DNA of 34,829 nucleotides from IMG/VR virus record IMGVR_UViG_3300032797_000006, positions 1 through 34,829 of that record, one strand, 5' to 3'. The position numbers and the translations under genes are program-made. The stretch comes from a virus. Positions 1 through 34,829 of the stretch are shown one piece after another. Position 1 is the stretch's first letter, and every line of letters starts with the position of its first letter. The notes below the pieces were generated by a model. It made no database searches. It was not told the DNA's origin and worked only from the letters and a program-made list of their open reading frames with translations.

Positions 1-17
1 ACACTGCTGGAGGCGGC

Positions 18-170
18 ATGAACATCCACCGCAATGACGAAATCGCCTTCCGCACCACTTACGGGGTATCGGCTTACTACAGTGTATTCACAGTGGGCAG
101 GAATTACGCAATAGTGCGTATGGGCAAAGACAGAATGGTTGTGCCTGAATGCCGGATTGCCGGGGTGTAG
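18..170 (+). CDS. Small hypothetical phage protein (50 aa)
   Basis: I do not recognise this protein. It reads from an ATG preceded by a good Shine-Dalgarno (GGAGG at 9-13, 4 nt spacing) to a TAG stop. The same frame is open to the window edge, so a longer upstream start cannot be excluded, but the ribosome binding site argues for this one. The product is basic and rich in Tyr, Val and Arg (GVSAYYSVFTVGRNYAIVRM), with a single Cys near the end and no membrane segment. It resembles the many tiny early proteins in phage replication regions. No function is proposed. Confidence 0.5.
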   Translation: MNIHRNDEIAFRTTYGVSAYYSVFTVGRNYAIVRMGKDRMVVPECRIAGV

Positions 171-226
171 GTCAATACAAAACCACACACAATTAATCAA
201 TTTTGTACCGAATAAAGGAGAAAGTT

Positions 227-859
227 GTGGACATTGAAACTCTTAAAAAATTCTGTGGAACAAAAGAAAATATAAAAGTTCCATATTCAAGGGATAATTT
301 TACTTATGTGACAAATGGGCATCTTATTCTAAAATTGCCGCTCATTGATTGCATAATAGATAATCCAAAAGCACCATTATTGTCTGGGCTTAAAAGTGAT
401 TTTTTAAATGAACCTACAAAGTGGTATCCATGTCCTGATATTCCTGAAATCAAAGGCATTAAATGCTCAGTTTGTGATGGTACTGGTATCGCTTATTGTT
501 GCCCCGAATGTGAGGGCGATGGGCATATAGACTTTTCTACTGATTATAATTACTACGGTGAAGAGGATTGCATAACATGCGATGGAAACGGATGTATAAG
601 CCGAAAAGAAATTGATGAAATTATAACAGCTCGCCCTTATATTGAGTCAATAGAACAGGAATGCAGTGCTTGTTATGGCACTGGCATTGAATATGCCATA
701 GATAAAAGCATAGAAGTTGGGCCAGCTTTATTTAGTGACAGATATTTATCATGGTTAAATTTGTTTCCTAATTGTGAAATTGGACCGTTTGACGACAAAA
801 AGCCCGCTCGTATTCGTTTTGATGGAGGCGAAGGTTTAATAATGCCGAGGGTAAGATGA
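227..859 (+). CDS. DnaJ-type zinc-finger phage protein (210 aa)
   Basis: The central third carries CxxCxGxG-type clusters (CSVCDGTG, CPECEGDG, CITCDGNG, CSACYGTG), the signature of the DnaJ cysteine-rich zinc-binding domain; no J domain is visible. The flanking parts (an N-terminal 'TNGHLILKLP' segment and a C-terminal 'RFDGGEGLIMPRVR' segment) resemble uncharacterised phage proteins that carry such a zinc module. The start is the GTG at 227 because AAAGGAG lies at 214-220; an in-frame TTG at 203 lacks a ribosome binding site. Its stop overlaps the next start (ATGA), so the two genes are probably translationally coupled. A role in nucleic-acid or protein binding during early infection is inference only. 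Confidence 0.75.
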   Translation: MDIETLKKFCGTKENIKVPYSRDNFTYVTNGHLILKLPLIDCIIDNPKAPLLSGLKSDFLNEPTKWYPCPDIPEIKGIKCSVCDGTGIAYCCPECEGDGHIDFSTDYNYYGEEDCITCDGNGCISRKEIDEIITARPYIESIEQECSACYGTGIEYAIDKSIEVGPALFSDRYLSWLNLFPNCEIGPFDDKKPARIRFDGGEGLIMPRVR

Positions 860-1170
860 AATCAGATACATTAAAAACGCAACCATTAAAACTAAAATCA
901 TGCAAAACAATATGCACTCAAATCCAAACTTTGCGTAATAAAATGGGCTATTCAATTGCAGAAATGGCTGAGTGTTTGGGGTTGAAAAAGTCAACATATC
1001 AAAGTTATGAAAATGGTAATAGAACTGCACCAGATGAACTTATTAAGCAGATGAAACATTATCAAAAAATTGGTAAGGAGTTTTCCAAAAATTTGCCAAA
1101 AAGCATTGATAGAGCCGCAAAGCGTATGCACCCACACGGCATCATATCAGAAGTAGGAGAATGGGAATAA
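856..1170 (+). CDS. XRE/Cro-type helix-turn-helix regulator (104 aa)
   Basis: Residues of roughly 20-70 form a Cro/C1-type HTH: 'LRNKMGYSIAEMAECLGL' supplies helices 1-2 and 'KKSTYQSYENGNRTAP' the recognition helix and the following turn. The rest is basic and carries no dimerisation or protease-like domain, so this is a Cro-sized DNA-binding protein, not a CI-like repressor. The gene overlaps the preceding stop by 4 nt. A promoter-like sequence and a hairpin-rich leader follow directly; they are plausible targets of autoregulation or of control of the helicase operon, but no operator repeats were identified. Confidence 0.8.
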   Translation: MKSDTLKTQPLKLKSCKTICTQIQTLRNKMGYSIAEMAECLGLKKSTYQSYENGNRTAPDELIKQMKHYQKIGKEFSKNLPKSIDRAAKRMHPHGIISEVGEWE

Positions 1171-1173
1171 TTC

Positions 1174-1201
1174 TTGACTTGTATCAAAATCATAGTATTG
1201 T
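1174..1201 (+). promoter_or_regulatory. Putative sigma70 promoter for the helicase operon
   Basis: TTGACT (1174-1179) is separated by 16 nt from TATTGT (1196-1201). It lies just downstream of the XRE gene and is followed by a leader of about 130 nt before the helicase start. The -10 matches only four of six consensus bases. The same promoter-hairpin-gene order recurs near 4830 and 8680. Confidence 0.4.
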
Positions 1202-1257
1202 ATCGGTAATAATTGAATATAAACATATCGTGCAGGGTATGTTGCAAATTGGATGAT

Positions 1258-1319
1258 GGCGGTTTTCCGCCTCTACCATAAAAGCCACTGATAAGTCTGC
1301 ACACTTTGATGTGGCTTTT
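1258..1319 (+). terminator. Tandem hairpin leader ending in a terminator-like stem
   Basis: A 5-bp hairpin GGCGG-TTTT-CCGCC (1258-1271) is followed by a 9-bp stem, AAAAGCCAC (1280-1288) pairing with GTGGCTTTT (1311-1319), with a 22-nt loop and a T-rich tail. The structure resembles an intrinsic terminator, but it sits between the putative promoter and the helicase start codon (1340). It could attenuate that operon, or it could terminate transcripts from upstream. Parts of the sequence resemble the 4850-4918 leader (shared TGCAAA, GATGA, GATAA and CACTTT blocks in the same order). Confidence 0.55.
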
Positions 1320-1339
1320 TATTTATTAAAAGGATTTGT

Positions 1340-2239
1340 ATGAATGATTATGACAAATTTTTAAAAACAAAATTAATAACTGCGATACCTTCTGGGTTTA
1401 AAATGGATAGAAAAGATTTACCTATTAATCTTTATGATTATCAAAAAGATTTAGTTATGTGGGCAGTTGCAAGAGGTAAAGCCGCTTTATTTTGCATGAC
1501 CGGCACAGGTAAAACCGCCATGCAAGTTTCATGGGCTGATGCCATAATTAAACATGGTATTGAAAATGTATTAATCTTGGCTCCTTTGGCAGTATCTAAA
1601 CAAACAGTTAGAGAAGGCGCAAAATTTGGAATTATTGTTAATTTATGCCGAAATCAAGAAGATGTTAAGCCAGGTATAAATATTGCTAATTATGAAATGT
1701 TGCAGCATTTTGACCCACTAAAATTTGGCGGCATTGTATTAGATGAATCCAGTATTATTAAAAATCAGACTGGAAAAATGAGAGCTGCTATAACACAATT
1801 TGCAAAAAATATTCCTTATCGTTTAGCTTGTACTGCAACGCCAGCCCCAAATGATTTTATGGAACTTGGCACGCATGCTGAATTTTTGGGAATTATGAGT
1901 TTTACGGAAATGCTTGCTACGTTCTTTGTCCATGACGGCGGTGATACTTCAAAGTGGAGATTGAAAGGTCATGCTAAAGATACATTTTGGCAATGGCTTG
2001 CATCATGGTCAGTATTTTTGACAAAACCTTCTGATCTTGGATATTCTGACGAGGGTTTTATTCTTCCACAACTTCATACACATCAGCATGTTGTAGAATC
2101 AGAAGCGCAAGAGGGCGCATTATTTGCTTTTGAAGTTAGAGTATTACAAGAGCGTCAAGGGGCCAGGAGAGAATCACTTGAAAGACGTGTTGCAAAATGT
2201 GTTGAAATTGTTAATAAAATATTGCAAGTTAATACCTAA
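1340..2239 (+). CDS. SNF2-type helicase, N-terminal (RecA1) half of a split gene
   Basis: This 299-aa protein is the first ATPase lobe of a superfamily 2, SNF2-like phage helicase. Visible motifs are a Q-like region (LYDYQKDLVMWA, about 31-42), Walker A TGTGKT (54-59), motif Ia VLILAPLAV (77-85), Walker B/motif II DESS (135-138) and motif III TATP (165-168). It has no motifs IV-VI; those are in the protein starting at 2865. The reading frame stops shortly after the 'RVAKCVEIVN' segment, which in intact relatives would lead into the second lobe. An HNH endonuclease gene occupies the break. A ribosome binding site (AAAGGA) precedes the ATG. The two halves may assemble in trans, by analogy with phage genes split by endonuclease genes; alone, this lobe could bind ATP but should not translocate. 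Confidence 0.85.
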   Translation: MNDYDKFLKTKLITAIPSGFKMDRKDLPINLYDYQKDLVMWAVARGKAALFCMTGTGKTAMQVSWADAIIKHGIENVLILAPLAVSKQTVREGAKFGIIVNLCRNQEDVKPGINIANYEMLQHFDPLKFGGIVLDESSIIKNQTGKMRAAITQFAKNIPYRLACTATPAPNDFMELGTHAEFLGIMSFTEMLATFFVHDGGDTSKWRLKGHAKDTFWQWLASWSVFLTKPSDLGYSDEGFILPQLHTHQHVVESEAQEGALFAFEVRVLQERQGARRESLERRVAKCVEIVNKILQVNT

Positions 2240-2280
2240 AATGTTATTATGATTAAAATATTTTTAGGGGGTAATTTGCA

Positions 2281-2868
2281 ATGCCGGAAAAGCAATGTAA
2301 AAGATGCAAAATAATAAAACCTTTAACAGAATTTGCTAAAGCGAAAGGATGTAAAGACGGAACACGTCATGAGTGCAAAAAATGTTTATCTGAATTATCA
2401 TTATTATCACAATCAACAAGGTCTGAACAACGTAAAATTTACATGAAAGAATATAGAATAAAAAATAGAGAAAAATGGAACAGAAATAATGAACAACAAA
2501 AAAAAGTTAATGCAGATAAAAGAAAAAAATATGCTGAAAACGAAGAATACAGAAACAGCATAAAAGCTAAATCAAAAGCTTATTTTGATAAAAATCCAAT
2601 GCATAAAAAACGGCAAAGGCTTAAAAAATATGGAATATCAATTGATGAATTTAATACATTATTTGAATTACAAGGGGGTAAATGCGCAATTTGTGGTTAT
2701 TCAGATTTAACAAAAAGTAATTTTTTTCCAATGGTAGATCATTGCCATGATAAAGGGCATGTAAGAGGTATTCTTTGTAGTGATTGTAATTTTGGTTTAG
2801 GTAAATTTAAAGATAATGCGCAGCTGCTTTTAAATGCTATTAATTATTTGGAGGTCAATAAATTATGA
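2281..2868 (+). CDS. HNH (endonuclease VII-like) homing endonuclease splitting the helicase
   Basis: The 195-aa product has an N-terminal zinc-binding region (CKRC and CKKC pairs near residues 5-40), a long Lys/Arg/Asn-rich helical middle and a C-terminal nuclease core: CAICGY, then 'MVDHCHDKGHVRGILCSDCN' and the tail 'GLGKFKDN'. The DHCH-RG-LCxxCN-LG pattern is characteristic of the T4 endonuclease VII/HNH fold. The gene lies between the two lobes of one helicase, with 41 nt upstream and a 4-nt overlap (ATGA) with the downstream half. The flanks are too short for a group I intron core, so it appears to be a free-standing endonuclease insertion. It starts with ATG after an AGGGGG motif. Its codons are even more A-rich than its neighbours', consistent with transfer. 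Confidence 0.85.
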   Translation: MPEKQCKRCKIIKPLTEFAKAKGCKDGTRHECKKCLSELSLLSQSTRSEQRKIYMKEYRIKNREKWNRNNEQQKKVNADKRKKYAENEEYRNSIKAKSKAYFDKNPMHKKRQRLKKYGISIDEFNTLFELQGGKCAICGYSDLTKSNFFPMVDHCHDKGHVRGILCSDCNFGLGKFKDNAQLLLNAINYLEVNKL

Positions 2869-3374
2869 AACAAGTTGTTATATGGTGTGGATTAAATTTA
2901 GAACAAGATATGATAGCTTCTTGTTTCGGAAATAGATGCGTATCAATATATGGATCATTGCCATCCGACGAAAAAGAATCAAGATTGTATAGATGGTTGG
3001 ATAAAGAAGTACCTATTTTGGTTACAAAGCCTTCTATTTTTGGATTTGGATTAAATCTACAACAATGTTCCGATACCGTCTTTGTTGGTTTGTCGGATTC
3101 TTTTGAATCACTTTTCCAATCAACAAAACGCTTTCACCGTCATGGTCAGAAATCGGAAGTACACCGTCATTTGATTATAAGTGAAGCCGAGGGCAGCGTT
3201 TTGGCAAATGTCCAGCGCAAAGAATTGGATTTTATGAAGATGATTGGTGAAATGGTAGAACATACAAAAAATATGAGTATTGAAAATGTTAAGCAACTTG
3301 TTAATCAAAAAATTACATATAAACCTATTCATCAAATTAATTTACCAGAATGGTTGAAAGAAGGAGGTTACTAA
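2865..3374 (+). CDS. SNF2-type helicase, C-terminal (RecA2) half of a split gene
   Basis: This 169-aa protein is the second helicase lobe: 'VVIWCGLNLEQD' at the start matches motif IV regions; 'ILVTKPSIFGFGLNLQQC' is motif V; 'LFQSTKRFHRHGQ' is motif VI with the arginine finger. It lacks any ATP-binding P-loop, which lies in the protein encoded at 1340-2239. It has acquired its own start: ATG at 2865 with GGAGG about 8 nt upstream, inside the end of the HNH gene. The junction lies in the linker between the two RecA-like domains, the place where a protein can most easily be broken and still reassemble. It ends with TAATG, so translation is coupled to the methyltransferase that follows. Confidence 0.85.
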   Translation: MKQVVIWCGLNLEQDMIASCFGNRCVSIYGSLPSDEKESRLYRWLDKEVPILVTKPSIFGFGLNLQQCSDTVFVGLSDSFESLFQSTKRFHRHGQKSEVHRHLIISEAEGSVLANVQRKELDFMKMIGEMVEHTKNMSIENVKQLVNQKITYKPIHQINLPEWLKEGGY

Positions 3375-4288
3375 TGGTTGTTAATCAAGTTATAACAGAC
3401 AAATATAGTATATTTAATGGTGATTGTATTGAAGTAGCAGAAAAATTACCAAGCAATTCTATTCATTATTCAATGTCAAGCATTCCTTTTGCCAGCCTTT
3501 ACACCTATTCCAATTCTGAACGTGATTTAGGAAATTGCAAAACTTATGATGAATTTGAAAAACATTTTGCTTATATGATTGAACAATGGCATCGAGTAAC
3601 AATGCCAGGGCGATTGGTTTCAATACATTGCATGAATTTACCAACAAGTAAACAAAATCATGGTTACATTGGATTACAAGATTTTAGAGGTGATATTATT
3701 CGATGGTTTCAAAAAGTTGGTTTTATTTATCATTCGGAAGTTTGTATATGGAAAGATCCTGTTATTGCCATGCAGCGAACTAAAGCACTTGGATTATTGC
3801 ATAAACAAATTAAAAAAGATTCAGCCATGAGTCGCCAAGGTATACCAGATTATTTAATAACATTTAGAAAAGATGGCAACAATCCAGAACCAGTATCACA
3901 TACTAATGAATCATTTCCTGTTGCTATGTGGCAGCGTTATGCTGACCCCGTATGGGTAACTAAAAATGCATTTGAAGATGATGGATTTTACAAGTTATCA
4001 ATGGATATTAATCCATCAGATACATTGCAAAAACAATCTGCTAGGGAACAATGCGATGAACGCCATATATGCCCTTTACAGTTACAAGTAATTGAACGTG
4101 GTATTCAGTTGTGGAGTAATCCAAATGATGTGATTTATGATCCATTTGGGGGAATTGGTAGCACTGGTTATATTGCTTTAAAAATAGGCCGTAGGGCTTT
4201 AATGACTGAATTGAAAGAAAGTTATTATCGGCAGATGGAATTGAATATGGCATCTGTAAAACCAGAAAGCAAAGGATTATTTGATTAA
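3374..4288 (+). CDS. Phage DNA methyltransferase (N4-cytosine/N6-adenine class)
   Basis: This 304-aa protein has the permuted order of beta-class amino-methyltransferases: the catalytic motif IV region comes first ('SSIPFASLYTYS', about 35-46) and the AdoMet-binding motif last ('DPFGGIGSTG', 256-265). It likely methylates phage DNA, as protection against restriction or to mark replicated DNA. I chose ATG 3374, which overlaps the helicase stop (TAATG) and has AAGGAGG upstream; an ATG at 3350 is in frame but without a ribosome binding site. The catalytic motif reads S-I-P-F instead of the usual [DNS]-P-P-[YF], losing the first proline, so activity needs testing. Its position next to the helicase recalls phage replication-methylation cassettes. 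Confidence 0.85.
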   Translation: MVVNQVITDKYSIFNGDCIEVAEKLPSNSIHYSMSSIPFASLYTYSNSERDLGNCKTYDEFEKHFAYMIEQWHRVTMPGRLVSIHCMNLPTSKQNHGYIGLQDFRGDIIRWFQKVGFIYHSEVCIWKDPVIAMQRTKALGLLHKQIKKDSAMSRQGIPDYLITFRKDGNNPEPVSHTNESFPVAMWQRYADPVWVTKNAFEDDGFYKLSMDINPSDTLQKQSAREQCDERHICPLQLQVIERGIQLWSNPNDVIYDPFGGIGSTGYIALKIGRRALMTELKESYYRQMELNMASVKPESKGLFD

Positions 4289-4301
4289 TAAAGGAAATAT
4301 A

Positions 4302-4460
4302 ATGGCATACATTGATCCAGCAAGAGCACCAAAGATCACCAATAAAGACCGCCGCAAATCACAACAGGATGCGTGCAAAAAGCAACCCTGCTACAGCGTG
4401 AAAGCTAAAGGGTGGCCGTCATGCACATTCTGTCCACACGAGGCTAAAATATTCGAATAG
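4302..4460 (+). CDS. Small Cys-containing hypothetical protein (52 aa)
   Basis: A short gene with a ribosome binding site (AAGGAAA) 13 nt after the methyltransferase stop. The N-terminal half is basic (KDRRKSQQD); the C-terminal half carries four cysteines arranged C-x4-C-x10-C-x2-C, ending '...CTFCPHEAK', which could bind one zinc ion. I do not recognise the family. Spacing and strand place it in the replication operon. Confidence 0.6.
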   Translation: MAYIDPARAPKITNKDRRKSQQDACKKQPCYSVKAKGWPSCTFCPHEAKIFE

Positions 4461-4473
4461 GAGCTTATTTAAC

Positions 4474-4794
4474 ATGGTGCAGCTATATGAGAAAAATATA
4501 TCTTTAAAAGGTAAAGTAACATATCAAGAGTATCAATTAACAATGATGGATAGAGATATAACTGAAAATCAGGCTTTATCTTTGGCATCACTTCTGACTT
4601 TGAATTTGCTTGACAATTATAAAAAACAAATACCAGAGCACAAACGCAATGCTAGAATTATCCAAAAGACAATGGATTGCATTAAGGAATTATTGCCAAA
4701 CAATGCAGATTTTGACGAAGAATTTGCAACACATATTGCAGATTGCTGGAATTTGGCTTTTATGCTAATGTCAAAAGGTGCTGTGAATAAATAA
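4474..4794 (+). CDS. Hypothetical helical protein (106 aa)
   Basis: I cannot assign this protein. It starts at an ATG with AGGAG about 10 nt upstream and appears all-helical, with hydrophobic heptad-like stretches (ALSLASLLTLNLLDNY) and a C-terminal segment 'HIADCWNLAFMLM' that looks amphipathic rather than membrane-spanning. It is the last gene before a promoter/terminator-like region, so it probably closes the helicase-methyltransferase operon. Confidence 0.6.
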   Translation: MVQLYEKNISLKGKVTYQEYQLTMMDRDITENQALSLASLLTLNLLDNYKKQIPEHKRNARIIQKTMDCIKELLPNNADFDEEFATHIADCWNLAFMLMSKGAVNK

Positions 4795-4819
4795 CAAATG
4801 ATAATTCGAATACACATAT

Positions 4820-4848
4820 TTGACGGAATATGGTATATTTAATCTGTA
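4820..4848 (+). promoter_or_regulatory. Putative extended -10 promoter for the replication operon
   Basis: TGGTATATT (4831-4839) matches an extended -10 element (TGnTATAAT, one mismatch). TTGACG (4820-4825) lies close upstream, but at the wrong spacing to act as its -35. A transcript from here would begin at about 4846, directly at the hairpin leader at 4850-4918, before the replication gene at 4959. Confidence 0.4.
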
Positions 4849-4849
4849 A

Positions 4850-4918
4850 GGCTTGCAACATATGTGCAAAGCCTGATGAAAGCCCCTGGATAAAGCCGTC
4901 ACTTTATTTGGGGGCTTT
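4850..4918 (+). terminator. Tandem hairpin leader with terminator-like second stem
   Basis: The first hairpin pairs GGCTTGCA (4850-4857) with TGCAAAGCC (4865-4873) with one bulge. The second pairs AAAGCCCC (4879-4886) with GGGGCTTT (4911-4918), followed by more T residues, as in an intrinsic terminator. It lies between a promoter-like element and the replication gene, so it could act as an attenuator. It could also simply end the upstream operon. Confidence 0.6.
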
Positions 4919-4958
4919 TTTATTGCTTCTCAAAATAAATTCCAGAAAGGTCTTATGA

Positions 4959-5801
4959 ATGAGAGCTAGAAATATTAAGCCGGGTTTTTTTGAAAATGAA
5001 GATTTATCTGAATTGGAACCTATGGCAAGAATACTTTATATTGGATTGTGGTGTTATGCAGATCGAAAGGGCCGTTTTGAATGGAGGCCAAAGAGAATTA
5101 AAGCTTTAATATTCCCTTACGATGATTGTGATATTAATAAATTATTGATGTCATTAAATTCCATGACATTTATTTATAAGTATAAAATTGGTGATATGGA
5201 GTATGGTTTTATTCCTAATTTTATAGAACATCAAAAACCACATCCAAATGAAGCAAAAAGTGTTATACCTGACCCACCTGAAAATGTCCAACAAAATCAA
5301 TGTCATAACATTACATTACATTGCAATACCAATGGCGCACCAAGGTTTACCAATGTAAGTCAATGTAGTGCTGATTGTCTGAATGAGGATTGTCTGAATG
5401 AGGATTGTCTGAATGAGGATTGTCTGAATGAGGATTGTCTGAATGAGGATATTAGGAAAGAGGATAGTGATAAAAAACATTTGTCCGAATACTCGGACGA
5501 TTTTTTGAAATTCTGGTCAATATATCCATCAAAGACAGGAAAAGGTGCGGCATATAAATCATGGAAGAAATTAAAACCAAATATTGACAAAGTTGTTTTA
5601 TCTTTAGAATGGCAAATAAAAAGCCAGAAATGGAAAGAAGGTTTTATTCCTAATCCACAGACATATATTAATCAACGCAGATGGGATGATGAACCAGATA
5701 ATAAATTAATTGATATTTCGGCATCGAGAGGCGCAGCAAGATCGCTTGAAATAGCGGCTAGAATTAGACAGGAAAAAATGGGGGCAATTAGTGAAATATA
5801 A
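4959..5801 (+). CDS. Replication organizer/initiator (lambda O-like)
   Basis: This 280-aa protein has the layout of phage replisome organizers. An N-terminal winged-helix-like region (residues about 1-100; 'MARILYIGLWCYADRKGRF', 'RIKALIFPYDD', 'FIPNFIEHQKPHP') would bind the origin. A low-complexity linker follows. The C-terminal domain has 'FLKFWSIYPSKTGKGAAYKSWKKL' (quoted in part: FWSIYPSKTGKGAA) and 'IPNPQTYINQRRWDD', typical of phage O/DnaD-like proteins that recruit a helicase or its loader. The linker contains five perfect copies of the pentapeptide CLNED, encoded by 15-bp direct repeats. The start ATG 4959 follows AGAAAGG; an ATG at 4953 is out of frame and stops at once. The next gene overlaps its end. 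Confidence 0.8.
   Translation: MRARNIKPGFFENEDLSELEPMARILYIGLWCYADRKGRFEWRPKRIKALIFPYDDCDINKLLMSLNSMTFIYKYKIGDMEYGFIPNFIEHQKPHPNEAKSVIPDPPENVQQNQCHNITLHCNTNGAPRFTNVSQCSADCLNEDCLNEDCLNEDCLNEDCLNEDIRKEDSDKKHLSEYSDDFLKFWSIYPSKTGKGAAYKSWKKLKPNIDKVVLSLEWQIKSQKWKEGFIPNPQTYINQRRWDDEPDNKLIDISASRGAARSLEIAARIRQEKMGAISEI
5376..5450 (+). repeat. Five perfect 15-bp direct repeats (iteron-like)
   Basis: The unit TGTCTGAATGAGGAT is repeated five times head to tail without mismatch, encoding (CLNED)x5. A degenerate sixth 15-mer (ATTAGGAAAGAGGAT) follows. A multiple-of-three unit keeps the reading frame when copy number changes. Confidence 0.95.
5376..5498 (+). other. Candidate phage replication origin (iterons + A-rich + inverted repeat)
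   Basis: Inside the replication gene, five direct repeats (5376-5450) are followed by a purine/A-rich stretch (5451-5480) and then a perfect inverted repeat, GTCCGA-ATAC-TCGGAC (5483-5498). In lambda, the origin lies within gene O, in the linker between its DNA-binding and protein-interaction domains, and comprises iterons, an AT-rich region and an inverted repeat. The match in arrangement is visible here; origin function is inferred. Confidence 0.5.
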
Positions 5802-6396
5802 TCATCTTAAAGACGAAAGATTTTATGAAATTATGGCTTTGCTTGCTGAACAATCCGACCAAGATACAAATGATTTTAAAGACCGTATTTATGCAGAAGG
5901 TTTATCAGATTTTTCTATTGAACAAATACAACAAACTATTTGGCCTTTAATAAAAACAAGAAAATTTTCATCATTTCCCAAAATTGCAGAAATTATAGAA
6001 TTTATGTCAGGTTCTACCGAAGATCATGCACAAGTACAAGCCGCAATTGTATGGCAATCTATAATTAAATATGGAGCAACAAGAAGCGTTGTATTTGACG
6101 ATGCTATAACAATGGCGGTTATCCAACAAGGATTTGGTGGTTGGATAAAGTTATGTTCGGAAACCATGCTAGACCAGCAACAATGGTTTATTAAAGATTT
6201 TGCGCGTCATTATGGGGCGTTTAAACGATCAGGAGTAAATCATTATGGCATTTTGCCCGGATGGGCTGATTCAGATAAGGGGCCAGCTTTGATTGGTAAT
6301 CAACAAAAGGCGTTGCAAATTATGGAGCAGGGAAAAGAAACGCCAATGATTGCCGGTTTTAGCGTTTCACAGCTTGCGGATAAAATGGGGATATAG
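5791..6396 (+). CDS. DUF6475-like phage replication-associated protein (201 aa)
   Basis: The sequence matches my recollection of DUF6475 proteins: an N-terminal helical region with 'LIKTRKFSSFPKIAEIIEFM', the hallmark 'SVVFDDAITMAVIQQGFGGW', and a C-terminal 'PALIGNQQKALQIM'. Such proteins usually follow the O-like organizer in phage genomes, in the place of a helicase loader, so a loader or adaptor role is plausible but unproven. It starts with GTG at 5791, overlapping the end of the replication gene by 11 nt; the ribosome binding site is weak (GGGGG about 8 nt upstream), suggesting translational coupling. Confidence 0.75.
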   Translation: MKYNHLKDERFYEIMALLAEQSDQDTNDFKDRIYAEGLSDFSIEQIQQTIWPLIKTRKFSSFPKIAEIIEFMSGSTEDHAQVQAAIVWQSIIKYGATRSVVFDDAITMAVIQQGFGGWIKLCSETMLDQQQWFIKDFARHYGAFKRSGVNHYGILPGWADSDKGPALIGNQQKALQIMEQGKETPMIAGFSVSQLADKMGI

Positions 6397-6399
6397 GCT

Positions 6400-6555
6400 A
6401 TGACTAAAGACCAGCAATATAACCGTGATGAGCGAATAGGCATGATGATAGCTGATAATGGCTTATCTGAAATTGATGCACAAAAATACTGTGATTGCTT
6501 TCCTGATGTTTATGGAATCCGAGACATAGAAGAAAAACAGGATAATTTGATTTAA
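6400..6555 (+). CDS. Small hypothetical protein (51 aa)
   Basis: It begins at an ATG 3 nt after the previous stop and ends 8 nt before the next gene. It is acidic, with two cysteines in 'KYCDCFPDVYG', and has no membrane segment. The close packing supports a real, coupled gene; no function can be read from the sequence. Confidence 0.6.
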   Translation: MTKDQQYNRDERIGMMIADNGLSEIDAQKYCDCFPDVYGIRDIEEKQDNLI

Positions 6556-6563
6556 AGGAGATT

Positions 6564-7049
6564 ATGGCTATGAATATATCGCAACAAGAATTAGATAAAC
6601 TATTATCTAAAGGAAATATCCAAATTTCGCAAGATTTGGGCAGTACAAAGCTCAAACAGGCCCAATCTAATACAGCCATAGCCATAAAAAAAGAAATGCC
6701 TTTAAAAAGCAAATTAAGGGCAAAAAGTAAATACAAAAATAAAAAGGTCATAATTGATGGGATTACATTTGATTCAACCAAAGAGGGAAACCGATATAAA
6801 GAATTAAAATTAATGGAGCAAGCAGGCGAAATTAACGATTTAAAATTGCAAGTTAAGTTTGAGTTAATACCGTCCGTTGTATTGGATGGTAAAAAACAAC
6901 GGACTGTTTATTACATTGCGGATTTTACATATATCGAATGCGTGGGATATGTAACTGTTGAAGATACAAAAGGGATAAAACTTCCGATTTATCGGCTTAA
7001 GCGCAAATTGATGAAGCATATTTACGGAATTGAAATACTAGAAACATAA
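6564..7049 (+). CDS. DUF1064 nuclease-like protein (161 aa)
   Basis: Residues about 55-160 match the DUF1064 phage family: 'KYKNKKVIIDGITFDSTKEGNRYKEL' (in part: FDSTKEGNRYKEL), then 'YYIADFTYIE', 'VEDTKGIKLPIYRLKRKLM' and a hydrophobic tail. The E-x(n)-D-x(n)-ExxxK arrangement (E in KEGNRYKEL, D in IADF, E and K in VEDTKG) resembles a PD-(D/E)xK nuclease core, as in Holliday-junction resolvases and VRR-NUC domains, so a recombination or DNA-processing role during replication is likely. The N-terminal 50 residues are basic and low in complexity. A strong ribosome binding site (AAAGGAG) precedes the ATG. Confidence 0.8.
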   Translation: MAMNISQQELDKLLSKGNIQISQDLGSTKLKQAQSNTAIAIKKEMPLKSKLRAKSKYKNKKVIIDGITFDSTKEGNRYKELKLMEQAGEINDLKLQVKFELIPSVVLDGKKQRTVYYIADFTYIECVGYVTVEDTKGIKLPIYRLKRKLMKHIYGIEILET

Positions 7050-7147
7050 TTAAACAATTATAATATTTTCGTTATTTATAATGCTTGTAATAGTTTATGA
7101 TTATGATAATATATTTTTAGTTTTTAAATATATTGAAAGGATCAAAT
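7050..7147 (+). other. AT-rich intergenic region
   Basis: About 98 nt that are almost pure A/T, containing TATAAT (7077-7082) without a convincing -35 at proper spacing. It may hold a weak promoter for the small genes that follow, or only spacer. No hairpin with a T-tract is seen. Confidence 0.4.
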
Positions 7148-7267
7148 ATGGAAGAATGCAAATGTTTAAAATGTAATCATAAATGGTTGCCAAGAGTTAA
7201 ACAACCTATTCAATGCCCAAAATGTAAAAGTCAAAAATGGAATGTTGCTAAAATTAATAAAAAATAG
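7148..7267 (+). CDS. Mini zinc-ribbon protein (39 aa)
   Basis: The product has CKCLKC near the N-terminus and CPKC at residues 23-26, separated by a basic linker: a minimal zinc ribbon. A ribosome binding site (GAAAGGA) precedes the ATG at correct spacing. Similar stand-alone ribbons are common among phage early proteins; possible roles include binding nucleic acid or host polymerase, but nothing specific can be claimed. Confidence 0.65.
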   Translation: MEECKCLKCNHKWLPRVKQPIQCPKCKSQKWNVAKINKK

Positions 7268-7275
7268 GTTAAATT

Positions 7276-7488
7276 ATGTGCATTGAGCAAATAACAATTG
7301 GCAATCACGAATTATCTGTGCAATTTAGTATTGACACACTTATACCAGAGGGGCGTCAGTTTTATGATATTGACAAAGTAAGTATCATCCATGGCAATCA
7401 GGAAAGGATATTAAATCTGGGTCGCGGTCAGATATATTGCATTTCTGATTGCTTGAAAAAACAGATGCGGCTAAAGGAGCGGTTATGA
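7276..7488 (+). CDS. Hypothetical protein (70 aa)
   Basis: I do not recognise it. It starts 8 nt after the zinc-ribbon stop with a weak ribosome binding site (AGGTTAA). The predicted fold is beta-rich, with 'ISDCLKKQMRLKERL' as a C-terminal helix. The stop overlaps the next ATG (ATGA), supporting expression as part of a coupled string of small genes. Confidence 0.5.
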   Translation: MCIEQITIGNHELSVQFSIDTLIPEGRQFYDIDKVSIIHGNQERILNLGRGQIYCISDCLKKQMRLKERL

Positions 7489-7697
7489 AAAAACTTGATG
7501 TTTATTATTTGGATAAAGTTGCTAAAACACTGGAATTTTCATTATTCAACAACAGATTTAGAATAGGAATATGGAACACTTTTCCGCTATTTAATCCTTT
7601 CTGTTTCAGAAATACACATCCAAAGTTCAAAGGATGGCAGATTGATTTTTTATGGTTTTCATTAGCAGCAAAAGCAAAAGAGAGGGAGCCAGTATGA
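7485..7697 (+). CDS. Hypothetical aromatic-rich protein (70 aa)
   Basis: ATG 7485 overlaps the previous stop and has AAGGAG 7 nt upstream, so it is preferred over an in-frame alternative at 7449. The product is rich in Phe and Trp (IGIWNTFPLFNPFCF, WQIDFLWFSLAAKAKE) and basic; it may associate with membranes peripherally but has no clear TM helix. Function unknown. Confidence 0.5.
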   Translation: MKKLDVYYLDKVAKTLEFSLFNNRFRIGIWNTFPLFNPFCFRNTHPKFKGWQIDFLWFSLAAKAKEREPV

Positions 7698-8041
7698 GCG
7701 AAGCAACGAAGAGGGCAGAAGAGTGGATGAAGGACTTTTCGAAAACAAACAATAGTGAGGCGTTTGACGCCATTACAGCACTTCTTGCCGAGAATGCCGC
7801 CCAAGCCGCCACGATTGAGAAGTACAAAAAAGGACTTGATGCCGTGGCATCGCCAATAAATAACTCCGAAGGTGTAACGGGGTTGCATTTGAATGGAGAT
7901 ATAGCCCCATGGTGCGATTTACAGTCAGGTGGATATTTTGAATACTGGTTGATGGATTTTGATGATGCTATCGCCGCCGATGCGCCTGTTGTTGGCTTGG
8001 TTCTTTACAGGGCTACGAATACGGTTGTATTGCATTTCTAA
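7694..8041 (+). CDS. Hypothetical protein (115 aa)
   Basis: ATG 7694 overlaps the preceding stop (ATGA) and follows GAGGGAG; the frame is open further upstream but without a better ribosome binding site. The first 60 residues are helical and acidic ('AITALLAENAAQAATIEKYKKGLDAV'; quoted part: ALLAENAAQAATIEKYKKG), resembling the short coiled-coil modules in phage Ead/Ea-type early proteins. The second half is beta-like with several Trp and Asp residues. No assigned function. Confidence 0.55.
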   Translation: MSEATKRAEEWMKDFSKTNNSEAFDAITALLAENAAQAATIEKYKKGLDAVASPINNSEGVTGLHLNGDIAPWCDLQSGGYFEYWLMDFDDAIAADAPVVGLVLYRATNTVVLHF

Positions 8042-8072
8042 TGTATTGGGCAGTTAAATAAGGAGGCAGACC

Positions 8073-8315
8073 ATGAGCAGGGTTAAAGGATATGGAAGAG
8101 CTACACAGATTAGTCCACGTAGAATATTTGATTATGATGTCTATGTTGAGGAAATACCGGAAGACCATACCGTAATATCTAAAGCCGACCTTCTTGTGCT
8201 GGCTGATGCAGTGCTGGAAGTGCATATATATAACTTTCAAAGACCAACAGGAACATTGAAACAGTGTGACTGCCCCGCCTGTCAAATTGCCAGAAAATAC
8301 AAAGGAGCCGCATAA
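8073..8315 (+). CDS. Hypothetical protein with C-terminal CxCxxC motif (80 aa)
   Basis: A strong ribosome binding site (AAGGAGG) lies 6 nt from the ATG. The C-terminus carries 'CDCPACQIARKY', a compact Cys cluster that could complete a zinc site or mediate dimerisation. The centre is helical (LLVLADAVLEVHIY). I do not recognise the family. Confidence 0.6.
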   Translation: MSRVKGYGRATQISPRRIFDYDVYVEEIPEDHTVISKADLLVLADAVLEVHIYNFQRPTGTLKQCDCPACQIARKYKGAA

Positions 8316-8316
8316 A

Positions 8317-8478
8317 ATGAACTTTGAACAATGGTATGAAACATATGAATGTGATGGTGGTGAATTAATGCTATATAATACGATTGATTTACAAGCGGCT
8401 TACAATGCTGGTTTAGATCGAGCTATAGAAATAGCTAAAAAGTTGATAATAGAGAATGGTTTAAAAATCAAAGTTTGA
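8317..8478 (+). CDS. Hypothetical protein (53 aa)
   Basis: ATG 8317 follows AAAGGAG by about 11 nt and begins 1 nt after the previous stop. The sequence has the pattern of many tiny phage proteins, with an aromatic N-terminus (MNFEQWYETYE) and an Ala-rich amphipathic helix (LQAAYNAGLDRAIEIAKK). No function is proposed. Confidence 0.5.
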   Translation: MNFEQWYETYECDGGELMLYNTIDLQAAYNAGLDRAIEIAKKLIIENGLKIKV

Positions 8479-8524
8479 TGAGTAATGCTATTGTTGAAAA
8501 TATTAAAAATAATAAGGAAACATT

Positions 8525-8593
8525 ATGAAACCATGTTACGGCAATCAATGCCAAAATTGTTCAGATATTGATATGTGTGAAGAACAAAAATAA
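8525..8593 (+). CDS. Possible Cys-rich micropeptide (22 aa)
   Basis: A 22-codon frame with AAGGAA upstream encodes a peptide with four cysteines (C4, C9, C12, C18) in 'CYGNQCQNCSDIDMC'. The regular spacing and ribosome binding site suggest a real zinc-binding micropeptide, but a frame this short could arise by chance. Confidence 0.3.
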   Translation: MKPCYGNQCQNCSDIDMCEEQK

Positions 8594-8671
8594 GCATAAA
8601 TAATGCCAAGATTTGTCAAGAAAATAAAACTCAATAATATCAACAATGAGACCATTGTAAGAAAAATAATA

Positions 8672-8701
8672 TTGACAACAACAACAAATTAGCGATTTAA
8701 T
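8672..8701 (+). promoter_or_regulatory. Putative sigma70 promoter for the packaging/head operon
   Basis: A perfect -35 TTGACA (8672-8677), an 18-nt spacer and TTTAAT (8696-8701; 5 of 6 consensus). It lies at the boundary between the early small genes and the terminase genes, where a late or structural promoter would be expected. Confidence 0.6.
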
Positions 8702-8721
8702 GAACTAGAAGCAAAGCGACC

Positions 8722-8741
8722 CCCCGCACTTATAAGCGGGG
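8722..8741 (+). terminator. GC-rich hairpin in the terminase leader
   Basis: CCCCGC (8722-8727) pairs with GCGGGG (8736-8741) around an 8-nt loop and is followed by CTTTACT, a weak U-tract. It lies only about 20 nt after the -10 element and about 30 nt before the terS start. In this position it would sit in the 5' end of the structural transcript, as a weak attenuator or an RNA-stabilising stem, instead of separating two operons. Confidence 0.5.
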
Positions 8742-8773
8742 CTTTACTCTCTAACACAACAGAAGGCGTTACC

Positions 8774-9280
8774 ATGGCAAAGCCAGCTAAAACCCCCACA
8801 AACAAATCACAATCTGCCACTGACGAAGAAACACAAGAACAATACAGACAGCGGATAATGGATATAGTATGTGGTTGCATGGCAGAAGGACAGTCATTAA
8901 GGCGCATATGTAAAAGCGTTGAGGGAATACCGAGTCACAGCACAATCATTGGATGGTGTAACGATAGCGAGGAATTAGCTGACCAATACACACGCGCGCG
9001 AAAGCTGATGACTGATTACAGATTTGACGAATATCAGGACGCCGCTGGCGAAATAGTTAAGAAATACATTGCTGATGGTTGGGAACCTAAAGACGCTATA
9101 GCTATAGCACGCCTTGAATGCGATAACATGAAATGGGCATTATCGAAGTTGAACGCTAAGAAGTACGGCGAAAAGATCACTCAGGAAGTCGTGGGAGATA
9201 ATGGTGGCCCTGTCCAGTTCAAAAATGTGGTTGACCTCACCGATGAACAACTGCTTGCTATGATCGCCGCTGGCAAATGA
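8774..9280 (+). CDS. terS: Terminase small subunit
   Basis: This 168-aa protein would recognise phage DNA and load the large terminase for packaging. An N-terminal helix-turn-helix region ('SLRRICKSVEGIPSHSTIIGWC'; quoted part: SLRRICKSVEGIPSHSTI, residues about 43-65) would bind the pac or cos site. A helical oligomerisation region (about 80-130) and a C-terminal tail ('VDLTDEQLLAMIAAG') that typically contacts the large subunit follow. Position directly before terL with a 4-nt overlap supports the call. The first 30 residues are low in complexity and charged. Confidence 0.85.
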   Translation: MAKPAKTPTNKSQSATDEETQEQYRQRIMDIVCGCMAEGQSLRRICKSVEGIPSHSTIIGWCNDSEELADQYTRARKLMTDYRFDEYQDAAGEIVKKYIADGWEPKDAIAIARLECDNMKWALSKLNAKKYGEKITQEVVGDNGGPVQFKNVVDLTDEQLLAMIAAGK

Positions 9281-11697
9281 TAAAGCAATCCGAAATTGCC
9301 GCAGAGCTATACAAGCGGCGTCAAGCCCGTAATTCACTTCAAGATTATATATCCTATTGTAACCACTCCTTTGTTCATTCAAGCTTTTCTACTGCCGTCT
9401 GTAAGGCATTGGATAAGTTTATAGCTGATTGCCTCGCTGGTATTAGGCCAGTGCTGATACTTCAAGCAGCTCCTCAGCATGGCAAGTCAGAGATGGTAAG
9501 CCGTCAATTACCAACATATTTATTAGGAAAATTTCCTGATTGGCGTATTGCCGCTGCTAGTTATTCATCTACGCTTGCGGATTCAATGTCCCTTGATGTT
9601 CGTCGCAATCTTGTATCTCCTGAACATTTAGCTTTGTTTCCCGCACCAGAAGAAAAACGCAAATATTCAATTAATCGAAATGGTGAGTTTAGCTCCCCAA
9701 ATGGCAAAGGTGGATATATAGGTGATGGTGTAGGCGGTGGTTTCACCGGAAAATCAGCAGATTGTTTATGTGCAGGTACGTTGATTGAAACAACAATAGG
9801 GCAAATTTGCATTGAAGAATTGCAATTTGCTTCATCTTCCTGTAAAGTGTTATCATATTCAAACGGGGAGATATTATATGAAAACATCGAGGCTTTCGCA
9901 GTGCGTAAGGGATGCGGGATATGGAGACTCACCACTGAAAGAGGCAGAGTTCTTGAATCTACTGGAGATCATAAAGTTTTCACAAAAAGAGGATATACCG
10001 AAGCGTCTAAACTTGCCAAAGGTGACGTATTGTTGTCCGCAGTGCGGAAAAGAAAAAACATTAAGCGCAGCGGATTACAAAAAACTAAGATCGAAATTTT
10101 GCTCTCTTTCTTGCGCAGGTGCGGCAAAAATGCAAATACGTTATTGCAAAGATTGCAAAACAGAAATTCCGCACGAAAGCTATGGGAATTATTGCATGGA
10201 TTGTTTGAAAATTCGCCGTCATTCTCCAAAATCAAGCAAAGTTTATATTCCAATTCTTGCAATTTGTCCAATGTGTCAAAACCAATTTATTTCGGTAAAT
10301 CGCAGGGGAGGAAAATATTCAATGTATTGCGGGAAGATTTGTGCGGACAGATCACACGCATTGCGGATGATGGGAAAAAACAATCCAAAATGGAAAGATG
10401 GGGCTACTCCGCTTCGGCAACAGCCCCATTCTGCAAAAGATTACAGAACAGTAAGGCCAGGAGTTTTACTTCGGGATGGTTATTCTTGTGTTCTTTGCTC
10501 AAAAAAAGAAATACGTTTGGAAGTCCATCATATAAACGGGAATCCATCAGACAATGCCTCATTAAATTTAGTGACATTATGCGCACCATGTCACAACGAT
10601 GTACACCGTCAAATGGATGGAAAGTTGAAGAGGACAGAGTGGTCAAAGTTGAAAGGATTTGCGATGAAGCCCTTGTTTATGATATTCAAGTCAACAAGTC
10701 GCACAATTTTTTCGCTAACGGAATATTAGTTCATAATTGTTTTATTATTGACGACCCAATAAAAAACTCTCAGGAAGCACTCAGCCCCACTATCAAGGAA
10801 GCGCACTGGAACTGGTATCAGTCAACAAGTAAGACAAGGATGTCTGCTAATTCAGGCCAGATTATTATGGCGACTTCATGGGCAGAGGATGATTTGTCAG
10901 CTAGGATTATGAATTTGCACCGTGGCGATTCAAGGCTAACTGTTTTAAAGTTTCCAGCTATTAATTCACCTGATGAAGCTGGTTACAATCCTGATTTGCC
11001 ATTGGGCGCACTTGTACCTGAATTGCATCCCATTGAACAACTACTTGAATTTAAAGCCGAGCTAAGTGATTATTGGTGGGCGGCAATGTATCAGCAAACA
11101 CCTAAATCTCTTGGCGGTAATATATTTAAAGAATCAAGCATTAATTATTATTTGCCTAAAGATTTACCTGCCAAATTTGATAAAATGATTATTTCATGGG
11201 ACTGCACATTCAAAGACACAGACGGAACGGACTTTGTAGTTGGTCAAGCATGGGGTAAAAAAGGCGCAAATTGTTATCTGCTTGACCAAATTAGAAAAAG
11301 ATTATCATTTACAGATACAGTGTTGAATGTCATACTATTGCGCGACAGATGGAAAGCTACACGCGAAATCTTGATAGAAGATAAAGCAAACGGCCCCGCT
11401 GTTATTGATGTACTTAAAAACCGTGTATCCGGAATTATACCAATAGAACCAGATGGATCTAAAATTGCAAGAGCACATGCTGTTACTTCATTCTGGGAGG
11501 CTGGTAATATTTATTTACCACATCCAGACGTTGCACCATGGATTAATGAATTTGTGTCTGAATTGACAGCATTTCCAGCCGGTGCACATGATGATCAGGT
11601 GGACGCTATGACGCAAGCATTAAGGCGTTTGTATCCATCATTTTCAGGACTTAATATATCACAGGCGGCAATTAACAAGATGTTATGTAGGGGGTAA
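9277..11697 (+). CDS. terL: Terminase large subunit precursor containing an intein
   Basis: The 806-aa precursor is a packaging ATPase-nuclease interrupted by a 325-aa intein (residues 163-487). The Walker A-like 'APQHGKS' is at 65-71. The intein sits after 'GFTGKSAD' and before 'CFIIDDPIKN', so splicing would restore the Walker B strand (IIDD, D492/D493 of the precursor). The nuclease domain follows: 'ISWDCTFKDTDGTDF' (D642), 'ILIEDKANGP' and 'GAHDDQVDA' (H771-D773). Excision leaves a mature protein of about 481 aa, the normal size for this family. The frame is open throughout, including the stretch where another gene is encoded in a different frame. It overlaps terS by 4 nt and ends 1 nt before the portal start. 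Confidence 0.95.
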   Translation: MIKQSEIAAELYKRRQARNSLQDYISYCNHSFVHSSFSTAVCKALDKFIADCLAGIRPVLILQAAPQHGKSEMVSRQLPTYLLGKFPDWRIAAASYSSTLADSMSLDVRRNLVSPEHLALFPAPEEKRKYSINRNGEFSSPNGKGGYIGDGVGGGFTGKSADCLCAGTLIETTIGQICIEELQFASSSCKVLSYSNGEILYENIEAFAVRKGCGIWRLTTERGRVLESTGDHKVFTKRGYTEASKLAKGDVLLSAVRKRKNIKRSGLQKTKIEILLSFLRRCGKNANTLLQRLQNRNSARKLWELLHGLFENSPSFSKIKQSLYSNSCNLSNVSKPIYFGKSQGRKIFNVLREDLCGQITRIADDGKKQSKMERWGYSASATAPFCKRLQNSKARSFTSGWLFLCSLLKKRNTFGSPSYKRESIRQCLIKFSDIMRTMSQRCTPSNGWKVEEDRVVKVERICDEALVYDIQVNKSHNFFANGILVHNCFIIDDPIKNSQEALSPTIKEAHWNWYQSTSKTRMSANSGQIIMATSWAEDDLSARIMNLHRGDSRLTVLKFPAINSPDEAGYNPDLPLGALVPELHPIEQLLEFKAELSDYWWAAMYQQTPKSLGGNIFKESSINYYLPKDLPAKFDKMIISWDCTFKDTDGTDFVVGQAWGKKGANCYLLDQIRKRLSFTDTVLNVILLRDRWKATREILIEDKANGPAVIDVLKNRVSGIIPIEPDGSKIARAHAVTSFWEAGNIYLPHPDVAPWINEFVSELTAFPAGAHDDQVDAMTQALRRLYPSFSGLNISQAAINKMLCRG
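9763..10737 (+). mobile_element. Class 1-type intein in terL (325 aa), hosting an out-of-frame HNH gene
   Basis: The terL frame contains the splicing blocks. Block A is 'CLCAGTLIETTIGQICIEEL', beginning at Cys163. Block B is 'ESTGDHKVFTKRGY', with the TxxH pattern. Block F is 'VYDIQVNKSHNFFANG'. Block G is 'GILVHN', followed by Cys488 as the +1 nucleophile. The catalytic residues (C1, block-B His, penultimate His, terminal Asn, +1 Cys) are all present, so protein splicing is expected. The terL-frame sequence between blocks B and F (about 200 residues) is basic, Ser-rich and unlike any endonuclease; the same DNA in the next frame encodes an HNH endonuclease. Confidence 0.93.
9878..10729 (+). 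CDS. HNH homing endonuclease nested out of frame inside the terL intein
   Basis: This frame is +1 relative to terL and lies wholly within the intein, stopping 8 nt before the intein's end. The 283-aa product has several zinc-finger-like CxxC modules (CCPQC/CSLSC, CKDC/CMDC, CPMC/CGKIC), a 'GKNNPKWKDG' motif common in phage HNH endonucleases, and a typical HNH core: 'VLLRDGYSCVLCSKKE', 'EVHHINGNPSDN' and 'NLVTLCAPCHNDVH'. The start at ATG 9878 is chosen because GGGGAG lies 7 nt upstream; a GTG at 10022, just before the first zinc finger, is an alternative without a ribosome binding site. Its protein features are clear, while the terL frame over the same DNA looks featureless from about 10030 to 10640. 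Confidence 0.87.
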   Translation: MKTSRLSQCVRDAGYGDSPLKEAEFLNLLEIIKFSQKEDIPKRLNLPKVTYCCPQCGKEKTLSAADYKKLRSKFCSLSCAGAAKMQIRYCKDCKTEIPHESYGNYCMDCLKIRRHSPKSSKVYIPILAICPMCQNQFISVNRRGGKYSMYCGKICADRSHALRMMGKNNPKWKDGATPLRQQPHSAKDYRTVRPGVLLRDGYSCVLCSKKEIRLEVHHINGNPSDNASLNLVTLCAPCHNDVHRQMDGKLKRTEWSKLKGFAMKPLFMIFKSTSRTIFSLTEY

Positions 11698-11698
11698 G

Positions 11699-13303
11699 AT
11701 GAGCCAAAAACGATCAGTAATTAATGAGCACAAAAATGCGATAAATGAAAATATTAAGCCAATGTCCAGCGCAAATATGCGCATAGCCGCAAATAAAATG
11801 GCTGTTGACAAGAAATCCACTGCATACGCTTATGAAATAAAGCCGCCCGAATTGGTTGCAGGTATTGCCCCAAAAGATGCTAAAATTCCAGTACTTGCTA
11901 TGGATACAAATCAATATGATTATGCACAAGAATTTTCAGGACAATTCCCAGGTGGTGGATTTCCGGGGTTTCCATATCTTGCCCGACTTGCAACACGCGC
12001 TGAATATAGAGCTTTTGCCAGTGCTATTTCTACTGAATTAACTCGTAAATGGATAGAAATAGTCGGTACAAGTGATGATGCTGATGATGCTACAAAGGAA
12101 AAAATTAAGGGTATAGAAGGCGAAATGAAACGGCTGGATGTGCGTGGTGTGTTTCAAGCCGCCGCAGCACATGATTGCTTTTTTGGTAGAGGGCAGATAT
12201 TTATTTCGATCAATAATGCCGATGACAAAAAACCTTTAATACTTTCTCCAAAAACAATTAAACAAGGTAGCTTAAAAGGAATATCAGCAGTTGAAGCCAT
12301 GTGGACTACTCCATCGGCTTACAATGCCATTAATCCCGCCGCTATTGATTTCTACAAGCCTTCCAGTTGGTTTATGCTAGGTCAAGAAGTTCATGCAAGT
12401 CGATTATTAACCATTGTAACAAGACCATTACCTGATATGCTTAAACCAGCATTTAACTTTGCAGGTATGTCACTATCACAGCTTGCCGAGCCTTACGTTG
12501 AAAACTGGTTAAGGACAAGGCAGAGCGTATCTGATCTGATTAATAACTTTTCGATTACTGCGCTTGCAACTTCCATGGAAGGGATATTATCGGGTGACGA
12601 TGACGGCTCCGGCATTGTCGCAAGGGCTGAACTTTTTAACGCTACTCGAAGCAATAAGGGTTTGATGCTCCTGGACAAAGAGCGAGAAGAGATACAGCAG
12701 ACTAATGTACCGCTTTCCGGTTTGCATGAACTTCAATCACAATCACAGGAACACATGTGTAGTGCTAGTCGTATACCTGCCATAATCCTAACCGGTATAA
12801 GCCCAAGTGGATTAAACGCAAGTAGCGAAGGTGAAATCAGAGTATTTTACGATTGGATAAAGGCACAACAAGAAGCGTTCTGGCGTTCACCTTTAGAGTC
12901 CATAATTAAGGTAATTCAATTATCTTTGTTTGGTGAAATAGACCCTAATATTTCCTTTAAATTTGAATCACTTTATGAAATGACTGAAATAGAAGAATCC
13001 ACAATCCGGATGAATGATGCACAAGCCGCACAGATATATATTGGCAATGGCGTAATCGACCCTTCTGAAGAACGTGAAAGGTTATCTAAAGACCCGCATA
13101 GTGGATATGACAGCCTTGATATGGATGTTGAAATAGTTGCGCCTATTGATGATTTGAATGAATCAGATATTAATGGTGAACTTACAGAAGATAAAAGCAT
13201 TAGCGAAAAACAACACCGAGCAATGGCGGCAGCAGCGGCAGGGCATAGTACAATTGGCATTCCCCAATCTGTTGGCAAAGAATTTATAGAAAAAGATAAA
13301 TAA
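11699..13303 (+). CDS. Portal protein (DUF1073 family)
   Basis: This 534-aa protein would form the dodecameric portal through which DNA is packaged and to which the tail is attached. It matches the DUF1073 portal family in features such as 'FPGFPYLARLATRAEYRAFA' near residue 85, 'SSWFMLGQEVHASRLL' (about 222-237) and 'ASRIPAIILTGISPSGLNAS' (about 360-378), followed by a helical stem/crown region and an Ala-rich C-terminus. It starts 1 nt after the terL stop with GGGGG upstream and ends TAATG, coupled to the next head gene. Confidence 0.88.
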   Translation: MSQKRSVINEHKNAINENIKPMSSANMRIAANKMAVDKKSTAYAYEIKPPELVAGIAPKDAKIPVLAMDTNQYDYAQEFSGQFPGGGFPGFPYLARLATRAEYRAFASAISTELTRKWIEIVGTSDDADDATKEKIKGIEGEMKRLDVRGVFQAAAAHDCFFGRGQIFISINNADDKKPLILSPKTIKQGSLKGISAVEAMWTTPSAYNAINPAAIDFYKPSSWFMLGQEVHASRLLTIVTRPLPDMLKPAFNFAGMSLSQLAEPYVENWLRTRQSVSDLINNFSITALATSMEGILSGDDDGSGIVARAELFNATRSNKGLMLLDKEREEIQQTNVPLSGLHELQSQSQEHMCSASRIPAIILTGISPSGLNASSEGEIRVFYDWIKAQQEAFWRSPLESIIKVIQLSLFGEIDPNISFKFESLYEMTEIEESTIRMNDAQAAQIYIGNGVIDPSEERERLSKDPHSGYDSLDMDVEIVAPIDDLNESDINGELTEDKSISEKQHRAMAAAAAGHSTIGIPQSVGKEFIEKDK

Positions 13304-14097
13304 TGGCAAAGCAACCTAAAACAGCAAGGGCAGTGCATGCAAACCGTGGGATTGAAAGCAAATACAAAAAGGCTTTACAAGTTGCTATTGAGAATATGGC
13401 AAATTCATTTGAATATTGGATATCCGCTGAATACAAAAAGAATCCGCCGAAAGTAGCCAAGTTGGTTGATATTGCCCAAGACGCATTACCTTCAAAATCA
13501 ATTCAGAAAGTTATGTCTGCACTTGGCAAAAGATGGATTGATAAATTTGAAGATTTTGCAAAAGCAATGGCAACTAAATATGTCAGCAAAATGTATAAAT
13601 TTAGCGCCACAGAGTTTAATCAATCTTTAAAAGAAGCTGGATGGGCTGTTGAGTTTAAAATGACTCCAGCTATGAAGGATGCGCTTGAATCATCTATAGC
13701 TGAAAACATAGCATTAATTAAATCTATACCTGAACAATATTTGAATCAAGTAGAAGGTGCGGTATTGCGATCTTATTCTACTGGTCGTGATTTGCAAGCT
13801 ATGGTTCAGGATATTCAGGCTATTTATCCAGTTACTAAACGCAGAGCCGCATTGATAGCTAGAGATCAATCAAATAAAGCTAATGCAATAGTTAATCGAA
13901 TAAGTCAGCTTGAATTAGGCATAACAGAAGCTATATGGATGCACAGTCATGCTGGTAAAGTGCCAAGACAATCGCATGTTGCCGCAAATGGCAAGAAATA
14001 TAAAATAGCTGAGGGTTGTTTGATTGATGGGAAGCATATACAGCCAGGGGAAGAAATAAACTGTAGATGCACATCAAGGCCTATACTTCCAATATAA
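13303..14097 (+). CDS. Minor head protein (Mu gpF / SPP1 gp7 family)
   Basis: This 264-aa protein carries the head-morphogenesis domain in its C-terminal half: 'RRAALIARDQSNKANAIVNR' (about 185-205), then 'AIWMHSHAGKVPRQSHVAANG' (in part: WMHSHAGKVPRQSHVAANG) and 'PGEEINCRCTSRPILP', with the conserved His, Cys and Arg residues of that family. Such proteins enter the procapsid with the portal and affect DNA ejection. It overlaps the portal stop by 1 nt and is followed by an unknown structural protein. Confidence 0.88.
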   Translation: MAKQPKTARAVHANRGIESKYKKALQVAIENMANSFEYWISAEYKKNPPKVAKLVDIAQDALPSKSIQKVMSALGKRWIDKFEDFAKAMATKYVSKMYKFSATEFNQSLKEAGWAVEFKMTPAMKDALESSIAENIALIKSIPEQYLNQVEGAVLRSYSTGRDLQAMVQDIQAIYPVTKRRAALIARDQSNKANAIVNRISQLELGITEAIWMHSHAGKVPRQSHVAANGKKYKIAEGCLIDGKHIQPGEEINCRCTSRPILPI

Positions 14098-14109
14098 TGA
14101 GGTGATTTT

Positions 14110-14907
14110 ATGAGTGGAACACAAAGATTGCTTGACGATGGAACAGTTGCAACAGGCGTAGTTATATTCAACCAAGATGGTAGTATTGCCGGAGAAGATC
14201 CATCTAGCACAAGGGTAACGGTTCTTGGGCGATGTTCCGATGTTGATAATATCCTACGTTCTGTTTGGGATGGCCCTACGGCTTTATATGTTGCCCCGAC
14301 TGCTCCTATTCAAATGCAAGTTGTTTCTACCTCAGCCGCCGATGCTTCCACAGGAACTGGTATACGTAAAATCGAGATTTATTATTTAGACACTAATTAC
14401 AATCAAAAAATAGAAATTTTGGCGCTTACTGGCGTTACTCCTGTCTTGACAGTTGCCACTAATATATTGAGAGTTAATAATGTTAGAGCCACAGAGACAG
14501 GAACGGGACTTGTTGCCGCTGGTACTATCTCATTGCAAGCAGTTGGTGGGGCGGTGACATATGGACTAATATCAGTAGGGCGCAATATGTCGAGAACTGG
14601 AATTTATACAGTTCCAGACGGATACAAGTTCAAAATAGATCAATGGCAGTTATCTACCGGCGCTGTTACAGGTTCGCATTTCACACAAATGACATTGTTA
14701 TCCACTTCTGCTGATGGCGTATTAGCCCCAGGTTTGTTGATACCGATTGACGAGCAAGGTACTTTAAATAATGGTCTTGTAATTAATTACTCTTCACCCA
14801 TTACACTACCGCCTAGAACCGATATTTCAATGGCTGTAATTAGTGATTCTAGTTCTGCTAATGTTGTTGCCCTTGGCACATTCATGGGAACTTTGCAAGC
14901 GGTATAA
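14110..14907 (+). CDS. Putative virion structural protein, beta-rich (265 aa)
   Basis: I cannot name the family. The sequence is almost entirely short beta strands with Thr/Val/Ala-rich loops ('STSAADASTGTGIRKIEIYY', 'LTGVTPVLTVATNILRVNNV'), few charges and no Cys, as in capsid-decorating or fibre-like proteins. Position between the gpF-like head protein and the protease suggests a head component. A good ribosome binding site (GAGGTG) precedes the ATG. A decoration protein and a head fibre are both possible. Confidence 0.65.
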   Translation: MSGTQRLLDDGTVATGVVIFNQDGSIAGEDPSSTRVTVLGRCSDVDNILRSVWDGPTALYVAPTAPIQMQVVSTSAADASTGTGIRKIEIYYLDTNYNQKIEILALTGVTPVLTVATNILRVNNVRATETGTGLVAAGTISLQAVGGAVTYGLISVGRNMSRTGIYTVPDGYKFKIDQWQLSTGAVTGSHFTQMTLLSTSADGVLAPGLLIPIDEQGTLNNGLVINYSSPITLPPRTDISMAVISDSSSANVVALGTFMGTLQAV

Positions 14908-14952
14908 AATTTTCTTGCGTTAATTAAGATAAAATATTAGCATGGTGCCACT

Positions 14953-16221
14953 ATGATAAAATTAGCATTAGATAAATCATTGCGAACTATTGATGAAGAT
15001 GGGCGCTTGCATGTCGCTAAATCTCATATCTCAAAAGCAACTGTGAATCCGTATTATGGTAGTGAAATACCAGATTTTGAAGGATTAGGACTTGTTGCCG
15101 ATAAAGTTTATTATTTGCTACGTGAACCCAAAGAGCTTGAAAAGGCCGCGCCAACATTTGCTAGACTGCCGATATTATCAGAGCATGTTCCAGTAACAGT
15201 GGACGCACCTCAACCGGATTTGGTAATAGGCGCTATTGGTTCTGATGTGAGTTTTGATTCTCCATATCTCGATGCTGATTTGTGTTTTTGGGATGCAACA
15301 GCGATTGCAAGTATTGACACTGATACAGCAAAAGAGCTTTCTTGCGCGTATAGATATGTACCTATTATGCAATCAGGTACTTTTGAAGGTATGGTATATG
15401 ATGGGATAATGACCGATATCAGGGGCAATCATCTTGCGCTTGTAGAATTTGGAAGGGCTGGAAGCGATATAGTAGTAGCAGACCATAAAACAGTCAAGGA
15501 GGCTGGCAAAATGAAAATGACGAAGTTGGGAAAAGCCCTCTTTGTAGCTATTGGGGCTGTTGCTCCTAAAATTGCTACAGATTCGGCGCTCGGTGCCATT
15601 GTTGGTTCCGTCAGTAAAAAGAAGTTTAACAAAGAAGGCATTAAGGGAAAGATTATGGCTCTTGATGTCGAACTCGACCCGCAACAATTAGATAACATTA
15701 TTGATGCGTTGCTTGACGTTGAACAGGAGCCAGAAGTCAAACCAGTTGTTGCACCAGAAAAAGAAGAGATTGGAGAAGATGAAAGCCCAGTTGAAAAGCT
15801 AAAAGCACTTCTTGCGGGTAAAGTAGATGAAAGCATTATTGAAGAGGCATGTAAACTGTTTGAAATTCCAGCTAAAGATGAAAAAGAAAATATGGAAGAA
15901 ATCGCAGAAAAGTCTAGCAAACCAATTGATGTTAAAGCCGCAATGGATGGACTTCGCAAAGAAATGAAAGCGGCAGAACAGGCAAGGCGTGACGTTGCCA
16001 CTGTTGTTGGTGATGTATTTGCACTGGATAAAGCCGCAGACATTTATGCTTTTGCGCTTGACCATATGGGCGTGGATTATAAAGGTGTAACTGGTGATGC
16101 CGCACTATCTGCATTGTTTCGTGTTGCTTCTAATAAACCAGCCGCACCAATACGCATTGCCGCCGATGGTGATGCACTTGGTAAACAATTTCCGGGGGCC
16201 ATGCGCTTCCGCAACGCTTAG
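14953..16221 (+). CDS. Prohead protease/scaffold fusion (DUF2213 family)
   Basis: The N-terminal ~190 residues match DUF2213, a predicted prohead serine protease: 'LPILSEHVPV' contains the candidate catalytic His, 'KELSCAYRY' the Ser, and 'GIMTDIRGNHLALVEFGRAG' the characteristic end of the domain. The remaining ~230 residues are acidic and helical ('KEEIGEDESPVEKLKALLAG', 'KSSKPIDVKAAMDGLRKEMK'), as in scaffolds cleaved during capsid maturation. A combined protease-scaffold is common in this gene order. It is followed by cement and major capsid genes. An internal ATG at 15511 (MKMTKLGKALF, after AAGGAGG at 15497-15503) could give a scaffold-only product. Confidence 0.85.
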   Translation: MIKLALDKSLRTIDEDGRLHVAKSHISKATVNPYYGSEIPDFEGLGLVADKVYYLLREPKELEKAAPTFARLPILSEHVPVTVDAPQPDLVIGAIGSDVSFDSPYLDADLCFWDATAIASIDTDTAKELSCAYRYVPIMQSGTFEGMVYDGIMTDIRGNHLALVEFGRAGSDIVVADHKTVKEAGKMKMTKLGKALFVAIGAVAPKIATDSALGAIVGSVSKKKFNKEGIKGKIMALDVELDPQQLDNIIDALLDVEQEPEVKPVVAPEKEEIGEDESPVEKLKALLAGKVDESIIEEACKLFEIPAKDEKENMEEIAEKSSKPIDVKAAMDGLRKEMKAAEQARRDVATVVGDVFALDKAADIYAFALDHMGVDYKGVTGDAALSALFRVASNKPAAPIRIAADGDALGKQFPGAMRFRNA

Positions 16222-16233
16222 GGAGGATTTAAT

Positions 16234-17133
16234 ATGTTTCAGAGAACCGTTAATCTCACACCTGCACCAGCCGTAGCAGGGGATTTTGCTTCTGCAAATC
16301 CTCGCGCTTCTGTGCTGGCTGGCCCCGGTGGGCTTGTTGCAGGTTCCGCTGGTGTAACTGTTGCCCGTTTTGGCTGGATTGATGATGATGATGTCACCGT
16401 TCGCAGTTATGGCACACAGGCAACTGCACCACATGGTTTTGTCCATCGTGAACAACAGGCACTTATTACCACTTATCTTGCAGAAGCAAGCAACCTGATT
16501 CCGGCTGGTTTGCCCGTTACACTCTCAAATGAGGGTGATTATTGGGCACTAGTAACCGGTTCAACTGCCGCAACGCGCGGCGCTACTGTATATGCTACTT
16601 ATGATACGGGCGCAATCACAATCGGTTCTGCCGCTACCGGTGCAAGCACTACTGCATCTATTGGCGCAACTTTTACCGCTTCCGGTTCTGGTACCAATTT
16701 GACAGTATCAGCAGTTACTGGTCTTATCAGCATTGGTGATACACTTGGTACTGTTTCCGGTATTCCTGCCGGTATAACTATTGTATCTCAGACTAGCGGC
16801 ACAACTGGCGGGGCTGGTGTTTATGTAACCAGTGTGGCTACTACTATCAGTGCATCAACCGCGACTTGCTTTGGTACTGTTCTGAATGTAACTGCTGTTG
16901 GTTCTGGTACAGTTCTTGTCGGCGCGCCCGTTAGTTCACCTTCTGGGGCTGTTATTTCTTCACAGATCAGCGGTGCAATTGGTGGCATTGGTCTTTATCG
17001 CCTTGATACTGCTGCAACGTCATACACTGCATCAGGAACAATTACCACAACTGGCGGTGTAGCAACTGCATTTAAATGTGGAGGCAATGCCGCTGTTGGC
17101 GAACTCGTTAAAATTACCACATGGGGGGATTAA
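16234..17133 (+). CDS. Structural cement protein (Gp24-like) with duplicated beta modules
   Basis: The N-terminal half ('VNLTPAPAVAGDFASANPRA', 'GWIDDDD', 'PHGFVHREQQALI', 'AGLPVTL', 'GDYWALV') matches capsid cement proteins that sit between DUF2213 and the DUF2184 capsid protein. From about residue 140 there is an insert of two related modules, one around 'GSGTNLTVSAVTG...GIPAGITIVSQTSG' and one around 'GTVLNVTAVGSGT...ISSQISGAIGGIGLY', before the C-terminal 'AVGELVKITTWG' strand closes the cement domain. The modules resemble the Gly/Thr/Ser-rich repeats found in many phage virion proteins. A strong ribosome binding site (GGGAGG) is present. Confidence 0.8.
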   Translation: MFQRTVNLTPAPAVAGDFASANPRASVLAGPGGLVAGSAGVTVARFGWIDDDDVTVRSYGTQATAPHGFVHREQQALITTYLAEASNLIPAGLPVTLSNEGDYWALVTGSTAATRGATVYATYDTGAITIGSAATGASTTASIGATFTASGSGTNLTVSAVTGLISIGDTLGTVSGIPAGITIVSQTSGTTGGAGVYVTSVATTISASTATCFGTVLNVTAVGSGTVLVGAPVSSPSGAVISSQISGAIGGIGLYRLDTAATSYTASGTITTTGGVATAFKCGGNAAVGELVKITTWGD

Positions 17134-17138
17134 CAAAC

Positions 17139-18164
17139 ATGAGCACTTTTTCTGAACTGGCAAGCCGCGCAGGTGTCCATTTTATGGGCGTTAATCCGGG
17201 CTTGCAGAAACCAAACATTGCATTTGATTATTCGATTGCAATGGACGCGCAACCGTCACTGGTAACTGTAAGCAACTCTGGTATACCTGCATTTCTATCA
17301 ACTTACATTGACCCGAAATTGATTGATATTCTGGTATCGCCAATGAAAGCCGCCGAGGTTGTTGGGGGCGAAGTTAAAAAAGGCGATTGGACTACACAGA
17401 CTGCAATGTTTCCGGTAATTGAATCCACTGGTGAAGTATCGTCATATGGCGATTATTCTGAAAATGGAAGAGCTGGAATTAATGCCAACTTTCCGCAACG
17501 CCAGAGTTATCATTATCAGGTATTGACTCAGTGGGGTGAAAAAGAACTTGAAATAGCTGGTCTTGCCCGTATTGATTATGCCAACAGATTGAACATTGCT
17601 TCTATTCTAACACTGAACAAGTTCCAGAATAGAACATATTTCTTTGGCGTAGCTGGATTGCAGAACTATGGTTTGCTGAATGACCCTAGCCTTTCCGCTG
17701 CTATCGTGCCAACTACCAAAACTGCCGGTGGCACTACATGGGCCGTTGCAACTGCCGTAGAAATCAACAACGATATCCAGAAACTTTACAAACAGTTGCA
17801 AACTCAGGCCGGTGGCTTGATTGAACTTGATACGCCAATGACTTTGGCAATGTCTCCATCTTCTGAGGTTTATCTGACTAAAACTACTGACTTCAATGTC
17901 AATGTGTCGGATATCCTCAAAAAGAACTTTCCTAACCTCAAGATTGTAACGGCTCCAGAGTATTCGACTACATCTGGCGAACTGATACAGCTTCTTGTTG
18001 ATGAATGGGAAGGACAGCGCACTGCTGATACAGCTTTTACCGAAAAGCTTCGTGCGCACCCTATTGTTGTTCAGGCATCCAGTTTTAAACAGAAGAAATC
18101 GCAAGGTACATGGGGTACAATTATTTATCGCCCCGCATTCATTGCACAAATGATTGGAGTATAG
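17139..18164 (+). CDS. Major capsid protein (DUF2184 family)
   Basis: This 341-aa protein matches the DUF2184 major capsid family, with an HK97-like fold expected: 'FDYSIAMDAQPSLVTVSNSG' near the start, 'GVAGLQNYGLLNDPSL' in the middle, 'LAMSPSSEVYLTKTTDFNVN' and a C-terminal 'KKSQGTWGTIIYRPAFIAQM'. The start ATG 17139 lies 6 nt after the cement-gene stop and follows a GGGGGG run; an in-frame ATG at 17121 within the previous gene lacks a ribosome binding site. A strong terminator follows, consistent with a highly expressed gene at the end of the head block. Confidence 0.93.
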   Translation: MSTFSELASRAGVHFMGVNPGLQKPNIAFDYSIAMDAQPSLVTVSNSGIPAFLSTYIDPKLIDILVSPMKAAEVVGGEVKKGDWTTQTAMFPVIESTGEVSSYGDYSENGRAGINANFPQRQSYHYQVLTQWGEKELEIAGLARIDYANRLNIASILTLNKFQNRTYFFGVAGLQNYGLLNDPSLSAAIVPTTKTAGGTTWAVATAVEINNDIQKLYKQLQTQAGGLIELDTPMTLAMSPSSEVYLTKTTDFNVNVSDILKKNFPNLKIVTAPEYSTTSGELIQLLVDEWEGQRTADTAFTEKLRAHPIVVQASSFKQKKSQGTWGTIIYRPAFIAQMIGV

Positions 18165-18172
18165 TATAAAAG

Positions 18173-18194
18173 AGTGGGGGAGCAATCCCCCACT
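18173..18194 (+). terminator. Intrinsic terminator after the major capsid gene
   Basis: AGTGGGGG (18173-18180) pairs perfectly with CCCCCACT (18187-18194) around AGCAAT and is followed by TTATT. The short U-tract may make it leaky, allowing reduced read-through into the connector and tail genes. Confidence 0.8.
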
Positions 18195-18213
18195 TTATTA
18201 AATGGAGGGTGCA

Positions 18214-18597
18214 ATGGGTAGACCGCCTAAAATTCAGGCCGGAGAGGGCCAAAACCAAATAGAAGAGGTGAAAACAATGGCTGATAAAGTAATCATCGGT
18301 TGCAAACTGCCAAATGGTATTATTCTTGAAGTGGGCGATAAATCGAAGCTCATAAAAGGGCTGAATGCCAGTGTAATTATTGGCGCTGACCATGTTACAA
18401 CCGAAGTTGATGCAGAATTTTATGAAGCATGGCTGGCAGATCATAAAGATTTTCCTGCTGTCAAATCCGGCGCAATCTTTGTTGCTAAAACAATAGAAGC
18501 AATCAAAGAAAAAGCAAAAGACCTGAAAAAAGAAAAGACAGGTTTTGAACCAATGCAACAGGACGCAATGGGCGTAAAATCTGCTGATAAGGATTAA
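18214..18597 (+). CDS. Hypothetical protein, possible head/tail-junction component (127 aa)
   Basis: ATG 18214 follows GGAGG by 6 nt. A second start at 18277 (MADKVIIGCKLPNG) also has a good ribosome binding site (AGAGGTG), so two products are possible. The central part 'KVIIGCKLPNGIILEVGDKS' is beta-rich; the C-terminus is Lys-rich and helical. Genes of this type often follow the major capsid gene in DUF2184/DUF4054 phages, but I know no function. Confidence 0.6.
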   Translation: MGRPPKIQAGEGQNQIEEVKTMADKVIIGCKLPNGIILEVGDKSKLIKGLNASVIIGADHVTTEVDAEFYEAWLADHKDFPAVKSGAIFVAKTIEAIKEKAKDLKKEKTGFEPMQQDAMGVKSADKD

Positions 18598-18602
18598 ATA
18601 AA

Positions 18603-19001
18603 ATGGCCTCAGTCGTATTTGATGCAACAACATTTAAAGCAAGATATCCTGAATTTGTAAATGTGGATAACGGCTTATTGTCGCTCTTTTTCGATGAGGC
18701 CACTTTATATTTATCTAATGCTGATAATAGTCCAGTACAGAATCTTACACGGCGCGCTATGCTTTTGAACATGCTTGTTGCTCATATTACGGTAATAAAT
18801 GGCAAAATGAACGCAAATGGCGCTCCTGGCCCCGTGGGTCGCATATCAAGCGCAACTGAGGGGTCAGTATCAATTAGCACAGAATTTCATCTTCCAGGCA
18901 CACATGCGTGGTTTACCCAAAGTCAATACGGTGCTGCTTTCTGGCAAGCAACGGTTTCTTTACGTTCATTTCGATATATTTCGTGTCCGACAAGGTATTA
19001 G
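18603..19001 (+). CDS. Head-tail adaptor (DUF4054 family)
   Basis: This 132-aa protein matches DUF4054: 'FKARYPEFVNVDNGLLSLFF' at the N-terminus, 'NLTRRAMLLNMLVAHI' in the middle, and 'GPVGRISSATEGSVSIS' followed by 'AWFTQSQYGAAFWQAT' near the C-terminus. DUF4054 proteins are small helical head-completion or adaptor proteins attached to the portal. The position after the capsid gene and before the connector genes is the usual one. Confidence 0.85.
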   Translation: MASVVFDATTFKARYPEFVNVDNGLLSLFFDEATLYLSNADNSPVQNLTRRAMLLNMLVAHITVINGKMNANGAPGPVGRISSATEGSVSISTEFHLPGTHAWFTQSQYGAAFWQATVSLRSFRYISCPTRY

Positions 19002-19007
19002 TGCATT

Positions 19008-19454
19008 ATGGATGAAAAAGTATTAAAAATATCAGACAAGATTGAAAAAACTTTGAATGATATTGCAAAGAAAATGGACGCTAATTTAAAAGTAGGATTT
19101 ATGGCTGGTGCAACTTATCCAGATGGCACACCGGTTGCGACAGTGGCATTTTTAAATGAGTTTGGACATGGCGGCATTCATCCAGCACCAGCACGTCCTT
19201 TTTTTCGCAATATGATTAATTCAGAGTCACCTAATTGGGGTGTTAAGATATCAAAACTTGCCAAATCAACTAATTATGATGGTCAAAAAGTGATGAAATT
19301 AATGGGTGAAAATATTAAAGGTGCTTTGATGCAAAGTATTAATGATTTGACTAGTCCACCATTGGCAGAAAGTACAAAAAAAGCAAAAGGTTTTGATAAA
19401 CCACTGATTGATTCAGCACATATGCTTAATTCAATTACATACGAGGTAAAATAA
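19008..19454 (+). CDS. Tail completion / HK97 gp10-like connector protein (148 aa)
   Basis: The region 'NLKVGFMAGATYPDGTPVAT' and 'VAFLNEFGHGGIHPAPARPF' (about 28-67) is typical of the phage virion-morphogenesis/HK97 gp10-type connectors ('G...NEFG...P.RPF'), followed by a helical region and 'PPLAESTKKAKG' with 'PLIDSAHMLNSI' at the end. It would join the adaptor ring to the tail. The next gene starts immediately after its stop. Confidence 0.8.
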   Translation: MDEKVLKISDKIEKTLNDIAKKMDANLKVGFMAGATYPDGTPVATVAFLNEFGHGGIHPAPARPFFRNMINSESPNWGVKISKLAKSTNYDGQKVMKLMGENIKGALMQSINDLTSPPLAESTKKAKGFDKPLIDSAHMLNSITYEVK

Positions 19455-19691
19455 ATGGAAACAATTTTTTCTGTAACTGAAACCGTAAATACCCCGTTCC
19501 CTGGTTATATTGCTATTGACCATGATGCAGATAAAGGCGAAATACAGGTGACGGTTAAACATAAAGGAAGCCACGCCACAATCGTATCAGTTGTTATTGA
19601 TGAAAATTCATCAATAGATATGGCAAAAGCCATTATGTCTGCAATAGGAAAATTAACTGTAACTGAACGCAAAGCAGTCAAAACGAGATAA
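19455..19691 (+). CDS. Small hypothetical connector-region protein (78 aa)
   Basis: It begins at the base after the previous stop and ends TAATG, overlapping the next start, so it lies in a tightly coupled block. The N-terminal half is beta-rich; the rest is a helix (IDMAKAIMSAIGKLTVTERK). I do not recognise the family. A minor virion or assembly role is inferred from position only. Confidence 0.55.
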   Translation: METIFSVTETVNTPFPGYIAIDHDADKGEIQVTVKHKGSHATIVSVVIDENSSIDMAKAIMSAIGKLTVTERKAVKTR

Positions 19692-20053
19692 TGGATATTC
19701 GGACTATTGCAAATAGCTGTATTAATACAATCAATCCTGATATAAGTGTAACTGTTAAAAAAGCCACAGGTTACACTATTGGAGCTGGTGCGAAGCAAAT
19801 ACCAGCATATACAACATATACTGGTATGGCTCAATTACAGGCGCTTGACGGTAAAGAATTAAAACAGCTTGACGGTCTTAATATTAATGGCACGATAAAA
19901 GGTATTTATTTGCGTGGTGTGCTTGCCGGTGTAATTAGGCCAAATCAGACCGGTGGCGATATAATTCAAATTGGTGCAGAAACATGGTTAGTGGTTAAAG
20001 TTCTTGAAGGCTGGACTGATTGGACAAAATGCGCAATAGTATTGCAGGTATAA
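19691..20053 (+). CDS. Putative head-closure / connector protein (120 aa)
   Basis: The sequence is beta-rich with 'TTYTGMAQLQALDGKELKQL', 'KGIYLRGVLAGVIRPNQTGG' and 'DIIQIGAETWLVVKVLEGW', resembling small phage head-closure proteins encoded between the gp10-like protein and the tail terminator. The assignment rests on gene order and this general pattern. Confidence 0.6.
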   Translation: MDIRTIANSCINTINPDISVTVKKATGYTIGAGAKQIPAYTTYTGMAQLQALDGKELKQLDGLNINGTIKGIYLRGVLAGVIRPNQTGGDIIQIGAETWLVVKVLEGWTDWTKCAIVLQV

Positions 20054-20056
20054 TTA

Positions 20057-20575
20057 ATGGCTAATTATGTAAATTCCATAACTGTCGATAATGTGATAGA
20101 TGCACTTGTTGTATTTGTGACTAAATTTATGCCAACAGGAAGCCATATTGTAAGAGCACAAGTAAATCGGGTACCAATGCCTAAAGTGCCTTGCGCCGTA
20201 TTAACAGAAATGAATCAGACTACTCTGGAATGGCCCACAGCAACTTATGATTATGATCACAATCTTGCATATCTAAAAGGCCCAACGCGTATAGATATTC
20301 AGGTTGATATATATGGACAGGATAATGCAGGGGAAATAGCTAAAGCAGTACAGATGTATTTTCAATCACAATTTGCATATATACTTTTCCCTGAAAATAT
20401 TAGGCCACTATATTCATCTGAACCAATTCAGTCGCCACTTGTAACAGGTGAAGAACAATACGAAAGTAGATGGACATTAACATTGTCTTTGCAGTATAAT
20501 CCTTCATTATCATTACCCATACAATCTGCTAATGCAGATATTACCGTTAATATTTTTCAGGCAGATACAAATTAA
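20057..20575 (+). CDS. Tail terminator / neck protein (172 aa)
   Basis: The pattern 'VIDALVVFVTKFMPTGSHIV', 'VNRVPMPKVPCAVLTEMNQ' and 'TRIDIQVDIYGQDNAGEIAK' matches the phage neck terminator (gp12-like) proteins that precede DUF3383 sheath genes. Such proteins form the ring that ends tail tube polymerisation and joins the tail to the head. It is followed by the sheath gene after 14 nt. Confidence 0.78.
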   Translation: MANYVNSITVDNVIDALVVFVTKFMPTGSHIVRAQVNRVPMPKVPCAVLTEMNQTTLEWPTATYDYDHNLAYLKGPTRIDIQVDIYGQDNAGEIAKAVQMYFQSQFAYILFPENIRPLYSSEPIQSPLVTGEEQYESRWTLTLSLQYNPSLSLPIQSANADITVNIFQADTN

Positions 20576-20589
20576 AAGAGGGGTTAATT

Positions 20590-22065
20590 ATGACAATTCC
20601 AGCAAATAACATTGTTCAAGTCAATCCGGGCGTAGTTGGTTCAGGCGGTTCACCGCTTGCGCTTAACGGTGTCATTATGACTAAAAACACGCTATTACCA
20701 ACCGCGTCAGTTAGATCGTTTGCAAGCGCAGATGCAGTAAGTGATTTTTTTGGGCCTTCATCTACCGAATATTCACTCTCACAGGTTTATTTCCTTGGCT
20801 TTGATAATTCAACAATTAAACCAGGCACTTTGTTTTTTGCTCCTTATGTTGATGCAAATAGAGCCGCATGGATTCAATCGGGTTCGTTGGCAAGTTTGGG
20901 GCTTACTGGATTGCAAGCACTTTCTGGCACATTGATTTTGACTGTTGACGGAACTCTTGCAACTTCTTCGTCAATTAGCCTTGCAACTGCAACAAGTTTT
21001 TCCGATGCTGCCACAAAGATTACCGCAGGGTTTACCGGTCAAGTGACTTGTACTTGGAATGCTGTAAACAGCACCTTTACGTTGACATCAGCCACAACTG
21101 GCGCATTGTCTAGTGTAACTTATGCAACTGGTACACTTTCCACGGGGCTGAAATTTACATCTGCTACAGGTGCTATACTTTCGCAGGGTGCTGTCGCAAA
21201 TACACCAGCAACGGCAATGGATATGCTAAAATCCAAAACCCAGAATTGGGTTGACTTTATGACCCTGTTTGAACCGGATATTGATGACAAAACAGCTTTT
21301 GCAGTTTGGACAAATGCACAAAATCAGCGTTATGCTTATATTGTATGGGACACTGATGCACAGGCCATAGTTAATGGCTCTACTGCTTGTTTTGGTGCCG
21401 TTGCTAAAGCCGCTGAATATGATGGAGTTGTGCCGGTTTATAATACTGCCAATCTTGCGGCCTTTGTTCTTGGTAGCGTAGCATCAATTGATTTTAGCCG
21501 AGTGAATGGGCGTATCACAACTGCGTTTAAATCACAATCAGGTTTTATTCCAACTGTAACTGATGAACAGATTGCCGCAAATCTTCTTGCAAATGGGTAT
21601 AGCTTTTATGGTTCTTATGCAACTGCAAATGATACATTCAATTTCTTTTATAATGGACAGATGACAGGTCGTTGGTTGTGGCTTGATACTTTTGTTGACC
21701 AGGTATATCTTAATTCACAGTTTCAGCTTGCATTGATGACTCTTGTTACAGGTGTAGGCGCTATTGCATACAATGAAAGTGGTTATGGTCTCATCAGGGC
21801 CGCAATGCTTGACCCGATTAATGCAGCGCTTAATTTTGGCAGTATTCGTACAGGCATCACAATGTCTGAACAGCAGAAAGCCGTTGTTAATCAGGCCGCA
21901 GGGCGTGATGTTTCAAGCATTATTGAACAGCAGGGATATTATTTGCAGATTCTTGACCCTGGCGCAATAGTCCGAGGTCAGCGCGGAACACCGATTGTCA
22001 ATTTCTGGTTTACAGATGGCGGGGCAGTTCAAAAAATCACTGTTGCCTCAGTGGATATTATTTAA
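20590..22065 (+). CDS. Contractile tail sheath protein (DUF3383 family)
   Basis: This 491-aa protein matches DUF3383 sheath proteins. The N-terminus 'VVGSGGSPLALNGVIMTKN' and 'FGPSSTEYSLSQVYFLGFDN' are followed by an inserted beta domain (about residues 105-205; 'LSGTLILTVDGTLATSSSIS' to 'TGAILSQGA'). The conserved core includes 'QNWVDFMTLFEPD', 'FSRVNGRITTAFKSQSGF' and 'TGRWLWLDTFVDQVYLNSQF'. The C-terminal strand 'QRGTPIVNFWFTDGGAVQKI' would take part in sheath-sheath handshakes. It shows that the tail is contractile. A ribosome binding site (GAGGGG) precedes the ATG. Confidence 0.92.
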   Translation: MTIPANNIVQVNPGVVGSGGSPLALNGVIMTKNTLLPTASVRSFASADAVSDFFGPSSTEYSLSQVYFLGFDNSTIKPGTLFFAPYVDANRAAWIQSGSLASLGLTGLQALSGTLILTVDGTLATSSSISLATATSFSDAATKITAGFTGQVTCTWNAVNSTFTLTSATTGALSSVTYATGTLSTGLKFTSATGAILSQGAVANTPATAMDMLKSKTQNWVDFMTLFEPDIDDKTAFAVWTNAQNQRYAYIVWDTDAQAIVNGSTACFGAVAKAAEYDGVVPVYNTANLAAFVLGSVASIDFSRVNGRITTAFKSQSGFIPTVTDEQIAANLLANGYSFYGSYATANDTFNFFYNGQMTGRWLWLDTFVDQVYLNSQFQLALMTLVTGVGAIAYNESGYGLIRAAMLDPINAALNFGSIRTGITMSEQQKAVVNQAAGRDVSSIIEQQGYYLQILDPGAIVRGQRGTPIVNFWFTDGGAVQKITVASVDII

Positions 22066-22077
22066 GGAGCGTATAAA

Positions 22078-22515
22078 ATGAGCGATACCACGATTACCAG
22101 TGCTAACAGTGTTTTTACTTTGACTATTCCAAGCCTTTTCCCTGTACCAGTACAGCTACAGGGATATGCTGCAGATCGTGCTTTTACAACAGAAGCAACG
22201 CAGATGGCTGAAATTCAAATGGGTGTTGATGGTCGCATGACTGCTGGTTACACTCCTATGCCCGTTAAACAGACTATTACGCTTCAAGCTGATAGTCCTA
22301 GCAAGGATATTTTTACAATTCTTGTAACAGCCATGAAAACAGCAAGAGAGGTATTTTATCTTAATGGCAACATTTCCTTGCCTTCTACTGGTGAAACTTT
22401 TGCCATGACAAGGGGCATATTGGATACAGCAAAACAGGTGCCCGATGCACAAAAAGTGCTACAGCCACTTGATTATACAATCACATGGAAAAGGGTAGAT
22501 CGTTCTATCCTGTAA
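22078..22515 (+). CDS. Tail tube protein (145 aa)
   Basis: A small beta-rich protein directly after the sheath, the invariant position of the tube protein. Features include 'FTLTIPSLFPVPVQLQGYAA', 'MAEIQMGVDGRMTAGYTPMP' and 'VKQTITLQADSPS', as in DUF3277-like tube proteins of sheath-encoding phages. Multiple hexameric rings would line the tail. A terminator follows, as expected for a highly expressed pair. Confidence 0.85.
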   Translation: MSDTTITSANSVFTLTIPSLFPVPVQLQGYAADRAFTTEATQMAEIQMGVDGRMTAGYTPMPVKQTITLQADSPSKDIFTILVTAMKTAREVFYLNGNISLPSTGETFAMTRGILDTAKQVPDAQKVLQPLDYTITWKRVDRSIL

Positions 22516-22521
22516 AACCAT

Positions 22522-22577
22522 ACCGGATGCTAGGTTGATCACCGAAAAAGGCGCACTCTCCCGCCCCCGCATCCGGT
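22522..22577 (+). terminator. Intrinsic terminator after sheath/tube genes
   Basis: ACCGGATGC (22522-22530) pairs perfectly with GCATCCGGT (22569-22577), followed by CTTTTTGG. The 38-nt loop is long. It separates the abundant sheath/tube transcripts from the chaperone and tape-measure genes. Confidence 0.7.
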
Positions 22578-22614
22578 CTTTTTGGAGACTTTGACACAGA
22601 GAGAGGTATCAATC

Positions 22615-23037
22615 ATGGCAAGAAAAACCACAACACTTACAATTAATGATAAAGGTCGAGACAAGGGGAAAACTTTTGTATTGACTGAAATGCCTGTTTT
22701 TCAGGCCGAAAAATGGGCTTGTCGTGTTTTGTTGGCTCTTATGTCTGGTAATGTGGAGTTGCCTGACAATTTTGATCGTCTTGGTATGGCTGGACTAGCT
22801 GAAATAGGTATTAAAGCAATGTCTGGTTTGCGTTGGGAAGCTGCAGAACCTTTGCTTGATGAGATGTTGTCTTGCGTACAAGTAATGCCTGATAAAAGCA
22901 ATCCTAACATTATACGCCCACTTGTAATTAGCGTAGATATTGAAGAACTATCAACAATAATCAAAATACGTTCTGAAATTTGGAAATTGCACACGGATTT
23001 TTTAAAAGCCGTCGCCCAATCAAACTCAGCCCAATAA
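22615..23037 (+). CDS. Tail assembly chaperone, short form (gpG-like)
   Basis: The 140-aa product lies between the tube and tape-measure genes, where the lambda gpG-like chaperone is found. It is helical ('AEKWACRVLLALMSGNVELP', 'MAGLAEIGIKAMSGLRWEAA'). ATG 22615 follows GAGAGG. Near its end the codons TTT-TTA-AAA contain the -1 slippery heptamer T-TTA-AAA; a frameshift there would extend it to a 204-aa long form, analogous to gpGT. Confidence 0.8.
   Translation: MARKTTTLTINDKGRDKGKTFVLTEMPVFQAEKWACRVLLALMSGNVELPDNFDRLGMAGLAEIGIKAMSGLRWEAAEPLLDEMLSCVQVMPDKSNPNIIRPLVISVDIEELSTIIKIRSEIWKLHTDFLKAVAQSNSAQ
23001..23007 (+). promoter_or_regulatory. -1 programmed ribosomal frameshift slippery site
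   Basis: TTTAAAA is positioned in the chaperone frame as T TTA AAA, satisfying the X XXY YYZ rule. After slipping back one base, translation continues AGC CGT CGC in the open downstream frame. A possible downstream stem (GCCGTCG 23008-23014 with TGGCGGC 23045-23051, two wobble pairs) begins without the usual spacer, so its role is uncertain. Confidence 0.75.
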
Positions 23038-23228
23038 GGCAGGCTGGCGGCATTATTAGAAATTATGCTGATTATATTAATGTACCTCCAACAATAGGTA
23101 TGTTAATATCAAAAAAAGTTGCAACGCTGAATGAATTAAGCACTGTTTATGGCGTAGAAGATATGTACGATATGCTGGAAATAGTTATGGTAGATGACCA
23201 CAATACAGCTTTGGCAAATCAGGAATAG
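23007..23228 (+). CDS. Frameshift extension of the tail chaperone (gpT-like domain)
   Basis: This frame supplies 73 residues after the slip and ends at TAG 23226-23228, just before the tape-measure start. It includes 'IRNYADYINVPPTIGMLISK' and an acidic helical end ('EDMYDMLEIVMVDDHNTALA'). It has no start codon with a ribosome binding site at a sensible place, supporting production only as a fusion. In lambda the T part of gpGT binds the tail tube subunits while G binds the tape measure; the same division is inferred here. Confidence 0.75.
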   Translation, partial: SRRPIKLSPIRQAGGIIRNYADYINVPPTIGMLISKKVATLNELSTVYGVEDMYDMLEIVMVDDHNTALANQE

Positions 23229-23230
23229 AC

Positions 23231-25045
23231 ATGGCTACAATTATAGACGAACTTATTGTAAAATTTGGGCTTGACAATTCCGGTTTTGAAAAGAATCGGA
23301 CTAAAGTTAATAAAGACCTGAAAGATACCGGTAAACAAGCCGAAGATGCTGGCAATAAATTTAAGGGACTTGCACAAGCCGCCGGTGCTTTCCTTGCTGT
23401 TATCGGCGGTTCTATGGCTATCCGTAGCTTTATCGAGCATACCATAACTGCAAACGCTTCCCTTGACCGTCTATCAAAAAACCTTAATGTAAACGCTAAT
23501 GAAATATCTGCATGGTCAAATGCCGCTGAACAGGCTGGCGGCTCTGCTTCTGGTTTGCAAGGCACGATGGATATGCTCAGCAAGTCTCAAACTGAGTTAA
23601 TGCTAACTGGTCAATCTGGATTAATTCCTTTCTTCTCCGCTCTTGGTTTATCTCTCGCTGATACTTCCGGCAAAGCTCGCCCTGTAAATGATTTGTTGCT
23701 TGATCTTTCCGGTAAATTCAGTGGGATGGATAGAACAACGGCTAACAACATGGGCCGGATGATGGGGATAGACCAAGGTACCATGAATCTATTGCTCAAA
23801 GGTCGTCAAGAAATTGAAATGACCATAAAGCGACAGAAGGAATATGGAGCTGTAACAAAGAAACAAGCCGAGGAATCAAGCCGGTTGCAAAAGGCAATGA
23901 TTGAGACAAAACAGACTTTTTCCGCATTTGCAAGGGAACTGTTATCGTCTGCTTTGCCAGTTATTGAAAAGCTTGTCAAAATGTTTTCTGATTTTGGAAA
24001 CTGGATAAGAGAAAATCAAGAGTTTGTTAAAACATTTCTTTCTATTTTAGCTGTAGGGCTTGCCGCTGTTGCCGCCGCAACCAGGCCTATTAATCTTGCC
24101 GCAGCCGCCGTCCTGGGGCTTGCTGCTGCCATTGCCGCATTGAAACAAGATTATGACACATGGAAACGTGGCGGAGAGTCGCTGATTGATTGGAAAAAGT
24201 GGGAACCTGGCATAATGAAGGCTGGTTATGCTATCCGATGGTTGCGTGATTTGCTTGGTGATGTAATTTACAGAACCATTGCCGCTGCTGATATTGTGGA
24301 AGGTGTGCAAACAGGTAATTTTAAACAAGTCAAGGCCGCATTTCAGGAGTTTAAAAAAGGCAATGGACAGAAATATGGCAAAGAAGAATTGCCAACTGTA
24401 TTTACGCCTTCTACTGGTGGTGGTGCTGGTTCCAGAATAGGTGCAGATAGATCACAAGAGGCAATAGCTTATTTTAGAAGTCAAGGATGGTCAACAGAAC
24501 AGGCAGTAGGGATAGCCGCCAATCTTCAACATGAATCTCAATATAATCCAAGGGCTGTAGGTGATTATGGTCAGGCGTATGGAATTGCACAATGGCATCC
24601 TGACCGACAAGCTAATTTTGCCAGATTATTTGGCAAATCAATCAAACAATCAACATTTGAAGAACAACTTGCTTTTATTCAATATGAATTGACAAGAGGT
24701 GGCGAACAACGCGCTGGTAATATGTTGCGAAATACTACAAGTGCTAAAGATGCCGCCGCTATTGTATCAACAGAATATGAACGCCCTAAATATACCAATA
24801 GAGAAGCATCCAGAAGGGGCGCACTTGCTCAATCAATGATGGCAGGTATTCCGAACGCTTCAAATATGGCTATTGGAGCTGGAGCAATGGCAAATGTTCC
24901 CTCTGTTAATAACACAAAAATAGATACTCATATTGGAGAAATTAAGGTATATTCAGCCGCAACCGATGCCGACGGTATAGCGAAGGATATGGGCAAATCA
25001 ATGAATGTATTGTTTGCAAATCAAGGCAATTACGGATTATTTTAA
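23231..25045 (+). CDS. Tape measure protein with C-terminal lysozyme-like domain
   Basis: This 604-aa protein starts with 'IIDELIVKFGLDNSGFEKNR', typical of phage tape measures, then a helical region with hydrophobic segments ('AAGAFLAVIGGSMAI', and 'FLSILAVGLAAVAAATRPIN' continuing into an Ala-rich stretch), which may enter the host membrane. Residues about 415-525 form a phage tail lysozyme domain ('IAYFRSQGWSTEQAVGIAAN', 'LQHESQYNPRAVGDYGQAYG', 'IAQWHPDRQ') with E435 as likely catalytic residue, for local murein digestion during DNA injection. The length suggests a rather short tail. It follows the chaperone by 2 nt and abuts the next gene. Confidence 0.87.
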   Translation: MATIIDELIVKFGLDNSGFEKNRTKVNKDLKDTGKQAEDAGNKFKGLAQAAGAFLAVIGGSMAIRSFIEHTITANASLDRLSKNLNVNANEISAWSNAAEQAGGSASGLQGTMDMLSKSQTELMLTGQSGLIPFFSALGLSLADTSGKARPVNDLLLDLSGKFSGMDRTTANNMGRMMGIDQGTMNLLLKGRQEIEMTIKRQKEYGAVTKKQAEESSRLQKAMIETKQTFSAFARELLSSALPVIEKLVKMFSDFGNWIRENQEFVKTFLSILAVGLAAVAAATRPINLAAAAVLGLAAAIAALKQDYDTWKRGGESLIDWKKWEPGIMKAGYAIRWLRDLLGDVIYRTIAAADIVEGVQTGNFKQVKAAFQEFKKGNGQKYGKEELPTVFTPSTGGGAGSRIGADRSQEAIAYFRSQGWSTEQAVGIAANLQHESQYNPRAVGDYGQAYGIAQWHPDRQANFARLFGKSIKQSTFEEQLAFIQYELTRGGEQRAGNMLRNTTSAKDAAAIVSTEYERPKYTNREASRRGALAQSMMAGIPNASNMAIGAGAMANVPSVNNTKIDTHIGEIKVYSAATDADGIAKDMGKSMNVLFANQGNYGLF

Positions 25046-25734
25046 TGGCTAATGGCATACCACAACTACCTAAATCTGCAAGTATTCCACCAGTTATTAA
25101 ATTAGCCGCTGGAATATTGCAAAGTGCTTTAGTCGGAGCATATTTAAGCCGAACTAAGTGGGGCATTTTTGACCAAAAAGGGAAAGCGCTTGGAGATCAG
25201 GCCAAGATTTCAAATGGATGGCTTGGCAAAATAGGCGCATCATTATCAAATGACTTGGGACTCGGTACCACGACATCGACAAGTTCTGTTGATTATTCCA
25301 AAGAAATGAAAGTTAGTGATTTTCCCATTGAAAAGGGAAGTTTTGCTAGTTATAACAAAGTTGAATTACCAGCTACACCGATTGTTACTCTTGCTTTTAC
25401 TGGTAAAGAAAAGGAACGAACAATATTTTTGCAAGACATTGATAATGCCTGTAAATCCAATTTTCTTTATAATGTTGTAACACCAGAAGTAACATATAAG
25501 AATTACAGCATAGAACGATATGCTTATCAGCGCCGTCATGACCGTGGAGCAACTTTATTACTTGTTGAGATATCTTTAAAAGAGATTAGACAAGTTTCAG
25601 TACAATATATCAAAACAAGTAAGACACCGATAAAAACAGCGAAGAATCCAGCCGCTACACCGTCCGCTGATAATGGCAATAATCAGGCCCAAGATCCACA
25701 GCAATCAACGCTTAAAAAGGTATTTGGAAGGTAA
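25045..25734 (+). CDS. Dit-like baseplate/tail protein (229 aa)
   Basis: The central region 'VSDFPIEKGSFASYNKVELP' through 'VTLAFTGKEKERTIFLQDID' and 'RYAYQRRHDRGATLLLVEIS' matches the N-terminal domain of Dit-like phage tail proteins, which form a ring at the bottom of the tube. The N-terminus is short and hydrophobic; the C-terminal 45 residues are Pro/Asn/Gln-rich and probably flexible. It overlaps the tape-measure stop by 1 nt. Confidence 0.72.
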   Translation: MANGIPQLPKSASIPPVIKLAAGILQSALVGAYLSRTKWGIFDQKGKALGDQAKISNGWLGKIGASLSNDLGLGTTTSTSSVDYSKEMKVSDFPIEKGSFASYNKVELPATPIVTLAFTGKEKERTIFLQDIDNACKSNFLYNVVTPEVTYKNYSIERYAYQRRHDRGATLLLVEISLKEIRQVSVQYIKTSKTPIKTAKNPAATPSADNGNNQAQDPQQSTLKKVFGR

Positions 25735-25740
25735 TTAAAA

Positions 25741-26049
25741 ATGCTTGAAATACCATTACAACAAATCCCCTCACAAATTACAAAAGTCGTACTTGGCAAC
25801 CAGAATTGCCAGATATTTATTTATGCCAAATCACAAGGCGTATTTGTTGACATAAGTGTTGATGATACTGATATTGTCAACTGTGTAATTGCAAGAAACA
25901 TGGTACCGATTGTATGTCGTGAATATGTAGGTTTTGATGGTAATTTAATGTTTGTGGATAATCAAGGCAATGATGACCCATTGTATACCGGTATTGGTTC
26001 CAGATGGTCATTAGTTTATTTAACGGCGGCTGAATATGCCGAGTTTTGA
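25741..26049 (+). CDS. Baseplate plug protein (DUF6983-like, 102 aa)
   Basis: The pattern 'LEIPLQQIPSQITKVVLGNQ', 'FVDISVDDTDIVNCVIARNM', 'YVGFDGNLMFVDNQGNDDP' and 'LVYLTAAEY' fits the small baseplate-plug/DUF6983 proteins: a beta-rich fold with a conserved 'G.L......DP.Y...G' end. It sits between Dit-like and hub genes and overlaps the hub start by 14 nt. Confidence 0.75.
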   Translation: MLEIPLQQIPSQITKVVLGNQNCQIFIYAKSQGVFVDISVDDTDIVNCVIARNMVPIVCREYVGFDGNLMFVDNQGNDDPLYTGIGSRWSLVYLTAAEYAEF

Positions 26050-26908
26050 TAACATAAAGAAATTAAGATTTATTATTACCTTGGGAACTGGCACATTTGG
26101 TTCACAGGATAATGACAAAGTAATCATAGAAGGTTTTAGATCATCAATATCTATTGATAAAGCTGGTGGTATGCAGATGTCTACCTTAACTGCTAAAATC
26201 AATGGTATTAGTCAACAAGATATAAATTCTATTACTACGGTTACATGGCAACCGTTGGTTGAAATTAAAAATACAATTGAAGTAATTGCTATAGATGGCA
26301 CTATTGAAACAAAAGTATTTTCTGGTGATATTATAAATGCATGGGGTGATTACCAAGCGATGCCTGATGTGTTTTTATATATACAAGCACAGGCCGCATA
26401 TTATAACCAAATGAAACCAATGAACCCAAAAAGTTTTAAAGGTGTTTCAGATGTATCATCTGTAATGGCTCAAATCGCATCGGAAATGGGATATACATTT
26501 GAAAATAATGGTGTGGATGGGAAAATAAGTAATTTATATCTAGCTAATACAGGGATGGAACAAGCGAAAGAATTAGCTAGAATTGCTAAATGTGATTTAT
26601 ATTTAGATGATACAGTTCTAGCAATAACACCAATAAATGTACCTCGCGGCGCAATTATACCATTGATAAGTAGAGATAGTGGATTAATTGGTTATCCGAC
26701 ATTTGATGGTACAGGTATAAATTGTCAAATATTATTTAATCCAGCCGTTGTATTTGGCGGGGCTGTTAAACTTAAAACAGATATTGCTAGAGCCGCTGGG
26801 GAATGGATAGTGACATCATTATCTTATCGGCTGGAAAGTGAACGCCCTGGCGGTGCATGGTTTGCACAAATAAGAGGGACAAAAAGTGGCCTTGCCATCA
26901 CAAAATAA
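26036..26908 (+). CDS. Baseplate hub protein (gp27/gpD-like, 290 aa)
   Basis: The sequence alternates beta strands in the manner of tail hub proteins, with 'VIIEGFRSSISIDKAGGMQM', 'KVFSGDIINAWGDYQAMPDV', 'SSVMAQIASEMGYTFENNG' and 'LISRDSGLIGYPTFDGTGIN'. The last motif and 'LESERPGGAWFAQIRG' are typical of phage hub proteins in this gene order. It would form a trimer linking the tube to the spike encoded next. It overlaps both neighbours. Confidence 0.78.
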   Translation: MPSFDNIKKLRFIITLGTGTFGSQDNDKVIIEGFRSSISIDKAGGMQMSTLTAKINGISQQDINSITTVTWQPLVEIKNTIEVIAIDGTIETKVFSGDIINAWGDYQAMPDVFLYIQAQAAYYNQMKPMNPKSFKGVSDVSSVMAQIASEMGYTFENNGVDGKISNLYLANTGMEQAKELARIAKCDLYLDDTVLAITPINVPRGAIIPLISRDSGLIGYPTFDGTGINCQILFNPAVVFGGAVKLKTDIARAAGEWIVTSLSYRLESERPGGAWFAQIRGTKSGLAITK

Positions 26909-27542
26909 TACAGTATCAGTCGGGCAACGCAAGCCAAGCACGACATGGGGCGAATACAATAATATTGCATTTACCATTATGCAAATGATGGCTAAAATGC
27001 AAACAGCTACATTAGTACAGATTGTGTCATGTACTAATTCAGGTGGTATTGACGAGCCTGTCGGCTTTGTGGATGTATTGCCATTAGTAAATCAAATAGA
27101 TGGTTTAGGTAATGCGACTCCGCATACAACTATATTTAATTTACCATATTTTCGTATGCAAGGCGGTAAAAATGCTGTAATAATTGACCCCGAAATAGGC
27201 GATATTGGCATATGTGTTTTTGCCAATAGAGACATTTCAAAGATTAAATCAACAAAAAAACAAGGGAATCCTGATAGTTATAGACAGTTTAGTTTTTCCG
27301 ATGGTCTTTATATTGGCGGAGTGTTAAATGCAATACCAGAACAATATGTTCAATTTAATTCAACAGGTATTAATATTGTTTCAAAAGGGGTATTGGATTT
27401 AACAGCGGAATCTGTTAGTATCACAGCGGATAATTTTAATGTGGCATCAACAACATTTACACATAATGGTGTAAACATTGGCGCAAATCATCATCACAGT
27501 GGAGTGCAAACAGGCACAGGGAATACTGGTGGCCCCTCATGA
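26886..27542 (+). CDS. Central spike protein (Gp138/gpV-like, 218 aa)
   Basis: The N-terminal domain ('LVQIVSCTNSGGIDEPVGFV', 'DVLPLVNQIDG', 'FNLPYFRMQGGKNAVIIDPE', 'GDIGICVFANRD') is the OB-like Gp138 N-terminal domain. The C-terminal half forms beta-helix-like repeats ('INIVSKGVLDLTAESVSITA') ending 'GANHHHSGVQTGTGNTGGPS', which contains the HxH apex signature that binds iron in phage spikes. It starts with GTG at 26886 after AGAGGG, overlapping the hub gene by 23 nt. Confidence 0.87.
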   Translation: MALPSQNNTVSVGQRKPSTTWGEYNNIAFTIMQMMAKMQTATLVQIVSCTNSGGIDEPVGFVDVLPLVNQIDGLGNATPHTTIFNLPYFRMQGGKNAVIIDPEIGDIGICVFANRDISKIKSTKKQGNPDSYRQFSFSDGLYIGGVLNAIPEQYVQFNSTGINIVSKGVLDLTAESVSITADNFNVASTTFTHNGVNIGANHHHSGVQTGTGNTGGPS

Positions 27543-27898
27543 GTAGATTTGACACTATATATCTTGCCCCTGATACTTGGGATTTTACCATTGACAGTGG
27601 CAATAATATAGCAATGGCACAGCCTGAATATTCATTAGCGCAAGATGTGGCAAGCGCAGTAATGTTGTTTATTAATGAATTGTGGTATGATACAGAAAAA
27701 GGCATACCATATTTTAAAAATGTTTTAGGGCAATTCCCACCATTTTCATTGATAATTTCATATATTGAAAATGCGGCTTTAACAGTGCCAGGGGTTGTTA
27801 CTGCTCAATGTATTATATCAGAATTTAGCAATAGAGCCATAACCGGTCAAATTCTTTTTATTGATGAGGTAGGTACAGAAAATGGAGTATCTTTTTAA
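27539..27898 (+). CDS. Baseplate wedge protein (gp25-like, 119 aa)
   Basis: This protein shows the gp25/Mu gp46-like pattern: 'IYLAPDTWDFTIDSGNNIAM' at the start, 'SLAQDVASAVMLFINELWYD' in the middle and 'GIPYFKNVLGQFPPFSLIIS' after it. Such proteins initiate sheath assembly at the baseplate. It overlaps the spike stop by 4 nt and precedes the J-type wedge, the standard order. Confidence 0.83.
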   Translation: MSRFDTIYLAPDTWDFTIDSGNNIAMAQPEYSLAQDVASAVMLFINELWYDTEKGIPYFKNVLGQFPPFSLIISYIENAALTVPGVVTAQCIISEFSNRAITGQILFIDEVGTENGVSF

Positions 27899-27917
27899 AT
27901 ATAAAGGATGCAAATAA

Positions 27918-29129
27918 ATGACTTATGTGTCTAGTGTCCCCAAAATAGAGTTTACCGCCGCAGGTCTTGTTATCCCACAAGAAGCTGATATTTTAACCGG
28001 TGTTCAAGATGATTATAATGCCGCATTTGGAGGTAATCTTAATCCAGCACTAGAAACCCCACAAGGACAACTTGCATCGAGTCATACTGCGGTTATAGCT
28101 GATAAAAATGCCGAATTTGCTTATATTGTTAATCAGATAGACCCGCAATATGCAGATGGACGTTTTCAGGATGCAATAGGCCGCATTTATTTTCTTACAC
28201 GTAAACCCGCAACATCAACAACAGTTACAGTTAATGTGATCGGAGTAAATGGTGCTACTATTCCAGAAGGTGCGTTTGCACAAGATACCAATGGCAATAC
28301 TTATGCTTGTACCGGAGCTGTAACAATAGGCTCAACAGGAACAGCAACGGCAATATTTGATAACGTAGACACTGGCCCCATTCCATGCGCGGCTGGTACG
28401 CTTACACAGATATATCAAGCAATTTCGGGATGGGATGCAATTACTAATCCGGCTGATGGTATATTGGGAACAAATGCAGAAAGTCGAGCAGACTTTGAAT
28501 ATAGACGGCAAAATTCTGTTTTTACTAATGCCAATGGTTCATTGGGTGCTGTTTATGCTGCCGTTTTTAATATCACCGATGTTGATGATGTTTATGCAAC
28601 GGAAAATGTAACCGATGCCCCTATCCTGGTTGGGTCAACAAATTATTCACTTTTGCCTCATTCTGTTTATATTGCGGTTGTAGGCGGGGTTAATAGTGAT
28701 ATTGCTCAAACCATTTGGACTAAGATTAATACGGGTTGTAATTATAATGGGAATACTTCTGTTGTGGTTACGGATACGAGTTATACATCTCCGCATCCGT
28801 CATATACTATTAAGTTCAATCGTCCAAGTATGCTGCCGGTATTATTTGCGGTTAGTATCGTTTCTAGTCCATCATTACCTTCTGACATTGTAGACCAGAT
28901 AAAAGCCGCTATAATTAGCCGGTTTAATGGTCAGGATGGGACATCAAGAGAAAGGATAGCCGGGATTATTTATGCTTCCAGATATTATTCCGCAGTTGCT
29001 TCCCTTGGTAATATTGCCATTATTTCAATTTTGATCGGGACTATAACACCTATATTGCCTAGTATAAATATAGGTATTGATCAAATGCCAACATTGACAG
29101 AATCAGATATTGCGGTAACATTGGTATGA
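27918..29129 (+). CDS. Baseplate wedge protein J (gp6/Mu gp47-like, 403 aa)
   Basis: This protein matches baseplate J-like proteins: 'ADILTGVQDDYNAAFGGNLN', 'ETPQGQLASSHTAVIADKNA', 'DPQYADGRFQDAIGRIYFLT' (wedge core), then beta regions ('VNGATIPEGAFAQDTNGNTY'), 'TNAESRADFEYRRQNSVF' and a C-terminal domain with 'RERIAGIIYASRYYSAVASL'. It forms the wedges surrounding the hub. It overlaps the next gene by 4 nt. Confidence 0.9.
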   Translation: MTYVSSVPKIEFTAAGLVIPQEADILTGVQDDYNAAFGGNLNPALETPQGQLASSHTAVIADKNAEFAYIVNQIDPQYADGRFQDAIGRIYFLTRKPATSTTVTVNVIGVNGATIPEGAFAQDTNGNTYACTGAVTIGSTGTATAIFDNVDTGPIPCAAGTLTQIYQAISGWDAITNPADGILGTNAESRADFEYRRQNSVFTNANGSLGAVYAAVFNITDVDDVYATENVTDAPILVGSTNYSLLPHSVYIAVVGGVNSDIAQTIWTKINTGCNYNGNTSVVVTDTSYTSPHPSYTIKFNRPSMLPVLFAVSIVSSPSLPSDIVDQIKAAIISRFNGQDGTSRERIAGIIYASRYYSAVASLGNIAIISILIGTITPILPSINIGIDQMPTLTESDIAVTLV

Positions 29130-29791
29130 TTAATGTTGATGAAACAATTATTAGTCAATATTGCTCAAGCCCTATACTTGTACAACTAATTAAAAATATG
29201 GACACATATATTGACCCAAGGGTCGATATTAATAATTTTTATAATTTTGTCTGGAATGTTGACACTGCCCAGGGATTTGGCCTTGATATTTGGGGCCGAA
29301 TTGTTGGAGTAGAAAGGACTTTAAATATACCAAATGCCGATTTATATTTTGGTTATAATGAAGCATTACCTGGTTCATATTGTTTTGATGAACAATCTTT
29401 TAGGGATGGTGATACATCTACTAATACTTTTACATTGGCAGATGATGCCTATAGGCGCTTGATTTTAATTAAAGCTCTTGCTAATATTACGGACACAACA
29501 TCTACTGCATTAAATCAATTATTGCAAAATTTATTTTCAGATCGTGGGCGTTGTTATGTAAATGATTTAGGTAATATGCAAATGAGATATACATTTGAAT
29601 TTTTACTTACTTCTTTTGAATTGGCTATTATGTTAAATGCTGGCATAATTCCCAAACCGATTGGCGTTCAAACCTTATTAATTAATTTGGAATTGCCTGT
29701 ATTTGGTTTTTCAGAAGCTGGTATCGTAACATCTGCCCCATTTGGTCAAGGCACATTTAGAATGGAGAACTCAAGTTATGTCATTAGTTAA
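29126..29791 (+). CDS. Baseplate/tail protein (DUF2612 family, 221 aa)
   Basis: 'NNFYNFVWNVDTAQGFGLDI' followed by 'WGRIVGVERTLNI' and 'ADDAYRRLILIKALANITDT' are characteristic of DUF2612, the functional counterpart of gpI/Mu gp48 at the outer edge of the wedge. It would anchor the fibre encoded next, whose start lies inside its 3' end. Confidence 0.85.
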   Translation: MINVDETIISQYCSSPILVQLIKNMDTYIDPRVDINNFYNFVWNVDTAQGFGLDIWGRIVGVERTLNIPNADLYFGYNEALPGSYCFDEQSFRDGDTSTNTFTLADDAYRRLILIKALANITDTTSTALNQLLQNLFSDRGRCYVNDLGNMQMRYTFEFLLTSFELAIMLNAGIIPKPIGVQTLLINLELPVFGFSEAGIVTSAPFGQGTFRMENSSYVIS

Positions 29792-31085
29792 ACCAGATCA
29801 AATAACATTACCATTTGCCGCTAGTGGAAATAAAAACACTATTCCAATTGCATCACAAATAGGAATTACTGGCGGGGCGGCATCTTATACTGATGGTTTT
29901 CCTCCTTTAACAATGACACCCGTTGCCGCTGGCGGTATACCTCCATCTGGAAAAGACATGAATGGTGTTATATACGAATTATCTAATATTATTCGATGGC
30001 TTAATGCTGGTGGTGGATTTGAATATGATTCAATTTTTGCTAATGATTCAAATGTTGATGGTTATCCATTGGGCGCAAAAGTTAAGCGCACCGATGGTAC
30101 TGGTTATTGGTTAAATACTATTGCGGGGAATAAAGTTGACCCTGAGACATCTGGTGCGGCGGCGGCGGGTTGGGTACCAGATTTTACAAATGGTATTGCA
30201 ACAATAGCTATGTCAAGTTCAAATGTGACATTAACTCCTGCTGAATATGGCAAGCCAATTATAGCATTAACTGGTACAATAACTGCAAATTTAAATTTAA
30301 TTTTTCCAGCTATTGCCGAAGATTGGATTGTTATCAATAAGACTTCTGGCGCTTTTACTATTACTTGCAAAACCGTTTCTGGTGTTGGAGTTATTGCGCA
30401 ATCAAATGCCAATTCTATAATATGTGATGGTATAGATTTTCAAGCTGTATCTGGAACATTTAATGGCAGATTATTATCTGTTACAGATATAATTGCAAGT
30501 GGAAGTTATGCTAAAAATTCTGCAAGCTCATTTATAATAGTTGAAGCATGGGGCGGTGGCGGTGGCGGTGGTGGTGTTTCTGTCGCTACAGCCGGTTGCG
30601 GTGGTGGTGGTGCTGGTGGTTATACGCGCAAAAAGATTTTAACATCTGCTTTATCTGCTACTGAAATAGTAACTATAGGAAATTTGGGTGGTGGCGGTAC
30701 TACTTCTGGTACAAATGGAGTAACAGGCGGGACTACTTCATTTGGTGCATTTTGTTCTGCTACGGGCGGGGCTGGTGGCGTTGGTGCCACAACATCAAAC
30801 GCAACTGCTGGCGGGGCTGGTGGGTCTGGTTCTGGTGGTGATATCAATCTAACTGGACAATGTGGTTTCCCTGGTTCAGGTGCAACTGGATTACCGTATT
30901 CATTTGGTGGTGTTGGCGGCACAACCACATTGGGAGGTAATGGTATTGCACCAGCTGGGGCTACTGGTGCAGGTAGTAATGCTGTTGCTAATTCTGGTTC
31001 GGGTGGTGGTGGCGCTGTAGGTACTACCGCAAATGCTGGTGGTAATGGTGGAACTGGGCGAATTAGAGTATGGGAATATTCTTGA
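29778..31085 (+). CDS. Tail fibre with glycine-rich receptor-binding tip (435 aa)
   Basis: The N-terminal ~150 residues ('LVKPDQITLPFAASGNKNTI', 'FPPLTMTPVAAGGIPPSGKD', 'LGAKVKRTDGTGYWLN') are a typical phage fibre attachment region. The middle is a short beta shaft. From about residue 250 a glycine-rich domain begins: 'EAWGGGGGGGGVSVATAGCG', then many GG-rich segments, ending 'GRIRVWEYS'. Such domains form stacked polyglycine-II helices with variable loops that determine host range. I chose ATG 29778 (GGAG upstream, overlapping the previous gene by 14 nt) over an in-frame ATG at 29742. Confidence 0.87.
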   Translation: MSLVKPDQITLPFAASGNKNTIPIASQIGITGGAASYTDGFPPLTMTPVAAGGIPPSGKDMNGVIYELSNIIRWLNAGGGFEYDSIFANDSNVDGYPLGAKVKRTDGTGYWLNTIAGNKVDPETSGAAAAGWVPDFTNGIATIAMSSSNVTLTPAEYGKPIIALTGTITANLNLIFPAIAEDWIVINKTSGAFTITCKTVSGVGVIAQSNANSIICDGIDFQAVSGTFNGRLLSVTDIIASGSYAKNSASSFIIVEAWGGGGGGGGVSVATAGCGGGGAGGYTRKKILTSALSATEIVTIGNLGGGGTTSGTNGVTGGTTSFGAFCSATGGAGGVGATTSNATAGGAGGSGSGGDINLTGQCGFPGSGATGLPYSFGGVGGTTTLGGNGIAPAGATGAGSNAVANSGSGGGGAVGTTANAGGNGGTGRIRVWEYS

Positions 31086-31101
31086 TTGAAAGGAATTAAT
31101 A

Positions 31102-31461
31102 ATGATTAAAGCTAGAATTGAAAATAATATTGTAAAAGAAATTCTCGATGCTACACCATTCCCACCATTCCATGAATCGTTGACATGGATTGAATGCAAT
31201 AAAAATGTTCAAATTGGGTGGCAGTATAAAAATGGCATATTTTCCGCTATAGAATCTAATGAATCTGAATTGTTAGATAAAAAAATTACAAACATTAAAA
31301 TACAAATCGCTGAATTAGAAAATAAATGCAATAGAGCATTACGAGATATTGCTTTAAATAATGGCGATATTATTGGCAATGATGGCAAAACTTCAAAACA
31401 ACATCTGGCTGATTATGATAATCAAATAAGTGTTTTGCGCCTTGAATTGCAATCATTATAA
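31102..31461 (+). CDS. Tail fibre assembly-like protein (119 aa)
   Basis: The N-terminus 'IKARIENNIVKEILDATPFP' and 'NVQIGWQYKNGIFSA' matches small proteins that follow phage fibre genes and act as fibre chaperones or minor components. The rest is a coiled-coil-like helix ('KKITNIKIQIAELENKCNRA'). It follows the fibre by 16 nt with a ribosome binding site (AAAGGA). Confidence 0.65.
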   Translation: MIKARIENNIVKEILDATPFPPFHESLTWIECNKNVQIGWQYKNGIFSAIESNESELLDKKITNIKIQIAELENKCNRALRDIALNNGDIIGNDGKTSKQHLADYDNQISVLRLELQSL

Positions 31462-31484
31462 TATGTTTTATTTGTATAAATTTT

Positions 31485-31501
31485 AATATTTTGCAAATAT
31501 T
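31485..31501. repeat. AT-rich inverted repeat upstream of the lysis genes
   Basis: AATATTT (31485-31491) and AAATATT (31495-31501) form a perfect 7-bp inverted repeat around TGC. It lies in the 61-nt gap between the fibre chaperone and the lysis cassette and might be a weak operator or RNA stem. Chance occurrence in AT-rich DNA is possible. Confidence 0.3.
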
Positions 31502-31522
31502 TTATAAATAACGAGACTATTA

Positions 31523-31960
31523 ATGGTTGATGAATTAGAAAAACGTGTAAATGCTCTTGAGCGGTCACTTGATAGATTGGCTGGTACTATGGAACATTTA
31601 GCCGAAGATATCCATGACATGAAGGGTATGATGCGTCAAGCACTCGATCAATCATTAACCATTAGTACGATGAAAAAAGAAATGGAAACACTTTGGAAGA
31701 AAGTTGACATTTGCATTAATTTAAAAGAAGATTTTGCGGTACTTCAATCTGAACATGAAGTATGTACTCCGAAAATAGAAAAGCTCAATGGTTGTGCCGG
31801 TGTTAATGAACATAGGATTAAAACCCTAGAAGATAAAATTAACAGTGCTAATGCTTTTGTTAATGGGCGAGTGGCTAGTTTAACCGACAAAGTAATATGG
31901 GTTGGTGTTGGTGTGATAGCTTTTATTGCCGTTTTTCTTGCCGCAAAAGGAATCAAGTGA
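31523..31960 (+). CDS. Coiled-coil membrane-anchored protein (XhlA-like, 145 aa)
   Basis: Residues 1-115 are mostly heptad coiled coil ('ELEKRVNALERSLDRLAGTM', 'EHLAEDIHDMKGMMRQALDQ', 'EHRIKTLEDKINSANAFVNG') and residues about 122-142 form one C-terminal transmembrane helix ('VIWVGVGVIAFIAVFLAA'). This layout is that of XhlA-type haemolysin/holin accessory proteins near phage lysis genes. The N-terminus would be cytoplasmic. The stop overlaps the GTG of the next gene. Confidence 0.7.
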   Translation: MVDELEKRVNALERSLDRLAGTMEHLAEDIHDMKGMMRQALDQSLTISTMKKEMETLWKKVDICINLKEDFAVLQSEHEVCTPKIEKLNGCAGVNEHRIKTLEDKINSANAFVNGRVASLTDKVIWVGVGVIAFIAVFLAAKGIK

Positions 31961-32529
31961 AAAAGATCCATCCCGCCACATACTTGGGCCTAGTCATTAC
32001 CATATTGTTGATTTTAAGCAATTTCGTTGCTATGCAGGGATTTAAAAGCATGAATGACCGCAGAACAACATTGATTGATTTATATCAATTACGTTCTGAT
32101 ATTATGCAAACTGACTTAGCCATTTGCAATGCCTCGATAGCCAATAGCCTGCCGGTAAGAGAATCCGAAATTGGAAAAATGACAGAAAACAGAGATAGTG
32201 CTAATATAGCCTATGACCGACTTAATTCTTCTGATTTAAGTTGTGCCTCTGCTGATATATTTAAGGCAATGAAAGAAGATAGACCAAAATATATTATTGC
32301 CCAGATTAAAGTAGTAGATTCAATTAGGAAAATTAAAACTCCGAATGCTGATGATTTGATATATTACCAGGCTTTGATGGATAGATATGTTCATCGGGTT
32401 GACGCCATGATTAAGCTGGAAACAGAATCCACGTATTTAACCCACAATCATGTTCAATCTGCAATGGCGGCTGTACTAGCAATATCGCTTATTATTACGT
32501 CCTGGGTGTTGTGGCGCATGTTCAGATAA
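31957..32529 (+). CDS. Two-TM protein with chemoreceptor-like (4HB_MCP-like) ectodomain (190 aa)
   Basis: A transmembrane helix at about residues 9-26 ('YLGLVITILLILSNFVAM') is followed by an all-helical, charged region of some 140 residues and a second helix near the end ('AAVLAISLIITSWVLWRMF'), leaving almost no cytoplasmic tail. TM-helical bundle-TM is the layout of the four-helix-bundle ligand-binding part of methyl-accepting chemotaxis proteins, but HAMP and signalling domains are absent. Two cysteines (C57, C96) could form a periplasmic disulfide. GTG 31957 overlaps the previous stop and has AAAAGG upstream. Its place between the XhlA-like gene and the amidase suggests a role in lysis timing or host-membrane sensing. 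Confidence 0.65.
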   Translation: MKKIHPATYLGLVITILLILSNFVAMQGFKSMNDRRTTLIDLYQLRSDIMQTDLAICNASIANSLPVRESEIGKMTENRDSANIAYDRLNSSDLSCASADIFKAMKEDRPKYIIAQIKVVDSIRKIKTPNADDLIYYQALMDRYVHRVDAMIKLETESTYLTHNHVQSAMAAVLAISLIITSWVLWRMFR

Positions 32530-32551
32530 GATATTAAAGGAGCTGTTAAAC

Positions 32552-33034
32552 ATGAGTAGAATAATTGATTACATTATAATCCATGAAGCTGACTGTCCTT
32601 TGCATAAACCATCTGGCGCAGAGTTTACCATAAAAGATATTGACCAGTGGCATAAGGAACGAGGTTTCAAGCGTCAACCAGAATGGATTAGGGCATTTAA
32701 TTCTGATTTAAAAGCTGTTGGTTATCATTTTGTGATTAATATAACCGGCACAATAAGCACTGGCCGTCACGTTGAAGAAATTCCAGCCGCTTGCCAGGGT
32801 AACAACCATGATTCAATCAATATTTGCCTAATCGGTAAAGGGAAATATACCAGTGAACAGTGGACTTCACTGGCCGTGATAGTTAAGGATTTATGTATAA
32901 AATATCCGAACGCTAAAATCAAAGGGCATTACGAAATGCCGACAGGTAAAGCTCAAGGCAAAACGTGTCCAGATTTTCCCGTTTCTGAATGGGTAACTAA
33001 TGGAATGCAACCAATACCAGAGCATACAACATGA
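32552..33034 (+). CDS. Endolysin: N-acetylmuramoyl-L-alanine amidase (Amidase_2 / T7 lysozyme-like)
   Basis: This 160-aa protein would cleave the amide bond between MurNAc and the stem peptide. Visible are 'DYIIIHEADCP' (zinc ligand H11), 'LKAVGYHFVIN', 'KGHYEMPTGKAQGKTCPDFP' (second His and the Cys of the zinc site), and 'EQWTSLAVIVKDLCIKYPNA'. It has no cell-wall-binding domain and no signal sequence, so it needs a holin for release, like T7 lysozyme-type endolysins. A ribosome binding site (AAAGGAG) precedes the ATG; the stop overlaps the next small gene. Confidence 0.9.
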   Translation: MSRIIDYIIIHEADCPLHKPSGAEFTIKDIDQWHKERGFKRQPEWIRAFNSDLKAVGYHFVINITGTISTGRHVEEIPAACQGNNHDSINICLIGKGKYTSEQWTSLAVIVKDLCIKYPNAKIKGHYEMPTGKAQGKTCPDFPVSEWVTNGMQPIPEHTT

Positions 33035-33126
33035 GAAATTTACAGCATTGCTACAAGTGCCATAGCAAAGGCCAAAAATGCCAGTGGTGCCAAACAGGGA
33101 TATGCAAGGAGGATGAAAATGCTTGA
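33031..33126 (+). CDS. Cys-rich micro-protein between amidase and holin (31 aa)
   Basis: The ATG overlaps the amidase stop (ATGA) and the frame encodes CYKC, CQWC and a further Cys ('CYKCHSKGQKCQWCQTGIC'), a compact zinc-binding-like pattern, ending 8 nt inside the holin gene. Overlap with both neighbours suggests translational coupling. It is short and might be fortuitous, but five well-spaced cysteines are unlikely by chance. Confidence 0.5.
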   Translation: MRNLQHCYKCHSKGQKCQWCQTGICKEDENA

Positions 33127-33346
33127 TATGTTCAAAGACGATGTGACGAAACAATTTTCTTTCGGCAGAATTTCGGCGGCAATCGTGCTGGTGTTCCAGA
33201 TCGGCTACGCTGGCTATATCGTATTCACGACAAAGACGATGCCCGACCTCCAGCCTGGGTGGGCGGGGTTAATATTGGTGGCTTATGGCATTAATAAGAT
33301 GGCGTCTGCTTTTTCGCCGACACAACCAGGAGACGCTATGCCATGA
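33119..33346 (+). CDS. Holin (two TM segments, 75 aa)
   Basis: Two hydrophobic helices, about residues 17-37 ('ISAAIVLVFQIGYAGYIVFT') and 47-64 ('GWAGLILVAYGINKMASA'), separated by a short loop with charged ends, fit a class II-type holin. Start 33119 is chosen because AAGGAGG (33106-33112) is 6 nt upstream; the ATG at 33113 directly abuts that ribosome binding site. The holin would open the inner membrane for the amidase. It overlaps the spanin gene by 4 nt. Confidence 0.8.
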   Translation: MLDMFKDDVTKQFSFGRISAAIVLVFQIGYAGYIVFTTKTMPDLQPGWAGLILVAYGINKMASAFSPTQPGDAMP

Positions 33347-33642
33347 GTCTTGCTATTTTATGGGAAAACCGCAAATTGATAGCTGGCGGGATCGTGTTTG
33401 CCGTGTGTGGGCTTGTAGTCTATTGGTATGGCTACCATATACCTGACGAGCTAAAAATGGCTGAAAACAAGATTACGGAGCAGGGTAAAACCATTAAGTC
33501 CGCAGAGGGTACGGTTAAATTGCAGGAGGTGACACAAAATGAACAGAGAACCATTGATAAAAGAACTTTTCAGGCTATCAGCGCAAGGCATAGTAAATAT
33601 TTGCCTCGGAATAGCGTTGTTGTCCGCGGCGGGGTGCGTTAA
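33343..33642 (+). CDS. Inner-membrane spanin subunit (Rz-like, 99 aa)
   Basis: It begins 'MSLAILWENRKLIAGGIVFA', with a TM helix at about 11-30 and a periplasmic helical/coiled-coil region ('DELKMAENKITEQGKTIKSA'). The size, N-in topology and position after the holin fit an i-spanin. The o-spanin gene begins inside its last third in another frame, the classic Rz/Rz1 overlap. Together they would fuse inner and outer membranes in the last step of lysis. Confidence 0.75.
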   Translation: MSLAILWENRKLIAGGIVFAVCGLVVYWYGYHIPDELKMAENKITEQGKTIKSAEGTVKLQEVTQNEQRTIDKRTFQAISARHSKYLPRNSVVVRGGVR

Positions 33643-33859
33643 ATGTGTGCCTTGTATTAGACCTGTATTAACCGCTGTAATGGAACCAATTATGGAAGAG
33701 GTCTTTACTAATGCACAAGGTGGATTAGATGAAGAGAATACGCAAAAGGTTTTGGATGATCTTGATTTATATGCCGGTGCGCTAAACAAATGCAATGTAG
33801 TAATTGAAAATTATAACGAATCTATAAAAACGAATGAATCCGTCAAAATAAATTATTAG
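33539..33859 (+). CDS. Outer-membrane lipoprotein spanin (Rz1-like, 106 aa)
   Basis: A strong ribosome binding site (AGGAGGTG) precedes the ATG, which lies inside the Rz-like gene in a different frame (overlap 104 nt). The N-terminus has a signal sequence ending in a lipobox-like 'LLSAAGC' with C33 as the likely acylated residue. The mature part is helical and acidic, longer and less Pro-rich than lambda Rz1, so the match rests on lipobox and architecture. A terminator follows. Confidence 0.7.
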   Translation: MNREPLIKELFRLSAQGIVNICLGIALLSAAGCVKCVPCIRPVLTAVMEPIMEEVFTNAQGGLDEENTQKVLDDLDLYAGALNKCNVVIENYNESIKTNESVKINY

Positions 33860-33891
33860 TTACTGCGTGTATCTCCTTCACCGCAGGATTG

Positions 33892-33918
33892 CCCCTTTAA
33901 AAATAGAGGGGTTTTTTT
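33892..33918 (+). terminator. Strong intrinsic terminator after the lysis genes
   Basis: CCCCTTT (33892-33898) pairs with AGAGGGG (33905-33911, one wobble) around AAAAAT and is followed by seven T residues (33912-33918). It ends the late transcript. Confidence 0.85.
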
Positions 33919-33958
33919 GTGCCTGAAATATTTATTTAAATTATTTTCAAATTATTTG

Positions 33959-33986
33959 TTGACATTGGAAAAAATAAGTTTATAGT
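33959..33986 (+). promoter_or_regulatory. Strong sigma70-like promoter downstream of the lysis terminator
   Basis: TTGACA (33959-33964), a 16-nt spacer and TATAGT (33981-33986) lie 40 nt after the terminator. It would transcribe the small gene at 34020 and the DUF7666-like repeat gene as an independent unit. Confidence 0.65.
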
Positions 33987-34019
33987 TAAAACATCAACAG
34001 CGACAAAAAGGGGCGGCAA

Positions 34020-34133
34020 ATGGCAAAGCAAAAAACACTAACAGAAGAAAAAAATAGAATGATTGCTAAATGGCATTACTACCAAAAATCAAATGGTAAA
34101 ATAGATTGCATGTTTAATCGAAAAACAATGTAA
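34020..34133 (+). CDS. Small basic hypothetical protein (37 aa)
   Basis: The first gene after the promoter at 33959. It is Lys/Asn-rich ('MAKQKTLTEEKNRMIAKWHY') and has a single Cys; the ribosome binding site is weak (AAAGGGG, 8 nt from ATG). I do not recognise it. The following 128 nt hold no convincing gene, only a hairpin before the next start. Confidence 0.4.
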   Translation: MAKQKTLTEEKNRMIAKWHYYQKSNGKIDCMFNRKTM

Positions 34134-34227
34134 TCACTTTATGGAAGCCAGGCTGGTTTTGCTCTCAGTTATTTACGCAAAATACACAATGTTCAATTAC
34201 TACCAGTCAATTAATATTTAAGCCGCC

Positions 34228-34247
34228 GCCCTCCGGCAATAGAGGGC
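34228..34247 (+). promoter_or_regulatory. Hairpin just upstream of a ribosome binding site
   Basis: GCCCTC (34228-34233) pairs with GAGGGC (34242-34247), 8-nt loop, ending 3 nt before the AGGAG of the next gene. The lack of a T-tract argues against termination; it may stabilise the message or modulate ribosome access. Confidence 0.4.
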
Positions 34248-34261
34248 AAAGGAGATATAAA

Positions 34262-34829
34262 ATGGCAAAAGCAAAAGCGAAACAACTGGTTTCTGATACA
34301 CCAACAATAACAGCTTATAAGGCATTTGACAAAGACATGAAGTGCCGGGGGTTTCAGTATGAGGTAGGCAAAACTTACGAGCATATAGGCAAAGTAGAAG
34401 CATGCAAAAGCGGTTTCCATTCTTGCGAAAATCCACTTGATGTACTGAATTATTATGATCTATGTGATAGTAAATTTGCACAAGTAAATATTGATGGTAA
34501 AATATGTAGGCATGATAGTGATTCAAAAATTGCATCTGGTAGAATTACTATTGAAGCAGAGTTAAAGTTACCCGAGTTTATTTCCGATTCAATTAAATAT
34601 TTTTTTAATTTTTGTAATAATACTAAAATAGATAATAAAGATTACAGCAAACTTGCCGCATCTAAGTATTCCAGCCAACTTGCCGCATCTGGGTATTCCA
34701 GCCAACTTACCGCATCTGGGGATTACAGCCAACTTGCCGCATCTGGAAATTACAGCCAACTTGCCGCATCTGGGTATTCCAGCCAACTTGCCGCATCTGG
34801 GGATTACAGCCAACTTGCCGCATCTGGGG
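34262..34829 (+). CDS. DUF7666-like protein with nonapeptide tandem repeats (partial)
   Basis: The frame starts after AAAGGAG and runs off the window (189 codons seen). The N-terminal ~100 residues match the DUF7666-type phage domain: 'TAYKAFDKDMKCRGFQYEVG', 'KVEACKSGFHSCENPLDVLN' and 'YYDLCDSKFAQVNIDGK'. From about residue 130, tandem nine-residue repeats of consensus QLAASGxYS/QLAASGYSS begin (seven seen, the last cut). Related phage proteins carry comparable short Gly/Ser/Thr-rich repeats after this domain. The repeats probably form a regular beta-solenoid-like structure; function is unknown. It lies in a separately promoted unit after the lysis genes. Confidence 0.8.
   Translation, partial: MAKAKAKQLVSDTPTITAYKAFDKDMKCRGFQYEVGKTYEHIGKVEACKSGFHSCENPLDVLNYYDLCDSKFAQVNIDGKICRHDSDSKIASGRITIEAELKLPEFISDSIKYFFNFCNNTKIDNKDYSKLAASKYSSQLAASGYSSQLTASGDYSQLAASGNYSQLAASGYSSQLAASGDYSQLAASG
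34649..34829 (+). repeat. 27-bp tandem repeats encoding nonapeptides
   Basis: Units begin at 34649, 34676, 34703, 34730, 34757, 34784 and 34811 (truncated by the window end). The first differs most (K instead of Q and of G). The core CTTGCCGCATCTGGG is nearly invariant, while the last third alternates between TATTCCAGC, GATTACAGC and AATTACAGC. Confidence 0.95.

Follow-up and report, generated by a model that had tools for sequence, protein, structure and literature searches.

A TerL intein that probably carries a separately translated homing endonuclease in a nested +1 reading frame

Inteins are normally described with their endonuclease fused in the intein's own reading frame. Full-length inteins of this kind, whether their nuclease is LAGLIDADG or HNH (e.g. 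TerL1-e of the mycobacteriophage Gaia), have in common with the intein reported here a Hint domain, insertion at a conserved active site and a mobile nuclease, but their nuclease belongs to the intein polypeptide. Gaia TerL1-e itself (locus L191) was considered as a member of the present family and rejected, since its LAGLIDADG-like motifs lie in the terL frame and it offers no second forward open frame of at least 100 aa. Group I introns with endonuclease ORFs resemble our case in another way, as self-removing elements with an independently translated nuclease; here, in contrast, removal would take place at the protein level and the host frame is fully open. The nearest published case, the ShiLan domain of a phage methylase, has its HNH out of frame but no intein; its authors identify neither an intein nor an intron there (Arsenault, Gosselin, Gogarten 2025, PMC11855218). 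The ShiLan domain and the Pacc40 gp60 insertion are, like ours, insertions in a phage gene that keep the host frame open and place an HNH in another frame, but ShiLan has no splicing motifs, whereas our locus has a complete intein in the host frame (PMC11855218). The ShiLan HNH starts at a GTG without a Shine-Dalgarno sequence (SD), ours at an ATG with one, and our family, unlike ShiLan, resides in TerL and is spread across very divergent phages. The nucleases themselves are related, as the HNH of one family member, from Gordonia phage Clown, matches those of ShiLan-family methylases at E 8e-7 to 4e-4. A search of the open-access literature (subscription papers and preprints being outside its scope) found no account of an intein with an out-of-frame endonuclease.

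The locus is the terL gene of IMG/VR virus record IMGVR_UViG_3300032797_000006, of which positions 1 to 34,829 were analysed and are called the window; its first 25 kb has no close nucleotide relatives among isolated phages. Features are collected in Table 1. The terL frame contains the splicing blocks C1 "CLCAGT", block B "TGDHKV", block F "VYDIQVNKSHNFFANG" and block G "GILVHN" followed by Cys. The residues that define an intein, C1, T67, H70, N325 and Cys+1, are present and conserved, the first three being invariant across 28 relatives. The inteins of relatives, whose ends can be placed in nearly all cases, are inserted at the same TerL position just 5' of the Walker-B motif. An intein-free TerL with 57% extein identity to the window, that of Proteus phage RS51pmB, reads ..GKKVDLGIIDDP unbroken (..KKVDLGIIDDP..). 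A group I or group II intron was ruled out, as an Rfam search of 9200-11800 gave no ribozyme match and no match to any family to E 0.1.

Table 1. Features of the window terL gene, and TerL6-f type inteins with an endonuclease VII ORF at +2 (positions within each locus)
Feature	Position	Strand	Remarks
terL ORF	9277-11697	+	806 aa
TerL N-extein	9277..9762	+	162 aa, ends ..GKSAD at Walker-B site; phrog_4758 1.7e-42 (terminase large subunit)
Intein, frame 0	9763..10737	+	325 aa; Pfam Intein_splicing; Foldseek mini-intein structures
Hint N-half	9763..10047	+	intein residues 1-95; C1 9763-9765, block B T67/H70 9961-9972
Shine-Dalgarno GGGGAG	9865..9870	+	7 nt 5' of HNH ATG; duplex dG -7.6
+1 HNH ORF (putative homing endonuclease)	9878..10729	+	283 aa + stop; phrog_1271; +1 in 57 IMG/VR relatives
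Doubly coding stretch	9878..10047	+	frame 0 codes the Hint N-half, +1 the N-terminal helices of the HNH; both frames ~60% identical to L016
Zinc-finger CxxC pairs, HNH protein (C53-C155)	10034..10342	+	later pairs invariant in alignment columns, first nearly so
Intein-frame linker	10048..10617	+	residues 96-285; predicted disordered, sequence unconstrained except for openness
HNH catalytic core (C204 to H243: VHHI..N..NLVTLC..CHNDVH)	10487..10606	+	eight His/Asn/Cys residues invariant in 16 members
Hint C-half	10618..10737	+	blocks F and G, His-Asn, then Cys+1
TerL C-extein	10738..11697	+	starts CFIIDDP; phrog_38 2e-89; Pfam Terminase_6C 7.1e-16
Intein with +2 endonuclease VII, L212	2217-2978		Mycobacterium phage Chandler gp6
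Intein with +2 endonuclease VII, L213	2217-2978		Phlyer
Intein with +2 endonuclease VII, L214			Affeca
Intein with +2 endonuclease VII, L215			Vivi2
Intein with +2 endonuclease VII, L216	2160-3059		Vincenzo
Intein with +2 endonuclease VII, L217	787-1560		
Intein with +2 endonuclease VII, L107	4241-5038		
Intein with +2 endonuclease VII, L118	2043-2846		
Intein with +2 endonuclease VII, L141	199-999		

The preliminary description, made from the sequence alone, claimed that an HNH endonuclease gene lies out of frame inside a terL intein with intact splicing blocks. All of its coordinates for this arrangement are confirmed, with the intein scoring 1.7e-17 against Pfam Intein_splicing (64.1 bits, cut-off 35.8) and the HNH protein 4.6e-24 against phrog_1271 (86.5 bits); the Pfam HNH model is marginal on this nuclease, at 18.8 bits below a cut-off of 21.4. 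No stop interrupts the +1 frame between 9800 and 10726; its ATG is at 9878-9880 and its stop at 10727-10729, 8 nt short of the intein end. In a bifunctional intein the endonuclease shares the frame of the Hint halves that flank it; the window intein differs in that its HNH lies at +1. Residues H217, H218, N226, N230, C235, C238, H239 and H243 of the HNH protein are invariant in an alignment of 16 members.

Predicted folds agree with two different products from the same DNA. In an AlphaFold model of the frame-0 intein (28 sequences), residues 1-90 and ~290-325 mostly have pLDDT 92-98, the C-terminal end from ~290 on reaching 94-98, and the linker mostly 37-60, and Foldseek matches the model to the NpuDnaB and Mtu RecA mini-inteins with TMt 0.83-0.86 (e.g. 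4o1r, TMt 0.86). The HNH model (18 sequences) has a mean pLDDT of 76.7; its residues 1-40 reach 73-93 and include, within residues 1-35, two helices encoded by the doubly coding stretch. Foldseek matches of the HNH model in the PDB are weak and are to HNH-containing proteins, e.g. Cap5, DotN and IscB (best E 0.013). The ends of the window intein are thus modeled as a confident Hint domain, its middle as disordered, and the nuclease as a folded protein.

Selection for openness was measured by holding the HNH protein fixed, resampling its synonymous codons, and counting stops in the other frames. About 14 stops would be expected over 198 codons of the intein frame in the window, and none is seen (P(open) ~6e-9), while the third frame has 11 stops vs. 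7.4 expected. The intein frame is open in all 68 sequences so tested, with a median P of 2e-6, and the third frame is open in none. The intein frame is under strong selection against stops, as the preliminary description had suggested from the fact that both frames are open. Substitutions tell which frame constrains the protein sequence. Among the matches listed, 34 inteins form a group like that of Synechococcus phage S-EIV1, and 14 of these, non-redundant and free of gaps, were compared codon by codon. Substitutions peak at intein position 3 in codons 1-36, then at HNH position 3 in almost all blocks from codon 37 to codon 312, with one block of 12 codons even; after codon 312 the intein position 3 peak returns and holds to the end, so that the phase switches at the HNH boundaries. 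Codons 37-96 are the least variable of these inteins, as is expected of a stretch that encodes the HNH N-terminus as well as the Hint N-half. All 34 inteins of the group (e.g. L037, L041, L050, L061, L071, L011) are exactly 1011 nt long despite pairwise identity down to 58%.

A comparison of the window with the relative L016, which aligns without gaps at 65.6% nucleotide identity, gives the same picture. Differences in the core number 118/65/45 by intein phase, and core amino acid identity is 66% in +1 vs. 32% in frame 0; in the N flank it is frame 0 that is better conserved, 63% vs. 42% for +1. Purifying selection acts on the HNH frame. Given this conservation and the phase switch, the middle of the intein is largely free to vary provided it stays open, and the HNH is the conserved part.

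The +1 layout is a family trait. A tblastn search of isolated phages with the window HNH finds matches in the TerL genes of Clown and S-EIV1, each at +1 to the annotated TerL and within a TerL that bears intein blocks; isolate genomes as well as metagenome assemblies thus have the layout, which is no artefact of sequencing. An alignment of the HNHs of the window, Clown and S-EIV1 was then used as the query against IMG/VR, yielding at least 80 loci. In 57 of the 80 loci listed (Clown's record included, the window being extra) a longer ORF surrounds the HNH, which is at +1 to it, and in none of the 57 is the HNH at +2 or in frame; the enclosing ORF is ~800-1380 aa in complete cases. Because collections were sampled by sequence patterns, such frequencies are not population estimates. 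A second search was independent of the HNH, using as its query the last 38 intein residues plus 40 of the C-extein. Among the matches listed it gave at least 59 inteins with an HNH profile match, every one at +1, so that ordinary in-frame HNHs at the Walker-B TerL site, which would have counted against the preliminary description, number 0 of 59; some entries without an HNH, and the lone entry at +2, are second inteins or fragments rather than HNH-less Walker-B inteins. The same search also finds mini-inteins of 135-152 aa without a nuclease at the Walker-B site. In all, at least 101 distinct inteins were read, and at least 88 have a complete +1 HNH. Truncated HNH pieces, still at +1, occur in L124 (3602-4063), L134 (781-1350), L137 (3620-4117) and L138 (3536-4105), and the nested HNH is broken with the intein frame still open in L074 and probably in L024.

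Some further loci fall outside the family. Nine from a search of viral contigs with the window HNH as single protein share short motifs such as EVHHINGN and were rejected when a frame check found no enclosing TerL intein. A scan of bacterial-genome contigs with narrow patterns gave 16 weak matches, none with a recognisable TerL intein. A ThyX-like ORF (L092, 3050-4738) has its HNH-bearing insertion in frame and serves as a conventional relative for comparison. In a gp10-like gene (L086, 3216-4642), an ORF of N-extein plus N-intein stops at 3689 and a second, overlapping ORF comprises HNH, C-intein and C-extein; it is possible that this is a natural split intein divided at the endonuclease, or a frameshift.

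Start signals are concentrated in the nuclease frame. Over intein nt 91-190 of 53 non-redundant members from outside the cyanophages the +1 frame has 62 ATGs, against 9 for frame 0 and 15 for +2, and an ATG with an SD of dG<-5 is present in +1 in 24 of the 53 sequences, in frame 0 in none, and in +2 in one. The SD GGGGAG reported earlier before the ATG at 9878 is borne out and fits this family-wide excess. That ATG, at intein nt 116, also fits the S-EIV1-like group, where HNH-frame selection starts at codon ~37 (nt ~109). About half of the non-cyanophage members, L016 included, lack a strong SD where the HNH probably starts, and in the S-EIV1-like group the region where HNH selection begins has no ATG with an SD, generally only SD-less TTGs, which recur at nt 86 and 116. 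A recurrent stop-NNN-ATG spacing, in which the last +1 stop precedes the first start codon by exactly 6 nt, is present in L016, L027, L100, L106, L114, L142, L172, L125 and L160. The +1 ATG and SD excess, taken with these close upstream stops, makes internal initiation the best reading of how the window's putative nuclease would be made.

Elements of this family have moved between phages. For L019 and L023 identity is 81% in HNH and 65% in Hint but only 32% in exteins (compared over N150+C30, to avoid second inteins within the C-extein), which indicates that the intein and its nested gene moved between divergent terminases. HNH and extein identities are nonetheless correlated (r=0.63), and therefore much of the descent is vertical.

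It is very probable, judging from sequence comparison and structural models, that the window holds a mobile, splicing-competent intein at the Walker-B site of TerL and that its homing HNH is separately translated from the nested +1 frame. Frame 0 would be translated as part of terL; the Hint domain formed from the two intein ends, with the middle as a disordered linker, would excise itself to leave a 481-aa terminase. The +1 frame would act as a separate cistron, with its own SD and its start at ATG 9878, to give a homing endonuclease of 283 aa, with zinc fingers and an HNH, as a free protein. Where a terL allele has no intein, the nuclease would cut it at the insertion point, and repair would copy the entire element. 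For the window element we infer splicing, translation from 9878, cleavage and homing alike, and nuclease dose may be uncoupled from terminase expression.

Other explanations have to be weighed against this one. A programmed +1 ribosomal frameshift out of terL would make a fusion of N-extein, Hint-N and HNH, with no free nuclease. The S-EIV1-like members, which lack an ATG with an SD and whose HNH-frame selection begins within the Hint N-half, would suit such a mechanism. We consider it unlikely nevertheless: a +1 stop 6 nt 5' of the start, as in L016, L027, L106 and L172, leaves little space for an upstream frameshift and argues against one, the in-frame stop that would aid frameshifting is absent, and frameshifting leaves the enrichment of +1 ATGs and SDs unexplained. 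It is quite improbable that the HNH, though produced and maintained by selection, takes no part in homing and instead assists packaging or acts in competition, with the intein as mere housing. HNH proteins do adjoin terminases in many phages, and some of them aid packaging. This nuclease, however, is located in the intein and tracks it, inteins and HNH move together between divergent TerLs, and mini-inteins and remnants without a full HNH occupy the Walker-B site, as a homing cycle predicts.

The HNH could also be the dead remnant of an ordinary intein, wrecked by two compensating indels that arose as mutations or as sequencing errors; the in-frame endonucleases normally described for inteins, and the position of the HNH coding sequence between the Hint halves, would lead one to expect as much. 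We give this next to no credence, as 88 distinct inteins, isolates included, have the identical +1 layout, no in-frame version occurs among the matches listed in the HNH-independent search, and a dead gene would have neither purifying selection on its frame nor invariant catalytic residues. Sequencing error or a recent local double indel in particular is ruled out by the family-wide layout and the conservation of the HNH frame. A single ancient indel event followed by selection is compatible with a separately translated nested nuclease.

Nesting is also seen in inteins with other nucleases and at +2, a recurrence that, like the existence of a whole family, went beyond what the preliminary description could show. 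An endonuclease VII ORF (PF02945, 1e-15 to 1e-18) lies in the +2 frame of the TerL C-motif inteins of L107, L118 and L141 and, by CDS coordinates, of the isolates Chandler, Phlyer, Affeca, Vivi2, Vincenzo and phi1_186018. Single members of this class do not reach significance in the openness test (P 0.06-0.37); endonuclease VII identity exceeds identity of the frame-0 middle in every C-motif pair compared. TerL6-f of Chandler gp6 resembles the window intein in being a TerL intein with a nested out-of-frame nuclease, and differs from it in its C-motif site, in having endonuclease VII and not a zinc-finger HNH, and in the use of +2 rather than +1. The Chandler intein splices experimentally (Kelley et al. 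2016, PMC5050341), and in the parts of that report drawn on here cleavage is tied only to TerL1-b and -c, those with an identifiable nuclease domain; there, the nested nuclease of Chandler apparently went unrecognised. The TerL genes of L019, L107 and L118 (which overlaps L025) have two inteins, one at Walker-B with a +1 HNH and one at the C-motif with a +2 endonuclease VII. A third TerL site, C-terminal, is used in L155 (1123-2349; ..NAKHDD|C..HN|CVDSLAW), with a 304-aa HNH_3/zinc-finger ORF at +2, and a portal intein in L153 (6143-6904) has an HNH_3 at +2 (PF13392 5.7e-18). The window's own portal gene (11699-13303) is uninterrupted at the site corresponding to that of the L153 intein (..LQSQSQEHM|CSASRIPAIIL). 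It seems likely that phage inteins make general use of out-of-frame nesting to carry endonucleases and that this has largely escaped notice, that the arrangement arose several times, with zinc-finger HNH, HNH_3 and endonuclease VII in +1 or +2 at three TerL sites and in portal, and that many "endonuclease-less" inteins are in fact nested dual-coding ones.

Cataloguing looks for endonucleases in the intein's frame, so nested nucleases are missed and active homing elements undercounted; mycobacteriophage TerL6-f looks like one such overlooked case. The isolates Clown, S-EIV1, Chandler, Affeca and Vivi2 allow direct testing. These inteins also form a large natural collection of dual-frame genes, ~600-800 nt long and oppositely constrained, for the study of overlapping genes. 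In the nested layout, the splicing domain and the nuclease need not fold together, and each can evolve or decay separately.
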